A stretch of 64,000 nucleotides of DNA from a virus, in IMG/VR virus record IMGVR_UViG_3300046457_000118, positions 1-64,000 of that record; one strand, written 5' to 3'. The translations under genes were made by a program, and so were the position numbers. This document shows positions 1 through 64,000 of this stretch, in pieces; within the stretch, counting starts at the first letter, position 1, and each line of letters starts with the position of its first letter. The notes below the pieces were generated by a model. That model saw only the letters and a list, made by a program, of their open reading frames with translations. It searched no databases and was not told the origin of the DNA.

Positions 1-1376
1 GTTGGTACCGAAGTCGTCCAGGGCACCTCTACACCAGTGGCGTCAGTCACCTTCTCCGTATGGCTTCCCACAGTGACTTCACTGGCATGGTGGCCTATCT
101 TGCCAATATTGCCTGATACGCGATGCTTAATGATGTGGGAGAACGACAAAGCCATCTTGAACCGCTGATCACGCATGATGATCGTGGTCTTGTTCAAGGG
201 CTGTCCCAGTTGTCTCCGGATGTCTGGCGACTCCTTCTGTTCGGTCGCACCATCATGGGCACTGGCCGAGATGAACATCTTGGTGAAGAAGTCGAACAGA
301 TATTTCCTCTCGACTTCATTCTCTGTCTTGGCCGGGACTGCTGCCATCAGCAGGGCTTGCTCAACGTCACCAATGTCAGGGTTCTCGTTGATGCTGTCAG
401 CAACCTTATCGTAGTCCATACCGATCAGCTTCAGCATCTTCTTGGTGGTCAGGTACTCTTGGGAATACTTGTCCGTGTTCGACTTATGCTTGTTATAGCG
501 GAAGTAGCCCCATGGGAAGAAGCTACCTGCCGTCGTCGGTGCCGTATCGAAGATGGCTTCGATGGTCGGATTGACACCCGAATTGAGTTGATACATCCAG
601 TAACCTGCACGAGTACCTTGCAGATACCTCACCTGAAAGTAGCTGGCTTCCGTGCTCACATCAGACGTACTCAGGCTTAATGTCGCCGTACGTGCCACTG
701 TGCTCGTGATGGTGACACCATCGACTACCTTGTCAGTGGACTCTTCCCAGCAGTAGGTGACCTTGATGTAGTCTTCCATGGCAGTCGCATCGATGATGAA
801 TGCCGGTGGCACCTTCAGGGACTGGGTATTGATCAGCTTTCGATCCGGAGAGTAGCCTGCATTCGGGGCAGGTGCCCACACATCCATCGAACCATTGGCA
901 ATCTCACCAACGCTCGCTTGCACCACAACTGGCTGCATATTGGAGAGGTAGACCTTCTTGCCATCGACCATCAGGCTGTTGTCACGGGAGTCATAGGCGT
1001 GATCCCGCACCAGTTTAAGCCATCCCAGATGCAGCAGATTGACCGGACCAAGCTGGTAATAGGTGATGGAGTCCACCGGGCCGACTTCGACTTCGATGGC
1101 GTGTTCCACCACATCCTTTCCAGTCACCGACGAGTAGGAGTTGCCTGATGGGAGGCCGAATGTGTACTTGTCACGCCCATAGCGGTATAACCGGTCCATC
1201 TTGGTGGCCAGACCCGCCACCAACTCTTCCATCACATACTCAGTGGTCTGGCTACTGTGGTCCATCAGGGCATGGATAGCACCTTGTTTCAGGGCACTGG
1301 GCACCATGTTGTTGTCAATGACCCGTGCTACTTGTGTGCCAACTGTCGTGATCTCGCTACTGCCGAAAAGTCCCAT
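1..1376 (-). CDS. Large virion structural protein, 3' end cut by window edge
   Basis: An open minus-strand frame runs from an ATG at 1376 (preceded by a GAGGG ribosome site) to the left edge without a stop, about 458 residues. It begins MGLFGSSEITTVGTQVARV and is rich in Tyr and short polar segments, with no enzyme motif. It is the next gene after the coiled-coil gp54-like protein, separated by a terminator hairpin. By gene order in N4-type phages (gp56 capsid, gp55, gp54, then gp53/gp52) it may be the gp52-like large virion protein, one of those ejected with the DNA. That assignment rests on order, not on a recognised domain. The C-terminal part is outside the window. Confidence 0.6.
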   Translation of the reverse strand, partial: MGLFGSSEITTVGTQVARVIDNNMVPSALKQGAIHALMDHSSQTTEYVMEELVAGLATKMDRLYRYGRDKYTFGLPSGNSYSSVTGKDVVEHAIEVEVGPVDSITYYQLGPVNLLHLGWLKLVRDHAYDSRDNSLMVDGKKVYLSNMQPVVVQASVGEIANGSMDVWAPAPNAGYSPDRKLINTQSLKVPPAFIIDATAMEDYIKVTYCWEESTDKVVDGVTITSTVARTATLSLSTSDVSTEASYFQVRYLQGTRAGYWMYQLNSGVNPTIEAIFDTAPTTAGSFFPWGYFRYNKHKSNTDKYSQEYLTTKKMLKLIGMDYDKVADSINENPDIGDVEQALLMAAVPAKTENEVERKYLFDFFTKMFISASAHDGATEQKESPDIRRQLGQPLNKTTIIMRDQRFKMALSFSHIIKHRVSGNIGKIGHHASEVTVGSHTEKVTDATGVEVPWTTSVP

Positions 1377-1393
1377 GATCCCTCGCTACATAG

Positions 1394-1418
1394 AAAAAAG
1401 GGAGCCATCAGGCTCCCC
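1394..1418 (-). terminator. Intrinsic terminator after gp54-like gene
   Basis: Read on the minus strand, stem GGGAGCC/GGCTCCC with a 4-base loop is followed by six T. It lies 20 bp past the stop at 1438 and before the next start at 1376, so it should reduce transcription into the downstream gene. Confidence 0.8.
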
Positions 1419-1437
1419 TTACCAGCATCTCACCCTG

Positions 1438-2598
1438 TTACGGAGCGACGACGTTGATACCTGCCCGCAGCTTCGACAGGACCAATCCCATCGTGGCATC
1501 GTCCAGTCCCTGAGTCAGGTTGGCTTGCCACTCGTTGTCGGTCATGCGCAGCGTCTTCCACACATCGATGTACAGACTGGCCGCTTTTTGCTCCCCATCC
1601 CGCTGGAAACCAGCGGTTTGAGCGGCATACAGACCCTTCTGGCGACCGATCACACTGTCCGAATCCACACCCAGGGACAGGACTTGTGCCTTTTCCGTGG
1701 CCGTCTTCTGGTTTAGCAGCGTGAGTTCCGCAGCCGATTTCAGCGTGTTCTGCTGTGTGTAGTCGAACTCGGCTTGCGCCTTGCAGACATTCGCTTCGAG
1801 CAATCGCTTCTCGACTTCGGCGTTGATCACCTGTTGCGTGGCGGTCAGTACCTGCTTGTCCAGCAGTTCACCTTGCTTCGGTACCAGCAGCGTTTCCGCA
1901 TCGGTCTTGGCCTTGTTCGACGTGATCAGTGCGGTTTGCGCATCGATCTGGGTACCTTGCTTACCGAGATTCGTGGCCTCGGCAATGAGGTTCAGCTTCT
2001 GCTGCGTTTGTACCGCAGTCTGAGCGTCGATCATCAGCCCCTGTTTCGGGACGTTCAGCGTTTCAGCTTCTACCTGAGCCGACTGCTTGCCGATCAGGAT
2101 GGTCTGGGCATCGATCTGTGCACCTTGCTTCGGCACATTCAGGATCTCCGCATTGACCTTGGCCGCATTGGCTTCGAGCAGATGCTGTTCGTAGATGATG
2201 TTGGCGCGCTGTGCATTGGTCAGTTCGATCTCAGCACGTACCTTGTCCACCTGAGCCGAAACCAGATCACGCTCGATCACTGCCGTCAATGCCTGTTCTT
2301 GCAGGATTTGCAGTTGAGCGTTGGCCTTCAAAACTTCGACATCAGCCAGGGCGATCTGCTTTTCCAGCAGCATCAGTTCCAGCGTAATGCGCTGCTTCGT
2401 CGTGACGAAAGCCAGAGCATTCTGCATGGACGACTCAAGCTGGCCGAGGTAGACCGTGGCGTATTCCGGGCCACGGATCGTACCCTTGCCATACTGGTCT
2501 TCGAGGTGAATCTTCGCTGCACGCATCAGCGTGTCGAAGGCACCCGCACCGTCCAGCTTTACTTCGGTCAGGTCAGATAGCTTGATTTCCGTTGTCAT
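1438..2598 (-). CDS. Virion protein with long coiled coil, N4 gp54-like
   Basis: 386 residues. The first 70 residues (LDGAGAFDTLMRAAKIHLE, then GPEYATVYLGQLESSMQ) are the typical opening of N4 gp54-type virion proteins. Residues about 75-330 are almost entirely helical, Ala/Gln/Glu-rich heptads. In the middle is a repeated unit of the form [VL][PG]KQGxxIDAQT, occurring four or five times at about 22-25 residue spacing (residues about 150-255). The C-terminal 70 residues (around WKTLRMTDNEWQANLTQG) look globular. It sits in the capsid operon 7 bp after the gp55-like gene. Likely an internal or tail-associated elongated virion component. The exact role is inference. Confidence 0.75.
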   Translation of the reverse strand: MTTEIKLSDLTEVKLDGAGAFDTLMRAAKIHLEDQYGKGTIRGPEYATVYLGQLESSMQNALAFVTTKQRITLELMLLEKQIALADVEVLKANAQLQILQEQALTAVIERDLVSAQVDKVRAEIELTNAQRANIIYEQHLLEANAAKVNAEILNVPKQGAQIDAQTILIGKQSAQVEAETLNVPKQGLMIDAQTAVQTQQKLNLIAEATNLGKQGTQIDAQTALITSNKAKTDAETLLVPKQGELLDKQVLTATQQVINAEVEKRLLEANVCKAQAEFDYTQQNTLKSAAELTLLNQKTATEKAQVLSLGVDSDSVIGRQKGLYAAQTAGFQRDGEQKAASLYIDVWKTLRMTDNEWQANLTQGLDDATMGLVLSKLRAGINVVAP

Positions 2599-2605
2599 GG
2601 CTTAC

Positions 2606-3193
2606 TTATTCCATGCCAGCGGCAGCAGCTTGCTGACGGGCCAGTTCCTTCAGTTCGGCAGGCGTCAGCGGTGGCAGCACCTGAATGTTGAATTCCGGGA
2701 TACGCTTCATGCGACGGACATTCTGGATGCCCATGGCACTCTTGACACGTTCGTTGTAGAACACCGGGCATTCACGGGCCACGAGCATGTCATACATGAT
2801 CTTGGGGAGGTGATAGCCTTCCGGCGTGTTGAACGGGACGAATTTCTTTTGCGTCGGTAGATTGCGGTTACCCACGGTGATGATTTCACCATTCCATTCC
2901 CGCTTGGCCGGGTTCATGCAGACGACGTTGACACGGACCAGTGCCAGTGCCTCGTCACGCATCTTCTTGATCTTGCCTGCTTGCGACAGCGGTGCATCTT
3001 CAGCCGTCTTGGCCACATCCGATCCAGCATCCAGAGCAGCGATATGTTCTTTGATTTTCTCGGACAGCTTCTCGGCACTGATCGACGGATGGAACTTGAC
3101 GCCCAGCGTGTTGGCCTTCAGCTTCAGGGATTCGAGGACCATGGCGTCCATCACTGCTGCATCGTTGGCTTCTTGGTTTTCCAGATCGGACAT
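2606..3193 (-). CDS. Small virion protein, N4 gp55-like
   Basis: 195 residues from an ATG at 3193 with AGG seven bases upstream. A longer frame to 3244 would run into the upstream terminator. The sequence has an acidic N-terminus, a region around residues 25-50 (LKANTLGVKFHPSISAEKL) that resembles a short SAP/LEM-like helix pair, and a basic, conserved-looking core around NPAKREWNGEIITVGN and VPFNTPEGYHLPKIM. It follows the major capsid gene, the position of N4 gp55. Function beyond virion structure is not visible. Confidence 0.65.
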   Translation of the reverse strand: MSDLENQEANDAAVMDAMVLESLKLKANTLGVKFHPSISAEKLSEKIKEHIAALDAGSDVAKTAEDAPLSQAGKIKKMRDEALALVRVNVVCMNPAKREWNGEIITVGNRNLPTQKKFVPFNTPEGYHLPKIMYDMLVARECPVFYNERVKSAMGIQNVRRMKRIPEFNIQVLPPLTPAELKELARQQAAAAGME

Positions 3194-3219
3194 AGTGTTA
3201 CCTATTAAATTCGGTTGTG

Positions 3220-3248
3220 AAAAAGGGTGGAGCCGAAGCCCCACCCTT
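3220..3248 (-). terminator. Terminator after major capsid gene
   Basis: On the minus strand, an imperfect GC-rich stem GGGTGGGGC/GCTCCACCC closed by a TTCG loop is followed by TTTTT. It lies 8 bp after the capsid stop, a common way to raise capsid mRNA relative to downstream genes. Confidence 0.8.
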
Positions 3249-3254
3249 GTGCCA

Positions 3255-4442
3255 TTACAGCTTGGCAGCGGTCAGGATCAGGCCCATGCGTTCCGGACGC
3301 AGAGCCATGAAGCCGTAGAACCACTTGATCGACATGAAGCCGGTCTCACCGTACGGGTCATTGCGATCCGCGGTGTCCAGACCCGGCTTCTTGTGCTTGA
3401 TGTCGAACTTGACCGTCTTGCCATCGGTCTGGAAGCCAATGGTGGTGAACGAGCCATCACCGATGACGAGGATCGGCATCACGTCGAACTTGTTGCCGGT
3501 CTCGTAGTGCAGGCCAGCTTCGGCCGAGGCATCAGCGCCAGCACCAGCCCAACGCAGCATTTCCGGTGCCACGACGAAACGGAACGGACCGACTTGGCCG
3601 ACTTCGCCATTCAGGGTGGTACCACCAGCGGCGTACTTCTCGACGTGGACGAAAGCGCGCTCGTCGTGGAAGTCCTTCATCTTCTCCAGCGTCGGCAGCA
3701 GTTCGTTGCCGATGTAGGCGATGCGGGCACCAGGGATGACCTTGGTGTCCACCAGACGGGTACCGGTGATGGCCGTGGTGTGCTTCGGCGTACGGTTATT
3801 GTCCAGATCGATGGACAGGGCCAGCAGGTCTTTGTACTCCACCACGTCATCGGCACCGATGGTGGCCTTCGAGGTGGCGTTACCAGCGTAACGGACGACA
3901 CCAGCAGCCGACAGCAGGTCGATTTGCAGCATGTCTTCGGTGATTTCGAGGGCACCGTTGACCATCTCGCGGTTGATGTGCATTTCGAGGTCTTCGTCCG
4001 AGTCGAAGTCCAGCGACTCTTTCGTGTACTCGTCGAAGAAGCCGAGCTTCTCGAAGGTGCCGGTGATTTCCTTGCGGGTGAAGCCGACACGGTTGACACG
4101 GCCACCGGTTTCCGACAGCAGCGGCAGCTTGCCGTTGATGGTGCCGATGTCCTTGCTCGAACCGTACAGGTTGCCGTTGGCGATGACAGCACCAGCAGCG
4201 TCGAGACCTTGCGAGTTGACATTGGCGTCGTCCAGCAGCGGCAGGTAGTGGTACTGCTTGATTTCCTTGCCGGAGTTCTTCGGCATTGCGCGCACGTCAG
4301 CCAGTTGGCTGAAGACCTGAATCTTGCGTGCTTCGATCAGCGCCTTCTTGTAGTAGTAATACTTGGTGAGTTGATCACCCATGGTGGCATTTGCACCATT
4401 CTTGTCAGTACCGTACTGACGTTGAGTCGTATCGAGAGCCAT
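3255..4442 (-). CDS. Major capsid protein, N4 gp56 family
   Basis: 395 residues, close to the usual length (about 400) of the N4-gp56 family of HK97-fold major capsid proteins. Recognisable features are the N-terminal YYYYKKALIEARK stretch, a Gly/Lys-rich central part with KGRVNRV-like and GTFEKLGFFDEYTKESLDFDS segments (E-loop/spine region), DIGTINGKLPLL, and a C-terminal KWFYGFMALRPERMGLI that is strongly typical of the family. It is flanked upstream by a scaffold-like gene and downstream by a strong terminator. Base composition is more G/C-rich at third positions than in neighbours, as expected for a highly expressed gene. Confidence 0.93.
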   Translation of the reverse strand: MALDTTQRQYGTDKNGANATMGDQLTKYYYYKKALIEARKIQVFSQLADVRAMPKNSGKEIKQYHYLPLLDDANVNSQGLDAAGAVIANGNLYGSSKDIGTINGKLPLLSETGGRVNRVGFTRKEITGTFEKLGFFDEYTKESLDFDSDEDLEMHINREMVNGALEITEDMLQIDLLSAAGVVRYAGNATSKATIGADDVVEYKDLLALSIDLDNNRTPKHTTAITGTRLVDTKVIPGARIAYIGNELLPTLEKMKDFHDERAFVHVEKYAAGGTTLNGEVGQVGPFRFVVAPEMLRWAGAGADASAEAGLHYETGNKFDVMPILVIGDGSFTTIGFQTDGKTVKFDIKHKKPGLDTADRNDPYGETGFMSIKWFYGFMALRPERMGLILTAAKL

Positions 4443-4457
4443 ATAGTGTCCTTTGGT

Positions 4458-5708
4458 TTACTTGAATTTGGAAATGTCCAGCTTGAGCAGGTCTTCGTCA
4501 CTCATTGCCAGCGGATTGAAATTCGCAGGGAGCTTCGAAGTGGGTGCTGCTGCACGTGTCGGGCTTGCGGCCTGACGTTGCTTACGGCGGTTGTCGTCGT
4601 CAGCCTGCTGCGGTTTCGGTTCCACAACGACTTTCGCAGGGGCCGCTTGTTGGCTCGACGGGGCAGCTTTCCCCGTCAGATGCGCAAGCTCGCCGCTCTC
4701 CATCATTGCGATACCGACTTGCCGGTATGCTTCCAGATCGGACAAACCAGTCAGGCGACCGAAGGTACGTTCACGCTCGACCTTGCCGATCACTGCATCG
4801 AACACGCCAGCCTGAATGTGCTGGGTAATGTCTTGCAATGCCTTCGGGTTCTGCGCAATCAGCGCACGGCTATCTTCATCCCACTGCTTACCGATGACGG
4901 TGAGGGTACGATCAAAGCCTTCTTGCCCATCGAGGGACTCAAAGACTTCATCCAGTGCCTGTTCTTCACGGGTGATACGGTGGTTGCCGGGCTTGTAGTC
5001 GCCTGCTTTCTCCACAGAGATATCCAGAGGATCGATCCCTGCGTCTTGGACCAGCTTACTGATCGCCTCAGGCTTCTTGGAAGCCACATCGATCAAGAAG
5101 TTGATACGGTCTTCACTCAGAAGATTGGCTTTTTCAAGCATCTTCATGAGGTTCAGATTCGGTCGAAGGGCGGCCATCTTCTTGTTGTAGTTGGCGCCCA
5201 TCTGCATCAGTTGGATGGCTTCCGATGCCGATTGCACTTTCATTTCACGGCCATTGGCCTTGAATGGTGCAGTGATCGCAGCATGGAATGCCTTCAGATC
5301 GCCATCAGCAGGAGTTGCAGGTGCAGTTCCAGTTGGCTTTCCGTCGGCCGATTGGCCATCTGCATCTTTCTTACCCTTGTCGGCAGCGGTTTTTGCGGCG
5401 TCGTTTGCGTCGCCAGCAGTATCCTTTTCACCATCGCCACTCGACTTAGCCTCAGTACCGTTGGTCTGATCTTCCTGCGGGGCTGGGTCAGTGTTTTCAT
5501 CGGTTTCTTCCGATTTGGTGGCAGTGCTCTCGGTCTTGTCGGTGGTCTCACCGGCGTTGTCCTGTGCTTCGACTTCTTCCGTCTGAGTTTCAGTCGAAGT
5601 CTCGGTAGTTGGTGCGTCTTTGGTACGCAGCTTGCTGACATCCAGATTCAGGATATCTTCATCCGACATGTTTGCCAGATCGTTCTCAGTCACGGTACCA
5701 GCCATCAT
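4458..5708 (-). CDS. Acidic scaffold-like virion protein, N4 gp57-like
   Basis: 416 residues. Residues 30-120 are very acidic and Thr/Glu/Asp-rich (low complexity), and the middle is helical. The same short peptide appears at both ends: MSDEDILNLDVSKL at 14-27 and MSDEDLLKLDISKF at 402-415. The placement (portal, small protein, this gene, capsid), the charge and the length fit a scaffolding or head-assembly protein. Two start codons are adjacent (5708 and 5705). GGAGG is three or six bases upstream, so 5705 may be the real one. The start overlaps the upstream stop as ATGATG/TGA, implying translational coupling. Confidence 0.7.
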   Translation of the reverse strand: MMAGTVTENDLANMSDEDILNLDVSKLRTKDAPTTETSTETQTEEVEAQDNAGETTDKTESTATKSEETDENTDPAPQEDQTNGTEAKSSGDGEKDTAGDANDAAKTAADKGKKDADGQSADGKPTGTAPATPADGDLKAFHAAITAPFKANGREMKVQSASEAIQLMQMGANYNKKMAALRPNLNLMKMLEKANLLSEDRINFLIDVASKKPEAISKLVQDAGIDPLDISVEKAGDYKPGNHRITREEQALDEVFESLDGQEGFDRTLTVIGKQWDEDSRALIAQNPKALQDITQHIQAGVFDAVIGKVERERTFGRLTGLSDLEAYRQVGIAMMESGELAHLTGKAAPSSQQAAPAKVVVEPKPQQADDDNRRKQRQAASPTRAAAPTSKLPANFNPLAMSDEDLLKLDISKFK

Positions 5709-6046
5709 TCGCCTCCCATCGAGAGTTCGGCGTAGGTGTCTTCATCGTTGGACAGAGTACGGTCAGCGATGTCGGCTTGGATGTGGATGCAGCGCAGGAA
5801 ACCTGCCAACGAACCGATTGCATCGATGTCCTTGACGATTGCAACTTGCTTGACTTCGGACTGCATTGCAGCATCTGCCTTCAGGTGTACCAGACGGACA
5901 GCTTCGTCCTTCATATACAGTTGGCCGATGATTGCTTGGTAATCGGAATTCGATTCCAAGCGTTTCAGCGTCTTGGACAGTTCGATCAGACGCTTGTTCT
6001 CTGCGATGCTGCGTTCAAGCTGCATCAGTTCATGTTTGGAGGTCAT
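5705..6046 (-). CDS. Small virion-region protein, N4 gp58-like
   Basis: 113 residues, mostly helical: an N-terminal coiled-coil-like helix (LMQLERSIAENKRLIELSKTLKR), then a mixed central region. No catalytic motif. It lies between portal and scaffold-like genes and overlaps the latter by four bases, so the two are coupled. The ribosome site before the ATG is weak (GGTAGAAACTT). The N4 gp58 label is by position only. Confidence 0.6.
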   Translation of the reverse strand: MTSKHELMQLERSIAENKRLIELSKTLKRLESNSDYQAIIGQLYMKDEAVRLVHLKADAAMQSEVKQVAIVKDIDAIGSLAGFLRCIHIQADIADRTLSNDEDTYAELSMGGE

Positions 6047-6073
6047 TAAGTTTCTACCATTGCTTGTTGAAGG

Positions 6074-6110
6074 TAATAGAAGCGGCTATGAATACGCCGC
6101 TACTATAGTT
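6074..6110 (-). terminator. Weak terminator-like hairpin after portal gene
   Basis: Stem AGCGGC/GCCGCT extended by TAG/CTA with a 9-base loop lies just past the portal stop. The minus-strand downstream tract is only moderately T-rich (TTCTATT). It could be a leaky terminator or an mRNA end stabiliser. Confidence 0.45.
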
Positions 6111-6134
6111 CAGATTTTCGTTTCTGTGAAGAAT

Positions 6135-8270
6135 TTATTTCTTGGCAGTAGTCTTTTTCTCCGTCTTGGCCTTGACATGGCCCTTCACAACTTCCAATGC
6201 CATATTCGCGTGCGCCTGTGCACCCTGCTTTTGCAGGTCACGTTCCTGCTTCACACCCGACTCTTGTTCCACGAAGTCGAGGTTCATCTGGTCGGTGGTG
6301 GCACGCAGATTCTCGGCCTTGGCTTGCTCGGTATCGGTCTTTTGAACGGTCAAACCGGCTTCTGCACGAATCTTGGCGGCTTGTGCTTGGAGATTGGCGA
6401 CTTCGAGTTGTACCTTGGCCATTTCCAATTGCTGCATCTGCTGCTGCATCGGATCAGGTTGCGGTTGGTATTCCTCGATACGCTTGGCGAGGTCAGGCAT
6501 CTTCTTCAGACGGCAGATGTCCGACAGGATGATCTTGCGCATGCCAGGGTCTTCATTCGGCCCCATGGTTTGCAAGAGGAAGCCAAGGTCTTGAGCCTTG
6601 CTGTTGTCTTCTTCAGCCGTACTGATCGAGAGTCGCAGATCGTAGTTACCGGCCAGATCATCCCGGCGAATCTGCACGAACTGGTCATTGGTGACCCGAA
6701 TGACTTCTTCTTCCGACAGGAATACCGCGTTCATGGCAATGATCTTGCGACCGATCTCGATCATGCCTTGTGCCAGACGACGCAGAATCCCTAATTCACG
6801 CTTGGATGCAGCATCCAGCGCACCACGTACGCCAGCAGCCACGTCACCCAGAGCCGCTCCGGACACGCCTTGGGAGTACGACTTCACACCAGTCATCGAC
6901 TCGGCTTCCATCTGCTGCAACTGCACCATGAACTGGGCCGATGCGGGAATCTCCGGGTAGGTATGCATGAAGATACCTTGTCGCGGATCGATATTCGGGG
7001 TGTACTCGTAGTCCTGACCCGCTTCATAGCGACGACGGTTGGTCGTATCCAGCATGTTCTTGGCCATACCGGTCTGACCGTTGGCCGATTTGCCCATGAT
7101 GTCGATCATGCCGCGTGTGACCGCACCAATGATCTTCTGGTTGTCTTCCAACAGGGCACCATCCGGCTCGCCATACACGGACTTGCGGACTGGCAGGTAC
7201 TGAACAATGACGAACGGTAGTTTCTTGTCCGGCATGGGGTTCTCTTCCATGCGGATCAGCGTATTACCCACCCACGAAGCCACGATAGGCTTGACGATGC
7301 CGCTACCATCGATGTCTCGATAGCCCCAGTACTCGGTCACTACGAACTTGGTACGTGGTTTGTCGATGAAGTTGAAGTTGGCACCACCATCCGAGGGTGC
7401 ATGGTCCGGATCAGACAGCGGTGAATTGCTGTTGATCATGATGAAGTCCAGATTCTTGTACCGGCCATCCTGCTTCAGTTCGGACAGCGAAGACTCGAAG
7501 GTAACAGCGACGAAACGAGCCTTGTTGATGTCACCCTGACACATCGGATCGACCACCACGTTACGGAAATCCATGATCTCCAAGGTGGGACGATTCACAG
7601 CCAGACGGGTCTTCTCGACTGTCTGGGTACCGATCTGATTCGGACGATACGGTGCACCATACTGCTGGCTCAGTTCCAGTGCCTTGGACACATGGTCTGG
7701 TACATCGACTTGCCCACCCTGTTGCAGCATCGCAGCCTGCTGGAGTTGGGGCGCATAAGAGTCATCCTGTACAAACTCGAACTGCGGTACATCCTCGTTG
7801 TACTTTTCTTCGATGGCTTCCCAGCCTACACGGACGATCACCGTACCTTCGTCGGTAGGAGCACGAACGTACTCATCGATGAACTTCACCTTGTCGATCT
7901 GGGTATTGAACTGGTAGTTCAGCACCATCTCGTTCTGGATCGCCCCTGCCTTGTCTTCCCAACTTACCGGATTGACATTGAAGATGTCAGGACTGGACAG
8001 GAAGGGTTCCGACAGGGCGGCGTAACGCCACTCGGCCTGCTTGCGGATCAGACGAGGAACGATCTGGGAACTGCCCTTCGGAGCATTGGCCTTGGCCTGT
8101 CCCTGCGCGTTGTAGTTGTCGAGCCAGCCATTGATCTTTTGTACTTGTGTTGCGTGAATCGGACGCGCATCTTCCATGTCCTGCTTCAACTCACGCAATT
8201 CGGGGATTTTGGCCCAGTCCACCAGCTTATCTACGGTGCCGATGCCATCTGTTTGCTCAGGAGTGATCAT
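6135..8270 (-). CDS. Portal protein, N4 gp59-like
   Basis: About 711 residues from ATG 8270. In-frame ATG 8303 would add 11 residues and lies under the divergent dUTPase promoter region. Portal features: helical N-terminus (GIGTVDKLVDWAKIP), IVPRLIRKQAEWRYAALSEPF, then PVSWEDKAGAIQNEMVLNY and DEGTVIVRVGWE wing segments, a GSSGIVK-type clip, a central helix around AQFMVQLQQMEAESMTGVKSYSQG, and a long Gln/Ala-rich coiled C-terminus (PDPMQQQMQQLEMAKVQLE) ending in a Lys-rich tail. N4 gp59 is similar in size. The portal is the dodecameric DNA gate at the head vertex, and the C-terminal coil would form the barrel. Confidence 0.88.
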   Translation of the reverse strand: MITPEQTDGIGTVDKLVDWAKIPELRELKQDMEDARPIHATQVQKINGWLDNYNAQGQAKANAPKGSSQIVPRLIRKQAEWRYAALSEPFLSSPDIFNVNPVSWEDKAGAIQNEMVLNYQFNTQIDKVKFIDEYVRAPTDEGTVIVRVGWEAIEEKYNEDVPQFEFVQDDSYAPQLQQAAMLQQGGQVDVPDHVSKALELSQQYGAPYRPNQIGTQTVEKTRLAVNRPTLEIMDFRNVVVDPMCQGDINKARFVAVTFESSLSELKQDGRYKNLDFIMINSNSPLSDPDHAPSDGGANFNFIDKPRTKFVVTEYWGYRDIDGSGIVKPIVASWVGNTLIRMEENPMPDKKLPFVIVQYLPVRKSVYGEPDGALLEDNQKIIGAVTRGMIDIMGKSANGQTGMAKNMLDTTNRRRYEAGQDYEYTPNIDPRQGIFMHTYPEIPASAQFMVQLQQMEAESMTGVKSYSQGVSGAALGDVAAGVRGALDAASKRELGILRRLAQGMIEIGRKIIAMNAVFLSEEEVIRVTNDQFVQIRRDDLAGNYDLRLSISTAEEDNSKAQDLGFLLQTMGPNEDPGMRKIILSDICRLKKMPDLAKRIEEYQPQPDPMQQQMQQLEMAKVQLEVANLQAQAAKIRAEAGLTVQKTDTEQAKAENLRATTDQMNLDFVEQESGVKQERDLQKQGAQAHANMALEVVKGHVKAKTEKKTTAKK

Positions 8271-8338
8271 ATTTGCCCAGAGGTAAGTTATACTCTGAGG
8301 CATTATCCCATAGTATTTCCCCCCATCAAGGAGTTTCC

Positions 8339-8764
8339 ATGAAGATTCAATTGCTTCGTCCGAACGTACTCGTCCCAACTCGTGGTACCGATCATGCAGG
8401 AGGCTATGACATCTACATGCCAGAAGCGGGCATCATGATGTCGGGCCACACGTACAAGGTTGGACTGGGTTTCGCTACTGCGATCCCACGAAACCATGTG
8501 GCATTGATCCTGCCGCGTTCGGGAATTGGATCGAAGCATGGGATTGAACTGAACAACACCTGCGGAGTGATCGATGCCGACTATCGGGGGGAATGGTTTG
8601 CCACTCTGAACCAGAAAGCAGGTCACAATCCTCTGGCATGGAAGGCCAGCGAGCGGCTGCTTCAGTTCATCGTGGTTCCTGTCTGGACGCCAGACTTAGA
8701 AGTGGTATATTCGCTCGATAGTACCGAGCGAGGTACCGGTGGCTTGGGTTCGACCGGTCAATAA
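8339..8764 (+). CDS. dut: dUTP diphosphatase (trimeric dUTPase)
   Basis: 141 residues with all five trimeric dUTPase motifs in order: HAGGYDIY (about 21), PRSGIG (about 59), GVIDADYRGEW (about 75), RLLQFIV (about 106) and TERGTGGLGSTG at the C-terminus. It cleaves dUTP to dUMP and pyrophosphate, keeping uracil out of phage DNA and feeding dTMP synthesis. The start has AAGGAG six bases upstream. It is the only plus-strand gene in the 12 kb minus-strand virion block and ends at a bidirectional terminator, so it behaves like an independent insertion. Motif residues are intact and activity is likely. Confidence 0.95.
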   Translation: MKIQLLRPNVLVPTRGTDHAGGYDIYMPEAGIMMSGHTYKVGLGFATAIPRNHVALILPRSGIGSKHGIELNNTCGVIDADYRGEWFATLNQKAGHNPLAWKASERLLQFIVVPVWTPDLEVVYSLDSTERGTGGLGSTGQ

Positions 8765-8778
8765 CAGAACCCACCATG

Positions 8779-8806
8779 AAAAAAGCCCCTGATAGGGGCT
8801 TTTCTC
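8779..8806. terminator. Bidirectional terminator between convergent genes
   Basis: AAAAAAGCCCCT-GAT-AGGGGCTTTTCT: a 7-bp stem (AGCCCCT/AGGGGCT), A-tract on one side and T-tract on the other. It serves dut (plus) and the connector-like gene (minus). Confidence 0.85.
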
Positions 8807-8810
8807 TTTC

Positions 8811-9536
8811 TTACACCCAGCCCATGCGGCGTATCCGGCAGTTTTCCGTAGAGTGGTCCGCTTCCACGTTCTTCATCTCCAACATCTGGCAGGCCTGCTC
8901 ATATTTCTGGGCATAGTTGTTCCCCATGTTGAACTCGTTCTGCATACCCAGCGGGTTGTGCACCCGCGAAGCCACGAAATACAACAGGGCTTCAAGATGG
9001 GTATAGGGCAGTTCGACCTCGATACGAGCCGGATCGAAATATCCCATGGTCACCGCCAGTTGGGCATGGTTTTGCCGGTAGACCAGCGTGACATCTTCGA
9101 GAGGATGGTCCTTGGTGGGCGGTGGAATCCGCAGGGACTTGATCGAAGGCGTGAAATAGCTGCACGGATCGTCTTGGCGGTTCAGTGACAGGTCACGCTG
9201 ACAGGTATCCAGCACCCTTTCAACCTTGATCAGCGTGTCGTCATTGAACGGCTCGCTTGCACTATCGATCAGATAGCGGTTCACCTGTGCCGAACGACGG
9301 TTGTTCACGGCAAACTTGTCGTCGAGCGCGTACACAAGCTGTCCTTCGACTGGACGCAGCAGGATTCGCCCTTCTTTCAGCGTGAACCGCGTGAACAACG
9401 CCGTCAAACCAAGGTTGATATGGGCCAGCACCGCTGGATAGTTGGCTTCCGTGATGGAACCCAAGGTTGCACCACCAATAGCCAGCATGCGGAACTCGCC
9501 ATGCGTCAGTTGATTGAAGATTTCGGAGAGTTTCAT
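8811..9536 (-). CDS. Head-tail connector-like protein, N4 gp67-like
   Basis: 241 residues. The opening resembles N4 gp67-type and podovirus adaptor proteins: LSEIFNQLTHGEFRML, then ITEANYPAVLAHINLGLTALFTRFTLKEGR near residues 28-57. The C-terminal half contains LPYTHLEALLYFVASRV and GMQNEFNMGNNYAQKYEQAC, helices also seen in head-completion proteins. It lies immediately after TerL (7 bp gap) and ends at the shared terminator. Likely a structural joining protein. The exact ring position is inference. Confidence 0.65.
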   Translation of the reverse strand: MKLSEIFNQLTHGEFRMLAIGGATLGSITEANYPAVLAHINLGLTALFTRFTLKEGRILLRPVEGQLVYALDDKFAVNNRRSAQVNRYLIDSASEPFNDDTLIKVERVLDTCQRDLSLNRQDDPCSYFTPSIKSLRIPPPTKDHPLEDVTLVYRQNHAQLAVTMGYFDPARIEVELPYTHLEALLYFVASRVHNPLGMQNEFNMGNNYAQKYEQACQMLEMKNVEADHSTENCRIRRMGWV

Positions 9537-9543
9537 AGGTTCC

Positions 9544-11157
9544 TTACACGATATATGACGAGAGTGAACTGGCTATCGGTTCATCAGTGTCCAAGGACCA
9601 GTAGCCTTCTTCCTTCTCGGTTACCAGTGTCTCTTCGGATGGCTTCCAGGCGTTCATCAGGGACAGCATCGAGATGGTGTCGATGAAATCGTCATGCTTG
9701 GAGCGGAAACCAGAGACTGAAGCCAAGGACAACTCATTGACCGCTTCCGCAATTGTCTCATGGGTCTTCATTTCCAGAGGGAAAAAGATCATGCCAGACT
9801 TAAACCATGGCACCACGATGTTGAAGCGCACCAGTTTCTGCGTATTTGGCCGCAAACCCGGACGGTTGCTGTTGTTGTGGCTGGCCAGTGGGAAGTGGAT
9901 GTTCTTGTCCAGCATCTGTTCCTGCAAGAGTTGGACGAATCCCTCCTGTTGACCGGTCACTTCGATGCCGACCCCCTGTGGTTTGTACACTTGAGCCAGT
10001 CGGAACAACTCTCTCAGGTTCAATGCCATGTCCTGACGCTTGCATATCCCATCCACCCAGAACCATTGGCCGATGTTGTTGTATGCCCAGACACTGATCA
10101 CACTGAAGTCAGCACTCTGCTTCACTGAAGTGGCGAAGTCCGTCGTGATATAGAAGTTGAACCGGCCCTTATTGTTCACCACCTGCTCACGCTTGTACCA
10201 GCGCAGGTCACCATCCACGATCAACCGGTCTTCTTCCGACATGATGCGCAGCATAAGCTCTTGGTTGAAGGTCTCAACCTTGCCTAACTTCACTGCATCC
10301 TCATACTGACGCTTCACATAGTCGAACGTAAAGCGGTCAGGCCAGCTTCCTTGGAACTCTTCACGGCTACAAGGGAACTGCTCACATACCGGGAACACGT
10401 TGACAGCCCATGCACCTGACTCCACAGCCTTGTACAACGGGTCTTTGGCATTAAACGGCGTACCTGACCAGATGATCATGTTCCGCTTCGGGTGCAGTGC
10501 ATAGTTGACCGCCTTGTACACCGTATCCTCAACCGACGCGATCACGGTCGCACTACGTGCGTCCTCATCGCTGATCAAGTCATCGAGCACGGCAAGGTCA
10601 GGTCGCTTACCCATTTCCTTGGCACCACGCACACCCGTCTTCGCACCATAGCCCTTGACCACCAAGGTCTTGCCCTCGGCGTTCTTGAACTCCCAACGGA
10701 CATCCGTAAAGCGTGCCTCCGGCACCCATTTCTTCAAGAAGTCAGAGTTCTCATACCTGAATTCCAAGTTCTTCCGCATGTTCTTGACGCCGTTCTCAAT
10801 AGAGTCAGACACATACAGTGCCAAGTCCACCTTGCCGAAGCCAGGAAGCTCACCATAGCAAGCCAAGAACAGGAACAGGTATTCCCCCATCAGGGTAGTC
10901 TTGGCAATACCCCGGTGACACAGGTTGATGATCCGCTTGCCACCCTGCGTCAGCGTATCCAGCATCTTGTAGTGCACCAGAGGCGTCAGGTTCTCTTCCC
11001 CATCCTCCCCGTTCACCAGCTTGATGAAGGTCACAAACAGCAGGGCAAACTCGGACGGCACATACCCCGGATCAACCCGGTAGTTGGTCGAGTTCAGATA
11101 CTGTTCAACTGTCCAAGGTGCAACCGTCTCAATGACCTCTTGTACGCTATGGGTCAT
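9544..11157 (-). CDS. Terminase large subunit (TerL), N4 gp68-like
   Basis: 537 residues. ATPase part: Walker A variant CHRGIAKTT (80-88) and Walker B LAVLDD (188-193). Nuclease part, RNase H-like: Asp340 in YITTDFATS, Glu399 in GVGIEVTG, and KHDDFIDTIS (Asp489/490/493), giving the expected acidic metal sites. It packages concatemeric DNA into the prohead at the portal and cuts at the end of packaging. The start overlaps the upstream TerS-like gene by four bases (ATGA). No missing key residues. Confidence 0.92.
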   Translation of the reverse strand: MTHSVQEVIETVAPWTVEQYLNSTNYRVDPGYVPSEFALLFVTFIKLVNGEDGEENLTPLVHYKMLDTLTQGGKRIINLCHRGIAKTTLMGEYLFLFLACYGELPGFGKVDLALYVSDSIENGVKNMRKNLEFRYENSDFLKKWVPEARFTDVRWEFKNAEGKTLVVKGYGAKTGVRGAKEMGKRPDLAVLDDLISDEDARSATVIASVEDTVYKAVNYALHPKRNMIIWSGTPFNAKDPLYKAVESGAWAVNVFPVCEQFPCSREEFQGSWPDRFTFDYVKRQYEDAVKLGKVETFNQELMLRIMSEEDRLIVDGDLRWYKREQVVNNKGRFNFYITTDFATSVKQSADFSVISVWAYNNIGQWFWVDGICKRQDMALNLRELFRLAQVYKPQGVGIEVTGQQEGFVQLLQEQMLDKNIHFPLASHNNSNRPGLRPNTQKLVRFNIVVPWFKSGMIFFPLEMKTHETIAEAVNELSLASVSGFRSKHDDFIDTISMLSLMNAWKPSEETLVTEKEEGYWSLDTDEPIASSLSSYIV

Positions 11158-11849
11158 GGAGTCACATCTTTCATGTCTTGATCCAGCACCAACCTCTGAT
11201 GGGCCACTGACTGTGCATCGACCAAGCCAGCCTGAATCTGTCCCTGTTGTTGCTTGGCCAGATCGATCATGGCTTGCCTCAACACATTCAACGAACTGTC
11301 TTCAGGCATGTTCACCTGCAACTCCATCTTCTTGGATTCCGGTGGCTTCAGTTGCGTCAGCACACTGTTCAAGGCCGTAGCCCTCACCATCTCGCTCTTG
11401 GCTGTCTTACCCAAGATGAACTGCTCATTCAGTGCCTCCTGCCACATCGCAGCATTCAACACATGCGTCGGCACCAAGGTCTGTGCCAGTATCAGGTTCA
11501 CCAGCTTGCCCTTGTTGTACGCAGTGATGTACGAAGCAATGTCCTTCGCTGCCACACCATCAGCAACGAACTTCTGATACTTGTCAGGGAAGGTCTTGAT
11601 GTAGGCGTCCTTGTCCGAGTGCCCCATCACCTTGAAGCCAACGTAACGAACCGCGTCCAAGTACTGGGGAATCTGGAACTTCCCTTCCTGTAGTACATGG
11701 GTGTAGCTGATCAGGTTCTCTTTGTACAACTCCATTTCCTCTGGCGAGGAAAGGGTCTGGTTGATCTGGTCAATCAAGGACTGATTGACATGCTTCTTCA
11801 TCTTGTCAGGTAGGACAAGCTTGAACTGATCTTCGGTGAGGATGGACAT
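11154..11849 (-). CDS. Probable terminase small subunit, N4 gp69-like
   Basis: 231 residues, helical throughout. Residues 1-60 (LPDKMKKHVNQSLIDQINQTL) start with a short helix pair. Residues 70-130 (YVGFKVMGHSDKDAYIKTFPDKYQKF) resemble a terminase-small-subunit-like helical core. The tail is Gln-rich. It is the first gene of the minus-strand operon, coupled to TerL by a four-base overlap, and next to the presumed genome-end region, all consistent with the DNA-recognition subunit. Identification is by context and length. The helix-turn-helix is not clear. Confidence 0.6.
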   Translation of the reverse strand: MSILTEDQFKLVLPDKMKKHVNQSLIDQINQTLSSPEEMELYKENLISYTHVLQEGKFQIPQYLDAVRYVGFKVMGHSDKDAYIKTFPDKYQKFVADGVAAKDIASYITAYNKGKLVNLILAQTLVPTHVLNAAMWQEALNEQFILGKTAKSEMVRATALNSVLTQLKPPESKKMELQVNMPEDSSLNVLRQAMIDLAKQQQGQIQAGLVDAQSVAHQRLVLDQDMKDVTP

Positions 11850-11963
11850 GGTTACCTTATCGGCTGTTTATAGTCGGCAAGGTTACCACAAGGAAATCAG
11901 GAAGGAAATGCTACTGGGAAATTATTATATTTTTTGCAAGAAAAGTCTGGGATATTTTTGCTA

Positions 11964-12038
11964 TTTGCCTACGGTTGTAGTGCACAAAATTTAGGCAGAA
12001 GATTTTGGGAAAATTTCATTTTTGCCTACGATGGTAGT
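11964..12038. repeat. Two-copy 18-base direct repeat in terminus region
   Basis: TTTGCCTACGGTTGTAGT at 11964-11981 and TTTGCCTACGATGGTAGT at 12021-12038, 57 bp apart (16 of 18 identical). Each copy carries CTAC...GTAG arms around a 4-base centre. They could be protein-binding sites, for example for terminase or a regulator. No function is proven. Confidence 0.6.
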
Positions 12039-12069
12039 ACTTACAGCAGCGAACTCAAAATCTAAAACA

Positions 12070-12080
12070 CCCCCCCCCCC
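12070..12080. repeat. Run of 11 C
   Basis: A homopolymer of 11 cytosines, unique in the window and next to the presumed genome ends. It may be real or an assembly/terminal artefact. Confidence 0.8.
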
Positions 12081-12122
12081 ATTAAGGTTTTAGGCTCTCC
12101 TGTGCTGTGTGGTATGCATGCG

Positions 12123-12135
12123 TACGCTGCGCGTG
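12123..12135 (+). promoter_or_regulatory. Candidate virion-RNAP hairpin promoter, copy 1
   Basis: TACGC-TGC-GCGTG: a 4-bp perfect stem (ACGC/GCGT) plus a wobble, 3-base loop, followed by TAGTACGG. N4 virion RNA polymerase recognises 5-bp-stem, 3-base-loop hairpins about 11 bases upstream of +1. It lies 55 bp before the first early gene. Two related copies follow at 14114 and 14555. Promoter function is inferred from shape, repetition and location. Confidence 0.5.
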
Positions 12136-12189
12136 TAGTACGGATGGAGTGATCATCCATCTATCAACTAACCTATAGGAGTAGTCATC

Positions 12190-12441
12190 ATGCAAGCATT
12201 CTGGTCTGCGTTCGCTCAGTTCTTTGGTATGCTCACCTCGCTGTTCAGTGCAGGTGAGAAGGCAGCACGTACGTTGGATAACATCGCAGGTGTGGGTGAG
12301 ATCAAGTCCTCCACCTATCTCAAGGAAGCAGTGCATGACCAAGAGGTAGCAGTGGATGAATTCAAGTTCGCTCGTGAGAAGCGGGTTGCTGAACTCAATG
12401 CCAAGCGTGCTGCTCTGACTGCACCTGCTGCCAACCCGTAA
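12190..12441 (+). CDS. Small early protein, unknown
   Basis: 83 residues, ATG with GGAG eight bases upstream. Residues 1-25 are hydrophobic/aromatic (FWSAFAQFFGMLTSLFSAG), possibly a membrane-interacting helix. The rest is charged, and residues 45-70 form a predicted helix rich in Lys/Glu/Ala. First gene after the candidate promoter hairpin and ended by a terminator hairpin. Such tiny first early genes in N4-like phages often act on host functions. No specific function recognised. Confidence 0.75.
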   Translation: MQAFWSAFAQFFGMLTSLFSAGEKAARTLDNIAGVGEIKSSTYLKEAVHDQEVAVDEFKFAREKRVAELNAKRAALTAPAANP

Positions 12442-12446
12442 TACTA

Positions 12447-12472
12447 GAGGGGCTTCGGCCCTTCTTCTTTAT
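12447..12472 (+). terminator. TTCG-loop terminator
   Basis: GAGGGGC-TTCG-GCCCTTC, a 7-bp stem with one wobble, followed by TTCTTTATT, just after the first early gene. Confidence 0.7.
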
Positions 12473-12492
12473 TCAACCTCAAGGAGCTAACC

Positions 12493-12672
12493 ATGAAGTT
12501 CTATCTCTATCTGGCTTTGACCACGCTGTTCATGTTGCTGGCTATCCCATCGCTGTTGTTCGGCTTCAAGCTGGCTCAGATGTATAACCTGATGGTATTG
12601 GTCCCGATTCCTGCCATGTTCTGCTGTGTTGGTATTGCATTGTTCGGCCATAAGCTGGAGCAGTGCGCATGA
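12493..12672 (+). CDS. Two-helix small membrane protein
   Basis: 59 residues, ATG at 12493 with AAGGAG seven bases upstream. It starts MKFYLYLALTTLF. Two hydrophobic segments (about 5-25 and 32-52) are separated by a short KLAQMYN loop, and it ends in HKLEQCA. It is shorter than many gene-callers accept but has a good ribosome site, a terminator after it, and sits in a run of similar small genes. Predicted inner-membrane protein, function unknown. Confidence 0.7.
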   Translation: MKFYLYLALTTLFMLLAIPSLLFGFKLAQMYNLMVLVPIPAMFCCVGIALFGHKLEQCA

Positions 12673-12705
12673 CTATCGGATACCTTCGGGTATCCATAGT
12701 TTATT
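12673..12705 (+). terminator. TTCG-loop hairpin after membrane protein gene
   Basis: CTAT-c-GGATACC-TTCG-GGTATCC-ATAG followed by TTTATT: a perfect 7-bp stem extended by a second 4-bp segment. Likely intrinsic terminator. Confidence 0.7.
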
Positions 12706-12822
12706 CACACACTACACACATCACACACTCAGAGACAGCCAGTCATAGGCAGTCATCCAACACTGTTCATCCACCATCCTGCGGAGGTAGATAGGAGTTC
12801 AATCATCCTATAGGAGATAAGA

Positions 12823-12939
12823 ATGCGACTGAAGTGTCACTTCACTGCTTTCACCACCATGTTCACAATCATCGTCATCAACATTGTCACCCTGTCATAC
12901 CTCCTGATTACCGATACTCAACCGATATGCTACACATGA
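12823..12939 (+). CDS. Tiny membrane peptide
   Basis: 38 residues, ATG 12823 with AGGAG six bases before. Basic N-terminus (MRLKCHF), a single hydrophobic helix about residues 10-30 (TMFTIIVINIVTLSYLL), polar tail. No family recognised. Support is the ribosome site and position in the early small-gene array. The 12706-12822 gap before it holds only AT-rich, CA-repeat-like sequence. Confidence 0.5.
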   Translation: MRLKCHFTAFTTMFTIIVINIVTLSYLLITDTQPICYT

Positions 12940-12998
12940 TCAGTTGGTAAGCACTCACACTCTTAACATATCAACATCTACTTGTATTGGAGATAACT

Positions 12999-13151
12999 AT
13001 GTACTCTTGCGTGATCTATGTATGGCCTGATGGTACGTGGTGCTATGACGATGAACTTCATGAGATGACGTACATGTCAGATGACTATGTACGCATTGAA
13101 GTTGGTCCTGACCAGACTGTTGATGAAGTATTGCGTGCTACACGCTACTAA
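12999..13151 (+). CDS. Small acidic early protein, unknown
   Basis: 50 residues, ATG 12999 with TGGAGA upstream. Begins MYSCVIYVWPDGTWCYDDE, rich in Asp/Glu/Tyr/Met, and could fold as a small beta sheet plus helix. The next gene starts 15 bp later with its own strong ribosome site. Unknown function. The acidic character would suit a protein that binds a host enzyme, but that is speculation. Confidence 0.6.
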   Translation: MYSCVIYVWPDGTWCYDDELHEMTYMSDDYVRIEVGPDQTVDEVLRATRY

Positions 13152-13166
13152 CTAAAGGAGACAACT

Positions 13167-13424
13167 ATGAACGAACTCATTCAAGCAGAATTGATGCTGG
13201 CTGATCTTGACCGCATCATCAAGGCATCACTGATCAATGACTATGCTGTCGTAGTTGCCACCAACAAACGCATCGTGATCCGCTTCACCAAGGAACATCA
13301 TGCCAACATCACGGTCCACAATCTCAAGCGTGAACACCGTATGAATGGCAACTACCATCCTCTGAACTTCCAGATCGAGAAGGGATTGCGGTCCACCTAC
13401 TACTATCTGCAAGTGCAGGTATAA
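13167..13424 (+). CDS. Small early protein, unknown
   Basis: 85 residues, AAAGGAG upstream. An N-terminal helix (NELIQAELMLADLDRIIKASL) is followed by beta-rich sequence (YAVVVATNKRIVIRF, then YYYLQVQV). The N-terminal half has the look of a small dimer. No known family. The stop is 13 bp before the next likely start. Confidence 0.65.
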   Translation: MNELIQAELMLADLDRIIKASLINDYAVVVATNKRIVIRFTKEHHANITVHNLKREHRMNGNYHPLNFQIEKGLRSTYYYLQVQV

Positions 13425-13439
13425 CCTATGGAGACACCT

Positions 13440-13619
13440 ATGGACGACCATGACGAACATCATGAGCACACTGACATCTTCATTGCTGTCTTTAACAAGA
13501 AGGGCGTACTGAAGGCATCAGACGAACTCTGTTCCTGTAAGCTACCCTATCTGGACATGCGTGGCTTCCCTTATGGATGCTCGATCTCCATCCTTACCAT
13601 CCCGACTTCCATCCATTGA
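13440..13619 (+). CDS. Small His/Asp-rich early protein
   Basis: 59 residues if started at ATG 13440, which has GGAG six bases upstream. An ATG at 13428 in frame lies on top of that ribosome site and is less likely. N-terminus is DDHDEHHEH, possibly metal-binding, then FIAVFNKKGVL and CSCKLPYLDMRGFPYGCSIS with three Cys. Unknown. Confidence 0.55.
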   Translation: MDDHDEHHEHTDIFIAVFNKKGVLKASDELCSCKLPYLDMRGFPYGCSISILTIPTSIH

Positions 13620-13621
13620 AT

Positions 13622-13642
13622 GAGGGCCACTCCGTGGCCTTC
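13622..13642 (+). promoter_or_regulatory. Triloop hairpin with TCC loop
   Basis: GAGGGCCAC-TCC-GTGGCCTTC: a 9-bp stem (one G-T) with a 3-base loop, two bases after a stop codon and 25 bp before the next ATG. On the strand shown the loop is TCC. In N4 the virion-polymerase promoters read GAAGC-TCC-GCTTC on the coding strand (from memory). It has no T-run, so a promoter or an RNA-end element are both possible. Confidence 0.4.
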
Positions 13643-13666
13643 TTCGCATTACCTCTCAAGGACTAT

Positions 13667-13891
13667 ATGAAGAACCTCAAGCACTTTGCACTGGCTTGCC
13701 TGTGCTATTTCACCATCATCATGTTGATGGAATGCTTCAACCTGATGAATGACAAACCTTTCATCTATGCGGACATCGAGTTCTTCTCGATTTCCTTGGT
13801 CATCATGATTCAAGGTGCATTGGGTATCTACCATGCCATCATGATGTTCCACGTACATGATGAATACTTCGACCTGAAAGAAATCGACTGA
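13667..13891 (+). CDS. Small membrane protein, unknown
   Basis: 74 residues from ATG 13667 (AAGGA upstream). Two hydrophobic segments, about 6-27 (FALACLCYFTIIMLMECFNLM) and 38-60 (FSISLVIMIQGALGIYHAIMMF), with an acidic C-terminus. Its stop overlaps the next start (TGATG). Predicted inner-membrane protein. Confidence 0.65.
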   Translation: MKNLKHFALACLCYFTIIMLMECFNLMNDKPFIYADIEFFSISLVIMIQGALGIYHAIMMFHVHDEYFDLKEID

Positions 13892-14088
13892 TGCAAAACA
13901 TTGACCAATCTGAAGCTGCTCACATGCCTGATGCGCAGTTGATCCACGAATGTTGGATCTTGGGTTACACGTATCAAGATTACGTGACCAACTGTGAGTT
14001 GTTGAATCGTAGTCCGATCAGTAAGGAAACTTTTCACAGCATATATCGCAACTACGAAACCATGAGCATCAGGGCCAGAATGCCATGA
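13891..14088 (+). CDS. Small early protein, unknown
   Basis: 65 residues. The start shares its A with the preceding stop, indicating coupling. Contains ECWILGYTYQDYVTNCELLNRSPISKETF, which reads like a helix-turn-helix candidate (residues about 25-50), weak. No family recognised. Confidence 0.6.
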   Translation: MQNIDQSEAAHMPDAQLIHECWILGYTYQDYVTNCELLNRSPISKETFHSIYRNYETMSIRARMP

Positions 14089-14113
14089 AAAGGCCGTAAC
14101 ACTGCTCTACCAT

Positions 14114-14126
14114 CACGCTGCGCGTG
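14114..14126 (+). promoter_or_regulatory. Candidate virion-RNAP hairpin promoter, copy 2
   Basis: CACGC-TGC-GCGTG: perfect 5-bp stem and 3-base loop, followed by TACAACGG. This is exactly the geometry used by N4 virion RNA polymerase. The downstream GTGTAnnnCGG is shared with copy 1. It is 60 bp upstream of the next gene. The stem is also identical to the hairpin at 18042. Confidence 0.55.
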
Positions 14127-14185
14127 TACAACGGTGCTCGAACAATCGGGCACTCTCACTTAATCCATCCTTCCCGGAGATCATC

Positions 14186-14503
14186 ATGAATCAACTGTTC
14201 CAACCGAAATTCGCCAATCCTTCCGCTCCTGCTGCTGCAACGGTTACTAAAGAAAAGTGGATGAAAGACGGCTTCCTGAACTTCGATCTGCCTGATCCGC
14301 GTTCGGCTGATGGTTTCGCCAAGTTCGGTTCCATCGGTATCGATCTGAAGAATGTCCGTCATCGCAAGCTGATCGAATGGCTGCTGGCTGATGGTGGTGC
14401 TCACTACAATGATCGCATCAAGGTCGTGCAGCAATCGTTCCGTATCACCTTCCGCACTGCCGAGAAAGACGAGTCCGTCGGCTTCGTTCTGCCGGGCATG
14501 TGA
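14186..14503 (+). CDS. Early protein, unknown
   Basis: 105 residues, GGAG upstream. Pro/Ala-rich N-terminus, then FLNFDLPDPRSADGFAKFGSIGIDL and RKLIEWLLADGGAHYNDRIKVVQQSFRITFR, a pattern of short beta strands and one helix. It sits alone between a candidate promoter hairpin and a strong terminator, so it is a monocistronic unit, and its codons are G/C-ending more often than the surrounding small genes. That suggests high expression. No family recognised. Confidence 0.7.
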   Translation: MNQLFQPKFANPSAPAAATVTKEKWMKDGFLNFDLPDPRSADGFAKFGSIGIDLKNVRHRKLIEWLLADGGAHYNDRIKVVQQSFRITFRTAEKDESVGFVLPGM

Positions 14504-14510
14504 TGTGCCG

Positions 14511-14547
14511 ATGCCGCTGGCCCTTCGGGGTTGGCGGTATCTTTTTG
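14511..14547 (+). terminator. Strong TTCG-loop terminator
   Basis: A 13-bp stem (with wobbles) ATGCCGCTGGCCC / GGGTTGGCGGTAT closed by TTCG and followed by CTTTTT. Confidence 0.85.
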
Positions 14548-14554
14548 CTTGCTC

Positions 14555-14567
14555 TGCCCTGCGGGTG
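14555..14567 (+). promoter_or_regulatory. Candidate virion-RNAP hairpin promoter, copy 3
   Basis: TGCCC-TGC-GGGTG: CCC/GGG stem plus two G-T wobbles, loop TGC, followed by TACGCGGG. It shares CTGCGsGTGTAnnnsGG with the copies at 12123 and 14114, with a compensating stem change (CGC/GCG to CCC/GGG). It directly precedes the operon that encodes RNAP1. Confidence 0.5.
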
Positions 14568-14602
14568 TACGCGGGTATTACCTATAACTCAAGGAGAACA
14601 AT

Positions 14603-14770
14603 ATGAACGTGCAAGAAGCCATTAAGAGTCTGGAACTCACGAAACATACTGAAGCCAAGCTGATGGTATATATACAGACTGGTCCTTATAGTTGGGAATG
14701 GAAAGAAGTGACTCACTTCGTTTCATTAGCAACATCTGAACATGGTGTGATCATTGATGTGAACTACTAG
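14603..14770 (+). CDS. Small protein before RNAP1, unknown
   Basis: 55 residues, ATG 14603 with AAGGAG upstream. Sequence starts MNVQEAIKSLELTKH; mixed alpha/beta, including LMVYIQTGPYSWEW and HGVIIDVNY. First gene of the RNAP1 operon, 9 bp before RNAP1. Unknown. Confidence 0.6.
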   Translation: MNVQEAIKSLELTKHTEAKLMVYIQTGPYSWEWKEVTHFVSLATSEHGVIIDVNY

Positions 14771-14779
14771 GAGAACAAC

Positions 14780-15706
14780 ATGATCATCGGTGAAATCAAC
14801 GAAGCCATTGCCTACATCAATCAGGAAGCCAACGAGAAGCGATACAACCGTAAGCATATCGATGGCTATATCCGTGACGAGATCAACGCCAGTCCCATGC
14901 TGACAGAGCGTGTGGACATTGGTGTCGCCATGTTGGAACACTGGATGTCCTTGGACTGGTATGAGTCCAAGCGCAAGCGACTGGATCAGTTGCATGGACT
15001 GGACCTGCGTGAGTTGGTCATGGACCTATTCGTGGGTCTGTCCTACTTCATCCGTGAGGAACTGTTTACCAGTGTCACGGCACAGTTGGCTGGCAAGCTC
15101 AGGTTCAGTGATAAGCCTGAAGCCATCAAGACCACAGCAGAGATCATCGCTGTGCTGTCCAAGATGGATGTGTTTGCCATCACCAAGAAGACCAAGCAGT
15201 CATCCCTGATGCTGGTCAGCTACCTGCCACTGTCACCCAAGCTGAAGGACTTCATCGACCAGAGCGAGTATCTTCCACCCATGGTGTGTGAGCCTAGGAA
15301 ACTCACCAGTAACTACAGCAGTGGCTATCTCAGCCACAATGACAGCCTGATCCTGAAGGCAGGCAACCACCACGATGGTGACATCTGCCTCGACGTGCTC
15401 AACCTGATGAACAGGGTGAAGCTGTCGTTGAACTTGGAGTTCCTCAGTACGGTCGAGGAAATGCCGAGTGAGGCACCGAATACGCAAGAGCAGTTGGATA
15501 ACTGGAACAGGTTCAAGAAGCAGTCGTATCGTTTCTATGAACTGATGGTGAGTCAGGGTAATTGCTTTTATCTGTGCCACAAAGTCGATAAAAGAGGTAG
15601 AATATACGCTAGCGGATATCATATTTCAACCATGGGATCGTCCTTCAAGAAAGCGTCCATCGAGTTGCATAAGAAGGAGTTTATTGAAGGCGTTCCCACC
15701 TCATAA
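14780..15706 (+). CDS. T7-like RNA polymerase subunit 1 (RNAP1), N4 gp15-like
   Basis: 308 residues, GGAG upstream. It corresponds to the N-terminal and central part of a single-subunit T7-type polymerase and ends shortly after the D/TxxGR motif: DKRGR at 270-274, followed by IYASGYHISTMGSSFKKASIEL, which aligns with the T7 region just after its DxxGR. Motifs A, B and C are in the next polymerase gene (16393). N4 also makes its middle-gene polymerase as two separate proteins of this kind. The C-terminal residues lie under the start of a homing endonuclease gene. Confidence 0.85.
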   Translation: MIIGEINEAIAYINQEANEKRYNRKHIDGYIRDEINASPMLTERVDIGVAMLEHWMSLDWYESKRKRLDQLHGLDLRELVMDLFVGLSYFIREELFTSVTAQLAGKLRFSDKPEAIKTTAEIIAVLSKMDVFAITKKTKQSSLMLVSYLPLSPKLKDFIDQSEYLPPMVCEPRKLTSNYSSGYLSHNDSLILKAGNHHDGDICLDVLNLMNRVKLSLNLEFLSTVEEMPSEAPNTQEQLDNWNRFKKQSYRFYELMVSQGNCFYLCHKVDKRGRIYASGYHISTMGSSFKKASIELHKKEFIEGVPTS

Positions 15707-15716
15707 GGAACCTTTG

Positions 15717-16376
15717 ATGGCGAAGCCAAAGAAGAATGTGGTAGGCGAAGTGTATGGGCGCTTAACCATCACAGGTGACGCACCTTACCGTACCAAAGAC
15801 CGTCGCGTGTACGTTCAGTGTGAGTGCGGTAATGCCAAGGATGTGCTCTTAGGTGATCTGCGTAGGGGCGATACCGTGTCTTGTGGTTGTTACCTTAAAG
15901 AAGTAATCATGGTACATGGTGACGCCACTACACGCCTGTACAAAATCTTCAAGGGTATGCATAACAGGTGCTGCCTACCATCCACTACTCGCTATGTCGA
16001 GTACGGTGGTAGAGGCATCCGTGTCTGCCCTGAATGGCACGATTATGAAGTGTTCCGGGCATGGGCACTAACGCATGGCTACGAAGATACCTTGAGCATT
16101 GACCGTAAGGACAATGACAAGAATTACGAGCCAGATAACTGTAGGTGGATACCGAAAGGCCATCAACAGCGCAACAAGCGTGTAATAGGTGCCTCATCCC
16201 AATACGTCGGTGTTACCAAGTGCAAACAAACCGGACGCTGGTTAGCCATGATCAAGGTCGATGGCAAACAGAAGAATCTTGGTCGCTATGACACTGAAGC
16301 GGAAGCAGCAAAAGCACGCGATAACTATATCGTGGTGAATGCATTGGAGCATTACATCATGAATAACATACTCTAA
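15717..16376 (+). CDS. HNH/AP2 homing endonuclease, free-standing
   Basis: 219 residues from ATG 15717 (AAGGAA upstream). Three parts: residues 1-65, a zinc-binding-like module with CECGN and SCGCY cysteine pairs; an HNH-type core around 70-155 (MHNRCCLP...YGGRGIRVCPEWHDYEVFRAWAL, IDRKDNDKNYEPDNCRW); and an AP2 DNA-binding domain at 158-210 (YVGVTKCKQTGRWLAMI, LGRYDTEAEAAKARD). It nicks or cuts a cognate site lacking the insert and so spreads itself. It lies exactly between the two subunit genes of the phage RNA polymerase. A second relative is at 29749. Confidence 0.9.
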   Translation: MAKPKKNVVGEVYGRLTITGDAPYRTKDRRVYVQCECGNAKDVLLGDLRRGDTVSCGCYLKEVIMVHGDATTRLYKIFKGMHNRCCLPSTTRYVEYGGRGIRVCPEWHDYEVFRAWALTHGYEDTLSIDRKDNDKNYEPDNCRWIPKGHQQRNKRVIGASSQYVGVTKCKQTGRWLAMIKVDGKQKNLGRYDTEAEAAKARDNYIVVNALEHYIMNNIL

Positions 16377-16392
16377 CTCAAGGAGAAATACC

Positions 16393-17655
16393 ATGAAAAG
16401 CTTCACAGGTTGGGAATACATGCTGATCGACGTGGCCAATAACTATGGTCATGACAAGGAACTGTTCGAGACCCGTATCGATTGGGCTAACAGGCATATG
16501 CATGAACTGGAAGCCATTGCAGGTGCTGCGGATAACTATCCTCAGTACTGCAAGGGTGTGATGGCCATCCGTGCAGCCATGCGTGGTGAAGCCATTGGCC
16601 ATACGGTGGCATTGGATGCCGTGTGTTCTGGCATTCAGATCATGTCGGCACTGACTGGTTGTATTACTGGTGCAACAGCGACTGGATTGGTGGATCCGGA
16701 TCGTAGGGCTGATGCTTATGGGCAATTGCAGGCCATGATGCAGGGTGAACTGGGTATGGCATTCACCGTATCGCGTGGTGATGCCAAGGATGCGATGATG
16801 CCCATGTTCTATGGCAGCAAGAAGAAGCCAGTGGAGATCTTCGGGGAAGGTACCGAAGAACTCAGTGCCTACTACCGTCAGGTGAAGGAACTGGCACCAG
16901 GTGCTTGGGAAGCTCTGCAAACCCTGCTTGCTTCGTGGCAATCACATGCTCTGGTGCATGAATGGAAGCTGCCTGATGGCTTCCATGCCCGTATCAAGGT
17001 CATGACCAAGGTGACGGCTGATGATAGCCGTAGCCGTATCGAGGTGGACGAGTTGGATGGTGCCACCTTCACCTATGAGTACAAGATCAATGAGGCTACC
17101 GAGCGTGGTGTCAGCAATGCAGCCAATGTAATTCACAGTATTGATGCGTGGATCATGCGTAGCATGCACCGTCGCTGTAACTATGACAAAGCCATGGTGG
17201 AAGAAGCATATGGTATGTGTCGTGGTACGCTGTCTGATCGTACTGTATTCGGTACGCAGCGGGTATGTGATGAGACTGACGACAGGATCACCTACTATAT
17301 GCAACAGTACGAGCGCAGTGGCTTGGCTGATGTGGTGATCTTGCCGTACATCGACATGTACAGTGTAGAGAGGTTGAGCAATCAGCATCTGCAAGACCTA
17401 ATCCGCATCATGGATAGCATGCTCAAGCACCCACCCTTCGAGTTGATCACGGTGCACGACGAGTTCAGGTGCTGCCCGAACTACATGAACCATGTGCGTC
17501 AACACTACATCGACATCTTTGCCGAGATCGCGGACAGTGATCTGCTGGGTGACATCCTGTCCCAGATTCATGGTTTCCATGGTCAGGTGCACAAGCTGTC
17601 TGGTCCGGGAGAGTTGTCGGCATTGATCCGGAACAGCAACTACAGCTTGTCTTGA
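16393..17655 (+). CDS. T7-like RNA polymerase subunit 2 (RNAP2), N4 gp16-like
   Basis: 420 residues, AAGGAG upstream. It carries the catalytic core of a T7-type polymerase: motif A Asp75 in VALDAVCSGIQ, motif B Arg128-x3-Lys132-x7-Tyr140-Gly141 (SRGDAKDAMMPMFYG), motif C His355-Asp356 in ITVHDEF. The first 40 residues (WEYMLIDVANNYGHDKELFETRIDW) align with the T7 segment following its KGKPIG. Together with RNAP1 it should form the heterodimeric enzyme that transcribes middle genes. All catalytic residues are present. Confidence 0.92.
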   Translation: MKSFTGWEYMLIDVANNYGHDKELFETRIDWANRHMHELEAIAGAADNYPQYCKGVMAIRAAMRGEAIGHTVALDAVCSGIQIMSALTGCITGATATGLVDPDRRADAYGQLQAMMQGELGMAFTVSRGDAKDAMMPMFYGSKKKPVEIFGEGTEELSAYYRQVKELAPGAWEALQTLLASWQSHALVHEWKLPDGFHARIKVMTKVTADDSRSRIEVDELDGATFTYEYKINEATERGVSNAANVIHSIDAWIMRSMHRRCNYDKAMVEEAYGMCRGTLSDRTVFGTQRVCDETDDRITYYMQQYERSGLADVVILPYIDMYSVERLSNQHLQDLIRIMDSMLKHPPFELITVHDEFRCCPNYMNHVRQHYIDIFAEIADSDLLGDILSQIHGFHGQVHKLSGPGELSALIRNSNYSLS

Positions 17656-17663
17656 TAGCAAAA

Positions 17664-17699
17664 TGGTATTACCCTTCGGGGTAATACCACTTCTTTTTC
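17664..17699 (+). terminator. Strong terminator after RNAP2
   Basis: TGGTATTACCC-TTCG-GGGTAATACCA: perfect 11-bp stem, TTCG loop, then CTTCTTTTT. It ends the RNA polymerase operon. Confidence 0.92.
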
Positions 17700-17713
17700 C
17701 CAAGGAAACCATC

Positions 17714-18034
17714 ATGAACCAAGCACAGATCGATGCATTGGTCCGTCAGCATTTGCCTGATTGGGCCATCAAACGGGCCAATGGACTGGAACTGGGTGCC
17801 CAGTTGCCTACCCGAGATGGCCGCAAGACCGGGAATGCCCACATCGTGGACATCAAGCCAGCCGAACGAGGCCGTATGGGCTTGAGCTACCTGATCCTGA
17901 CAGATGCCGGGAACAGCTTCATCATGAGTGAGCCGGAGGTACTGGCCCAGTACTATCCACCCGAGTTCGTGGGTGATGTGCAGGCCATCATTGGCAAGTT
18001 CTGGCGTCACTCTGAACCATTACTGGTAGCGTAA
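17714..18034 (+). CDS. Conserved-looking small protein, unknown
   Basis: 106 residues from ATG 17714 (CAAGGAA upstream). An upstream in-frame ATG at 17663 lies inside the terminator stem and is rejected. Contains LPDWAIKRANGLELGAQLPTRDGRKTGNAHIV and GLSYLILTDAGNSFIMSEPEVLAQYY, a compact alpha/beta fold with an SH3-like feel. No family recognised. Followed by a cluster of hairpins. Confidence 0.65.
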   Translation: MNQAQIDALVRQHLPDWAIKRANGLELGAQLPTRDGRKTGNAHIVDIKPAERGRMGLSYLILTDAGNSFIMSEPEVLAQYYPPEFVGDVQAIIGKFWRHSEPLLVA

Positions 18035-18040
18035 GACAGG

Positions 18041-18055
18041 GCACGCTCCGCGTGC
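18041..18055 (+). promoter_or_regulatory. Triloop hairpin, TCC loop
   Basis: GCACGC-TCC-GCGTGC: 6-bp perfect stem, 3-base loop. Its inner 5-bp stem is identical to the candidate promoter at 14114 and only the middle loop base differs. It lies 7 bp past a stop codon. Candidate virion-polymerase promoter, or an RNA 3'-end element. Confidence 0.45.
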
Positions 18056-18061
18056 TGGCGT

Positions 18062-18103
18062 GAGAACGTTCTGTCGTTCTCCTTGAGTGGAATCCTTGAT
18101 TCC
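18062..18103 (+). other. Two tandem intergenic hairpins
   Basis: GAGAACG-6-CGTTCTC (18062-18081) and GGAATC-CTT-GATTCC (18089-18103, 6-bp stem, 3-base loop). With the triloop at 18041 and the terminator at 18109 they make four consecutive hairpins in 100 bases. Confidence 0.6.
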
Positions 18104-18108
18104 TTTGG

Positions 18109-18141
18109 GAGTGGTCCTTGACTGGTCCACTCTCTTTTTTT
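18109..18141 (+). terminator. Terminator with long T-run
   Basis: GAGTGG...CCACTC with a 12-base loop followed by TCTTTTTTT. Last of a four-hairpin cluster. Confidence 0.7.
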
Positions 18142-18188
18142 ATCCCTCGACTGTTGGCCTGACTAAGACAGTCATTAAGGAACTGTCC

Positions 18189-18497
18189 ATGCTACTCAAA
18201 TCCATACTAAACAAAGTGATTCGTTATGTAAGCGAACACCCGACCGACGAAGGATGCATTCGTATCCGTCAGTGCGTACAGCAGAGTAATCGAACGTTGG
18301 ACGAGTTTATTTATGCGCTCGATATGCGTGAGATTGGGCTGCTACGTGATCTGGTGCCATTGGCATTCCCACGTCACCTAAGACCACCAGTCGAGTTGGT
18401 TCTGTTCCAGAACAACTTGGGTGCATGGCGTTTGGACCCTAAGCTGAAGGAGACAGTCAATAGTGATGACTCCCTTACAACTATGAGAAGTCAGTGA
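18189..18497 (+). CDS. Small protein, unknown
   Basis: 102 residues from ATG 18189, with AAGGA seven bases upstream. The longer frame from 18087 would begin inside the hairpin cluster. Helical N-terminus (LLKSILNKVIRYVSEH), Arg/Leu-rich centre. No motif recognised. Its stop is followed by overlapping hairpins (18495-18507, 18535-18552). Confidence 0.6.
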   Translation: MLLKSILNKVIRYVSEHPTDEGCIRIRQCVQQSNRTLDEFIYALDMREIGLLRDLVPLAFPRHLRPPVELVLFQNNLGAWRLDPKLKETVNSDDSLTTMRSQ

Positions 18498-18586
18498 GAA
18501 CTTCTCATTAAACCCATACCGATAAACTAAAAGTCAGAATTTTTGAATTCTGGCGATAGAAACCCGATACCCTAACGAGTACCCAC

Positions 18587-18826
18587 ATGACCCCATCCGA
18601 TACCCCTATTGACCCATGCTCACCCGAAGGGGTGAAGCAGGCCGGCCTCCGTCCGGTGCGCTTGGGGCTGTTCCCTTCACTGGACAGCCTCGACGCCGTG
18701 ATTGATCTGGGCCTGTCCCAGTTACCGATCACCAACCCCAATCAACTGGTAGGCCTCCTGATGACCTACCACAACAGTCTCGTGCAAGTCATCGAGAAGG
18801 AACAGGAACATGAAGCGCCTGCTTGA
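18587..18826 (+). CDS. Small protein, unknown
   Basis: 79 residues. Weak ribosome site (AACGAG). Pro-rich N-terminus, then LGLFPSLDSLDAVIDLGLSQLPITNPNQLVGLLMTYHNSLV, helical. It overlaps the next gene by 17 bases, suggesting coupling. The preceding 90 bases hold a CAGAATT-TTTG-AATTCTG hairpin but no clear promoter. Confidence 0.5.
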   Translation: MTPSDTPIDPCSPEGVKQAGLRPVRLGLFPSLDSLDAVIDLGLSQLPITNPNQLVGLLMTYHNSLVQVIEKEQEHEAPA

Positions 18827-19082
18827 TCTGAACGCATTCGATGTGCTGTCTCAGATAACCACTGTCCACCATGGATTGTTATCTGTTGAACAACACATGC
18901 GTTACCTGATGTTCATGCAAGCGATTGCGGAGATGTCAGAAGCGCATGGATGGCGCAGTAAGAAAGTCATTGATCAGCTTGATCCACTTATCTTGGAGCA
19001 TAGTGGTGAAGCTGAAATCGACTACAGCTTGTTGAGTAGATATGCACGTCTCGCTGACCTTACATTCAACCTTCTACATTAA
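18810..19082 (+). CDS. Small helical protein, unknown
   Basis: 90 residues, AAGGAACAGGA upstream, inside the end of the previous gene. All-helical pattern (LLSVEQHMRYLMFMQAIAEMSEAHG and ARLADLTFNLL). Unknown. It is part of the gene string leading to the AAA ATPase. Confidence 0.6.
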   Translation: MKRLLDLNAFDVLSQITTVHHGLLSVEQHMRYLMFMQAIAEMSEAHGWRSKKVIDQLDPLILEHSGEAEIDYSLLSRYARLADLTFNLLH

Positions 19083-19091
19083 GGAACGAGT

Positions 19092-19250
19092 ATGAACAAG
19101 AAGCTGCTCGACCTGATCAAACAGAAGTTCATTGAACGTTTACAAGCCAAGACTGGCTGGGGACGCAATGATGTCATCAACGAATACCAAGACGCTGTGA
19201 ATGAATCTCTGCTGGAACTGATGGACCAGCAATCCAAACCAACTGAATAG
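19092..19250 (+). CDS. Small charged protein, unknown
   Basis: 52 residues, ATG 19092 with AAGGAACGAG upstream. Begins MNKKLLDLIKQKFIERLQAK; a single long amphipathic helix pair. Directly precedes the AAA ATPase (8 bp gap). Could be a cofactor peptide. Function unknown. Confidence 0.55.
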   Translation: MNKKLLDLIKQKFIERLQAKTGWGRNDVINEYQDAVNESLLELMDQQSKPTE

Positions 19251-19258
19251 GACACAAC

Positions 19259-20305
19259 ATGACCTTGACCGTCAATATTGCAACCGCCAAGCGCATGGCC
19301 CTCAAGGGTCTGCTGGCTGGCTTGGTACCGATGCTGTGGGGACCGCCTGCCATCGGCAAGAGTGCGATCACGCACCAGATCGCCCAAGAGAACAAGCTGT
19401 TCCTGATCGATGAGCGCCTGTCGGACTGTGATCCCACGGACTTGAAGGGCTACCCTTCGGTCAACGACAAGACCGGCAAGGGCTTCTACAGGCCCATGGA
19501 GACCTTCCCGCTCGAAGGTGACCCGTTACCCTTCATCGCAGGCACGAAGCATCCCTACGAGGGCTGGCTGCTGTTCCTCGACGAACTGACCAATGCCGAC
19601 GATGACGTACGCAAGGCTGCATACAAGCTGATCCTCGACCGCAAGGTGGGCCAGCGTAACCTGCACCCGAACGTGGCCATCGTCTGTGCCGGTAACGGTA
19701 TCGAGCACGGTGCCATGGCCAACGAACTGGGCACGGCCATGCAGTCGCGTCTACTGCACATCGACATCGAACTGGACTTCAAGACGTGGATGTCGTGGGC
19801 CATCGAGAACCAGATCGACCAGCGCATCCGTGACTATCTGAACTTCACCCGTGGCGAGAAGCTCTACACCTTCAAGCCAGATCACACCGACAAGACCTTC
19901 GCGTCGCCCCGTACCTGGGAATTCGCAGACAAGTACATCAAGGTCCATGGCTTCGATGACCAGGACATCTACCCGTCGCTGGCAGGCGTGGTCAGTCCCG
20001 GTGTGGCCGCAGAGTTCATGCAGTTCTGCACCGTCTACAGTACACTGCCGAAGATCGACACGATCCTGCAAGGTCCGGACTGGGCACCTGTTCCCGATGG
20101 CTTGTCTTCGATCTTCGCCCTGTGCGGCAATCTGGCTGCGGCCATGAATACGAGTAACGCGGACAAGCTGATGGCTTACATCAAGCGCCTGCCCCCCGAG
20201 TTCATGATCGTCACCATGATCGATGCCATCAAGCGTGACCAGACGCTCAAGCAGAACAGCCAGATTCGCTCGTGGGCCATGCAGAACGGCCACGAGTTGT
20301 TCTGA
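19259..20305 (+). CDS. MoxR-type AAA+ ATPase, N4 gp24-like
   Basis: 348 residues. Walker A GPPAIGKS (28-35), Walker B LLFLDE (104-109), a sensor-1 Asn in IVCAGNG (about 145), and a MQSRLLHIDI segment that supplies the arginine finger region. The layout (short N-terminus, AAA core, helical lid) fits MoxR-type ATPases, which work with VWA-domain partners. A metallopeptidase/VWA gene lies 2.5 kb downstream, the same pairing as N4 gp24/gp25. The pair's role in N4-type infection is not established to my knowledge. Codon use is more G/C-rich at third positions than in the genes before it. Confidence 0.85.
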   Translation: MTLTVNIATAKRMALKGLLAGLVPMLWGPPAIGKSAITHQIAQENKLFLIDERLSDCDPTDLKGYPSVNDKTGKGFYRPMETFPLEGDPLPFIAGTKHPYEGWLLFLDELTNADDDVRKAAYKLILDRKVGQRNLHPNVAIVCAGNGIEHGAMANELGTAMQSRLLHIDIELDFKTWMSWAIENQIDQRIRDYLNFTRGEKLYTFKPDHTDKTFASPRTWEFADKYIKVHGFDDQDIYPSLAGVVSPGVAAEFMQFCTVYSTLPKIDTILQGPDWAPVPDGLSSIFALCGNLAAAMNTSNADKLMAYIKRLPPEFMIVTMIDAIKRDQTLKQNSQIRSWAMQNGHELF

Positions 20306-20311
20306 CACGAC

Positions 20312-20359
20312 GCGACGTATCCTCCCATACGTCGCCGGGAGATGGGCAGCGCATCTCCC
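20312..20359 (+). other. Two strong tandem hairpins between genes
   Basis: GCGACGTAT-6-ATACGTCGC (20312-20335, 9-bp perfect stem, loop CCTCCC) and GGGAGATG-7-CATCTCCC (20337-20359, 8-bp perfect stem). Neither has a T-run. Probably RNA processing or stability elements separating the ATPase message from downstream genes, or a composite terminator. Confidence 0.6.
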
Positions 20360-20381
20360 ACCAACCTCACAAGGAAACCTT

Positions 20382-20759
20382 ATGGCCAAGAAGACGCCAG
20401 TACTTATTGTGGAAGAACCGAAGCCATGGTCACTGACACAGGCAGACATCGATTCCATCACCGATGCTGAGTATGCGCGTGGCACAACCCGGTTGCTGCC
20501 CCCTGTCGATGACATCCCTGATGTGTACTTCGGTCCATTCAAGGGCTATGGTGCAGGCAATGTGTACTTCCGTATTGCAGATGCCATGTACGTGGGAGAG
20601 GAACCTCCCATGGGTGATATCGAATTTAAGGAAGGCTTTACCGGTGAAGGTGTGGAGCGTCTGTTGACCGCACACCTGCGTTCGGTAGAGCCTGAACATC
20701 AACACAAGATGGCAGGCATGGCTTACATGATCGCCACCATCATGACCATCACGGAGTAG
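20382..20759 (+). CDS. Unknown protein
   Basis: 125 residues from ATG 20382 (CAAGGAAA upstream). Contains SLTQADIDSITDAEYARGTTRLLP and YFGPFKGYGAGNVYFRIADAMYVGEEPPMGDIEFKEGF, rich in Gly/Tyr, then a helical C-terminus ending MAYMIATIMTI. No recognised domain. Last gene before a compositionally different block. Confidence 0.6.
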   Translation: MAKKTPVLIVEEPKPWSLTQADIDSITDAEYARGTTRLLPPVDDIPDVYFGPFKGYGAGNVYFRIADAMYVGEEPPMGDIEFKEGFTGEGVERLLTAHLRSVEPEHQHKMAGMAYMIATIMTITE

Positions 20760-20761
20760 AC

Positions 20762-21814
20762 ATGAACAAGGATACACAGCCGACCGGCGATCTGACGGAT
20801 GAGCGAATCAAAGAAGCTGCGCGAGAGGGCGAACGCCGAGGCCGCGCCGTTATCGACAACCACCTGCAAATGATGGAAACGAACCGGCACTACCGCGAGC
20901 GCATTTTTAACGCCATCGTTGAGCACGACGCCAAAGAAGGACTGCACAGGTTCGTCCACCTCGCGGGCCACTCACAGGCAACCAAGGCGCAAGCAGTGCC
21001 GGAAGGCTTCGCACTGGTGCCAATTGAGCCGACGCAAGAGATGTTCGCTGCTGCACGCACATCGACACCTGGAAGCAACACGGAAAAGCTGCTGATGGCC
21101 AACTACTGGCGGAACATGCTTGCCGCCGCTCCTACCGCACAGGAAGTCACCCAGCAGGCAGCGCCGGACCTGCACATGATTCAACTGCGCCTTAAGCAGA
21201 TTCTGAATCCAGCACTGGGCCAGCTTTCTGCTCAATGGATGGCTGCTGATGCGCTTTATTACCTGACCAAAGACGATAGTTTTGCAGATATTGCGGACAG
21301 TCTAATGACTCAGCAGGCAGCGAAGGCCGAGACAGCCGAGCAGGCGAAGCCTGAATTGACGGTATGGGAAAGCGCGATGCCCGAGTCGAACGGCAAGTCG
21401 AACTTCACCGCCGTCCTGCACCGCAAAGACAGCAAAGGGTTCGATCTGTTCACCGATGGCTTCCAGTTCGCACGCTCCGAGTATCCCGACCGGGTGCGCT
21501 ACGAGGCCGACTTCATGCGTTGGCTGATTGGCGAGCGCGCCGAGCGGCCGGAACTGTGGGACGACTGCTACGACATGGACAAGCACAGCGGTTATGTCGC
21601 CCCTACTACCAGCACCGTGAGCGCGTCAGATGAAAAAGCCGTTTCAGATGTGTTGATCGATGCAGCACTTGAGGCAGCGGCGCAACTCTGCGACCGCTTC
21701 GCTGACCGTGACATGCACCCAGCAGAGTGCGCAGGTGCAATCAGGATGATGAAGCGCACCCGCACCGCAGCTCAAGCTGCTGCCGATGCAGAGAAAGGAC
21801 AGCACAATGGATAA
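20762..21814 (+). CDS. Phage accessory protein, probably acquired
   Basis: 350 residues. The segment VPEGFALVPIEPTQEMFAAA (about 79-98) followed by YWRNMLAAAPTA is a hallmark of a broad family of temperate-phage and prophage proteins of proteobacteria. The second half has a different segment (SKGFDLFTDGFQFARSEYPDRVRYE, FMRWLIGERAERPE), so the gene looks like a fusion of two modules around residue 190. GC-rich, GCG/CGC-heavy codons set it apart from flanking genes. Function is unknown for the family. It is a sign of transfer from a non-N4 phage or host. Confidence 0.65.
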   Translation: MNKDTQPTGDLTDERIKEAAREGERRGRAVIDNHLQMMETNRHYRERIFNAIVEHDAKEGLHRFVHLAGHSQATKAQAVPEGFALVPIEPTQEMFAAARTSTPGSNTEKLLMANYWRNMLAAAPTAQEVTQQAAPDLHMIQLRLKQILNPALGQLSAQWMAADALYYLTKDDSFADIADSLMTQQAAKAETAEQAKPELTVWESAMPESNGKSNFTAVLHRKDSKGFDLFTDGFQFARSEYPDRVRYEADFMRWLIGERAERPELWDDCYDMDKHSGYVAPTTSTVSASDEKAVSDVLIDAALEAAAQLCDRFADRDMHPAECAGAIRMMKRTRTAAQAAADAEKGQHNG

Positions 21815-22010
21815 CCAGAATATGCCGCGCGTAACCGAGCAGGTGGATGAGCGGGACGCGGCGCGCTATCGCTGGCTCATGGACAATCAGTGGTGCGTCG
21901 AATGGAATGACTCGTTCTACGACCGATCCTCGCACGGCCCCAACTGGACCGCTACAAATGCAATCGACGCAGCAATTGCCGCCAGCGCGGCACAGGAGAA
22001 GAAGCCATGA
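21807..22010 (+). CDS. Small DAARYRWL-type phage protein
   Basis: 67 residues from ATG 21807 (AAAGGACAG upstream), overlapping the previous gene by 8 bases. Contains RDAARYRWLMDNQ (about 14-26) and ends DAAIAASAAQEKKP, the signature of a short protein family frequent in temperate phages of beta- and gammaproteobacteria. Belongs to the same transferred-looking block. Function unknown. Confidence 0.7.
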   Translation: MDNQNMPRVTEQVDERDAARYRWLMDNQWCVEWNDSFYDRSSHGPNWTATNAIDAAIAASAAQEKKP

Positions 22011-22198
22011 AACTGATAGCAGCCTGTGCCGTGCTGTTACTGGGTGTTGCCATTCCTATCGTCTACCACGACCACATCACTTCCAGCACTGTTGCCAAGG
22101 TACGTGCCTGTGCATCTCGTGGTGGCAGGGTGCAGACTGACTTCCATCCCCACCAATGCATCGGTGCGAAAGGAGCAAACAGTGAGAAGAATGACTGA
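22007..22198 (+). CDS. Small exported or membrane-anchored protein
   Basis: 63 residues. Overlaps the previous stop (ATGA). Residues 1-20 form a signal-anchor-like segment (MKLIAACAVLLLGVAIPIVY). The rest is polar with two Cys (RACASRGGR, HQCIG). No lipobox at the usual place. Unknown. Confidence 0.6.
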   Translation: MKLIAACAVLLLGVAIPIVYHDHITSSTVAKVRACASRGGRVQTDFHPHQCIGAKGANSEKND

Positions 22199-22373
22199 AC
22201 GCCGCAAGGGACCAACATGGTTCTGGATGCTGGTCGGCTGGGTATTCACGGGTGACCGTCGCTCTGGCATGGATCGACGCGAGACTGACATCGAGTGCCT
22301 GCAATACGGTTGCAAGGGACCGTGCAACCAAGGCGACCGTACCTGCAAAGGCAAACCAATCAAGAGGGAGTAA
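22182..22373 (+). CDS. Small Cys/Arg-rich protein, GTG start
   Basis: 63 residues if started at GTG 22182, which has AAGGAG seven bases upstream. The ATG at 22191 is too far from it. Contains ERRKGPTWFWMLVGWVFTGDRRSGMDRRE and a C-terminal cluster CLQYGCKGPCNQGDRTCKG with four Cys, possibly zinc-binding. Overlaps the previous gene by 17 bases. Unknown. Confidence 0.55.
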   Translation: MRRMTERRKGPTWFWMLVGWVFTGDRRSGMDRRETDIECLQYGCKGPCNQGDRTCKGKPIKRE

Positions 22374-22375
22374 CC

Positions 22376-22714
22376 ATGGACAAGTTGAAGTACAATCCGA
22401 ACCGTCCCTTCATCTACACCTACTACGGCCCTTCACAGGGCCGTGGTCGCAAGAAGCCTGTCGTCATGCGCTACCGAGGCAGCAACATCGGAGAGATCGC
22501 TGCCAACATGGTGCGCTGGATGACCCGCAAAGCCAAGGGTGCTGCCGTGGTCGGTGAAGTGCATGACGAAGAGTATGGTGAGTTGCTGCTGGTGGCCACC
22601 TACTTCCCCGGTGAGAAGTTCCAGATCGTCTTCGAGCAAGACACCACCAAGAGGGTGTATGTCACCCGCTTAGACGACGCCGATCTGAAACTACTCGATC
22701 CCATCAAACCATAA
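22376..22714 (+). CDS. Unknown protein
   Basis: 112 residues, ATG 22376, GGGAG upstream. Basic N-terminal part (YYGPSQGRGRKKPVVMRYRGSN), then alternating hydrophobics (GAAVVGEVHDEEYGELLLVATYFPGEKFQIVFEQD) suggesting a small beta-barrel. Could bind nucleic acid. No family recognised. Followed by a weak terminator. Confidence 0.6.
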   Translation: MDKLKYNPNRPFIYTYYGPSQGRGRKKPVVMRYRGSNIGEIAANMVRWMTRKAKGAAVVGEVHDEEYGELLLVATYFPGEKFQIVFEQDTTKRVYVTRLDDADLKLLDPIKP

Positions 22715-22718
22715 CAAC

Positions 22719-22742
22719 AGGCTCATCGACAGGTGAGCTTTT
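22719..22742 (+). terminator. Weak terminator
   Basis: GCTCA-8-TGAGC followed by TTTT, 6 bp past the stop. Confidence 0.5.
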
Positions 22743-22762
22743 CACATTCCTCATTGGACACA

Positions 22763-22780
22763 GGCGACGCTCCGCTCGCC
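22763..22780 (+). promoter_or_regulatory. Bulged hairpin with TCC triloop
   Basis: GGCGA-(C)-GC-TCC-GC-TCGCC: a 7-bp stem with a single bulged C and a TCC loop, 30 bp upstream of the VWA gene. It shares the TCC triloop with the hairpins at 13631, 18047, 50718 and 54404. Confidence 0.4.
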
Positions 22781-22809
22781 GTCTTGGAACCGTCAACCTG
22801 AAAGCTCCC

Positions 22810-23922
22810 ATGGATACCACAAAACTGAACCGTGAAATGGGGAAGACCAAGGTACTGCTGATGTCGAAGCCGAACGCAGTCTTCTTCTCCACCCTCGTCC
22901 TCGGACTGAAAACCGTCTGGGATGACAGTCAGCCCACCGCCTATGTGAATGGCCGTGTGGTTGGCTGGAACTCTGGCTTCTACCTGTCCCTCGACCGTGA
23001 GGAACGGGTATTCGTACTGTGCCACGAAGCCCTGCACGTCATCTGGAAGCACCTGCTACCGGCACGCTGGCAAGGCAAAGTCCTGCGCATCTGGCAGGCT
23101 GCATGCGACTTCGCCATCAACAGCACGCTGGTGGACTATGGCTTCAAGATGCCGAAGGTCGGTCTGTATGATGCCCGCTTCAGAGGCATGAGTGCAGACG
23201 ACATCTACACCCTGTTGGTGAAGGAGAACTACCAGCCGCCACCGGACATGATGGAAGACCTGCGCCAGCCTGAACAGGACGCGGCTACCCATCAACTGGA
23301 AGTACAGGACATGCTCTTGCGAGCTACTACCGTAGCCAAGATGTCGAGCCGTGGTGCTGGCCTGATCCCCAGTGATATCCAGATTATGCTCGATGCGCTG
23401 CTTGATCCCAAGCTGCCATGGACCACGATCCTGCATCGCTGGCTGAATGCCCGTATCCGGACTGGTTACGACTACTCCAAGCCGAACCGCCGCTATCTGC
23501 CGGACATGTACCTGCCCAGTAGGTCGAGCAAGGGGCTAAAGGATCTGGTCGTGTTCATGGATGTGTCTTGTTCGGTCGAAGACTTCCAGTTCAATGCCAT
23601 GGTGTCGGAACTGTCTGGCGTATTTAAACGCTTCAAGCCAAAGATCACCCTCGTGACCTTCAACACCGTGATCACGGGTGTGCACCACATCAAGTCGATT
23701 GCTGAACTGAAGCAAGTCGAGTTCCGTGGACGAGGTGGTACCGATCCGGAGTGCATCTTCAACTGGATCGAGGAACACAAGCCTGATGCTTCCATCATCT
23801 TCACCGATGGTGAGTTCGACTGGCAGCGGGACACCCTGTCACGAGAGGTCGTCTGGATCATCAACGACAATCCCCATTTCGAGCCTCGCTTCGGCAAGGC
23901 CATCCACTACGAGACCCGATAA
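22810..23922 (+). CDS. Metallopeptidase-like/VWA protein, N4 gp25-like
   Basis: 370 residues, two domains. Residues about 15-130 hold an HExxH zinc-peptidase-like motif (CHEALHVIWK, His72/Glu73/His76), as in the DUF2201 N-terminal domain. Residues about 245-365 form a VWA-like domain with MIDAS DVSCS (Asp251, Ser253, Ser255), a GGTD segment (about 310) and FTDGEFDW (about 330). Such proteins partner MoxR-type ATPases; the candidate is encoded at 19259. Its stop overlaps the helicase start (TAATG). No obvious ribosome site is seen before the start, so translation may depend on upstream structure. Confidence 0.85.
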   Translation: MDTTKLNREMGKTKVLLMSKPNAVFFSTLVLGLKTVWDDSQPTAYVNGRVVGWNSGFYLSLDREERVFVLCHEALHVIWKHLLPARWQGKVLRIWQAACDFAINSTLVDYGFKMPKVGLYDARFRGMSADDIYTLLVKENYQPPPDMMEDLRQPEQDAATHQLEVQDMLLRATTVAKMSSRGAGLIPSDIQIMLDALLDPKLPWTTILHRWLNARIRTGYDYSKPNRRYLPDMYLPSRSSKGLKDLVVFMDVSCSVEDFQFNAMVSELSGVFKRFKPKITLVTFNTVITGVHHIKSIAELKQVEFRGRGGTDPECIFNWIEEHKPDASIIFTDGEFDWQRDTLSREVVWIINDNPHFEPRFGKAIHYETR

Positions 23923-25172
23923 TGACTGATACCGACGACATTGAATTGACCGTCGAGCAGAGTGTAGCACTGGATTTCTTTTGCCAGTTCCTGATGGACC
24001 CGGACATGCCTGTAATGAGGCTGTCCGGTTACGCAGGCACCGGCAAGTCCACCTTGGTGCGTATCCTGCTCAAGCGTCTGGATGGCTACATGAAGATGTG
24101 GGAGTTGCTGACCAGCGACCGTCCCGATCTGGAAGTCGCCTTGACCGCCACCACCAACAAGGCAGCGGAAGCCTTACATGACATCACCGGCAAGACGGTC
24201 ACCACCATCCACAGCTTCCTTGGCTTACGTCCCGTAAGGGATGCCGGTGGTCAGATGAAACTGGTACCTGCCAAGCGGGCATCGGTCAAGTTCGACTACC
24301 TGCTGTTCGTCGACGAAGCCAGCATGATCGATCCGGAATTGTTGGGACTGATCTTCCAGCAAACCAAGGATTGCAAGATCGTGTTCATGGGTGACAAGGC
24401 GCAGCTACTGCCGGTCAAGCACAACAAGGCTCCTGTCTTCGAGGCACCCTTCCCGGAAGCAGCCCTGACCCAAGTGGTACGTCAGGCCGCAGGCAGTCTG
24501 ATCAATGCACTGGCCACCCAGTTTAGGGAGACCGTTGCTACTGGTATCTGGACACCCTTCGAGCCGGATGGCCAAGCCGTCATCCATCTGGACCGGGAGG
24601 CATTCGATCAGGCAGTCATGACCGAGTTCAACCGTCCGGACTGGCACTATGCCGACTCGAAGGTGCTGTCGTTCACCAACCACCGTGCGATCACTTACAA
24701 CAACGCCTTGCGTGACTTCATCAAGGGCAGTCCGGAACTGCAAGAGGGTGACTACGCCATCTGCAACAGCTATGTCCGGGTGGGTGAGCACAGCATCAAG
24801 ACCGATGCCATGGTCAAGATCACGTGCATCGAAGACCCTTGCGAAATCCATGCAGTGCAGGGACGCTACGTCACCATCAACGAGCATGTCCGTGTGTTCG
24901 CACCATACAACCCACAGGACATCCGGCGCATGAACGACTGGGCCACCAAGCAGATGAACTGGAAGGTACAGCGTGAAGTGGAAAGCTGGATCGATCTGCG
25001 TGCAGCCTATGCCCAGACCGTTAACAAGTCGCAGGGTTCCACCTACGACAAGGTGTTCATCGATATCGATGATATTTCCACCTGCACCAGTGGGAACACC
25101 ATCGCTCGCCTGATGTACGTGGCCGTATCGCGTGCACGTCATCAGGTCTACCTGACAGGAGATTTTGGATGA
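23922..25172 (+). CDS. Superfamily 1 DNA helicase, RecD/Dda type, N4 gp37-like
   Basis: 416 residues. Motif I GYAGTGKS (36-43), Ia LTATTNKAAE (about 74-83), motif II FVDEAS (129-134), motif III MGDKAQLLPV (about 156-165), motif V NKSQGSTYDKVFI (about 370-382) and motif VI VAVSRARHQVYLTG (about 400-413). All are intact. Short for a RecD and closer to T4 Dda size. Likely drives unwinding at the phage fork or in recombination. Coupled to the VWA gene in front and to the small gene behind by overlapping stop/start codons. Confidence 0.93.
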   Translation: MTDTDDIELTVEQSVALDFFCQFLMDPDMPVMRLSGYAGTGKSTLVRILLKRLDGYMKMWELLTSDRPDLEVALTATTNKAAEALHDITGKTVTTIHSFLGLRPVRDAGGQMKLVPAKRASVKFDYLLFVDEASMIDPELLGLIFQQTKDCKIVFMGDKAQLLPVKHNKAPVFEAPFPEAALTQVVRQAAGSLINALATQFRETVATGIWTPFEPDGQAVIHLDREAFDQAVMTEFNRPDWHYADSKVLSFTNHRAITYNNALRDFIKGSPELQEGDYAICNSYVRVGEHSIKTDAMVKITCIEDPCEIHAVQGRYVTINEHVRVFAPYNPQDIRRMNDWATKQMNWKVQREVESWIDLRAAYAQTVNKSQGSTYDKVFIDIDDISTCTSGNTIARLMYVAVSRARHQVYLTGDFG

Positions 25173-25453
25173 AAGACAGCGAGCTTTTACGGCGTGTACA
25201 CAGCAAGGTTAGAACCTACAACCACATTTTCATCTGCCGAGCCATTGACAGCATACGTGCGCCCATGGAGCAGAAACAATCGCTCATCCAATGGGTGATG
25301 CAGATGTTGGCAGGGTACTACACCTACAATGATTGGCTCCGCTATCAGCATCCCAAGCGGTATGCCAAGATGCGTTTAGGTGACTTCAAATATGCTCGCC
25401 TTGCTTGGCTTGACTGGATGATTGCCTACTGCGAGAAGGAGGAAGCCAAGTGA
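25169..25453 (+). CDS. Small basic protein after helicase, unknown
   Basis: 94 residues, overlapping the helicase stop by four bases. Tyr/Arg/Lys-rich (YYTYNDWLRYQHPKRYAKMRLGDFKYARLAWLDW), largely helical. Unknown. The operon position suggests a replication-linked role. Confidence 0.6.
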   Translation: MKDSELLRRVHSKVRTYNHIFICRAIDSIRAPMEQKQSLIQWVMQMLAGYYTYNDWLRYQHPKRYAKMRLGDFKYARLAWLDWMIAYCEKEEAK

Positions 25454-25755
25454 ACACGATCATCCCCAAGTCGGACATACGACAAGACGAAGCGGTCAAG
25501 CCACAACCGTATGTCCGCATCCGTAAGATGTGGAGTCGTAACAGTGGTTGGGCACAGTACTCTTGGCTGTACTACGTTGATCTGGTCAATCAGTTCGGTG
25601 TGCCATGTAGCTTCAAGTTGCATGAGTATGGTTTGGGCGAGAACGAGGCATTGTGTATTGCCACCAACCAGTCACATTTCTTCGGCTGGACCATCAAGCG
25701 TTTCGAAGAGGACCGCAAAACCACGGTGGTCCTGAAAGAACTTCCCTCACCCTAG
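25450..25755 (+). CDS. Unknown protein, GTG start
   Basis: 101 residues. GTG start overlapping the previous stop (GTGA), with AGGAGGAAG upstream. Aromatic-rich (RKMWSRNSGWAQYSWLYYVDLVNQFG). No family recognised. The 100 bp that follow hold only a 43-codon frame without a ribosome site. Confidence 0.55.
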   Translation: MNTIIPKSDIRQDEAVKPQPYVRIRKMWSRNSGWAQYSWLYYVDLVNQFGVPCSFKLHEYGLGENEALCIATNQSHFFGWTIKRFEEDRKTTVVLKELPSP

Positions 25756-25854
25756 CCTTGTGCGCAAAAGCAATGGACATTTCCGACTGGAAGTGTACCA
25801 TTGCAGTCTTCCCCCAAGACCGTGCTCAAGGTATCCCCCTACCGAGAGACTCCC

Positions 25855-26385
25855 ATGGCTCAAACCAATCGACTACCACTCGAAGTGCGTCCTGCTGTCC
25901 GTGACGCGATCCTGTCCTATCTCTATGAGAAGGACACCGAGATGGCCCATGACATCCTGTCGGGCATCATCGACGAGCATTGCAAGCTGACAGGCTCACG
26001 TGACCGGGCCTTCATGTACCTGAACCGTGTGCACCAGCCAGCCTTGGCTCCCAAGCGGTTGCTTGCACCTGACCTGCATCCAGACCTGTACGAACGCATG
26101 AACGCCTACCTGCTGGATCGCATGCGTGTCGAGCGAGAAGAGAAACTGGTCGTCAAGAATTTGCTGACGGCAGTGATGAATGCGTCTGACTCGCCAGAAG
26201 ACTGGGCACGTTTGCTGCCTCCTGCATTGTCATTAGTGGTGCCTAAAATAATGTGGGATATCCGAGTAAGTTCCATATTGCCAATTGCACACATGACAGA
26301 CGAACAGATCGAGGCATGGCAGGCCAAGCAGGAGCGTGCATTGAACATCCTCAAGGGCCGTCTGGCCCTGAACCTCATCTTCTAG
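25855..26385 (+). CDS. Unknown helical protein
   Basis: 176 residues from ATG 25855. The upstream ribosome site is weak (CCGAGAG). Entirely helical with a leucine-rich C-terminus (ERALNILKGRLALNLIF). Segments such as VRPAVRDAILSYLYEKDTEMAHDILSGIIDEH recall small bromodomain-like or adaptor bundles but nothing specific. Directly upstream of the zinc-ribbon and polymerase genes. Confidence 0.6.
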   Translation: MAQTNRLPLEVRPAVRDAILSYLYEKDTEMAHDILSGIIDEHCKLTGSRDRAFMYLNRVHQPALAPKRLLAPDLHPDLYERMNAYLLDRMRVEREEKLVVKNLLTAVMNASDSPEDWARLLPPALSLVVPKIMWDIRVSSILPIAHMTDEQIEAWQAKQERALNILKGRLALNLIF

Positions 26386-26392
26386 GAAACCC

Positions 26393-26584
26393 ATGCAAGT
26401 CGAAACCATCGTACTCACCGTACGTGTCGAGCAGGTCTGTGACAAGTGCAAGGAAGGCGTGATGCGTCCTTCCGGCATGGCACTCATGTCCAGTCCTGCC
26501 AAGTATCCACACTTCTGCACGGTCTGTGGTGCCCATGAAAACTTCAACAAGACGTATCCGGCCATCGAATACCGAGACGCCTGA
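26393..26584 (+). CDS. Zinc-ribbon-like small protein
   Basis: 63 residues. Two CxxC knuckles, CDKC (about 16-19) and CTVC (about 42-45), typical of a zinc ribbon. Otherwise beta-rich. May act as a nucleic-acid- or polymerase-binding accessory, being 17 bp upstream of the DNA polymerase gene. No specific family. Confidence 0.65.
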   Translation: MQVETIVLTVRVEQVCDKCKEGVMRPSGMALMSSPAKYPHFCTVCGAHENFNKTYPAIEYRDA

Positions 26585-26601
26585 TTCATAAGGAGACCAT
26601 C

Positions 26602-29301
26602 TTGCATCATCTCGACTTCGGTGGCGACGCACCGTATCCCGTTGCGCTCCTGTTCAAGCCCGGTGCGTTCAACAAGAACGATCTGGTTCGCTACTATGTC
26701 GAACCGCTCATCACTCTCGGCATAGCGGCCACCGATCTCGTTGCCTTCACCCTCGATGTGCAAGGCAAGAAGGTCACGGCACCCGTGGCCAAGGCCTACC
26801 TTGAAAACCTGCTGCCTGCACTGGATTCACTGGGTACCAAGTACCTGTACGTGTGTGACAGCGAGTATTTCAAGGTGATGACCAAGGCCAAACAGGCCGA
26901 TCCCAACATCGGCTATGCCCTGCCCTGTACCATCAAGGGCTATGAACACATGACCGTGGTGCTGGGGGTGAACTACCAGCAACTCATCTACGATCCACGG
27001 GTACAGGACAAGCTGGACCTGACCCTGACCGCACTGGGCACGGCTGTCACGGGCACCTACATGGCCCCTGGCACTGGCATCATCCACGAGGCAGTGTACC
27101 CAGAAGGCTCCAGATCGATCCGAGAGGCGCTGGAAGCCCTCATGGAGTACCCAACCCTCACCTGCGACATCGAGTCCTTCTCGCTGCGTTTCTGGGACGC
27201 TGGCATCGGTACGATAGCTTTTGCTCCGGACCGGCACCGTGGCGTAGCGTTCCCGGTGGACTACCAGCCGCACAAGATCATCTGTCCGGAAGCGGAAAGG
27301 AGAGAGGGCCATGGCCGCTATGTGCCCAACCTCGAAGTGCGAAGCCATCTGAAATGGTTCTTCGAGAACTACCAAGGCAAGCTGATCTTCCACAACGCCA
27401 ACTATGACGTGAAGGTGATCGTGTATGTGCTGTGGATGCAGAGCCTGCTCGACACCAAGGGACTGCTGGATGGCTTGGAGATCATGTGCCGGAACATCGA
27501 GGACACCAAGATCATCGCCTATCTGGCCACCAACTCCACCGCAGGCAATGTGCTGCGGCTGAAGGCACTGGCACAGGAGTTTGCCGGTAACTGGGCGGTG
27601 GACGAGATCGCGGATATCCGCATGACGCCCTTGCCTCAACTCCTGCAATACAACCTTGTGGACTGCCTATCCACATGGTACGTGTACACCAAGTACCGTC
27701 CCATCATGGTGGCTGACCAGCAGGAAGAGTTGTATGCCGGCCTGATGCTGTCCTCGATGCGCTTGATCGTGCAGATCGAACTGACCGGCATGCCCATGTC
27801 CAAGCGTAAGATCGCGGAAGGCAAGGCCAAGCTGGAAGCTCTGCGTGACAAGTACGAAGTGATCATTCGTGCCCACCCGCTCGTGGACAAGTACGAGACA
27901 CTGGCAACCGACTTCAAGTGGGAGAAGGACTTCGAGGACCGTAAAGCCAAGGCCAAGAACCCGGACAAGATCAAGCCAAAGGACAGAGCTACCTTCCCTC
28001 GCCATGTGTTCAACCCGAACAGTGGCGATCAGGTCAGGGACATCGTGTACGACAGTACCATGATGGACATGCCGATCCTTGACCTGACTGATAGTGGTCA
28101 AGCAGCGACCGGTGCCGATACCTTAGAGAAGCTGCTGCACCATACCGAGGATGCCAGCTACAAGGAGTTCATCGAGGCATTGACGGACTTCAGTGAGGTG
28201 TCGAAGATTCTCTCGACCTTCATCCCAGCGTTCGAGGGTGCCATCAACAAAGACCCAAGGACGCCTGATGTGGTCTGGCTGCATGGCAGTCTGAACCTTG
28301 GTGGTACGGTGTCTGGCCGCTTGTCGTCCAGCGATCCGAACCTGCAAAACCTGCCGTCCAAGTCCACCTTCGCCAAGCTGATCAAGGAGATGTTCATCGC
28401 TCCGGAAGGCTGGCTGTTCGGTGGTGCCGACTTCAACTCGCTGGAAGACATGATCAGCGCCTTGACCACCAAGGACAGCAACAAGCTGAAGGTCTATACC
28501 GATGGCTTCGATGGGCACTCGTTGCGGGCAGCGTACTACTTCAAGGAGGACTTGGAAAAGGAAGGTATCTTCATCGACCTGAACGATCCGAAGTCGGTCA
28601 ACCAGTTGAAGAAGATGGCTTCCACCGGCAAGGAGCATCCGTTCCGCCAGGACTCGAAGGCTCCTACCTTCCTGCTGACCTATGGAGGCACTTACCACGG
28701 CATGATGTCCAACCTTGGCTGGCCCAAGGAAATGTCCATGGCCATCGAGGCGAACTACCACAATCTGTATCAGGAATCGGATCGGTACGTGGCACGTCGT
28801 CTGGAACAGGCCACTCACGATGGCTACGTCACCGTGGCTTTCGGTCTGCGAGTCCGGACACCCCTGCTCGCGCAGGTCGTGTGGGGTTCGTCCCGCATGC
28901 CCAATGAAGCCAAGGCAGAAGGAAGGACTGCCGGTAACGCCATGGGCCAGTCGTACGGTTTGTTGAACAACCGTGCTGCGGTGGACTTCATGCGTAAGGT
29001 CTGGGCTTCCAAGTATCGCTACGACATCAAGCCAGTCAATCTCATTCACGATGCCGCGTACTTCGTATGGCGTGACAATGCCGAGGTTACTGAGTTCGTT
29101 AACCGTGAACTGATCGCCTCTATGCGCTGGCAGGAACTGCCGGAGATTCAGCATGATCAGGTCAATCTCGGTGCGGCTCTGGACATCTTCTGGCCAAGCT
29201 GGGCAAACGGTATCACCCTATCCAACGACTGCGACCAAGCCACCATCATCAAGGTGTGTGAGGAAGCCACCAATGAGTACTATGGAAAGGAGGCAGCATG
29301 A
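26602..29301 (+). CDS. Family A DNA polymerase with 3'-5' exonuclease, N4 gp39-like
   Basis: 899 residues with a TTG start (AAGGAG eight bases upstream; no better ATG). Exonuclease: CDIESF (Asp189/Glu191), FHNANYD (about 263-269), YNLVD (350-354). Polymerase: SGRLSSSDPNLQNLP (571-585), motif A GADFNSLED (Asp610), motif B RQDSKAPTFLLTYGG (about 682-696), motif C LIHDAAY (His816-Asp817). All catalytic carboxylates are present. Length matches N4 gp39 (about 870). The first 170 residues lack a recognised domain. It replicates the phage genome with the helicase-primase and SSB encoded at 52-56 kb. The TTG start may hold down its level. Confidence 0.95.
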   Translation: MHHLDFGGDAPYPVALLFKPGAFNKNDLVRYYVEPLITLGIAATDLVAFTLDVQGKKVTAPVAKAYLENLLPALDSLGTKYLYVCDSEYFKVMTKAKQADPNIGYALPCTIKGYEHMTVVLGVNYQQLIYDPRVQDKLDLTLTALGTAVTGTYMAPGTGIIHEAVYPEGSRSIREALEALMEYPTLTCDIESFSLRFWDAGIGTIAFAPDRHRGVAFPVDYQPHKIICPEAERREGHGRYVPNLEVRSHLKWFFENYQGKLIFHNANYDVKVIVYVLWMQSLLDTKGLLDGLEIMCRNIEDTKIIAYLATNSTAGNVLRLKALAQEFAGNWAVDEIADIRMTPLPQLLQYNLVDCLSTWYVYTKYRPIMVADQQEELYAGLMLSSMRLIVQIELTGMPMSKRKIAEGKAKLEALRDKYEVIIRAHPLVDKYETLATDFKWEKDFEDRKAKAKNPDKIKPKDRATFPRHVFNPNSGDQVRDIVYDSTMMDMPILDLTDSGQAATGADTLEKLLHHTEDASYKEFIEALTDFSEVSKILSTFIPAFEGAINKDPRTPDVVWLHGSLNLGGTVSGRLSSSDPNLQNLPSKSTFAKLIKEMFIAPEGWLFGGADFNSLEDMISALTTKDSNKLKVYTDGFDGHSLRAAYYFKEDLEKEGIFIDLNDPKSVNQLKKMASTGKEHPFRQDSKAPTFLLTYGGTYHGMMSNLGWPKEMSMAIEANYHNLYQESDRYVARRLEQATHDGYVTVAFGLRVRTPLLAQVVWGSSRMPNEAKAEGRTAGNAMGQSYGLLNNRAAVDFMRKVWASKYRYDIKPVNLIHDAAYFVWRDNAEVTEFVNRELIASMRWQELPEIQHDQVNLGAALDIFWPSWANGITLSNDCDQATIIKVCEEATNEYYGKEAA

Positions 29302-29486
29302 CCCTCTTCGATTGGCTCATGACATGGGAGAAGATCGATCTTGCCAAGGCACTGGCCCAGCATGCAAAGGAAAAGGCCCACCTCTTGGATGAGGTGGACC
29401 GCCTGGAACATGAGGTGTTCTGGATGAAAGTCGCTGACCGAAACCAAGGAGAACAAAGTGAAGTACACACCCGCTCAAATGACTGA
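29298..29486 (+). CDS. Small coiled protein overlapping polymerase end
   Basis: 62 residues, four-base overlap with the polymerase stop, AAAGGAGG upstream. An amphipathic helix (LAKALAQHAKEKAHLLDEVDRLEHEVFW) suggests a dimeric coiled coil. Unknown. Confidence 0.6.
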   Translation: MTLFDWLMTWEKIDLAKALAQHAKEKAHLLDEVDRLEHEVFWMKVADRNQGEQSEVHTRSND

Positions 29487-29739
29487 CTGGGTTCAGACCG
29501 CAGAACAACCTCCTGTCCACCATGGAGAGTACAACGCTTCAGTCCTGAAGTCGAGTGTGCTTGTCCGTTGGTGGAATGGGGAGTACTGGTCCGAACCCTA
29601 TATGGACACCTTCTCGGAAGAGTCCAAGCAACGACTTCGCCGTAAGCGTTCCATGAACGACCCACGAAATATTTACTACCGTGGCTTGCGGGTCAAGCCT
29701 CGGGTGCACAGCATCCACTACCTCCTACCTCTCAAGTAA
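29458..29739 (+). CDS. DUF551-like small protein, GTG start
   Basis: 93 residues. GTG at 29458 with AAGGAG eight bases upstream, overlapping the previous gene by 29 bases. The pattern WVQTAEQPPVHHGEYN...VLVRWWNGEYWSEPYMDTFSEE resembles short phage proteins of the DUF551 type (small beta-rich domain with conserved Trp). C-terminal half is basic. Function unknown. Confidence 0.6.
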   Translation: MKYTPAQMTDWVQTAEQPPVHHGEYNASVLKSSVLVRWWNGEYWSEPYMDTFSEESKQRLRRKRSMNDPRNIYYRGLRVKPRVHSIHYLLPLK

Positions 29740-29748
29740 GGAAAGCAT

Positions 29749-30246
29749 ATGGCAATGACCCCTATTCACGGTGACGCTACAATCGGACAGACGCGAAGGC
29801 TGTACAACATTTGGCGTGGAATGCGTCAGCGTTGCACTAACCCCAAGGCATCCTACTATGCCATTTACGGTGGTAGTGGTATTACAGTCACTCCTGAATG
29901 GGATGACTATCGTACCTTCCGTGAATGGGCGTTGTTGCATGGGTATGCCGACCATCTCACTATTGAACGCCGTAACGGCACGAAGAACTATGAACCGAAT
30001 AACTGCTACTGGGCAGACAACAATACGCAAGCAGCCAATAAACGTAAGCGTGACGGCCAGACTTCGCAGTTCATCGGCGTAGCTCCGAACAAGAAAGGCT
30101 GGCAATCCTATGTCAGCTTTAAAGGGGTACGAACTCACCTTGGCACCTATCCAACGGAGTTGGAAGCTGCACAGGCACGCGATACCTTCATAAAACAAAA
30201 CAGCTTGCCCCACAAGCTAAATTTTGAGGACACATCATGCAAGTAA
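29749..30246 (+). CDS. Second HNH/AP2 homing endonuclease
   Basis: 165 residues, AAGGAAAG upstream. HNH core (LYNIWRGMRQRCTNPKAS..., YGGSGITVTPEWDDYRTFREWAL, IERRNGTKNYEPNNCYW) and an AP2 domain at about 100-150 (FIGVAPNKKGWQSYV, LGTYPTELEAAQARD). It lacks the N-terminal Cys module of its relative at 15717 but shares the core spacing. In the usual IDRxDN motif it has IERRNG. Its 3' end overlaps the rIIA-like start by 10 bases, as if inserted right in front of it. Confidence 0.88.
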   Translation: MAMTPIHGDATIGQTRRLYNIWRGMRQRCTNPKASYYAIYGGSGITVTPEWDDYRTFREWALLHGYADHLTIERRNGTKNYEPNNCYWADNNTQAANKRKRDGQTSQFIGVAPNKKGWQSYVSFKGVRTHLGTYPTELEAAQARDTFIKQNSLPHKLNFEDTSCK

Positions 30247-32687
30247 GTGAGCAGAAAGATTTTGTGACACATGCCGTCATTGGCGGCGGTCAGACCATCG
30301 ACTTCGGGATTTCCAACAGTGCCGAGTTCTTCAACATCCTGTCCTCGACCTTGTACAAGGATCAAATTCTGGCAGTGGTACGTGAAGTGCTCTGCAATGC
30401 GTGGGATGCCCATATCGAAGCTGGCTGCACCGACAAGCCAGTTGAAATCACTTTGACTGACGACAAATTCGTCATCAAGGATTTCGGCAAGGGTATCCAC
30501 CGGGATGACATGGGCCTGATCTACGGCACCTATGGTAACTCGACCAAGAAGAACGATGGCAAGCAGACGGGTGGCTTCGGCCTTGGCTGCAAGGCACCGT
30601 TTGCGTACACCGATCACTTCGAGGTCCAATCGAACCATGATCATGTGCGTACCATCTACAACCTGTCCAAGTCGAGTGCACAGGCTCAAGGCAAGCCAGG
30701 TATCGTACCGATTGCCAGCTTTCCATCCTTGGAGACTGGCTTGCAGGTGTCGATCCCTGTCTTGAACAGCGATGACCATCGCCGCTTCCGTCACCTGATC
30801 CGTCGCATCGTCCGTAATGGCGACATGAACATGAAGCTTAACGGTGAGCAGTTGCCTCGTCTCGGATTCGATACGAGTGCGGCCAACGTCATGATCACAC
30901 TCGACGAGTCTGTCATCGACAACCAGACCCGCATCATGGTCCGGTACGGCAACGTGATCTATCCGGTGGACAAAGCCAATGAACTGGCCAACCTGTATTC
31001 GCGGATCGTCGATCATCTGCACAAGATGAGCCACTACGACAGGAAGTACAGCATCATCTTCCAGGCACCGCCGCACTCCATCGCCGTCACGCCAAGCCGT
31101 GAATCGCTGTCGATGCAGGGACATACCACCAAGACCCTGACCACGTTATTCAGTGACTTCCTGACCATGGTGGCACAGGACTTCCCGCTTGTATGCGACG
31201 AGTTTGCCATCGCTGCGGTGGACGAAGCGGTCAAGGAAGAACGCATCGACAACCTGCTTGATCCGGAGGGACGCTTACCCATCAAGAAGGCTAATGCCTT
31301 CGTGCCATCGCGTATCACCGATCTGATCACGATGGCTCGTCGCTTCATGGAGACGAACTACCCGCAGGATATCCAGTTTCGCAAGCGTGACATCGCCTAC
31401 CGGCTGAAGGAGATGGTCAAGGCCAAGCAACTGGATCGTGGCTTGGTGCAGACCTATCTGCGTGCACTGGATACGGTGGCCGGTCATGGCACTTACAACC
31501 GTCAAAGCAGCGACTGGTTGCAGAAGCATGTGATAGGTCGTCTGGCAGGCAAGCTGATCAAGTCCGGCCTGCTGGTAGACAAGTTGTACGTGTTCGATCC
31601 GGAAGACCAGAATGCTCCACGAGGCTACAACCGTGGCAAGGCAGAAGTTCCGATTGTCCATGCAAGCAAAGTCTGTCCACAGCATCTGTTCAATACCTTG
31701 CCTTACCTGCGCAACATCGTGGTGCTGGCGACCTCTACCCATAACTTGGGGGAACGCTGCAAGAAACATGATGTCTTCAAGAAGCTGGGTGCTTCCACTG
31801 GCTTCGTGTTCTACCATGTCGGCCTGAAGAAATCGGACCGGGAACAGGCAGTCGCCTTCTTCCAAACCACAGGCATGCAAGTGGTGGACCTGACCTTCAA
31901 GCAAGAGTGGGAGATCGAGAAGTACAACGGTGTGCCTGTGACGCTGGCACCTCGCAAAAAGGCCAAGAAAGGTGTGGCTTGCCTAACCAGTGTCCTAGCG
32001 GATAAAGGCTCGATTTACCTGTCGAACTTCATGGAAGAGGATGCTGCCCGCATCGAGAATCCCGAGTTCATGGTCGAGGTATCGCTGCGTAATGACGTGT
32101 CCAAGCACTCATTGGGTTACGACTGGAATGGTGTGGCTTCACGCTATGTCGTTGACCTGTTCGGTGACAAGGGCGGCATCACAAACAACTCGGCCATCAT
32201 GGAGAAGTGGCTGGCTACCGGTGCCAAGAAGATGATCGACTACGTGCAGGAGAAGGTTTGCCTGTACATGACAACCAGTCCCACGATCCAAGAGTACTGG
32301 CAGTACAACTTTGATCGGGTGCAGGCGATTGATGGCATGAGCTACTCAAGTCTGCATGGCACGATCTATGGCAATAAAAAGTTGCGTGCTGAGTACGGGC
32401 TGGTGGACAACCTGACCGAAGAAGACAAGAAGTACATGTGCCTGTGGGACGTGCTAGTGAACAAGCACTATCGGTACTCCACCACACCTGCGGAAGTACT
32501 CAAGGTCAAGGAACACTTGAAGAACATCCCCATTCATCAGGCCAACCTTGATCTGGTAAAGAAGTTCAAAGGCAACAGACTACTTAATGTGATCAATGAT
32601 CATGGTTTGTCCAGCATCATCAACAAAGGTAGCCCTACCGAAGCAGAGGAAGCCATCGCCCTGCTCAATCGCATCCTCAACAAATAA
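30237..32687 (+). CDS. rIIA-like GHKL ATPase protein
   Basis: 816 residues. GHKL fold at 40-200: N-box REVLCNAWDAH (Glu50, Asn54, Asp57), G1 box DFGKGI (82-87), G2 box GFGLGCKAPFAY (about 113-124). Then TPSRESLSM (about 288), typical of rIIA-like proteins and Hsp90-type middle domains. C-terminal 400 residues are unassigned. T4 rIIA is membrane-linked and counters exclusion by prophage functions. A rIIB-like gene follows 9 bp later, as in T4 and in N4-type phages. Anti-defence function here is inference. Confidence 0.88.
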   Translation: MQVSEQKDFVTHAVIGGGQTIDFGISNSAEFFNILSSTLYKDQILAVVREVLCNAWDAHIEAGCTDKPVEITLTDDKFVIKDFGKGIHRDDMGLIYGTYGNSTKKNDGKQTGGFGLGCKAPFAYTDHFEVQSNHDHVRTIYNLSKSSAQAQGKPGIVPIASFPSLETGLQVSIPVLNSDDHRRFRHLIRRIVRNGDMNMKLNGEQLPRLGFDTSAANVMITLDESVIDNQTRIMVRYGNVIYPVDKANELANLYSRIVDHLHKMSHYDRKYSIIFQAPPHSIAVTPSRESLSMQGHTTKTLTTLFSDFLTMVAQDFPLVCDEFAIAAVDEAVKEERIDNLLDPEGRLPIKKANAFVPSRITDLITMARRFMETNYPQDIQFRKRDIAYRLKEMVKAKQLDRGLVQTYLRALDTVAGHGTYNRQSSDWLQKHVIGRLAGKLIKSGLLVDKLYVFDPEDQNAPRGYNRGKAEVPIVHASKVCPQHLFNTLPYLRNIVVLATSTHNLGERCKKHDVFKKLGASTGFVFYHVGLKKSDREQAVAFFQTTGMQVVDLTFKQEWEIEKYNGVPVTLAPRKKAKKGVACLTSVLADKGSIYLSNFMEEDAARIENPEFMVEVSLRNDVSKHSLGYDWNGVASRYVVDLFGDKGGITNNSAIMEKWLATGAKKMIDYVQEKVCLYMTTSPTIQEYWQYNFDRVQAIDGMSYSSLHGTIYGNKKLRAEYGLVDNLTEEDKKYMCLWDVLVNKHYRYSTTPAEVLKVKEHLKNIPIHQANLDLVKKFKGNRLLNVINDHGLSSIINKGSPTEAEEAIALLNRILNK

Positions 32688-32696
32688 AGGAAACCA

Positions 32697-34565
32697 ATGA
32701 ATACCATTCGCATCGTGGCGGCTGTCGTCGATACCCGGCAGCTCACCATCTACAAGGAAGACGGTAGCACCATGCTGATCCCGCAAGGCGATCCGCGTCT
32801 GCGTCGTATCCTCGAAGTCGCTACCCCGCAGTTGCAGTCGCAGGGATGGGCCGACGTGGAAATCTCGGAAGTGGCAGAGAACAGCTATGCCGACTTTCAA
32901 GAACAGTCGAAGGGCATCCGCTTTTTTCGTGTGGCGAAGGAACGACTCAAAAAGCTGCTCAAGCTGGAAGATACTCCCAACAACGGTCACGTTGAATCGC
33001 AGGTGGTAGGTTCGGTGCCTAAGCCCCCGTCGCCTGCCGCCACTGTCCAACCGGCTACGCCGGTCGGCGTGGCTACGGCTCCGGTGGCTACAGAGGATGA
33101 TGACACTGTACCGGTACTGACGGATGTGTTGGTGCAGGGTACCGATGATCAGGAAGAGACCTTCGAGCCAGTCGAACAGGTACCGGAAACCAAGGTCGAA
33201 CAGACCATGAGTGCCATCGACGAAATTATCGCCCATGCTGTGCCGGTCACGGACCCGAACTTCCATGAGCGGGACATCGTGAAGCAGCGTCCGATGGCAA
33301 TCGGCGGCTCGACCTCGAATGATCACCCGAACGACTCGGCAGAAGACACCATCATCGCCGTGGTCAACGACAAGGTGATCCCCGGTGTCGAACTGATCAA
33401 GTCGCAGTTCGGTCGTGCGGCCAAGATGGGTTCGACCAAAGGCGTTGAGCGTTTCCTCGAACGTCTTGCCGGTGTCATCGAGTCGCGGTCGCACTCGGTC
33501 GAAGACCTGCTGAAGTTCATGGAACGTGCGGACCTGCCCATCGCTGACGACGGCTCGATTATCATCTACAAGGTACTGCGTCGTTTCGGCGACAAGTACG
33601 TGGACTGCCACACCGGCAACGTCCAGCAGTGGGTGGGTGCCTACGTCTGCATGGACCCTTCGCTGGTGGACCGCAACCGCAACAACGAGTGCAGCAATGG
33701 CCTGCACGTCGCTCGCCGTGGTTACATCAGTGGCTTCAGCGGTAACGTCTGCGTGCTCGCCAAGCTCGCGCCGGAAGACGTGATCACGGTCCCGACCTAC
33801 GACGCCAACAAGATGCGTGTCTGCGGATACCACATCCTGAAGGAACTGCCGGATGGCCTGTACTCGCTGCTGAAGTCCAACCGTGCCATCACGCAGACGG
33901 ACGATGGCAAGCGTATCCTCGCTGATGCCATCAGTGGCAACCACGTCCGGAAGACGCATGAGGTCCGCATCACCGGTAGCAGGGGTGCGGGTGTCATCGT
34001 CAAGGACATCCCGAAGGATGAGGAACCGGCTCCGATCCTGACACCGGAAGCTCCGGCAGAAGTGGAAGCCATCCCGGATGATCACAGCACGGCTGACAAG
34101 CCTGTCGTACCGGCTGAAGTCGAGCAGGTGGCACAGGCTACCCTGACCCGTAAGGAGCAGGCACAGAAGCTGTACGATCTGTGGCAGCAGGCCAGTACGG
34201 AGGCCGAGAAGTCCACGGCTCTGGATGCACTGGTGCTGTTCAAGAAAGCGGCCAAGGTAGGCTGGGATCGTCTCGGTATTCCTGATCCGACTGCAACTGG
34301 AGCCATTGCACCACAAGGTACACCAGCCAAGATAAAGCTGACTACCGCAGCCAAGCAGACTGCTCCGGTCAAGCAGGCTCTGCCTGCTGCGTCGGAAGGC
34401 TCCCCTCGTGAGCGTATCGCCAAGCTGATGGAGATCGGTCTGGACTCCGCTGGCGTGGCCCAGAAGGTCTACGACATCAAGAAGGCGTCGAAGAAAAGCT
34501 GGGAAGTCCTTGGCTTGACAGGAGAACAGTCGGCCAAGGTGCTCAAGGCTATCGGAAAGGAGTAA
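32697..34565 (+). CDS. rIIB-like protein
   Basis: 622 residues, AAAGGAAA upstream. N-terminal beta-rich part (VVDTRQLTIYKEDGSTMLIPQGDPRL). Low-complexity Pro/Thr/Val linker at about 105-160. Central rIIB domain with VKFMERADLPIADDGSIIIYKVLRR, YVDCHTGNVQQWVGAYVCM, NECSNGLHVARRGYISGF and VPTYDANKMRVCGYHIL, the characteristic rIIB core. C-terminal Lys/Ala-rich repeats around two DxLV..KKAxKxGWD/KASKKSWEVLG units (about 505-545, 585-612), probably small helical DNA- or protein-binding modules. Partner of the rIIA-like protein directly upstream. Confidence 0.85.
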   Translation: MNTIRIVAAVVDTRQLTIYKEDGSTMLIPQGDPRLRRILEVATPQLQSQGWADVEISEVAENSYADFQEQSKGIRFFRVAKERLKKLLKLEDTPNNGHVESQVVGSVPKPPSPAATVQPATPVGVATAPVATEDDDTVPVLTDVLVQGTDDQEETFEPVEQVPETKVEQTMSAIDEIIAHAVPVTDPNFHERDIVKQRPMAIGGSTSNDHPNDSAEDTIIAVVNDKVIPGVELIKSQFGRAAKMGSTKGVERFLERLAGVIESRSHSVEDLLKFMERADLPIADDGSIIIYKVLRRFGDKYVDCHTGNVQQWVGAYVCMDPSLVDRNRNNECSNGLHVARRGYISGFSGNVCVLAKLAPEDVITVPTYDANKMRVCGYHILKELPDGLYSLLKSNRAITQTDDGKRILADAISGNHVRKTHEVRITGSRGAGVIVKDIPKDEEPAPILTPEAPAEVEAIPDDHSTADKPVVPAEVEQVAQATLTRKEQAQKLYDLWQQASTEAEKSTALDALVLFKKAAKVGWDRLGIPDPTATGAIAPQGTPAKIKLTTAAKQTAPVKQALPAASEGSPRERIAKLMEIGLDSAGVAQKVYDIKKASKKSWEVLGLTGEQSAKVLKAIGKE

Positions 34566-34568
34566 TCC

Positions 34569-34838
34569 ATGAGCGACTTCAACACCAAGGTGCAAGGCAT
34601 ACCTTGTGTGTGCCGAGTCACCCACTACCGGCCTGCTGTACCGGGCCGGATCAGTGGTCCACCGGAAGACTGCTATCCGGACGAGCCTTCAGAGTTCGAG
34701 TTTGAACTCCTGAACACCAGTGGCAAGGGTGCACCGATGTTCTGGCTTCAGAAGAAGGTGACCGACGAAGACGAAGCCAGATTGCAAGATGAGTACGAAG
34801 CCCATGTCACTGCCATCAAGCATGGGATGGACTTCTGA
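34569..34838 (+). CDS. Small protein, unknown
   Basis: 89 residues, AAGGAG upstream, three bases after the rIIB-like stop. VQGIPCVCRVTHYRPAVPGRISGPPEDCYPDEPSEFEFELL recurs as a small beta-rich phage family of unknown role, with three Cys that could bind metal. C-terminus is acidic and helical. Confidence 0.6.
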   Translation: MSDFNTKVQGIPCVCRVTHYRPAVPGRISGPPEDCYPDEPSEFEFELLNTSGKGAPMFWLQKKVTDEDEARLQDEYEAHVTAIKHGMDF

Positions 34839-34993
34839 TGGAACCTTACGATCCCATCTACTTCGACTTGGTTAAACAGGAAGGCAAGCTGTCACCTGAA
34901 TTGGAAAGGCTTTACCAGTCCCTGAAGGCCATGACCGAATCGAAACCTGAACCGTATCGGCATCCGTTCCTGAACGGTGAAACTCAAGAGTAA
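34838..34993 (+). CDS. Small acidic protein, unknown
   Basis: 51 residues. The start shares its A with the previous stop (TGATG). Begins MEPYDPIYFDLVKQEGKLSPE; one or two short helices. Supported by tight coupling only. Confidence 0.5.
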   Translation: MEPYDPIYFDLVKQEGKLSPELERLYQSLKAMTESKPEPYRHPFLNGETQE

Positions 34994-35004
34994 TCAATCC
35001 CGCT

Positions 35005-35034
35005 CCCTCGGCAACGAGGGGGCATCATCCCCCC
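35005..35034 (+). other. Intergenic hairpin, CCCTCG family
   Basis: CCCTCG-GCAA-CGAGGG (35005-35020), competing with GGGGG-CATCAT-CCCCC (35018-35034), just before the VWA gene. The CCCTCG...CGAGGG stem recurs at 57781, and a related CCCTC...GAGGG at 57733. Confidence 0.6.
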
Positions 35035-35046
35035 AAAGAGGAAACC

Positions 35047-36363
35047 ATGAAACAACAGAAGACGTATTTCGCGTGGATCAACGACCATTCCGGTTCGATG
35101 CAGGACATTGCCCAAGCGGCCCTGAAGGACTTCAACGCGAACATTGAAGCAGTCGTGCAAGCCACCAGTGACAAGAAGTTGGACGCCATCGTGTCCGTGA
35201 TTCGTCTGGGCATCGGTGATTCGGGGCGTGGTGTCGAGCGCACCATCGTGAACTCGAATCCCCATGTCCTGAAGCCGATGGAGGACTGGCCAACGCCGGG
35301 TGGTACACCGCTGTATGATGCCATCGGCAATGCCATCGAACTGGGTGAATCCCTGCCGGATGCCAAGGAAGACCATGTGTCCTTCCTGATCACCATCACC
35401 ACGGACGGAGATGAACTGCATTCGCAAAAGTACAACGGCTTCACGATCAAGAAGCGGATCAAGGAAATGCAGGATACCGGTCGCTGGACCTTCGTGTTCC
35501 GTGTCCCGGCATCGTGTGTCGATGCAGTCAAAGACCTTGGCGTCCCGTTGGACAACATCCAGGCGTGGGATGTCAGTGAGAAGGGCATGGCCCAATCGAC
35601 CGCTGCAACCGCAGCCGCCATCGATTCCTACGTCACCACCCGTGCATCCGGCAAGAAGGCGACTGGCGGCTTTTTCGCCAATGCCACCAACGTCAACCTC
35701 GCCCAACTGGACGATGTATCGGCCCAGTACAAGCTGTACGTGGTGCCGGATGTCGATGCCGATGACGGCATGATGATCAGTGCCTTCATGCTGCGTCATC
35801 GCATGCAGTACCTGAAAGGTGCAGCCTTCTACCAACTGGTGAAGACCGAATCGAAGGTCGGTCCGGACAAGGCGATCCTGATCCAAGAGCGCACCACCGG
35901 CAAGGTGTACGGTGGCCAGCAGGCACGTGACATGCTGGGCATCCCACGCGGTCAGAACGCACGTCTGCATCCGGGTCAGCTTACCGGCTACAACGTGTTC
36001 ATCCAGTCCACTTCGTGGAACCGCAAGCTGCCCAAGGGTACTGGCGTGCTGTACAACGACAAGCTGGGTGTGCCGTTCACGCAGGAAGAACTCGACCGCT
36101 TCACGCTGCCCGCTGCACCGAAGGTCGTTCCCTCGGCACCGGTCTCGGCTATGCTGCCGGAAGTGAACAACACCAGCGGCAAGCCGGTGAAGTCCACTAT
36201 GCCGATCACGCAGCCATTGCAACCGGTGTTCTACAACACCCGTGACGATGCGCGTCGTGACAAGCAGATGAACGGTGCCGACTACATCGATCTGGGCAGC
36301 GACAAGCCAAAGGGTCAACGCTTTCAGCAGACCAAGCGTCCAAGCCACAAGCAGACGGCGTAA
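35047..36363 (+). CDS. VWA-domain protein, second in this phage
   Basis: 438 residues, AGAGGAAA upstream. VWA domain about 1-185 with MIDAS DHSGS (Asp13, Ser15, Ser17), Thr in PGGTPLYDAIG (about 87) and TTDGDE (about 120). Residues 215-345 form a separate basic beta-rich region (RTTGKVYGGQQARDMLGIPRGQNARLHPG, SWNRKLPKGTGVLYN). The tail is disordered and Lys-rich. It lies at the end of the rII-like operon and before a terminator, away from the MoxR ATPase. Metal-dependent binding of a protein partner is expected. The role is unknown. Confidence 0.8.
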   Translation: MKQQKTYFAWINDHSGSMQDIAQAALKDFNANIEAVVQATSDKKLDAIVSVIRLGIGDSGRGVERTIVNSNPHVLKPMEDWPTPGGTPLYDAIGNAIELGESLPDAKEDHVSFLITITTDGDELHSQKYNGFTIKKRIKEMQDTGRWTFVFRVPASCVDAVKDLGVPLDNIQAWDVSEKGMAQSTAATAAAIDSYVTTRASGKKATGGFFANATNVNLAQLDDVSAQYKLYVVPDVDADDGMMISAFMLRHRMQYLKGAAFYQLVKTESKVGPDKAILIQERTTGKVYGGQQARDMLGIPRGQNARLHPGQLTGYNVFIQSTSWNRKLPKGTGVLYNDKLGVPFTQEELDRFTLPAAPKVVPSAPVSAMLPEVNNTSGKPVKSTMPITQPLQPVFYNTRDDARRDKQMNGADYIDLGSDKPKGQRFQQTKRPSHKQTA

Positions 36364-36369
36364 AAACAC

Positions 36370-36395
36370 AAAAGCCACCTCGTGGGTGGCTTCGG
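36370..36395. terminator. Terminator between convergent operons
   Basis: AAGCCACC-TCGTG-GGTGGCTT, 8-bp stem. The T-tract is good in the minus direction (TTTTGTGTTTTT) and weak in the plus direction. The following 80 bp (36396-36475) hold no gene. Confidence 0.75.
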
Positions 36396-36475
36396 TGTAG
36401 ATAAGGATCACCTTCCTTTCGGTAGTTGATGCGTTGCTCTAAGTAAATAATATTTGCTCAGGGTACTAGCGTCAA

Positions 36476-36757
36476 CTACTTTTTTCCTGCAAGGGCGGCA
36501 GTCCGACAGATGTTGTACTGACCGCCCACTTCCACCAGCTTGCTTACCGTGGCACCGAAGGAACCGTCACTGAGCGGCGTCAGTTCCGGACACGCTGCGA
36601 TCACCAACGGGTCCGGTCTTGCCGGTAAGGGCTGCGTTGATGTTGCGCAGGACTGAAGGGTCATTGACACAATCATGATAAACAGGATTGTCTCTAACGA
36701 TTGTCTCCACTTGCCCTTTGATGGTCGTGTTGCGTACCACGATCTTACTGATTGCAT
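36476..36757 (-). CDS. Outer-membrane spanin lipoprotein (o-spanin, Rz1-like)
   Basis: 93 residues if started at ATG 36757, which has AGGAG six bases upstream (an ATG at 36772 lies before that site). Signal sequence with basic region (RPSKGKWRQ), hydrophobic helix (ETILFIMIVSMTLQ) and lipobox LQSC, giving a lipidated Cys. Pro-rich mature part. It is nested in a different frame largely within the i-spanin gene, the classic Rz/Rz1 arrangement, and completes outer-membrane disruption. Confidence 0.82.
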   Translation of the reverse strand: MQSVRSWYATRPSKGKWRQSLETILFIMIVSMTLQSCATSTQPLPARPDPLVIAACPELTPLSDGSFGATVSKLVEVGGQYNICRTAALAGKK

Positions 36758-36923
36758 CTGCTGCTCCTTCATTCGCCATTTTGCGAGTATCTTCGATAAC
36801 CTGCTTCAGTTCAGCAGCCTTGGCTTTGTCCGAAGAGGACTTGTAGTCCATGCCAAACCAGAAAGCACCGATTACCGAAGCTATCCACAAGAACACGACG
36901 ATCAACAGTTCATTGATCTTCAT
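36567..36923 (-). CDS. Inner-membrane spanin (i-spanin, Rz-like)
   Basis: 118 residues. One N-terminal transmembrane segment (LLIVVFLWIASVIGAFWFG, about 6-24) then a periplasmic coiled coil (DKAKAAELKQVIEDTRKMANEG). Typical Rz topology. Overlaps the endolysin stop by four bases and hosts the o-spanin frame. Confidence 0.85.
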   Translation of the reverse strand: MKINELLIVVFLWIASVIGAFWFGMDYKSSSDKAKAAELKQVIEDTRKMANEGAADAISKIVVRNTTIKGQVETIVRDNPVYHDCVNDPSVLRNINAALTGKTGPVGDRSVSGTDAAQ

Positions 36924-37576
36924 GCCGCATCCCGTTCCAGCGTGTTCAGGGCTGTGTTGGTGGCGTACACACGTTCACTGTAGCCAACGGCATCACCGAT
37001 CTTGTCGGTCATTTTGCCAAGGTTGATGATGTCGGCTACCTTGTCCATCTTGCCCAGTTCAGCCTGTACCAGTGCTCCGGACGTAGCGAAGAACCATCCA
37101 GCCGAACGCATGGCACCTTCAGGAGAACGCAGCCAATCACCGATCTTGGCAGGCTGGATACCGAAGTAGTCAGCCGCCAGGAGTTGGTTCTTCTTGCCGG
37201 TGATCTGGAAGCCACCCGAACCACGATAACGCCAGCCATCGCCGGACTCCGGTGTGCCGTTACCCATGCGACCGGCGTACACGAAGTTCGCCAGTGCTTC
37301 CGGGTTACGGACGTAAGGCAGCGTCATGTCACGTGTCCTGAAACGACTGGGCCAGACTGCCATCAGGCGTTCCGGCGTCGTGTACATCAGGTTCTCGGCC
37401 ATGCGGGATAGGGAGTTGGTTTCCACCGACATCTCGGCCAAGAAATGGGCCACAGCACGGGTGGAACCGATCTTGAATTCGTCCAGTGCCTTGTTGATAT
37501 GGGGGAGGTATTGATTGATCACTGCCGGGCCAGCACCCGACATGATCTTGCCAAGTTGGAGTGCTGAGACTTGCAT
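36920..37576 (-). CDS. Endolysin, GH19 chitinase/lysozyme-like
   Basis: 218 residues from ATG 37576. Longer in-frame sequence to 37816 overlaps the holin gene and is rejected. GH19 features: AHFLAEMSVETNSLSRMAENLMY with catalytic-position Glu52 and Glu61, WRYRGSGGFQITG (about 119-131), and a C-terminal Trp/Phe helix (AGWFFATSG). It cleaves peptidoglycan glycan strands. No signal peptide, so it needs the holin. The start overlaps the holin stop. Confidence 0.88.
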   Translation of the reverse strand: MQVSALQLGKIMSGAGPAVINQYLPHINKALDEFKIGSTRAVAHFLAEMSVETNSLSRMAENLMYTTPERLMAVWPSRFRTRDMTLPYVRNPEALANFVYAGRMGNGTPESGDGWRYRGSGGFQITGKKNQLLAADYFGIQPAKIGDWLRSPEGAMRSAGWFFATSGALVQAELGKMDKVADIINLGKMTDKIGDAVGYSERVYATNTALNTLERDAA

Positions 37577-37962
37577 CACATGGCTTCCTTGATGTCTTTG
37601 GCGATCTCGGAGATGTCCTTGTTCTGGTTCTTCTGGATGTAGTTGAAGACCCAGCGTACCAAGGCCCATCCCGGCAAGCCAGCCGCAAAGATGATGCCGA
37701 TGACTGTCATGTTGCCAGTCGCCGTGCCCATCATGGATTGCAGTTGGTAGTGCTCGATGATGAAGGAACCACCGCAGACAGAGGCGATGACCGTGGAGAT
37801 AAGGCCTACAGCCCACTCCCTTGGACTACGTGGTGTCAACATGCACATGACAACGAGGGCGGATAGGCCAGCACCGATGCCTGCCAAGCCTCCAAGTGCC
37901 TTGAAGCCAAAGACACCTGCTGCGGTGCCGGAAATAGGTTCACTCATTGCTTGATCTTTCAT
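37576..37962 (-). CDS. Holin-like membrane protein
   Basis: 128 residues. Three hydrophobic segments, about 18-43 (VFGFKALGGLAGIGAGLSALVVMCML), 50-70 (WAVGLISTVIASVCGGSFII) and 82-108 (NMTVIGIIFAAGLPGWALVRWVF), then a charged tail QKNQNKDISEIAKDIKE. Position directly before the endolysin and overlapping it by one base supports a holin. Two starts five codons apart (MKDQAM) would differ by one Lys, like lambda S107/S105. Neither has a strong ribosome site. Confidence 0.78.
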   Translation of the reverse strand: MKDQAMSEPISGTAAGVFGFKALGGLAGIGAGLSALVVMCMLTPRSPREWAVGLISTVIASVCGGSFIIEHYQLQSMMGTATGNMTVIGIIFAAGLPGWALVRWVFNYIQKNQNKDISEIAKDIKEAM

Positions 37963-38269
37963 GGTGGGTCGCCAGTGGTTGTGGATGGTGGGTACACCCG
38001 GTGAAGCACTTCACGAGATAGTCCCGTTTCATGCTCCACCGATCCCTTCTGGCGAAAGGAGGACCAGCCATTGCAGCCGGTCATTTGGTGTATCTGCCGT
38101 GGTGGGCAGAGGGACAAGTGAACTAAAGCACATACAAATGCCTTCCGAGTGGTGTAGAAGGCATTTTACCCTGCCTGAGAGCAATAATTAACTCTCAGAA
38201 TCATTTTGTTCAGGATTTTTGCACATAAAAAAGGAGCCCGAAGGCTCCTTTTGTCAGGCTGCTAATGGA
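37963..38269. other. Intergenic region upstream of lysis operon
   Basis: 307 bp without a gene, except for the end of the tail gene's terminator. It holds two good hairpins: AAATGCCTTC-11-GAAGGCATTT (38136-38166) and CTGAGAG-10-CTCTCAG (38175-38198). It must contain the lysis promoter on the minus strand, but no consensus was recognised. Confidence 0.6.
38226..38252 (-). terminator. Terminator after tail adhesin gene
   Basis: On the minus strand GGAGCC-TTCG-GGCTCC followed by TTTTTT. Confidence 0.88.
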
Positions 38270-41200
38270 TCAATGTGGTACTTGGTCCAAGTCGGTACGT
38301 ACCGATGGCGTAGCCGTCGATCCGGTAGCCGGGAAGGCTACCAAGGTCGGGTCCACATCGACCGTCTGCGGCTGCGGTTGCTGGGCATCCGGGAAGATCG
38401 TGTTGCCTGCCATCGAGTCGGTCGTGCCCTTCTTGGGAGTGATACCACGCACAGTCTGATCCCAGCCTTCCGGACCAATCGTGCCACCCCGCGTGTAGTA
38501 CAACTCGAATGGCGTGACCATCACACACTTGGCCGAGCCGATGAATACGCAGTCCACGAACTTCACGACAGCAGTGCCACCACCTGCCTGAATGACCCAC
38601 GTTTCGCTGAAGTTACCTCCTTGGCTGTTGTCGAGCACACAGTTACGGAAGATGTACTCCTGTTCGGCCTGGAGGTTACCCTCCTGTCCGATACCGATCA
38701 TGTTGCCCTGCGTTGTACCAGGCTTCTTGCGAATGATGGTATTCACCACATGGATGACACCACCGTTCGGCACATCGAGTTCACGAGAATTCATGGCACC
38801 TTCAAGATGGCAGCGATCCAGCAACACGAAGTTGGCACGGGTCTTGAAGTCGTGGCCTTCTACCGCATTGATGTACTGGTTACGCAGGCCATGGTAGCGA
38901 GCACCGTGATTCAGGTAGATGTTGTGGGTCTGTCCCTTCTCGGCAGTCTGGTAGGCGATGCCATTACCATCGAACACGCAGTCGATGTGCTCGATGTTGA
39001 ACTGACCTACCGGAGCCGTATCGGCAGGCTGGACCACACCGCACAACTGGCCATTGTTGCAGTTCGTGGTTTTTACACGCTGCATGACCAGCTTCTGGAC
39101 ACCACCGTTGTAACGCACACCCGAGATGGTTTCGTCCACATCATTGACGGCACCATCAAACCACAGGTCACGGATAGTGACATTGCCAGCTTCAATGTTG
39201 AGCAGACCCTTGCCCCATGCCGCACGAATCGTCTTGTCCATGTGCAGCTTGGGGATGGAACCCAGTTCAGGGGCACCAGCAATCGTGTAGGTACCGGGCT
39301 TTGTCAAGGCTGCGATAACCTCACCCATCTGACCGTCACGAGTCACGTACAGCGTCTGGCCATCTTGCAAAGCCGTGTAACCAGCGGCCATGGTTTCGTA
39401 GGTAGCCAAGCCAATCCGCACCAGTCCGGACACGGTATAGGTACCGACATCTGCATGGCAGAAGAAGAATCCAATTGAACTGTAGACGCCATCCATGTAG
39501 GAGATCATGTTGGGCGACGTGCTGAACACAGGTGCCGCATTGTTCTGGAAGCGGTACTTCTTGTCCAACGTGATCGTACGACCACCCGAGATATCCTGCT
39601 GAAACAGGAAGCTGTAAGTGGTACCGGGCACAGGATTCTTGACCGGTGGCAGCGTCAGATTCGCATCCAGCTTGACAAGGAACAGATTGCCCAACGTACC
39701 GTCGATACGGTCAAGCTGTGCCTGCGTCGTGTTCTGGATGATGACCTCACCCATGACACCACTACCACCCGATCCACCACCACCACCCGAGGAAGCCAAG
39801 GTATCCAGTGCGGTCGCCACGGTACCTGTACGGTGACCCACCAAGGTGGAGCCGTTCGGTCCTGCCAGTGCATCGAACTTGGCATCGATCGCTGCCTTTG
39901 CTGCCAGCACCTGTCCTTTGGCTTCAAGGATTTGCGCCAGAATGGCTTGATCGACTGGTACCGTCGTGGAGATAGAATCCACCACGATGTCCTGCAAGCG
40001 CACCACCGTAGGCTGGTCCACATCCGGCACATAGAACAGGTACACCAAGCCAGCTTCAGATACCGGGTCTTCCATGATCGCGTAGTACGGCGTATCGCAA
40101 GAGACCAGTTCCAGAATCTGCTTGCCATTGGCATCCGTCATACCTTCGATCAGGCGCGGCATCATCACACCATCAACCTGATTCGTGAAGTCCGCTGCCT
40201 TGAGTTGCACCTCGAATCGGCTGTTGGCGATAGGGATATTCTCAGGCGTAATGAAGTGGAACTCTACCAGCGTACCTTCACCTGTCGTCGGCTGTGGATC
40301 AGGCAGAGGATTGGTAACCACCTGCGCTGCCACACTGAAGGTAATGGTGGCCGATTTGGTCGGGTCCGCTACACTGGTAGCGGTGATCGATCCTTGCTGT
40401 ACTGCCGAAGTGGCCACGGGTGCAGTCAGGACACCACCGGCCGTGATGTTGCCCAGCGTGGTAACCCAGGTGACTGCCTGACTTGGGTTATTCGTGCCCT
40501 GTACGAAAGCCGTCAGGTTATATTGGGCACCGCCCTGCAATACCGAACTAAACGATGCCAGTGTGACACCGGTAACGGTTGGCTGTTGCGGCTCAGGATC
40601 AGGAATCACCACCACGAGGGCAGCAATCGTCACCGTGGCCGTACCGAACTTGGTCGAGTCGATCAGGCTTGCAGCCTTGATGGTTACCGTCTGAATCACA
40701 TCAGTCGGTGCCGGTGGCGTGAACACGCCTGCACTGGTGATGGTCCCTGCCGTCGTAGTCCAGCGTACTCCTTGGCTTGGGTTGTTGTCACCATTCACCA
40801 CCGCAGCGAACGTGGCAGCGCCTGTCGCCGTGGAAGGGCTGACCGTCACACCCGTGATGGTAGCAATCGGTACCGGGTCGGTCACTGGCGACTGAGGATA
40901 GCCCGTGATACCGAGGATGGTCACGGCACTGGCACCGGCCTGTGGCAGACTGGTACCGTCTGCATTGGTGAAGGTCAGGATACCCGCGTCATAGTTGCCC
41001 GGTCCCAGATAGACCGAGGCCGTGAACGTATTGGGCGTGACGAGCTTGTTGATCGTCAAGTCCAGACTCTGGGCAATGGCGCCGTTCGGATTGGCGGTTA
41101 GTGCCGGGATGACCAGCGTACCGGAATCTGCATTGGCACAGGTACCGTGCAACGTATAGACCTGACCGCTGATCGGGTCTTGCACCACACTCAGGGCACG

Positions 41201-42478
41201 ACCACCCACGATCTCGCAGCCACCGACATCATTGATGGTTTGCGTGTTGTAGGCAGCGTTGGCGACGAATCCAGCTACCGTGTATTTGCCCACTTTGCAG
41301 CCAGTCAAGACGGCAGAGAAAATACCGCTACCGAAGGTGGCCGGGACATCGATTTGCGACACGGCGTTGTTGCCTATCACCCCGGCAGCAGCAAGGAGAG
41401 ATACCCGTGCACTGTCGATCAAGCCAGTGTAGGTACCTTCCACCGTGACCTGATTACCTGCCACCGTGATCTTGGTAATTTTGCCGGTAGGTGCTGCCAG
41501 AGCCTGCGGATATTCCCAGGCACCGATATCGGCACTGGTGCCCATCTGGCGATTACCGCTGATGGTGGACAGGTTGGTATTACCCGGTGCAGCACCAGTA
41601 TCGATCAGCGGCGAACCCGCCTTCAGGCGCAGGTCATAGGTCGGATCGACGAACACGTCAGTCACCAGAAGATTTTTCAGGTGACCGGTACCGTTCGTGG
41701 TGAACGACCCATCCGAAGCACAGTGGTCATACGTGCCGTACTGCGGGAACATGGTGAGGTCTGCACCGAACACGGCACAGTTGCGCATCACCTTGCTGGC
41801 GTAATAGCTGCCATAGCCCGAGTAGAAGCCAAAACCACCTCGTGCCAGACCGGGCAGGCGGTGGATGGTGTTGTTCTCGCACAGTGCCGGAGAGTTGTCC
41901 GACCACAGACGCACACCATGGCTGTTGGCCGACTTGAGCACGATCTGATTGTTGCGGAAGGTACCGGTAGCAACCTGATTGGCGAACGAGGTAATGACAG
42001 TCGGATCGGTACGCGCATCCGTGCCTGAGTACTCGATCAGGTTGTTCTGGACAGTCGCGTTTGCATTGCCCACACCAAAGGCACCACAGACACCCGTGCC
42101 ACCGCAGTCGATTTGCAGACCTTCGATAGTAAGGTATGCATTGACGGCATTGAACATCACGACACCGTTCAAGGTGCCCCGGAATGCCACACCATTGGCC
42201 GGGTTGTAGCGCAGCGCATTGGTGAGGGAGTTCGGATTGTTGGCATAGCCCTGACCCGCAGCCGGACGAATGGTGATTGTATGGCTTGCATCCGTGATCT
42301 TGTTGGGCAAGGAGATTTGCGAGTTCTGGATGAACTCGGAATCGTTGTACAACTCGATGACATAAGACACATCGGCCGTCACCAGATTGGCAGGAATTGC
42401 CGCCCATGCCGCAGCGATGGTGGCGTAGTCCCGGCCAGATGTGGCGCTACCTACCTTGAGAGTAACGAGAGTAGTCAT
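38270..42478 (-). CDS. Very large tail adhesin with two beta-helix regions
   Basis: 1402 residues from ATG 42478 (AAAGGA upstream). Order: residues about 1-330 parallel beta-helix (repeated short turns with N/D/G ladders, ending DIGAWEY); about 330-560 beta-sandwich modules; about 560-750 two Ig-like repeats each containing NNPSQ[GA]V-W-TT-GTIT; about 760-900 helical section; a Gly/Ser hinge GGGGGSGGSG near 925; about 940-1110 beta-rich; about 1110-1340 a second beta-helix (right-handed-type repeats with ladder Asn/Asp); disordered C-terminus. No catalytic pair is recognised. Likely the host-binding or polysaccharide-degrading appendage. Confidence 0.8.
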   Translation of the reverse strand: MTTLVTLKVGSATSGRDYATIAAAWAAIPANLVTADVSYVIELYNDSEFIQNSQISLPNKITDASHTITIRPAAGQGYANNPNSLTNALRYNPANGVAFRGTLNGVVMFNAVNAYLTIEGLQIDCGGTGVCGAFGVGNANATVQNNLIEYSGTDARTDPTVITSFANQVATGTFRNNQIVLKSANSHGVRLWSDNSPALCENNTIHRLPGLARGGFGFYSGYGSYYASKVMRNCAVFGADLTMFPQYGTYDHCASDGSFTTNGTGHLKNLLVTDVFVDPTYDLRLKAGSPLIDTGAAPGNTNLSTISGNRQMGTSADIGAWEYPQALAAPTGKITKITVAGNQVTVEGTYTGLIDSARVSLLAAAGVIGNNAVSQIDVPATFGSGIFSAVLTGCKVGKYTVAGFVANAAYNTQTINDVGGCEIVGGRALSVVQDPISGQVYTLHGTCANADSGTLVIPALTANPNGAIAQSLDLTINKLVTPNTFTASVYLGPGNYDAGILTFTNADGTSLPQAGASAVTILGITGYPQSPVTDPVPIATITGVTVSPSTATGAATFAAVVNGDNNPSQGVRWTTTAGTITSAGVFTPPAPTDVIQTVTIKAASLIDSTKFGTATVTIAALVVVIPDPEPQQPTVTGVTLASFSSVLQGGAQYNLTAFVQGTNNPSQAVTWVTTLGNITAGGVLTAPVATSAVQQGSITATSVADPTKSATITFSVAAQVVTNPLPDPQPTTGEGTLVEFHFITPENIPIANSRFEVQLKAADFTNQVDGVMMPRLIEGMTDANGKQILELVSCDTPYYAIMEDPVSEAGLVYLFYVPDVDQPTVVRLQDIVVDSISTTVPVDQAILAQILEAKGQVLAAKAAIDAKFDALAGPNGSTLVGHRTGTVATALDTLASSGGGGGSGGSGVMGEVIIQNTTQAQLDRIDGTLGNLFLVKLDANLTLPPVKNPVPGTTYSFLFQQDISGGRTITLDKKYRFQNNAAPVFSTSPNMISYMDGVYSSIGFFFCHADVGTYTVSGLVRIGLATYETMAAGYTALQDGQTLYVTRDGQMGEVIAALTKPGTYTIAGAPELGSIPKLHMDKTIRAAWGKGLLNIEAGNVTIRDLWFDGAVNDVDETISGVRYNGGVQKLVMQRVKTTNCNNGQLCGVVQPADTAPVGQFNIEHIDCVFDGNGIAYQTAEKGQTHNIYLNHGARYHGLRNQYINAVEGHDFKTRANFVLLDRCHLEGAMNSRELDVPNGGVIHVVNTIIRKKPGTTQGNMIGIGQEGNLQAEQEYIFRNCVLDNSQGGNFSETWVIQAGGGTAVVKFVDCVFIGSAKCVMVTPFELYYTRGGTIGPEGWDQTVRGITPKKGTTDSMAGNTIFPDAQQPQPQTVDVDPTLVAFPATGSTATPSVRTDLDQVPH

Positions 42479-42489
42479 AAGTTTTTCCT

Positions 42490-45288
42490 TTATTTCGGGC
42501 CGAGTTCGGTAGGTGGCAGCAGCGGACCATGCCCCGGATGCAGGTAAGCCATCTGGTAAGCCAGACCGGCATTGCGCTTGACCAGATAGTCGTCGTAGTA
42601 GCCCTGCATCTTGTCGATGGCCGCTTGCAGACGAGTCTGTGGATAGTCCGGGAAGTAGTCCCGACGCGCCTTCAGGTACTGCATGTACAAGTGAGGGCAC
42701 CCGAAGTGTTCCTCTGCACGACCGTCATAGGCAATGAAGAAGCTCTTGAAACGGAAGGGCGTACCCATGTCCTTGGTCTGTTGACGGGTCAGGGATGGAT
42801 CAGCCGGAGGCATGTAGGTATCTAGCATCACCTTCTGTGCTGCCCAGTCAGCAGGAACATCGGCAGGCGTGTACTGACCTGCCGTCTTGCCCGTGATTGC
42901 AGCCGGGTAGTAGCAGTCACGCATGTCCGTGTCCATGACGTAATCGATGACAAACTTGTCCAGATTACGGATCATCATGTCCAGAGCATCACGGCACTTG
43001 TAGGAGCGTGCACGCATGGCAGCGAACAAGCCGAACTGACGCATGAGCACCAGCGTATGCACGACGTAGAGACCCAGTGAACCACCAGCCGACTGGTAGT
43101 TGTTCCCCGATGCCGTAATCAGCGTACCAAGGTTGCGGATCGCAACTGAGTTAAACGACTGATCGTTATCGACGAAAGCTGGCTTGTAGATCATGTCGTA
43201 CATCAGTTCGAGTTCGATCTGCATACGCGATTCGATCTCTTCCTTCGAGAATCCGAGCCTGTGTTCGGTGGCCAGTTTCCAAGCCACGACATAAGCCAGC
43301 AAACGCCATGCGTGAATACGCTGGTTGTAATAGCCGATTGGACTGGCCGTAGGCGCTGCCTCACCAAGCGACGACAGCCATTGCGTCTCAAAATCATGAC
43401 GCGCAGCGATGGCATGCATGGGGCTGTTGGCCATGATCGCCCACAGACCGGCATTACAGTAGCTGTGCAGTGCATCCCGGTTCCAACCCGAGTAGTACAT
43501 GAAGCCTTCCGGATCGTTGTGGATCTTCCAGCGAGCCTTGCCGTTGACCATACCGCAGGTGTCGATGGTGATTTGCGGACCACCGGGTTGGCCGAGCGGT
43601 GCATAGGCATACTCATTACCATAATAGGAACTGACGAAGAATGCCTTGCCCTGCAAGATGTCTGCCTTCGGCAGGGAATCGAAGGTCTTCACATCACGAA
43701 TCCAGTGATTCGAGTGATTGAAGTAGGCCATTGCCCATTCTTCAGCCATGTCTCGAATCGGTACCAGGCCTTCAGGACGCTGCCAGTTCGGATTGGAAGC
43801 CAAGATAGTCAGTACCGTAGGCGATGTGGCACGGTCAAAACGTACACCACCCATACCCGTGATCCAGTCATGACCACTGACCGAGCCAGCCCGATACTTG
43901 TAGCCCATCGCGCGATACCACGGATAGTGGTCACGATTCGTGAACATGGTCGGATCACGCGGACGTGCCTCATAGGCCGTCAGATAGGTGTCGTCCAGTG
44001 CCTGATCATTCTTCAGCGGATAAGGAGGAAGGACAAACCAGTGAGCCTGACTGTCAAGCTGGGTGTCACTGCTATTCGTCATCGGGAAGAAGGCATTGGC
44101 ACTGCCACCCGCCTTGGCACCGAATACAGGATGGTCATAGGCATACGACTCCACACCGGGCATCCATTTACCTATCTTGGACGACAGACGGGTCCGCATG
44201 TTCTGCCACGGCAGCATCTGCGCACAGTTAAAGCGTGGCATGGCCGGTTCGGTCAGCGTCTGCACTTCGGACAGAAGTGGCGAGTTGATCGCTACCGTTG
44301 GCTTGTCGTTGAATGCCTTCCACTCGTGGGTGAAGACGACGGTGCCATCAGCCAGTTCCAGAGTGACCTTGAACGGTGGCAGCACAGTACGGTCAGCCAC
44401 ATCGGCATTGGAACAGTCACCGTAGGTGTAAGGCCACGTAGCTGCACTGATCAGAGGGTACTGGGCACGGATGAAGGTATCCATGTAAGGATATGTGGCC
44501 CAGCGTTGATAGGGCGCGAAGGACAGCAGCATCTGCTCCAGCGGCATCACCCCATTCTCGGTGTTGTAGTTCGATGCAATCATCAGCAAACCACCCAACT
44601 CGAAGCGGCGTGGTGCGATGGGGCTGGTCCACTTGATCGTATCGTCAAGCTCGTAGATCGCCACGTCACCCGTCTCGGATGCCATACCGGCGTTCTGGTA
44701 CACCCAGTCATCTTGGCGATTGGCTTCGAGGAATCGAGCGGTGCCTACCAATACAGGGCTGGACTCATTGGCACAGTCCCACAGCTTGACAACAGTGGGC
44801 GTGACGGAGCGGATCGGAGGCGCCACTGGACCGGTACCGGAAGGCATCAGGCGAGGCGCCTTGGCACCGGCACCCGATACGAATGCGAACCCGACATTGG
44901 GCGCACCGGTAGGATTGGAAGGCAACAGGTAGTCTTTACCCGAGCCGATCAGGCCAAGCGATGCCTGAAACCATTCGCCATTACCTTCCATACGCAGGGC
45001 TGCGGTACCCGTGGACAGGTCTTTGGCGAGGTTGACGAGGAAGCCACTGAGCAAGCCCAGGCTGGTGATATTGCCCGAAGTGACTGCGAAATCACCGGAC
45101 GAACCGATGTTGAGGAATTCCGTGCCCGATACGACAGGATCGGCACCACCGGCTGGATCATGGTAGCAACGAAGACGACGGGTGTTGCCAAGAATGGTCT
45201 TGAGCTTGGTAGCCCAGTCCAGCTTGGTGGGCGTGAGGGCAAGTTGACCGCCCAGACCCGTACTGAATTTGAATGTTGAAGTTGTCAT
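42490..45288 (-). CDS. Large tail-associated protein, possible helical-toroid enzyme
   Basis: 932 residues, AGGAAG upstream. N-terminal half about 1-500 is beta-rich with many Trp/Tyr/Pro (virion-attachment-like). C-terminal half about 560-900 is a run of paired helices (WNRDALHSYCNAGLWAIMANSPMHAIAARHDFE, HAWRLLAYVVAWKLATEHRL, SLGLYVVHTLVLMRQFGLF) that looks like an alpha/alpha toroid, the fold of several polysaccharide lyases and hydrolases. No catalytic residues can be named. It lies between two tail genes, 11 bp before the adhesin. I do not recognise a family. Confidence 0.65.
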   Translation of the reverse strand: MTTSTFKFSTGLGGQLALTPTKLDWATKLKTILGNTRRLRCYHDPAGGADPVVSGTEFLNIGSSGDFAVTSGNITSLGLLSGFLVNLAKDLSTGTAALRMEGNGEWFQASLGLIGSGKDYLLPSNPTGAPNVGFAFVSGAGAKAPRLMPSGTGPVAPPIRSVTPTVVKLWDCANESSPVLVGTARFLEANRQDDWVYQNAGMASETGDVAIYELDDTIKWTSPIAPRRFELGGLLMIASNYNTENGVMPLEQMLLSFAPYQRWATYPYMDTFIRAQYPLISAATWPYTYGDCSNADVADRTVLPPFKVTLELADGTVVFTHEWKAFNDKPTVAINSPLLSEVQTLTEPAMPRFNCAQMLPWQNMRTRLSSKIGKWMPGVESYAYDHPVFGAKAGGSANAFFPMTNSSDTQLDSQAHWFVLPPYPLKNDQALDDTYLTAYEARPRDPTMFTNRDHYPWYRAMGYKYRAGSVSGHDWITGMGGVRFDRATSPTVLTILASNPNWQRPEGLVPIRDMAEEWAMAYFNHSNHWIRDVKTFDSLPKADILQGKAFFVSSYYGNEYAYAPLGQPGGPQITIDTCGMVNGKARWKIHNDPEGFMYYSGWNRDALHSYCNAGLWAIMANSPMHAIAARHDFETQWLSSLGEAAPTASPIGYYNQRIHAWRLLAYVVAWKLATEHRLGFSKEEIESRMQIELELMYDMIYKPAFVDNDQSFNSVAIRNLGTLITASGNNYQSAGGSLGLYVVHTLVLMRQFGLFAAMRARSYKCRDALDMMIRNLDKFVIDYVMDTDMRDCYYPAAITGKTAGQYTPADVPADWAAQKVMLDTYMPPADPSLTRQQTKDMGTPFRFKSFFIAYDGRAEEHFGCPHLYMQYLKARRDYFPDYPQTRLQAAIDKMQGYYDDYLVKRNAGLAYQMAYLHPGHGPLLPPTELGPK

Positions 45289-45382
45289 GCACTGGCTTCC
45301 TGTGGAGAGAAGTGATGTTGCGGGGAACCATGAGGTAGGCGGACACTATTGTGCCATGGAATATATTTCCGTAACACAAGAA

Positions 45383-45967
45383 CTACCACTGAATCGAGTC
45401 CAAGTCCTGTGCACTCTGGGTTGCATAGATCATCTGACGCAACTGAGCCGCTTTCGAGAAGGCTTGGGCCACCTGATTAGCCTTGGCTACTTCGATGGCC
45501 ACGAAGTCTTCCGCGTTCAAGGTCACCACTGTGTTGTTGGCCAAGATGAACTGGGCTTGGAAGGTCGAGCCTGTTGCGAGGGCAGACTTGCTGATCGAGA
45601 TGTAGGTAGACAGCCGACGTTGGGCATTCAGATCCCCATCGAACACCATGCCGTTGTATTCGAACACACCGAACTCCACAGCAGAGCGGGCCGACTTGAT
45701 CTGGGTCCACTTCAGGTCTTGAAGTTGGGCCAAGGTACGCGGGTCCACCCAAGTCTTCAGCGTATAGTCAAAGACGAACTGGGGTCCGGGTTGTGCTGGT
45801 ATCTCCACCAATGTACCAGTAACCACATCGACATAGTGTTGATGGTCTCTGGATTCGACAGGAAGAACGTATTCACCCTCTTGTGCCTGCATGGTGAGCA
45901 CTTCATCCTGACACACACCTGAACGAAGGATACGTCCTTCAGAGTCATATACGGTAAAAGGTGTCAT
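45383..45967 (-). CDS. Tail protein with DUF4376-like domain
   Basis: 194 residues. N-terminal part (PFTVYDSEGRILRSGVCQDE) resembles phage tail assembly proteins. C-terminal 100 residues (WTQIKSARSAVEFGVFEYNGMVFDGDLNAQRRLSTYI...LNAEDFVAIEVAKANQVAQAF) match the DUF4376 domain pattern, seen on many tail-fibre-associated proteins and chaperones. Overlaps the next upstream gene by four bases (ATGA). Confidence 0.78.
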   Translation of the reverse strand: MTPFTVYDSEGRILRSGVCQDEVLTMQAQEGEYVLPVESRDHQHYVDVVTGTLVEIPAQPGPQFVFDYTLKTWVDPRTLAQLQDLKWTQIKSARSAVEFGVFEYNGMVFDGDLNAQRRLSTYISISKSALATGSTFQAQFILANNTVVTLNAEDFVAIEVAKANQVAQAFSKAAQLRQMIYATQSAQDLDSIQW

Positions 45968-47583
45968 CGCTTGACCTCAAGAGCATTGATGATGCGGCTG
46001 GTTGCACCGCCATTGACTGACTGTGAATCCAATGAATTGATGCAGAGTGTGTAGGTATGGTTGCCTGCACCAGGTGCATCCTGTATCTGGAAATACACGT
46101 TGCCACGCATACCTTGGTTAGTCGCAGTGACTGGACCATCACAAGTGAACAGTTGGACACCATCACGGTATAGCGCCAGATTCCACTGGGAGACTACGAC
46201 AGTACCTCCCGGAGTACCATCAGGTCCGTCTGTGCTGTATCCAGGGGGATCGACCGCACAACCGAAGCCAATGAGCACAGGGGCACCGCTGGACTGGAAT
46301 GTCAGGGTCTGTACCGTGTTCGATCCGGGATTGATCGTTGCCCTGCCAGCGGAATACGCCGAGACCGCCGTAGTGACCGCATTACCAGCGATCTTGAGCG
46401 TGTCGATGTCGGCTTCACGGATACGTGCTTTATCTATATAGACGACATCACCATCGATGATGAATGGCTTGATCTTCTCTATACCGGTACGACCAATCCA
46501 AAATCGATCCACATCAAAACCGGCCTCAACGATAGTGCCATCGTTGGCGATACCGAAGCCACCAGCCAAGCCATTCACCAAGGTCATGGCAGTCCAGATG
46601 GCAGACACCCGACCCGTCTCTTGATCAATCTTGGCCGCCAAGCCCATCTGGCCTGTTGCACTATCCCCATTCAAGGTGACTTCAACCGTCGTAACCTTCT
46701 GGGCCAGTGCGTGGGTACCATTCGCCAACGAAGTATCCAGTTCCTGCACGGCAGATGCTGCACCATCCACATCCGTACGCAAGGTACTGAGGTTGGTGGC
46801 CAGTGCGGTAGTCGGATCGATGTTGAGCGTCTTGATATCAACGATGGCGCCCTTGGCATCCTGTACTTCCGCATACAGGGCGTTGTACTGCTCCACTGTG
46901 GCAGAACTGTCTTGAAGACGGATGGTCTTCTCTTCGAGGATCGCGGCCATGGCATCATCGACTGCCGCAGCAATGATGTCGAGTTGGCTGACAAAGGCAC
47001 TGTCCGCATCCTGACGCTGGGTGATCTCCTGTCCAATGAAAGTCATGGAGTCGGCAAGACCATTCTGTACCGATGCCAGTGCAGTCTGAAAGGCTGCATT
47101 GCTGGCCAACCGATCTTGAATCTCTTGGTAGATGGCTTGGTTGGTCAGTGTGATACCACCGATGTCTTGACGCAGGGCTTCAGACAGGATGCCACTGTCA
47201 ATCAGACCGGTCAGCGTTTCCAGAGTCTGCCTCGACAACGGTTCAGCCGTCGCCATGACAGGTCCAATACGCTCTCCGCGCGTCCCATGGATCGATACAA
47301 CCTCGACCCAATAGAAGTAATCGGTATTGGAAGTGACTTGTACCTTGTCCAGATAGCTACTGCCCCCTGCATGTTCCAACAAGACAGCCGTTGCATAGTC
47401 TTCGGACGTGCCCCGATATACATCGGTGTAGGCCACCGCATGCGGATTGATCAGCGGGTAGCTCCACGACACCATGATGCCGCCATAGACCGTGCGGGCA
47501 TGCAGGGTGATGTTGTTGTCTGGATCACCGGGTTGAGGGCCACCCCAACCACCCGTACCACAGACGTTGTTTTCGCAAGACAT
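45964..47583 (-). CDS. Tail tip/fibre protein with DUF1983-like region
   Basis: 539 residues from ATG 47583, which has GGAG seven bases upstream. The GTG at 47655 has no such site. Residues about 30-120 form a fibronectin-III-like domain (VSWSYPLINPHAVAYTDVYRGTS). Residues about 120-300 are long coiled segments (LTNQAIYQEIQDRLASNAAFQ, QEITQRQDADSAFVSQLDIIAAAVDD) followed by GRVSAIWTAMTLVNGLAGGFGIANDG and IDGDVVYIDKARIREADIDTLKIAG, characteristic of the C-terminal part of lambda-J-like tip proteins (DUF1983). The C-terminal 130 residues are a beta-sandwich. Confidence 0.82.
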   Translation of the reverse strand: MSCENNVCGTGGWGGPQPGDPDNNITLHARTVYGGIMVSWSYPLINPHAVAYTDVYRGTSEDYATAVLLEHAGGSSYLDKVQVTSNTDYFYWVEVVSIHGTRGERIGPVMATAEPLSRQTLETLTGLIDSGILSEALRQDIGGITLTNQAIYQEIQDRLASNAAFQTALASVQNGLADSMTFIGQEITQRQDADSAFVSQLDIIAAAVDDAMAAILEEKTIRLQDSSATVEQYNALYAEVQDAKGAIVDIKTLNIDPTTALATNLSTLRTDVDGAASAVQELDTSLANGTHALAQKVTTVEVTLNGDSATGQMGLAAKIDQETGRVSAIWTAMTLVNGLAGGFGIANDGTIVEAGFDVDRFWIGRTGIEKIKPFIIDGDVVYIDKARIREADIDTLKIAGNAVTTAVSAYSAGRATINPGSNTVQTLTFQSSGAPVLIGFGCAVDPPGYSTDGPDGTPGGTVVVSQWNLALYRDGVQLFTCDGPVTATNQGMRGNVYFQIQDAPGAGNHTYTLCINSLDSQSVNGGATSRIINALEVKR

Positions 47584-47719
47584 ACATACGCTCCAAGTGA
47601 GTGACCACTCCGGAGGAACCTTGTACAGTAGCGTTCCCCCCGAGAAGTTGACCACTGGAATTATCTCATTGTTCTATGTATGTCAAGCAACTTTTCTTAC
47701 CCCATACAAAGGACCATCC
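47584..47719. promoter_or_regulatory. Divergent intergenic region
   Basis: 136 bp between the minus-strand tail operon and the plus-strand replication operon. It must hold both promoters. No standard -35/-10 pair or hairpin promoter was recognised, only a C6 run near 47636. Confidence 0.5.
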
Positions 47720-48025
47720 ATGGCAATGAATCCGTACAATTTCGCTATCACTTGTCGTGCCTTGATGGAAGGGGCATCCGTACAGGACATCGTTAAGTTC
47801 ACCGGGCTGCATACCATATCGGCACGCCGGTTCATCCGTCAGGCCTACCTTGATGGCTTGCTGTATGTCTATGACTGGGCGAGCGACGCCAAGGGGAACC
47901 CAAGCATCCGGATTTTCCGGTTCAAGCAGTCCGATGCCGACACGGATGCCGTGCGTCCGGTCAGTGATGAGACCCGTGCGCGTTACCCAGTCGGTCATCC
48001 AAGCCATTTGGCAATGAACGGCTGA
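47720..48025 (+). CDS. Small HTH-like protein
   Basis: 101 residues from ATG 47720 (AAAGGA upstream; longer upstream reading enters the divergent promoter). Residues about 13-55 (CRALMEGASVQDIVKFTGLHTISARRFIRQAYLDGLLYVYDW) fit a winged helix-turn-helix: short helix, turn, recognition helix with Arg/Arg, then wing. First gene of the operon, so possibly a regulator of the operon itself. Confidence 0.65.
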   Translation: MAMNPYNFAITCRALMEGASVQDIVKFTGLHTISARRFIRQAYLDGLLYVYDWASDAKGNPSIRIFRFKQSDADTDAVRPVSDETRARYPVGHPSHLAMNG

Positions 48026-48089
48026 GTAAAATTCCCCTCGCGTACGTTCAATTTCCGTGTAGCATTGCATCCTCCTTAAGTCGTTCCAG

Positions 48090-48119
48090 AGCCATGCGGC
48101 AAGTTTCGTATGGCTTTCC
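48090..48119 (+). terminator. Hairpin before nrdJ
   Basis: AGCCATGCG-8-CGTATGGCT (9 bp with one wobble) followed by TTCCTTCC, in the 124-bp gap before the reductase gene. Terminator or leader hairpin. Confidence 0.45.
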
Positions 48120-48149
48120 TTCCCCCATTGCGCCAAGAAAGGTCGCTTT

Positions 48150-50075
48150 ATGCCAGCAGCAGCCCATCTACCCACCCCCCTGCAAGAATTCGTCCACAAG
48201 AGCCGCTACGCCCGCTGGCGTAAAGACCTTGGCCGTCGTGAGACGTGGCCTGAAACGGTCCGTCGCTACGTGGACTACTTCTCCAACAAGTTCCCCCACT
48301 ACCCCACCGAGCGTGTCTACAACGCGATCCTGAACCTCAAGGTCATGCCGTCCATGCGGGCCTTGATGACGGCAGGACCAGCACTGGAACGCGATCCCAT
48401 GGCAGGCTTCAATTGCTCGTTCGTCGCCATCGACAACGTGCGTGCCTTCGATGAAATCCTGTACATCTCCATGTGCGGTACCGGTGTCGGCTTCTCGGTC
48501 GAACGCCAGTTCGTCTCACAACTGCCGGTCATCGGTGCCAGCATCGTCAACGGCAAGGTGCACATAGCGGACAAGATGGCCAAGACGGATCACACCATCG
48601 TGGTCCGTGACAGCAAAGGTGGCTGGGCATCGGCATTCGCTGAATTGCTCGACTTCCTGTACCGTGGCTTCATCCCAAGCTGGAATGTGTCCAAGGTCCG
48701 TCCTCATGGTGCTCCGCTGAAGACCTTCGGTGGCCGTGCATCCGGTCCGCAACCGCTGGTGGACCTCTTCAACTTCTGTGTTGAAGTGTTCTCCGGTGCC
48801 GTTGGCCGCAAGCTGCAATCCATCGAAGCCCACGATATCGCCTGCAAGATTGCAGACATCGTGGTCGTAGGTGGCGTGCGTCGCTCTGCCCTGATCAGCC
48901 TGTCGAATCTGTCGGATGACCGCATGCGTGGTGCCAAGAACGGTCAGTGGTGGCTCACCGACCCGCACCGTGCACTGGCCAACAACTCGGCGGCATACAC
49001 CGAGCGTCCCGAGATGGAAATGTTCATCAAGGAATGGCTGTCCCTGATCGAATCGAAGTCGGGCGAGCGTGGCATCTTCAACCGCCAAGCGGTCATCAAC
49101 AAGGCACTGGAATCGGGCCGCCGTGACGCTACCAAAGTCATCGGTACCAATCCCTGTGCCGAGATCGCCCTGCGCTCCATGGGCCTGTGCAACCTGTCGG
49201 AAGTGGTCGTCCGCTCCGGTGACTCCATGGAAGACCTCGAAGAGAAGATCGAAATCGCCACCATCATCGGCACCTACCAGTCGATGCTGACGGACTTCCG
49301 CTACGTGCGTCCCGAGTGGAAAGCCAATCAAGAAGAGGAACGCCTGTTGGGTGTCTCGCTGACTGGCATCATGGATCACGAAGTGCTAGCTCACGTCAAC
49401 GGCCGTACGCGTACGTGGCTGCGTCATATGAAACAACATGGGATCAAGGTCAACAAGCAGTGGTCAGAACTGCTTGGCATCAACCAGTCGGTCGCTATCA
49501 CCACCGTCAAGCCATCAGGTACCGTCTCGCAACTGGTGGATTCGGCATCGGGCAAGCACGAGCGTTACGCCAAGTACTACATCCGTACCGTTCGAGCCGA
49601 CAAGAAAGACCCGCTGGCCCAACTCATGACCAAGCAAGGCTTTCCGGTCGAAGATTGCGTGAACAAGCCGGAAACCACATCGATTTTCTCGTTCCCGGTC
49701 AAGGCACCTGCCCACTCGGTATTTCGCAACGACCGTACGGCCATCCAGCAACTGGAACACTACCTGATGTTCCAAGAAGAGTGGTCGGAGCACAACGTGT
49801 CGAACACCATCTATGTGCGTGAGCATGAATGGATGGAAGTCGGCAACTGGGTCTACCAGAACTTCGACATGCTGGCCGGTGTCTCGTTCCTGCCGCACTC
49901 GGACCACACCTACCGTCAGGCTCCGTATCAGGAGATTGATGAAGCCACGTACCAAGAACTGCTGGCCAAGATGCCTGAGTTCAACTGGGATGAACTGACC
50001 AAGTTCGAGAAGGATGACACCTCGGTCAAGGTGCGTGAACTGGCTTGCACGGCAGGTGTGTGCGAGATGTTGTGA
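48150..50075 (+). CDS. nrdJ: Adenosylcobalamin-dependent ribonucleotide reductase (class II)
   Basis: 641 residues. Active-site motifs: NCSFV (Cys89), GTGVGFSVE (about 110-118), NPCAE (334-338) with GLCNLSEV (Cys347), and C-terminal redox pair CTAGVC (Cys633/Cys638). Fits the monomeric B12-dependent triphosphate reductase type, which makes dNTPs without oxygen or a second subunit. AAAGG lies 12 bases before the ATG, rather far. Supplies nucleotides with the dUTPase at 8339. Dependence on host cobalamin is implied. Roseophage relatives of N4 are known to carry class II enzymes. Confidence 0.92.
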   Translation: MPAAAHLPTPLQEFVHKSRYARWRKDLGRRETWPETVRRYVDYFSNKFPHYPTERVYNAILNLKVMPSMRALMTAGPALERDPMAGFNCSFVAIDNVRAFDEILYISMCGTGVGFSVERQFVSQLPVIGASIVNGKVHIADKMAKTDHTIVVRDSKGGWASAFAELLDFLYRGFIPSWNVSKVRPHGAPLKTFGGRASGPQPLVDLFNFCVEVFSGAVGRKLQSIEAHDIACKIADIVVVGGVRRSALISLSNLSDDRMRGAKNGQWWLTDPHRALANNSAAYTERPEMEMFIKEWLSLIESKSGERGIFNRQAVINKALESGRRDATKVIGTNPCAEIALRSMGLCNLSEVVVRSGDSMEDLEEKIEIATIIGTYQSMLTDFRYVRPEWKANQEEERLLGVSLTGIMDHEVLAHVNGRTRTWLRHMKQHGIKVNKQWSELLGINQSVAITTVKPSGTVSQLVDSASGKHERYAKYYIRTVRADKKDPLAQLMTKQGFPVEDCVNKPETTSIFSFPVKAPAHSVFRNDRTAIQQLEHYLMFQEEWSEHNVSNTIYVREHEWMEVGNWVYQNFDMLAGVSFLPHSDHTYRQAPYQEIDEATYQELLAKMPEFNWDELTKFEKDDTSVKVRELACTAGVCEML

Positions 50076-50078
50076 AAG

Positions 50079-50157
50079 CTTGACTGGCCTGAAGTCAAGT
50101 TCGGGCCAGTGAATCTGTGGAGTCTTCCACGGTAATCACAGGGCACTTCGGTGCCCT
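50079..50157 (+). other. Hairpin cluster with alternative pairings after nrdJ
   Basis: CTTGACT-7-AGTCAAG (50079-50099) and ACTGGCC...GGCCAGT (50083-50110) share bases and exclude each other. They are followed by GTGGA-GTCT-TCCAC (50117-50130) and AGGGCAC-TTCG-GTGCCCT (50140-50157). It resembles an attenuator-like switch between nrdJ and the next gene, or a staged terminator. No T-run. Confidence 0.55.
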
Positions 50158-50179
50158 ACTTCCCCTCCCAAGGAATCCC

Positions 50180-50704
50180 ATGAACGACCGAGACAACCAT
50201 CAAAGCACAACAGTCCACTGCTCCGTTCCAGGCTGCTATAGCCCTCCCGTCTTCGCTGGCTTGTGCAACCTGCACTCGACCCGAGGAATTCACCAGACCG
50301 TGGATCAGCGAAAGGCAGAGGACCGCCGTGGCAATCGCCCCGAAATCGCTACTGACATCCCGGCAGGCACTACAGCAACCGCCAGTAATCCGGGATTTGC
50401 GATTGATGCTGCCACTATCTACAAATCCGATCTCAATACCACCAGTGCCATCGGCCATGACCGTCGTGGTACCGACGCCAAGATGTCGGAGAAGTACCCC
50501 AAATACTACAAGGACATCCCGGCAGGCGTTGATTCGCTCGACATCTACGCCGTGTGCCTCATGTTCAATGTGAACGATGCTGCCCTGTCGCATGCACTGA
50601 AAAAGATCATGCTGCCCGGTGTCCGTACTGGCAACAAGACCCGCCGTGACGACATCAAGGAAGCGCGTGACACGCTGAACCGTTGGCTTGAACTGCACAA
50701 GTGA
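50180..50704 (+). CDS. Small zinc-finger-like protein
   Basis: 174 residues from ATG 50180 (CAAGGAA upstream). N-terminal CSVPGCYSPPVFAGLCNLH is a compact C-x4-C...C-x2-H metal knuckle. The middle is disordered. C-terminal 60 residues (KYYKDIPAGVDSLDIYAVCLMFNVNDAALSHALKKIM, DIKEARDTLNRWLEL) are a small helical domain that recurs in phage replication regions. Possibly a DNA-binding replication accessory. Function not known. Confidence 0.65.
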   Translation: MNDRDNHQSTTVHCSVPGCYSPPVFAGLCNLHSTRGIHQTVDQRKAEDRRGNRPEIATDIPAGTTATASNPGFAIDAATIYKSDLNTTSAIGHDRRGTDAKMSEKYPKYYKDIPAGVDSLDIYAVCLMFNVNDAALSHALKKIMLPGVRTGNKTRRDDIKEARDTLNRWLELHK

Positions 50705-50710
50705 TCGTCA

Positions 50711-50727
50711 GGGGCACTCCGTGCCCT
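50711..50727 (+). promoter_or_regulatory. Triloop hairpin, TCC loop
   Basis: GGGCAC-TCC-GTGCCC with an outer G-T: 6-bp perfect stem, 3-base loop, 7 bp after a stop and 33 bp before the nuclease start. Same loop as those at 13631, 18047 and 54404. Promoter-like by N4 geometry, or RNA-end element. Confidence 0.4.
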
Positions 50728-50759
50728 TGCGTGAAACCATCAACCAACAGGTGAAGCCA

Positions 50760-51761
50760 ATGAACAAACGCTATGCCAATACGTCCAGTGTCCCGTTGTC
50801 ATTGGCCGTCTTCCTCGCTACCGACAACTACGACTACAACGACGACCCCTATACCATCAGTGCGACCACGCTGCTCAAGCCAACTCGCCAGATCGTGCTG
50901 TCGCAACGGGTACCCGCCAACAGTGTGACACTGGACCTCGTAGCCCAGATGAACACCCGCATGGGTTCGGCTGTGCACGATGCCATTGAACGCTCGTGGA
51001 AGGACAACTACAAGAACGCACTGGAAGCCATTGGCATTCCGAAGTTCGTCATCAACAAGGTCCGCATCAACCCGACCAATGCCGAACTGGCTGCTGATCC
51101 TGACATCATCCCGGTGTACATGGAACAGCGCATGCAACGCAATATCGGCAAGTGGACCGTCAGCGGCAAGTTCGACTTCATCGGTGAAGGCCGGGTGCAG
51201 GACTTCAAGACGGCGACGATCTGGTCTTACATGAATCAGGTCAACGCATGGAAGCAGATGATGCAGGGTTCCCTGTATCGCTGGCTCGATCCGAACAAGA
51301 TCACGCAGGATCAGATGGACATCATTCACATCTTCAAGGATTGGATGCCTGCGATGGTCGCTACCGACCCGAATTATCCGAAGCAACCCTTTGCCGTGCA
51401 GACCTTCAACCTGCTGCCCTACGACGAGACCGACCGATTCGTCAGTGTCAAGCTGGCGGAGATCGAACGCTGCATGGATGCTGACGATGCCGATATCCCT
51501 GACTGCGGTGAGGACGATCTGTGGCGTAGCAAGACGGTCTACAAGTACTATGCCAATGGCTTTGCCGGTGCCAAGAAAAGCTCGAAGAACTTCGAGGACT
51601 TGGCTTCTGCCAACCAGCACATGTACACCGAGAAGGGTGGCAAGGGTGAAGTCGTCACCGTGTATGGCACCGTCAAGGCATGCAACCACTGTGCCGCAGC
51701 CCCCGTCTGTGGCCAGCGTGAACGCCTGATCGCCTCGGGCCACCTGCTCAAGCAGATTTAA
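50760..51761 (+). CDS. PD-(D/E)XK nuclease, RecB/Cas4-like
   Basis: 333 residues from ATG 50760 (ribosome site weak, GGTGAAG). Nuclease motifs: GSAVHDAIE (His73/Glu76), GKFDFI (Asp139), VQDFKT (Asp148-x-Lys150), then Gln/Tyr helix (YMNQVNAWKQMMQGSLYRWL). C-terminal KACNHCAAAPVC (Cys308/311/317) may hold an Fe-S cluster or zinc as in Cas4/AddB-type nucleases, though only three Cys are visible there. Likely DNA end processing in replication/recombination, together with the Sak4-like ATPase and SSB downstream. Confidence 0.85.
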   Translation: MNKRYANTSSVPLSLAVFLATDNYDYNDDPYTISATTLLKPTRQIVLSQRVPANSVTLDLVAQMNTRMGSAVHDAIERSWKDNYKNALEAIGIPKFVINKVRINPTNAELAADPDIIPVYMEQRMQRNIGKWTVSGKFDFIGEGRVQDFKTATIWSYMNQVNAWKQMMQGSLYRWLDPNKITQDQMDIIHIFKDWMPAMVATDPNYPKQPFAVQTFNLLPYDETDRFVSVKLAEIERCMDADDADIPDCGEDDLWRSKTVYKYYANGFAGAKKSSKNFEDLASANQHMYTEKGGKGEVVTVYGTVKACNHCAAAPVCGQRERLIASGHLLKQI

Positions 51762-51781
51762 TCAACCCCTAAAGGAAGACT

Positions 51782-51976
51782 ATGGAAATCGAAAATCTCC
51801 AATCAGCTATTGAAGAAGCTGAACGCTTTGTCAAGAAAGCCAAACAGTTGGAAAAGACATTTGATGCTGGCGGTCGTACCGCTGGCACCATCTACGGCTT
51901 TCCTGCTGAACAAGGTGCAGTCAAGCGTGCCAGCATGGACCTGACTCGTTCGCTGGCAAAGCTCCGTAATCAATAA
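51782..51976 (+). CDS. Small coiled-coil protein
   Basis: 64 residues, AAAGGAAG upstream. Mostly helix (NLQSAIEEAERFVKKAKQLEKTF, KRASMDLTRSLAKLRNQ). Between nuclease and helicase-primase genes. Unknown accessory. Confidence 0.6.
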   Translation: MEIENLQSAIEEAERFVKKAKQLEKTFDAGGRTAGTIYGFPAEQGAVKRASMDLTRSLAKLRNQ

Positions 51977-51985
51977 GGAGTCTCA

Positions 51986-54181
51986 ATGAAACCAATAGAA
52001 GACATGGAGTTTCATCCCATCGCAGAAGAAGTCGTCAAGATTCTCTGCGAGCGGACACAAAACTTCAGCCCCCTGTTCTTCCGGGTTTCGGTCGCCTACT
52101 ACTTTGCCAAGGTAGCCTCCATGATGCGTTGCTCGATTGTGACGCATGATCGTGGTGAGATCCCGGTAAGTTTGTATGCACTGAACCTCGGCACATCCGG
52201 TTCGGGCAAAGGCTTCTCGACCAACATCATGGAAGAACACGTTATCAAGGGCTTCCGTGAACGCTTCTTGAGCGAGACCTTCCCGTATCTGGTCGAACAG
52301 AACCTGCCCCGTCTGGCAGTCGAACGGGCCAACCGCAAGAATGCCAACATGAACAGCAACGGCATCATTGTTGATCCCGATGTCGAACTGGAACGTGTGC
52401 GCAAGGAGTTCAACGAATCGGGCACCATGGTGTTCTCGTTCGACTCCGGTACCACACCGGCAGTCAAGCAGTTGCGTCACTTCCTGTTGATGGCCAATAC
52501 TGGCTCGATCAATCTCGAAATGGACGAGATCGGTTCCAACCTGCTCGGCAATACCGAGGTGTTGACGGCCTTCCTCGAACTGTACGACAAGGGCTTGATC
52601 AAGCCAAAGCTGATCAAGAGTACGTCGGACAACCGACGCAGCGAAGAGATCATCGGCGGTACTCCTACCAACATGCTCTTGTTCGGTACGCCTGCCAAGC
52701 TGCTCGATGGTGGCAAGACAGAGGAAGAACTGTTCTCGATGCTGGAGACGGGCTATGCGCGTCGCTGCTTCTTCGGCTACTCGCGTGCCGGTCACAAGGG
52801 TGCCAAGCGTACGGCCAAGGAGGTCTACGACATGTTGACCAATCCCCAGTCGAACCAGTACATCCTTGGCTTGTCGGATCGTCTGGCACAACTGGCTGAC
52901 ATCTCCAATGCAGACAAGAAGCTGCTCATGACCGAAGAGGTCAGCTTGATCCTGTTGGAGTACAAGCTACTGTGCGAAGAGAAGGCCGAGGAACTGCCTG
53001 AGCATCTGGAAGTGCGCAAGGCTGAAATCAGCCATCGCTACTTCAAGGCGCTGAAGCTGGCCGGTGCCTATGCCTTCATCGACGATTCGCCGGAAGTCAC
53101 CGAGGAACACCTGTACAACGCCATCAAACTGGCCGAGGAATCGGGTGCAGCCTTCGAGAGCATCCTGTCGCGGGACAAGCCTTACGTCAAGCTGGCCAAG
53201 TACTTTGCCACCTGCAAAACTGATGTGACGCATGCTGACCTGATTGCCGATCTGCCCTTCTTCAAGGGTACGGCAAGCCAACGTGCAGAACTGATCGGGC
53301 TGGCCATCGCATGGGGCTACCGGAACAACATCATCATCAAGAAGTCGTTCAATGATGGGATCGAGTTCCTGCGTGGTGAGTCGTTGAAGGAAAGCCATCT
53401 GGACAGCATGATCCTGTCGTACAGCACGGACATCACCACGGACTACCTGAACGTGCGTGGACCATGGGAAGAACTGTACATGCTGACGCAGGCTGATGGT
53501 CACCACTGGCTGTCTCACCACCTGCAAGACGGTGACAAGGGCCAAGGTCACCGGAAGGAAGAGAACTGCCTGCCGGGCTTCAACCTGATCGTGCTGGATG
53601 TGGACGGTGGCGTGTCGCTGGACACGGTACGTCTGCTGATGAAGGACTACAAGTACCTCATCTACACCACCAAGAGCCATGTCCCAGATGATCCGCAACA
53701 GCATTGCTTCCGCCTGATCTTGCCGTCGAACTTCGAGTTGTCGATGACGGCTCCGGAGTACAAGGAGTTCATGGAGAACGTGTATTCATGGCTTCCATTC
53801 AAGATCGATGACCAAACCAATCAGCGTGCACGCAAGTGGCTCTCGTGGAACATGCACTACGAGTACAACGAGGGTCAGGTTTTCGATGTGCTGCCCTTCA
53901 TCCCGAAGACCAGCAAGAACGAGGAACGGAAGAAGCGTCTCGAATCGCAGGCTGACATGGACAACCTGCAACGCTGGGTCATCAACAACACAGGTGATGG
54001 TAACCGCAACAACATGCTGCTTCGTTACGCGATGATCCTGATGGACTCTGGTTTCAACTTCGGTGCCATCGATGACCACGTACGGGCGATGAACGACAAG
54101 CTCCCGGACAAGCTCGATGACAACGAGATCACGGCCACCATCATGAAGACCGTCGCCAACCGCATGACCGCACGACCATAG
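51986..54181 (+). CDS. Helicase-primase fusion (DUF3987-like + AEP primase-like)
   Basis: 731 residues, AAGGAG upstream. N-terminal ATPase: Walker A GTSGSGKG (69-76), Walker B-like INLEMDEIG (about 174-182), GTPTNMLLFGTP (about 225-236), a DUF3987-type helicase arrangement. C-terminal primase-like part about 520-700: LIVLDVDGG with Asp538/Asp540, YLIYTTKSH (about 555), HCFRLILP (His573/Arg576), then ARKWLSWN, the archaeo-eukaryotic primase-like pattern. Most AEP fusions place the primase first; here it is last. N4 gp43 occupies the same position. Provides primers and unwinding at the fork. Confidence 0.85.
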   Translation: MKPIEDMEFHPIAEEVVKILCERTQNFSPLFFRVSVAYYFAKVASMMRCSIVTHDRGEIPVSLYALNLGTSGSGKGFSTNIMEEHVIKGFRERFLSETFPYLVEQNLPRLAVERANRKNANMNSNGIIVDPDVELERVRKEFNESGTMVFSFDSGTTPAVKQLRHFLLMANTGSINLEMDEIGSNLLGNTEVLTAFLELYDKGLIKPKLIKSTSDNRRSEEIIGGTPTNMLLFGTPAKLLDGGKTEEELFSMLETGYARRCFFGYSRAGHKGAKRTAKEVYDMLTNPQSNQYILGLSDRLAQLADISNADKKLLMTEEVSLILLEYKLLCEEKAEELPEHLEVRKAEISHRYFKALKLAGAYAFIDDSPEVTEEHLYNAIKLAEESGAAFESILSRDKPYVKLAKYFATCKTDVTHADLIADLPFFKGTASQRAELIGLAIAWGYRNNIIIKKSFNDGIEFLRGESLKESHLDSMILSYSTDITTDYLNVRGPWEELYMLTQADGHHWLSHHLQDGDKGQGHRKEENCLPGFNLIVLDVDGGVSLDTVRLLMKDYKYLIYTTKSHVPDDPQQHCFRLILPSNFELSMTAPEYKEFMENVYSWLPFKIDDQTNQRARKWLSWNMHYEYNEGQVFDVLPFIPKTSKNEERKKRLESQADMDNLQRWVINNTGDGNRNNMLLRYAMILMDSGFNFGAIDDHVRAMNDKLPDKLDDNEITATIMKTVANRMTARP

Positions 54182-54189
54182 GAGAAACC

Positions 54190-54393
54190 ATGAGTAAAGA
54201 ACTACAACCGCATCAACAACGTGTCGTCGATGAGCAACGTGAACTAGACACGAAGATCGTGGCCCTGCGCACGTTCATCAAAGGCGACATCTTCAACAAG
54301 CTGGATGTGCAAGAACAGACACGACTGGAACTGCAAATCGGCTACATGGAAGGCTACAGCAGCGTCTTGGGCCGTCGTATCGCTGCATTCTAA
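54190..54393 (+). CDS. crAss001_48-related small helical phage protein
   Basis: 67 residues, AGGAGAAACC upstream. LQPHQQRVVDEQRELDTKIVALRTFI and a second helix (QEQTRLELQIGYMEGYSSVLGRRI) are the pattern of a widespread small helical phage family with no assigned function. Lies between primase and recombinase genes. Confidence 0.75.
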   Translation: MSKELQPHQQRVVDEQRELDTKIVALRTFIKGDIFNKLDVQEQTRLELQIGYMEGYSSVLGRRIAAF

Positions 54394-54397
54394 TCAG

Positions 54398-54412
54398 GCA
54401 CCCTCCGGGTGC
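54398..54412 (+). promoter_or_regulatory. Triloop hairpin, TCC loop
   Basis: GCACCC-TCC-GGGTGC: 6-bp perfect stem, 3-base loop, 4 bp after a stop. Followed by a second hairpin ACAGGCC-10-GGCCTGT (54426-54449). The pair separates primase and recombinase genes. Confidence 0.4.
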
Positions 54413-54468
54413 ACATTCGGAAAATACAGGCCGGTGTCTGCTGGCCTGTTCTCAACCAAGGAAACCAA

Positions 54469-55215
54469 ATGAGTGATGATACTCAAGTAACCAGCGTCAA
54501 TGACTTCCTCGTGGCAGTCGTAGGCAAATCCTCGACCGGCAAATCGGCTTCGCTGATGGGCATCGAGAACCCGGAAGGCGTGGCCTATGCCAACTGTGAA
54601 GCGGGCAAGAAGCTGCCCTTCCGCTCGAAGTTCAAGGAAATTACGATCACCGATCCCTTCCAGGTGATCCAACTCCTGCAAGAAGTCGAAGAGATGCCCG
54701 ACATCCATACCGTGGCCATCGACTCGCTGTCGTTCCTGTTGGAGATGTATGTTTCCCTGTACGTGGTCACCAACACGGCCAATGGCATGAAGGCATGGGG
54801 CGAGTTCGCCCAGTTCGTCAAGAACATGTTCCAGCAACACGTTGCCGCATCGACCAAGAACATCATCTTCATCTCGCACACCGCCGACAAGTATAACGAG
54901 TCGGAACTGGTGAGCGAAGTAGCAATGCCGGTGCAGGGTTCGACCAAGAACGTTGGCCTCGAAGCCTACTTCTCGCTGGTCATCGCCACCAAGAAGGTCA
55001 AGATCAAGGAACTGGAGAAGTACAAGAACCCCATGCTGACCATCACCGAGGAAGACCAGATCCTCGGCTACAAGCATGTGTACCAGACCCGCCTTACCAA
55101 AGAGACTTCGAACGAACGTCTCCGTGGTCCGATGGGCATGTGGTCGATCCAAGAGACCTACATCGACAACAACATTCAACACGTCATCAACCGTCTGAGG
55201 GAGTACTACGCCTAA
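54469..55215 (+). CDS. RecA-fold ATPase, Sak4-like recombinase, N4 gp44-like
   Basis: 248 residues from ATG 54469 (CAAGGAAA upstream). Walker A GKSSTGKS (19-26), a Walker B-like VAIDSLSFL (about 80-88), FISHT (about 142), ending in a basic helix. Fits the Sak4 group of single-strand-annealing/RecA-core phage proteins that act with SSB. The SSB gene follows 64 bp later. N4 has the same gene order (gp44 then gp45). Confidence 0.82.
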   Translation: MSDDTQVTSVNDFLVAVVGKSSTGKSASLMGIENPEGVAYANCEAGKKLPFRSKFKEITITDPFQVIQLLQEVEEMPDIHTVAIDSLSFLLEMYVSLYVVTNTANGMKAWGEFAQFVKNMFQQHVAASTKNIIFISHTADKYNESELVSEVAMPVQGSTKNVGLEAYFSLVIATKKVKIKELEKYKNPMLTITEEDQILGYKHVYQTRLTKETSNERLRGPMGMWSIQETYIDNNIQHVINRLREYYA

Positions 55216-55279
55216 CTCTACTTGAGTGCTAGTACCCACTGATATACACTTCTGTCTCCCCAACCCGAAAGGAAATACC

Positions 55280-56035
55280 ATGAGTCTGCTCAAAGGACTG
55301 AAGAAAGACCCGACCCTCGCTGGCGAACGTGACACCGTAGGCGGTGGCAACATCCGTGAATCGGATGTGTACCCGCTGACCGTTTCGATGGCTTACCTGC
55401 AAAAGTCGTCCGGTGGCGCACTCGGCTGCTTCCTGACCTTCAAGGATGCCGATGGCAAGGAAATCAACCAGACCATCTACGTCACCAGTGGTGATGCCAA
55501 GGGCAACAGCAACACGTACACCGACAAGGACGGCAAGGAACACTATCTGCCGGGTTACCTGCAAGTGAATGGCCTGTGCCTGCTGTCCATCGGTCAGGAA
55601 CTGTCTGACCTCGAAGAAGAAGAGAAGACCATCTCGGTCTACGACTTCAACGCCAAAGCCAAGGTCATGAAGAAGATGCCGGTGCTGACCGCCCTGATCG
55701 GTGCCAAGATCAAGGCCGGTATCGTCAAGCAGATCGTCAACAAGAACGTCAAGAGTGACGACGGCGTGTACTACCCGACCACCGACACCCGCGAAGAGAA
55801 CGAGATCAGCAAGTTCTTCCGCGACGACGATGGCCTGACCGTGGCCGAGATCGAAGCCGGTACCACCGAAGCCACGTTCATGGACGACTGGCTGAAGAAG
55901 TTCAAGGGTCAGGTCATCGACAAGACCAACAAGGACGCCAAGGCACCTCCGGCTGGTGGTGCCAAGCCTGCTCCGGGTGGTGCACCGGCTGCGGCCAAGC
56001 CGAAGTCGAGCCTGTTCGGTAAGCCCGCCGCGTAA
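55280..56035 (+). CDS. Single-stranded DNA-binding protein, N4 gp45-like
   Basis: 251 residues from ATG 55280 (AAAGGAAA upstream). Beta-rich OB-like core (YPLTVSMAYLQKSSGGALGCFLTFKDADGKE, YVTSGDAKGN, YLPGYLQVNGLCLLSIG), then a Lys/Pro/Ala-rich flexible tail ending SSLFGKPAA. Similar in size to N4 SSB (265), which also activates late transcription by host RNA polymerase in N4. The tail is closely related to that of the protein at 57048. High third-position G/C implies strong expression. Terminator follows. Confidence 0.82.
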   Translation: MSLLKGLKKDPTLAGERDTVGGGNIRESDVYPLTVSMAYLQKSSGGALGCFLTFKDADGKEINQTIYVTSGDAKGNSNTYTDKDGKEHYLPGYLQVNGLCLLSIGQELSDLEEEEKTISVYDFNAKAKVMKKMPVLTALIGAKIKAGIVKQIVNKNVKSDDGVYYPTTDTREENEISKFFRDDDGLTVAEIEAGTTEATFMDDWLKKFKGQVIDKTNKDAKAPPAGGAKPAPGGAPAAAKPKSSLFGKPAA

Positions 56036-56056
56036 CTGTCTCCTGCGTTGTGCCTT

Positions 56057-56086
56057 GCTGCCCGGTGAAAGCTGGGCAGCTTTTTT
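56057..56086 (+). terminator. Strong terminator after SSB
   Basis: GCTGCCC-10-GGGCAGC followed by TTTTTT. Confidence 0.9.
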
Positions 56087-56103
56087 AATCCCCAAGGAAC
56101 AAA

Positions 56104-56472
56104 ATGACCGATCAAGAAAACAATCTGCCGGATGGCATGGGCATCATGAACAACATCGACCAGATGGCTTTCCTCGTGGCCGAATGGTTCGAGAACGCCC
56201 ACAAGCAGGCCCAGATGGCTTACGAAGTGCCGGATGGTCAGCCGATCACCGTCACCTTCGAGAAGGATGGCAAAGCCGAGGAACTGGTCCTGACCGGTGA
56301 TCTGCTGAAAGGCTTCAAGGCAGGCTGCATCGTCTTGACGAATATCTTCGGCCAACTGCCGTTCGCCCGTGTGCAGGAACCGGCACCACTGCCGGAAGGT
56401 TTTGCGACCTACGAAGAACCGGCACTGAAGCTCGTGGCATCGAACGATGACCAACCTGCGTCGGGCAACTGA
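56104..56472 (+). CDS. Small protein between SSB and resolvase
   Basis: 122 residues, AAGGAA upstream. Helical/beta mix with MAFLVAEWFENAHKQAQMAYEVPDGQPITVTFEKDGKAEELVLTGDLLKGFKAGC. The acidic tail overlaps the resolvase start by 26 bases. Unknown. Coupling suggests a recombination or SSB-related role. Confidence 0.65.
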   Translation: MTDQENNLPDGMGIMNNIDQMAFLVAEWFENAHKQAQMAYEVPDGQPITVTFEKDGKAEELVLTGDLLKGFKAGCIVLTNIFGQLPFARVQEPAPLPEGFATYEEPALKLVASNDDQPASGN

Positions 56473-57037
56473 CCGGTTCGTGGTGGTGGGTTTCGACCCA
56501 TCACTGCGTAACTGGGGCGTGGCCAAGGGTATCTATGTCCCTGCGGAGAAGAAGCTCGTCATCGAATACCTCGATGTGATCCATACCCAGCATGACGACA
56601 GCAAGCAGGTACGTAACAACTCCAAGGACTTGGAGACCGCACAGCAGCTTTGCAAAGGTGCCTGGGAGGCCTCAGAAGGCGCTCAGGCGATCTTTGTGGA
56701 AGTCCCGCATGGAAGCCAGTCCGCAAGGGCAATGGCTTCCTACGGCATCTGTGTAGGCGTTCTGGGAGCATTGCGTACCGCAGGCATCCCGTTCTTCGAG
56801 GTGTCCGAGTCGGAAGTCAAGAAGGCGACTACCGGCAACCGGAAAGCCACGAAGACCGAGACCATCGCATGGGCCATGGCCAAGCACCCCGAAGCTCCTT
56901 GGCCGATGTATTCCCGCAATGGTCAATTGTTGGTGTCCGAAGCCAAGGCTGAACACATGGCTGATGCTATCGGTGCCATCTACGCTGGCCTTGCCAGCAA
57001 ACCGTTTCAACAACTCATCCCCTTCATCACCCCTTAA
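56447..57037 (+). CDS. RuvC-like Holliday-junction resolvase
   Basis: 196 residues. RNase H-fold nuclease with Asp17 in GFDPSLRNWG, Glu85 in FVEVPHG, and His170-x2-Asp173 in AEHMADAIGA, as in RuvC. It lacks a good ribosome site and overlaps the previous gene, so translation is coupled. It would resolve branched replication intermediates before packaging. Confidence 0.88.
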   Translation: MTNLRRATDRFVVVGFDPSLRNWGVAKGIYVPAEKKLVIEYLDVIHTQHDDSKQVRNNSKDLETAQQLCKGAWEASEGAQAIFVEVPHGSQSARAMASYGICVGVLGALRTAGIPFFEVSESEVKKATTGNRKATKTETIAWAMAKHPEAPWPMYSRNGQLLVSEAKAEHMADAIGAIYAGLASKPFQQLIPFITP

Positions 57038-57047
57038 AGGAAGCACC

Positions 57048-57521
57048 ATGAAAATGCAACTGACCCAAGACGAAATCAAAGCCGCCATCGCCCGTTACGT
57101 CCATAACGTGATCGGCATCGATCTGACGTACAACGATCTGGCGATCAGCTTCTCGGCCACCCGTCTGGAAGGCACCATCGCCTTTCTGGACATCACCACC
57201 AAGACGAAAGCCGCTGTGTCTGCAATCGTGGGCACCTGCACGCCGACGATCCCCGGCTATTCGGAACCTGCCGAAGATGTCACGGCCATCGATGCGCCGG
57301 CACTGGCTGAACCGGTTGCCGATCCCGGTACGCCGGAAGTCGCTGCCGAGGCACAAGCGGAAGCCACGCTGAACGATCCGGTGCAACTGGCCGAGACCGT
57401 GGTGGAAGCCGAGCCGGAAGTCGTTGCTGAAGCCAGCATGACGGAAGAAGCTCCGGTTGCTGAAGTGGTACCGAAGAAGTCCACGGCCACGCTGTTCGGC
57501 AAGCCTGCGACTGCTGCCTAA
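57048..57521 (+). CDS. Small protein with SSB-like C-terminal tail
   Basis: 157 residues from ATG 57048 (AAAGGAAG upstream). N-terminal 60 residues form a compact fold (LTQDEIKAAIARYVHNVIGIDL, DLAISFSATRLEGTIAFLDI). About 65-145 is a Pro/Glu/Ala-rich acidic linker, and it ends KKSTATLFGKPATAA, closely like the SSB terminus. No known family. It appears to carry a folded head, a spacer and a shared docking peptide. Confidence 0.7.
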   Translation: MKMQLTQDEIKAAIARYVHNVIGIDLTYNDLAISFSATRLEGTIAFLDITTKTKAAVSAIVGTCTPTIPGYSEPAEDVTAIDAPALAEPVADPGTPEVAAEAQAEATLNDPVQLAETVVEAEPEVVAEASMTEEAPVAEVVPKKSTATLFGKPATAA

Positions 57522-57524
57522 TCC

Positions 57525-57719
57525 ATGATGCTGATCTACGGTATCGTCGTCATTGCCATCATCGCAGGACTGTTCTTCGTGTCCATGCTGTTGTCGGCTG
57601 TGATGTCCGTGATCGGTGGTGTCATCGGTGCCGCCCTTGCGGGTGGTGCCGTGATAGCATGGATTTATCTCTGCTGGTGCGGTTACCGTGCCAACAGGAA
57701 AAAAGGTGTCCGCAGGTAA
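57525..57719 (+). CDS. Small membrane protein
   Basis: 64 residues. Two hydrophobic segments (about 3-27, YGIVVIAIIAGLFFVSMLLSAVM region, and 30-52) then a basic tail (RANRKKGVRR). Last gene of the plus-strand operon. No ribosome site is obvious, so it may be coupled to the previous gene (3-bp gap). Unknown. Confidence 0.65.
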   Translation: MMLIYGIVVIAIIAGLFFVSMLLSAVMSVIGGVIGAALAGGAVIAWIYLCWCGYRANRKKGVRR

Positions 57720-58050
57720 TTGCTGACCGTCACCCTCACGAAACGAGGGCAAACCTTTCAAATGGGTAGAGTAAAAATATCCCTCGGCATAAACGAGGGA
57801 CCACACAGAGAGGCTTTCTCGGATGCATAGGGGCATGCTCACATGTTCCCTTATAAGCCTGACACCTTGAAAGTCTCTCTGTGTGGTGACGTGCAATGCT
57901 GATGCACAGGCAGGCTCCCAGTTAATTCCTTTTCTGGCAGCTTGCTGTCGGTGGAGATGGATTTCCATGGGGGCCGACAAGCCGGATGAAGACAGCACCG
58001 GCCACCACTACATACCTGTTCCGGGAAGGATGGGTAAGCAGAAGAAGAAA
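57720..58050. ncRNA. Structured non-coding region, candidate RNA
   Basis: 330 bp with no credible gene. It holds, in order: CCCTC-7-GAGGG (57733-57749), CCCTCG-7-CGAGGG (57781-57799), then an 18-bp stem with one wobble (57801-57818 with 57869-57886) enclosing an 11-pair inner hairpin (57827-57854, loop CTCA, two-base bulge). Further on: TGTCGG...CCGACA (57946-57979) with inner ATGG/CCAT, and GCCGG...CCGGC (57981-58002). It ends at the bidirectional terminator. Transcription from the plus operon is likely, so an RNA is plausible. It could instead be a DNA site. Confidence 0.5.
57801..57886 (+). ncRNA. 86-base long imperfect hairpin, core of structured region
   Basis: Pairs CCACACAGAGAGGCTTTC with GAAAGTCTCTCTGTGTGG (17 Watson-Crick pairs and one G-T), then an inner arm ATAGGGGCATG / CATG-TT-CCCTTAT with loop CTCA. 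It is far more stable than the terminators nearby. It lies 81 bp past the last plus-strand gene. Confidence 0.55.
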
Positions 58051-58076
58051 GCCCCCTCACGGGGGCTTTTCTTTTT
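58047..58076. terminator. Bidirectional terminator
   Basis: AAAGCCCCC-TCAC-GGGGGCTTT flanked by A- and T-tracts (CTTTTT). It separates the plus operon and structured RNA from the end of the virion RNA polymerase gene. Confidence 0.9.
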
Positions 58077-61000
58077 AGTTGAAGGGCATCGTTACTGCCT
58101 TGTACGTGGCCAGCGTACCGATGGCTTGTGGGTAAGTGAACACACCAGCTTCAAGCGGGTTGTTACCCAGTCGATGGTAGAAGGAAGAATCCATCACCGT
58201 CGGCAGATGCTTGAAGTAGTGCGACAAGGCCACCAGTCCCAGAGCACGTCCCGGATTACCCCGGTGCAGTGCCAGCAGCACCTTCTGGATACGCAGGTAG
58301 TACTTGGTGAACCTCACGAAGCCCATGTCGTTCAGGTACTGGGTACGGCGATCCGTGGGCACGTCATAGAAGATGAATGCCTCGGATGCCAACGAGACGG
58401 CTTCCTCCTTTGACATCGGGTCTTTCTTCTTGGTCGTCATGTGCTGGTACAGCGTATAGCGACCAAGGAAGTCCGAGATTTGGGCAGCTTCCGACAGCAA
58501 CTGGTAGACATAAGTTTCATGGCCCATGTACAACTGGTTGGCCACCGACTTGACATCCGGATTGATCCAGCTAGTCAGTTGCTCCGTACGCTTGTTGAAC
58601 TTCGACTTGTACGAGTAGATGTCGTCATCCATCTCCACATCATCCACGATGGTCGGCATCAGGCCCGCTTGGATCAGTTCATGCATCGGGTTCCTTGCCA
58701 GTGCATCCTTCAGCTTGGCTACCCGAGCTTTATCCTCATTCACGTTGCCGGACGTTCCGGTGTCGAGCTTGGTCTGCAATGCGAACAGTTCAGCACTGTC
58801 ACGCTTGTAGGCGATAGCGCCACGGAATGCAATGCGGTGACTGCGGAAGATTTCCGTCAAAGGTACACCGAAGCCATACAACATAGAGATGTTCGAGGTC
58901 ATGTTGCCCATCAAAGTGGACAGGTTCTTCACGACCACGATGTCCTTGGCTTCCTTCACCAGCCACTGCCACATCTCTTCGACAGTACGCAGACGCACCA
59001 TTGCACGGGCTTCACGCGACTTGAAGTCTTCCGGATCAGCATGGTCGGACAGCATCTTGCCGGTACCGAGGAAACTCAACACATCCCCCATCAGCTTCTC
59101 CCAACCCTTGCGTGCTTCACGATCCTTCTTCAACACATCCGTGATCGACAGCTTACGGTAGCCGAAGGTCATGTCCAGCAGATCGATACGCACCTGCATG
59201 GCATCCGACTTCCACACTTCACGGATGGTCTGCTTGGCCGACTCAGGCAGTAGACGATAGATTTCACGCATCTCCGGATCAGCCGAACGCGGACCCACTT
59301 CGATGAATGAACGGGGACGCTCGTTGAACTCCTTACGGTACTGTTCATACAGCGTTTCCACCACCGTGCGGTTCTGTTTAGGCGTGCCTTCCTTGTCGTA
59401 GATCGAACCTGCCATCGTGCCCATCAGCTTGTCGAAACGGTTGTCCCGGTCAAGCACATTATCCTTCACGTCATTGGCCATCATGTAGCGGTAGTTGACC
59501 TTATCACCCTGTGGATTGATGACAGGTACAAGGTACTCTTCCGTCACCTTGTCCGGTTCAATCGGATGGGTGAACATACGCTGCACATCGTCTGCCACAT
59601 TCTGGCCGATCTGGTGCATCATTTCCGCGTTGTATAGTCCTTGATCGCTGAAGAAGTCCAGTACGCCGTTGTGCTTGGTCGTACCCTTGGTATTCATCGA
59701 GGTCAGCGACATGCTGCCGGTCAGGTATGGTTGCAGACCCGAGCCATGACGTGCCATCAGGTAGTTACCACCTGCTTCCGGATCAGCCTTGGCTGTTGCC
59801 AGCTTCATGCCTTGACCAAAGCCTTGATCACGCAAGTCATCGAGTTCATCCTTACTTGCCAGACGCAGTTCGACATAAGGGTTGTAGACCTCCGGCAGAT
59901 AGCCCTTCATCATCAGGGCTTCCTGATCCTTGAACAGACGTTCCTTCGAGTCGGCTTGCAGCTTCTCGTGCAGCTTCAGGGCCATCTCGACACCGTTGCC
60001 CTCATCCCGTGCCATCTCCTTGGCCATCAGTTCACTGGCCGTCGTCTTCTCATCGGCATTCGAGTAATGCAGGGCATACAGCGATGCCAGATGATCGATG
60101 GCCGGTTCGAAGCGCATGGCATCCTGTGGCATTGCCTGAGTTGTGCCATACAGGCGTGCGATGGCATGGGCATTTTGCATGGTGTTGGCGGCTCGTGCCT
60201 TGCCATTCACCATCTTGTAGCCCAGTGCCTTGGCTGCATTCACGTAGTACATCTGGTGCGGCGACGTAGCCAGTTCCTGCGTCACATCGACGATGGCTTG
60301 GGACAGCTTGGCTTGGTCATTCAGCAGGGCATGCAAGTCCTTCATGTCCGTGTAACGGGACATCAGGGACGCCATGTCGGTGCGCAGGAACACGTTGCTA
60401 ACGGCCTTCTTCATGTCGTCCGTCAGGTTCTTGCCCTCATCGCTGAAGGACTCGATCAGTACCTTCGAGGTACCGGCGATCAAGTCCTTGCGCTTGCCTT
60501 CAAACAGCTTGGCCATGCGCAGCAGATGCAGGAACACTCGGTTGCCATCATGGGCACCACGAATCTCGTTGATAGTGTTGGCGAACATGCCGTTACTGTA
60601 GTGGAAGTGCTGGTCACTGAAGTCCTGATACGCCTGGACCACATGGTCCAGGCGTTCCTTGACCGTAGCCGACACCAACGAGCCAGTCATCTTCAGGTAG
60701 CCGTTCTTGGCTTCCTTGAAGAACTTCGAGTTGGCCACCTCATCGACCTTGTTACGTGCACCCTTGGCCACCGAATTGAGCATACCTTCGATGGCATTGA
60801 CGGTCTGCGACTGTTCCACGTTCAGGCGGGCACGACGCTTGGCTTCGATCATCACAAGCTGGGTTGCCAGCGAGTCCAGCTTGCTGTCTGCCTGCTCGCC
60901 CATGCGGGTCTTGGTCCAGCGACCGACCACCCATTGCAGGGCTTCCTGCAACATCTGGTTCAGCTTACCCAGCAGGGTATCGGCAAACTGTTCGTCCGAC

Positions 61001-64000
61001 TTCAGCTTGGTCTTGAATTGCAGCAGGGCGTTGATCTTCGGATTAACCAAGCCAAGGGACACGAAGCGCGACAGATAGTCCGTATTCGGCGTCAGGGCAA
61101 ACAGGAAGTCATATTCATCCTGCGTCAGTCCAGTACCGATCTGATCCTTCAGCTTGTCACGGGCTTCCTCGTACAGCTTGCCGAGTTCCTTGAAGGCCAC
61201 GCTGGTCACGCCATCGGCTCCCGACAGGGCAGCACGCATGGTCACTTCCACCTGTTCCAGCACGAAGGCCACCTGCTCGTTACCTGCCAAGCCATGGGCC
61301 ACCGCATCCAGAGCGAATGGTGCCGTGCCATTGGTCTGGGCATTGGCCCAGATCGAGGCGGCACCCAGCGTACTGGTGCTCATGGCATCCTGACCGAAGG
61401 CACCGTAGATCGGGCTGAAGGTCTCGATCAGGCTGCTCAACAAGCCACGCAGACGGACATCATCTTGAGGCGACAATGGGTTGTTGGCGTTCTGCCCCAG
61501 TTCATTGTAGATGTCTGCCGTGGTATAACTCTGGGCCGGAGTAGCGTGCATCAAGGTCAGTTTGACACGCTCTGCCTCATTACCACGTGACTGTTCCATC
61601 AACCCAGAAACGTTGTAAATGAGGATCGACAATGCACGTTCTTTCGTGTCGGTGGCATCACCAAAGAACAACTTGGTCATGGCATTGGCAAACACTTTCA
61701 TGGCCTTGACCAAACGATTGCCACTAGTGCGAGACACCGGATACACGATCTGTTTCAGGAACTCTTGGAACTCCGGATTCGCCATGCCCCATGCGGTGAA
61801 CTCCTGCACATCCGTCAAAGCACCCTTAAACTTTTCGGCACCCGGATAGTTTTTCACGTAGGTCAGTAGGTCTTCAAGGTCTTTGATAATAGATTTACTA
61901 GCCTTCGAGACAGGTGAATCAATCTCATGCGAGATGGCAGCATGCACCAATTCATGCAGCACAGTCTCAATGTTCATACCACTCGATGCAAAACCATCAG
62001 ATTTTATGTACACATGGCTTTGCTGCCCTTTAGGTGCCAGTACGAACCAGCCGCATGCCTCTGAGTTTGGTAAGGAAAGCACTTCACCGGGATTGGTAGT
62101 AGGCGTAATCAGGTTGACGAACAGGTCTTCCGGCAGCACCTTGGCAAGCTGTTTTGCCAGCATATTGTTGACGCCAGTAGTGTTCTTGACCATATAGTCG
62201 ATGGCTTCTTTGCCTGACAACGTGGCCTTGTCAGCGAACATTTTTTGTACCACCGGGTCCACTGCTCGCCACGTCGATACACCAAGACGACCGAACGGCG
62301 TCAAGCCAGTGCCATCAAGCGAATTCATGATGCGAGCAGTCTGCTCGATCTTCTCTGCCGTGTCAGGCTTACCTACCACAGCAGCTACTGCTGCCATGTC
62401 GGCGCCCTTGGTTTCCATGGTCGGAGCGGCATCAGCCTCTTCCATCGGTGCCGTCTCCACTGCCTTGCCATCAGCGAAGTCACGGATGACATCGAATGCC
62501 TTGTGGGCTTCGTCGCTCATCTCGGTGACCACCGACTTGATATCGGCAAGTGCCTGTTCACGGACCGACTTCGGTACCTGATACTGGCCACTCTCCCATG
62601 TGTACTGGTCCACCACGCCAATCTTGGCGATGGTCGAGAGACGCACACGATCTGCATTCACGGCATTGGCGATGGCCATGGCACGGATACCGTTGACAGC
62701 TTCGGCCACCGACATATCCTGACGCTCCTTGGCTTTGACCTTGTTGCGTGCACCAACGACTTCCTTCCACTGGGCCACGATGGCATTCACATCGGCCTTG
62801 TCGATTTCGCCGTCTTGGATACGCTTGGCCAGATCGGCAGCGATCCGCTCCACCATGTTCAGGGCTTCACGGGCAGGCGAGAACTTCGACAGTGCCTGTA
62901 ACGTCGCACGGTTGATGGCCCCAGCTGCATTCGCCACTTCCAACACACCATGACCGATCTCGTCGTGCACGTTCAGGGCTTCCTGCACCGAGGCCAGAGC
63001 CGAGTGCATCAGGAACGAGTCGAGCGAGTGGATCAGGTAAGGCGTACCTGCCACACCCGGACTCGTCTCCACACGGTCCATGCCCTTCATGTGCAGGTTC
63101 TTGCTGGAACTGAAGGAGCCATCAGGATTGGCCTTGCCATTGACCACAGGCGAAGCCAAGGTGATCTGCGATTGCAGCATCGGGTCATCCGAAAGCTGGG
63201 TTTCCTGCTTGCCCATGTAGATACCATTGGCCAGATCACCACCCATCGAGTAGGCGGTATGGACCACTGGCAGCATGCCCGTCAGCTTCTCGCGCACAGC
63301 GTCTTCTTGTGCTGAGGTCAGGTCGGTACGGGGCTTCTTCTGCCCCTTGCCCGTTTCTTCGGTACCTCCGGTCTGCTCACGCCATGCCAGATGATCCTCT
63401 GCGATCAGGTCTTGAATAGCCTTCTTGCGTGCTGCCTTGTAGGCCACTTCGTACATGGCAAAGCCTGCCTGCACCGTACGGTTCAGGTCACCACGGCGTT
63501 CGATGAAGGTAGCGAAGTAGGACTCCATGGCCTGCTTGACTGGCTCACCCATGATGCCTCGGAAGGCTGCACGCAGCAGTTCCTCGCCATCCTTGGAGAT
63601 CGGATGGTTCATGAGTTCAGCAGCCTTGACGTTCGTGTCGAACGGCTGGATGTCACCCTGAGACTTCATCAACACATTCATGGCATTCACGAAGCCAGAC
63701 ACATCAGCAGGCTTGCCAGCGTGTTCTTCCTTGGCCAGCTTCTCGATCTTCTTGTAGATGCTGTCGATGAACTTGTTCTCCATCGCCGTGATGGAACCCT
63801 TCAGCGACGAACCGAAGGCGAATGCCGTCAGTGGCGTCTTCACCAGATCACGACCTTCCTTGGTCACATCCTGATTGGCATCCTGTAGCGTGCCGAGGAT
63901 CGACTGCATGGCATCGAACGGAGCATCCTTGGTGACGTGCTTCAGCAGGTAGGATGCCAAGTCCTGATACAAGTCCTTGCCCTTGGTGTCCTTGCGCCAC
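58075..64000 (-). CDS. Virion RNA polymerase (vRNAP), C-terminal 1974 residues, N4 gp50-like
   Basis: Open to the right edge (the frame continues W-R-K-D-T-K-G-K-D before the first internal TTG). Motif B RDLVKTPLTAFAFGSS at about 63852-63800 (Arg-x3-Lys) and motif C NVHDEIGHG with His-Asp at 62967-62962. Spacing between them, about 295 residues, is close to N4 (about 280). Motif A and the N-terminus lie outside the window. After the polymerase core come about 1600 residues of injected, virion-associated sequence including a zincin-like HELVHAAISHE motif at 61942-61956, long helical repeats and an amphipathic C-terminus. This polymerase is packaged and enters the cell to transcribe early genes from hairpin promoters. 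Confidence 0.92.
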   Translation of the reverse strand, partial: WRKDTKGKDLYQDLASYLLKHVTKDAPFDAMQSILGTLQDANQDVTKEGRDLVKTPLTAFAFGSSLKGSITAMENKFIDSIYKKIEKLAKEEHAGKPADVSGFVNAMNVLMKSQGDIQPFDTNVKAAELMNHPISKDGEELLRAAFRGIMGEPVKQAMESYFATFIERRGDLNRTVQAGFAMYEVAYKAARKKAIQDLIAEDHLAWREQTGGTEETGKGQKKPRTDLTSAQEDAVREKLTGMLPVVHTAYSMGGDLANGIYMGKQETQLSDDPMLQSQITLASPVVNGKANPDGSFSSSKNLHMKGMDRVETSPGVAGTPYLIHSLDSFLMHSALASVQEALNVHDEIGHGVLEVANAAGAINRATLQALSKFSPAREALNMVERIAADLAKRIQDGEIDKADVNAIVAQWKEVVGARNKVKAKERQDMSVAEAVNGIRAMAIANAVNADRVRLSTIAKIGVVDQYTWESGQYQVPKSVREQALADIKSVVTEMSDEAHKAFDVIRDFADGKAVETAPMEEADAAPTMETKGADMAAVAAVVGKPDTAEKIEQTARIMNSLDGTGLTPFGRLGVSTWRAVDPVVQKMFADKATLSGKEAIDYMVKNTTGVNNMLAKQLAKVLPEDLFVNLITPTTNPGEVLSLPNSEACGWFVLAPKGQQSHVYIKSDGFASSGMNIETVLHELVHAAISHEIDSPVSKASKSIIKDLEDLLTYVKNYPGAEKFKGALTDVQEFTAWGMANPEFQEFLKQIVYPVSRTSGNRLVKAMKVFANAMTKLFFGDATDTKERALSILIYNVSGLMEQSRGNEAERVKLTLMHATPAQSYTTADIYNELGQNANNPLSPQDDVRLRGLLSSLIETFSPIYGAFGQDAMSTSTLGAASIWANAQTNGTAPFALDAVAHGLAGNEQVAFVLEQVEVTMRAALSGADGVTSVAFKELGKLYEEARDKLKDQIGTGLTQDEYDFLFALTPNTDYLSRFVSLGLVNPKINALLQFKTKLKSDEQFADTLLGKLNQMLQEALQWVVGRWTKTRMGEQADSKLDSLATQLVMIEAKRRARLNVEQSQTVNAIEGMLNSVAKGARNKVDEVANSKFFKEAKNGYLKMTGSLVSATVKERLDHVVQAYQDFSDQHFHYSNGMFANTINEIRGAHDGNRVFLHLLRMAKLFEGKRKDLIAGTSKVLIESFSDEGKNLTDDMKKAVSNVFLRTDMASLMSRYTDMKDLHALLNDQAKLSQAIVDVTQELATSPHQMYYVNAAKALGYKMVNGKARAANTMQNAHAIARLYGTTQAMPQDAMRFEPAIDHLASLYALHYSNADEKTTASELMAKEMARDEGNGVEMALKLHEKLQADSKERLFKDQEALMMKGYLPEVYNPYVELRLASKDELDDLRDQGFGQGMKLATAKADPEAGGNYLMARHGSGLQPYLTGSMSLTSMNTKGTTKHNGVLDFFSDQGLYNAEMMHQIGQNVADDVQRMFTHPIEPDKVTEEYLVPVINPQGDKVNYRYMMANDVKDNVLDRDNRFDKLMGTMAGSIYDKEGTPKQNRTVVETLYEQYRKEFNERPRSFIEVGPRSADPEMREIYRLLPESAKQTIREVWKSDAMQVRIDLLDMTFGYRKLSITDVLKKDREARKGWEKLMGDVLSFLGTGKMLSDHADPEDFKSREARAMVRLRTVEEMWQWLVKEAKDIVVVKNLSTLMGNMTSNISMLYGFGVPLTEIFRSHRIAFRGAIAYKRDSAELFALQTKLDTGTSGNVNEDKARVAKLKDALARNPMHELIQAGLMPTIVDDVEMDDDIYSYKSKFNKRTEQLTSWINPDVKSVANQLYMGHETYVYQLLSEAAQISDFLGRYTLYQHMTTKKKDPMSKEEAVSLASEAFIFYDVPTDRRTQYLNDMGFVRFTKYYLRIQKVLLALHRGNPGRALGLVALSHYFKHLPTVMDSSFYHRLGNNPLEAGVFTYPQAIGTLATYKAVTMPFN
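61920..61980 (-). other. Zincin-like HExxH motif inside vRNAP
   Basis: Coding for VLHELVHAAISHEIDS: HExxH at 61942-61956 with a third His five residues on. Helix-like context and a later EFTAWG segment are compatible with a metallopeptidase-like domain in the C-terminal part of the virion polymerase. Whether it is active is unknown. Confidence 0.5.

Follow-up and report, generated by a model that had tools for sequence, protein, structure and literature searches.

A structured RNA at the end of the middle operon of an N4-like virus as a probable divergent member of a widespread phage RNA framework family

Introduction

STnc100 (Rfam family RF02076) is a small RNA (sRNA) of Gammaproteobacterial prophages in which a strand, here termed B, is followed by a hairpin, a cargo sequence, a second hairpin (H') and a strand C that pairs with B. 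PasD has been reported as a structural relative of STnc100; it alone among the Pas sRNAs is tied to STnc100, and placing the Pas sRNAs as a group in the same family is unsupported (PMC13192938). The DicF sRNA is processed by RNase III and RNase E, the end of its 72-nt form being made by RNase III (PMC5069750). GOLLD and ROOL are large structured phage RNAs, often located near tRNA islands, that make loop–loop contacts (PMC12286853). Stable non-tRNA RNAs are also known from the tRNA cluster of phage T4, namely rnaC and rnaD, the former of which ends in a T-arm. The hairpin promoters of the N4 virion RNA polymerase (vRNAP) have a stem of 5–7 bp and a 3-nt loop. STnc100 and DicF, reportedly together with the RNA work of Faubladier and Bouche (1994, by its title), represent that part of such RNAs which is already known from prophages.

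The RNA region described here lies near the end of a 64,000-nt stretch of viral DNA (positions 1–64,000 of IMG/VR record IMGVR_UViG_3300046457_000118), which is referred to as the window. The region shares with STnc100, the hosts of which are prophages, the order of strand B, hairpin, cargo, hairpin H' and strand C.

Results

A strongly folded gap between p64 and the vRNAP gene

The last gene of the middle operon, p64 (57525–57719, plus strand), was called as an ORF encoding a small apolar protein, for which searches of PHROG and Pfam gave no match. It ends immediately 5' of the RNA region and holds the same position in relatives. On the other side the vRNAP gene (58075–63972, minus strand; PHROG 2206) is convergent with the region. 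The first-pass annotation had described the intervening gap as geneless, and indeed positions 57720–58057 are free of credible genes, the overlapping ORFs being without a PHROG match. The RNA fold predicted for 57720–58080 reaches −159.3 kcal/mol, compared with −115.7 ± 6.2 kcal/mol for shuffled sequences (z = −7.1; none of 100 shuffles was as good), and the hairpin at 57795–57895 gives z = −5.7 when folded alone.

The five or more stem-loops annotated earlier are real; besides the long stem they occupy six plus-strand sites from 57733 to 58002, with a terminator hairpin beyond. The most 5' of them is a small extra hairpin (57733–57749; CCCTC-ACGAAAC-GAGGG), the loop of which also caps the hairpin preceding the last unit of an array in phage P1. 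Hairpin H (57780–57800; TCCCTCG-GCATAAA-CGAGGGA), taken from the fold, abuts a long stem, and such an abutting 5' hairpin is a feature of the family described below. The long stem had been reported as 18 bp with one wobble, capped by an arm of 11 pairs; it proves to be one pair longer, with 19 pairs including one G-U (57800–57818/57869–57887), and it closes a first cargo of 50 nt (57819–57868) that folds into an arm of 10–11 pairs and has no T-arm. A scan of the window for stems, in which G-U pairs and one mismatch were allowed, revealed two more distinct same-strand stems of 19 pairs elsewhere, both wobble-rich, and the stem at 57800–57818/57869–57887 was the only one with 18 pairs on both strands.

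The 5' side of this stem begins with strand A (ACCACACAG, 57800–57808), the first partner of strand B (CTGTGTGGTG, 57879–57888), and bases 57883–57888 of the latter are able to pair with strand C (CACCACTACA, 58003–58012), which is its second partner. Between B and C lie hairpin P3 (57891–57907; GTGCA-ATGCTGA-TGCAC), a second cargo (57908–57980; predicted fold −32.4 kcal/mol) made up of the stem-loops 57909–57946 and 57947–57978, and hairpin H' (57981–58002; GCCGG-ATGAAGACAGCA-CCGGC), the loop of which is complementary to that of P3. A hairpin (58048–58070) followed by a T-run forms a terminator, readable in both directions, at 58048–58076; it is the probable 3' end of the transcript, and terminator-like matches occur at the same place in relatives. 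Far from this region, the short sequence at 705–725 of the window (CGTGATGGTGACACCATCGAC) is a perfect palindrome; it looks like B joined directly to C, which may be chance.

The corresponding gap in close relatives

The RuvC-like protein encoded nearby was used as a query and gave 66 viral contigs. Relatives keep the gene order RuvC, p157-like, p64-like, gap, vRNAP, and their gaps range in length from ~20 to ~1150 nt. An H-NS-like gene (Pfam PF00816) makes up part of the gap in some of them, lying between p64 and the RNA region in several (for example, L007:6218–6523 and L010:6212–6517), and none is present at that place in the window. DNA similarity between the window gap and those of relatives was limited to terminator-like stretches, and several related phages have a terminator alone at this position. 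A search for nearer relatives based on vRNAP returned one match of 100% (L079), which yields no covariation because its contig ends just 86 bases past the match.

The gaps of relatives are mosaics built from common modules, and many hold stems of 19–22 bp that close differing structured loops, often immediately 3' of a small hairpin. The long stem alone was rejected as a signal because shuffled gaps of equal length often have one: a 15-bp stem was present in 13 of 31 shuffled gaps too. Long stems with an abutting 5' hairpin, found in 19 of 31 gaps versus 4 of 31 when shuffled, are therefore the better evidence. It had been stated that no N4-type element like that of the window was known; phages N4, G7C and 24-32N in fact have unannotated structured regions at the same place.

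Several other observations were made in these gaps. The 1.5-kb gap between N4 gp47 and gp48 (L081:1185–2703; EF056009, 32113–33631) is feature-free in its record and holds four tRNA genes (Asn, Ser, Thr and Pro) together with a number of long stems, T-arms being present in some of them. Structured modules from the G7C gap (L074:4959–6150) recur in unrelated T4-like and SU7-like phages (L082, L083, L084, L085 and L086), and a double T-arm module of contig L018 recurs in jumbo Klebsiella phages and in two Pseudomonas phages. Just 5' of the first unit in L007, L010, L014 and L015 there is a possible H-type pseudoknot (for example, GTCTTGC/GCAAGAC), the second stem of which seems to covary.

The A/B/C framework and its covariation

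Units in P1, HK620, SopranoGao, ep3, VLCpiS13b and CSP3 were used to read a common framework, with the order H, A, cargo, B, P3, cargo, H', C. Strands A and C are near copies of each other and each is complementary to B; in arrays, the C of one unit is the A of the next. It is this framework, and not the sequence, that is conserved among relatives. The pattern TGACA-N4-GGARAGAC-N5-CYWTCA, which covers the small hairpin and the start of the stem, occurs in at least 120 stretches in IMG/VR, and a slightly stricter pattern gave 13 matches in 84,980 prokaryote genomes, which is roughly estimated to be close to the chance level. Of 102 pattern copies, 99 form the four free hairpin pairs, and in 66 of the 102 the first nine stem bases have a perfect partner, G-U allowed, at most 330 nt away. 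A second, independent pattern, for the 3' flank, was similarly frequent, and at least 21 of its copies pointed again to the GARAGA hairpin. A downstream hairpin followed by a B-complementary strand was present in 68 of 111 units, compared with 8.4 for shuffled flanks and 18 for upstream flanks. When the domain was sought under looser conditions, most of the hits were false.

For the domain that runs from B to C, 36 examples were aligned with the window left out. In this alignment 98.3% of the cells are paired, two-sided changes were seen at 10 pairs and in 42 cells (4.3 and 5.9, respectively, in shuffles), and none of 500 shuffles reached any of the measures. H and A:B covary as well. The P3 loop GCTGA is complementary to the H' loop TCAGC in all 36 domains; beyond this complementarity, a loop–loop contact is supported by few changes, namely G-U changes and one compensated pair (GCGAT/ATCGC in L160), and permutation of the loop pairs is powerless because the loops barely vary. 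Covariation of the stems had been proposed as a check on the window region. It is found at the level of the family and not within the Schitoviridae alone, where the sequence changes too fast and several relatives have only a terminator.

In the inner stems, G-U pairs outnumber A-C combinations by 110 to 51 (p = 4 × 10−6). Units are co-directional with the upstream gene in a ratio of 75:31 and, less strongly, with the downstream gene (67:39). We regard it as highly likely that the framework unit, that of the window included, is an RNA of the sense strand.

The window RNA as a probable family member

A model, termed R1, was built from the 36 B-to-C domains of relatives, the window being excluded. 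Its best match in the 64 kb is at 57879–58012 and is full length (model positions 1–111), with 26.5 bits and an E-value of 2.2 × 10−5 that is rough, because calibration was short; typical members score 60–88 bits, compared with 26 for the window. A strict descriptor matches 57883–58008, where 0.03 matches are expected per strand, and matches once more on the opposite strand elsewhere in the window. In an independent blastn search the H'–C module of the window (57974–58012) matched Klebsiella phages that carry the unit.

All framework parts are present in the window, in diverged form. The B:C helix has six Watson–Crick pairs and closes P3 and H', the loop complementarity is retained as TGCTG (57897–57901) with CAGCA (57993–57997), and the long A:B stem has its abutting 5' hairpin (57780–57800) as in the family. 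The TGACA and GARAGA loop before A, and ACYATCA as A itself, are absent in the window, whose loop reads GCATAAA and whose strand A reads ACCACACAG; members from enterophages are without these motifs too, so they mark a subtype and not the family. Predicted energies differ little between the two forms of the window RNA, at −105.2 kcal/mol for A:B and −103.7 kcal/mol for B:C, the loop contact not being counted. Judged from sequence and predicted pairing, the window RNA is very probably a divergent member of a widespread phage family built on the A/B/C framework.

Distribution of the framework and its cargo

Similar sequence was found in at least 126 GenBank phage records, which include N4-like and P1-like phages, HK620, Ackermannviridae and BASEL phages, and nearly all of these copies are without annotation. 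Klebsiella phages also carry the unit, and similar sequence is present in 162 of 5,426 Escherichia coli genomes. The PHROGs near sampled units (primase, polymerase A, tape measure, CI repressor, ParB, RecE and terminase) are those of unlike phages. The P1 units, about four in number and unannotated, form an array between tRNA-Thr and tciA (L327:1411–2350, ~65.5–66.5 kb) with a T-arm in the first cargo, and R1 matches three units of the array. The HK620 unit (L328:1090–1300) is flanked by the late promoter pR' on one side and the annotated terminator tQ on the other, and should therefore be within the short late-leader transcript.

The cargo is highly variable, apart from some classes that are conserved in sequence. 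Of 124 units, 14 have a T-arm in their first cargo when the sense strand is read, and none does when the antisense strand is read; in seven of the 14 the distance to the outer helix equals one acceptor length exactly. The Rfam tRNA model has a 48-bit match in L110 that fits precisely between the strands of the outer stem, and units adjoin tRNA genes in P1 and in VLCpiS13b. Most cargos, that of the window included, are not tRNA-like, and ARAGORN and Rfam found no tRNA or tmRNA in the window. On another viral contig (L175:1176–1577) a permuted-type tmRNA called by ARAGORN stands beside framework units.

Comparison with described RNAs

An Rfam search, which had been suggested as a check, did not place the region in a family: at threshold there was no match in the window, in its relatives or in the enterophage units other than true tRNAs, one tRNA within a unit and DicF, and at loose E-values the window gave weak, mostly terminator-like matches. 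None of the papers searched contained the core sequences.

The STnc100 model scores 34–37 bits, against a cut-off of 47 bits, at the last P1 unit, the DicF locus and e14, and has no match in the window or its virus genome. R1 matches the same places, namely, for the latter two, the region directly 3' of DicF and the e14 prophage. The DicF and STnc100 loci are without the GGCTGA/TCAGC loop pair and thus form a sister subtype. The Rfam model RF00039 spans only the 52-nt DicF sRNA, and neither this core sequence nor its fold was matched in the window. In the DicF locus the B:C duplex is 20 bp long (688–707/818–837 of that locus), and the published end of 72-nt DicF would fall at 699, inside the duplex; no other experimental result than this RNase III end bears on the workings of the framework. 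It is B:C that forms the long duplex in the DicF locus, whereas in the window it is A:B. The relation to DicF and STnc100, together with the family membership of the window RNA, suggests that N4-type, P1 and lambdoid phages share one RNA framework with changing inserts.

The larger phage RNAs compare less closely. The likeness to GOLLD and ROOL lies in loop–loop contacts and the proximity of tRNAs; the window unit is far smaller and has other conserved parts, and the Rfam covariance models of GOLLD and ROOL gave no match in the window. R1 has no match in the T4 rnaC/rnaD region, although rnaC and rnaD are similar in being stable RNAs of a phage tRNA cluster. The window hairpins were rejected as vRNAP promoters of the N4 kind, since their loops are longer than 3 nt. 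New with respect to the described RNAs are the breadth of the family, the proposed switch of strand B between its partners, the putative contact of the loops and the cargo that resembles tRNA.

Discussion

The first-pass annotation had favoured a plus-strand, processed 3' RNA, a view which is strengthened by the compensatory changes in the family, the excess of G-U over A-C, the co-orientation with genes and the relation to DicF and STnc100. On balance, the region is best read as a plus-strand structured RNA of ~230 bases (~57780–58014) at the 3' end of the middle operon, a member of the framework family that would be cut by RNase III. By analogy with the DicF locus, such processing of the window RNA is itself slightly more probable than its absence. 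Given the near-equal predicted energies of the two forms, a sequence of A:B pairing, exchange and then cutting is proposed. The nascent transcript would form A:B first, and once C has been made strand B may switch from A:B to B:C. The domain closed in this way would allow the P3 loop to pair with that of H'. RNase III would then cut the long duplex to give compact, stable, capped small RNAs upstream of the terminator, freed from the mRNA. That the freed cargo goes on to act in trans is a tentative suggestion, with the odds somewhat against it, and titration of a host factor by the window RNA is possible.

The unit could instead be only a cis-acting module for 3' processing or stability, in which the duplexes serve as RNase III sites and as protective caps for the middle mRNA, and the cargo has no separate function. 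The position at the end of the operon ahead of a terminator, the RNase III end in the DicF member, the limitless variation of the cargo and the sufficiency of a terminator alone in some relatives are all consistent with this; however, arrays of units, tRNA-like cargo and sequence-conserved cargo classes exceed what a processing site needs, and DicF is a functional sRNA, so that this explanation is a serious one but unlikely. A further reading, which we consider improbable, is that the framework presents decoys: mimics, of tRNA or of something else, that would capture host tRNA enzymes, RNases or defence nucleases. It would account for the T-arms on the sense strand, several of them in tRNA geometry, for the tRNA match inside one unit and for the tRNA genes adjoining units in P1 and VLCpiS13b, but the majority of cargos, including those of the window, do not look like tRNAs.

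Explanations that dispense with an RNA fare worse. If the hairpins acted as DNA in a mobile cassette or recombination site, the near-identical direct repeats A and C would serve in cassette exchange, and the swapping of cargo at fixed junctions across unrelated phages would follow; the one-strand G-U excess, the co-orientation and the tRNA-like cargo nevertheless argue against this, no common recombinase was seen, and recombination between repeats may explain the mosaic without being its function, which makes it very unlikely that this is what the unit is for. A replication or packaging site, another of the roles raised at first, would suit the strong structure and the adjoining replication genes, but is scarcely credible for an element that is missing or reduced to a terminator in relatives and whose framework spans phages with different replication and packaging genes. 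Chance structure or a plain terminator region might be suspected from the lack of sequence conservation in the nearest relatives and from the frequency of long stems in shuffled gaps; against a fold z-score of −7.1, the R1 match and the low expectation for the descriptor, the likelihood of this is negligible.

The preferred reading, a processed plus-strand RNA of the framework family, can be extended. Speculatively, and with a low probability, an exchangeable, bistable A/B/C clamp with a loop contact may be used by unrelated lytic and temperate phages to display fast-changing cargo, for example tRNA mimics, against host factors or defences, with DicF and STnc100 as offshoots. The N4-like gap, the P1 array, the HK620 late leader and the DicF/STnc100 loci are united here in one testable RNA family, for which pairing of B with either A or C, the loop contact and the swapped inserts give clear predictions in carriers that include P1, HK620 and the BASEL phages Bas78 and Bas80, which are readily grown. 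If the inserts do work in trans, a common type of phage RNA with regulatory or counter-defence roles would have been overlooked because annotation pipelines are blind there.
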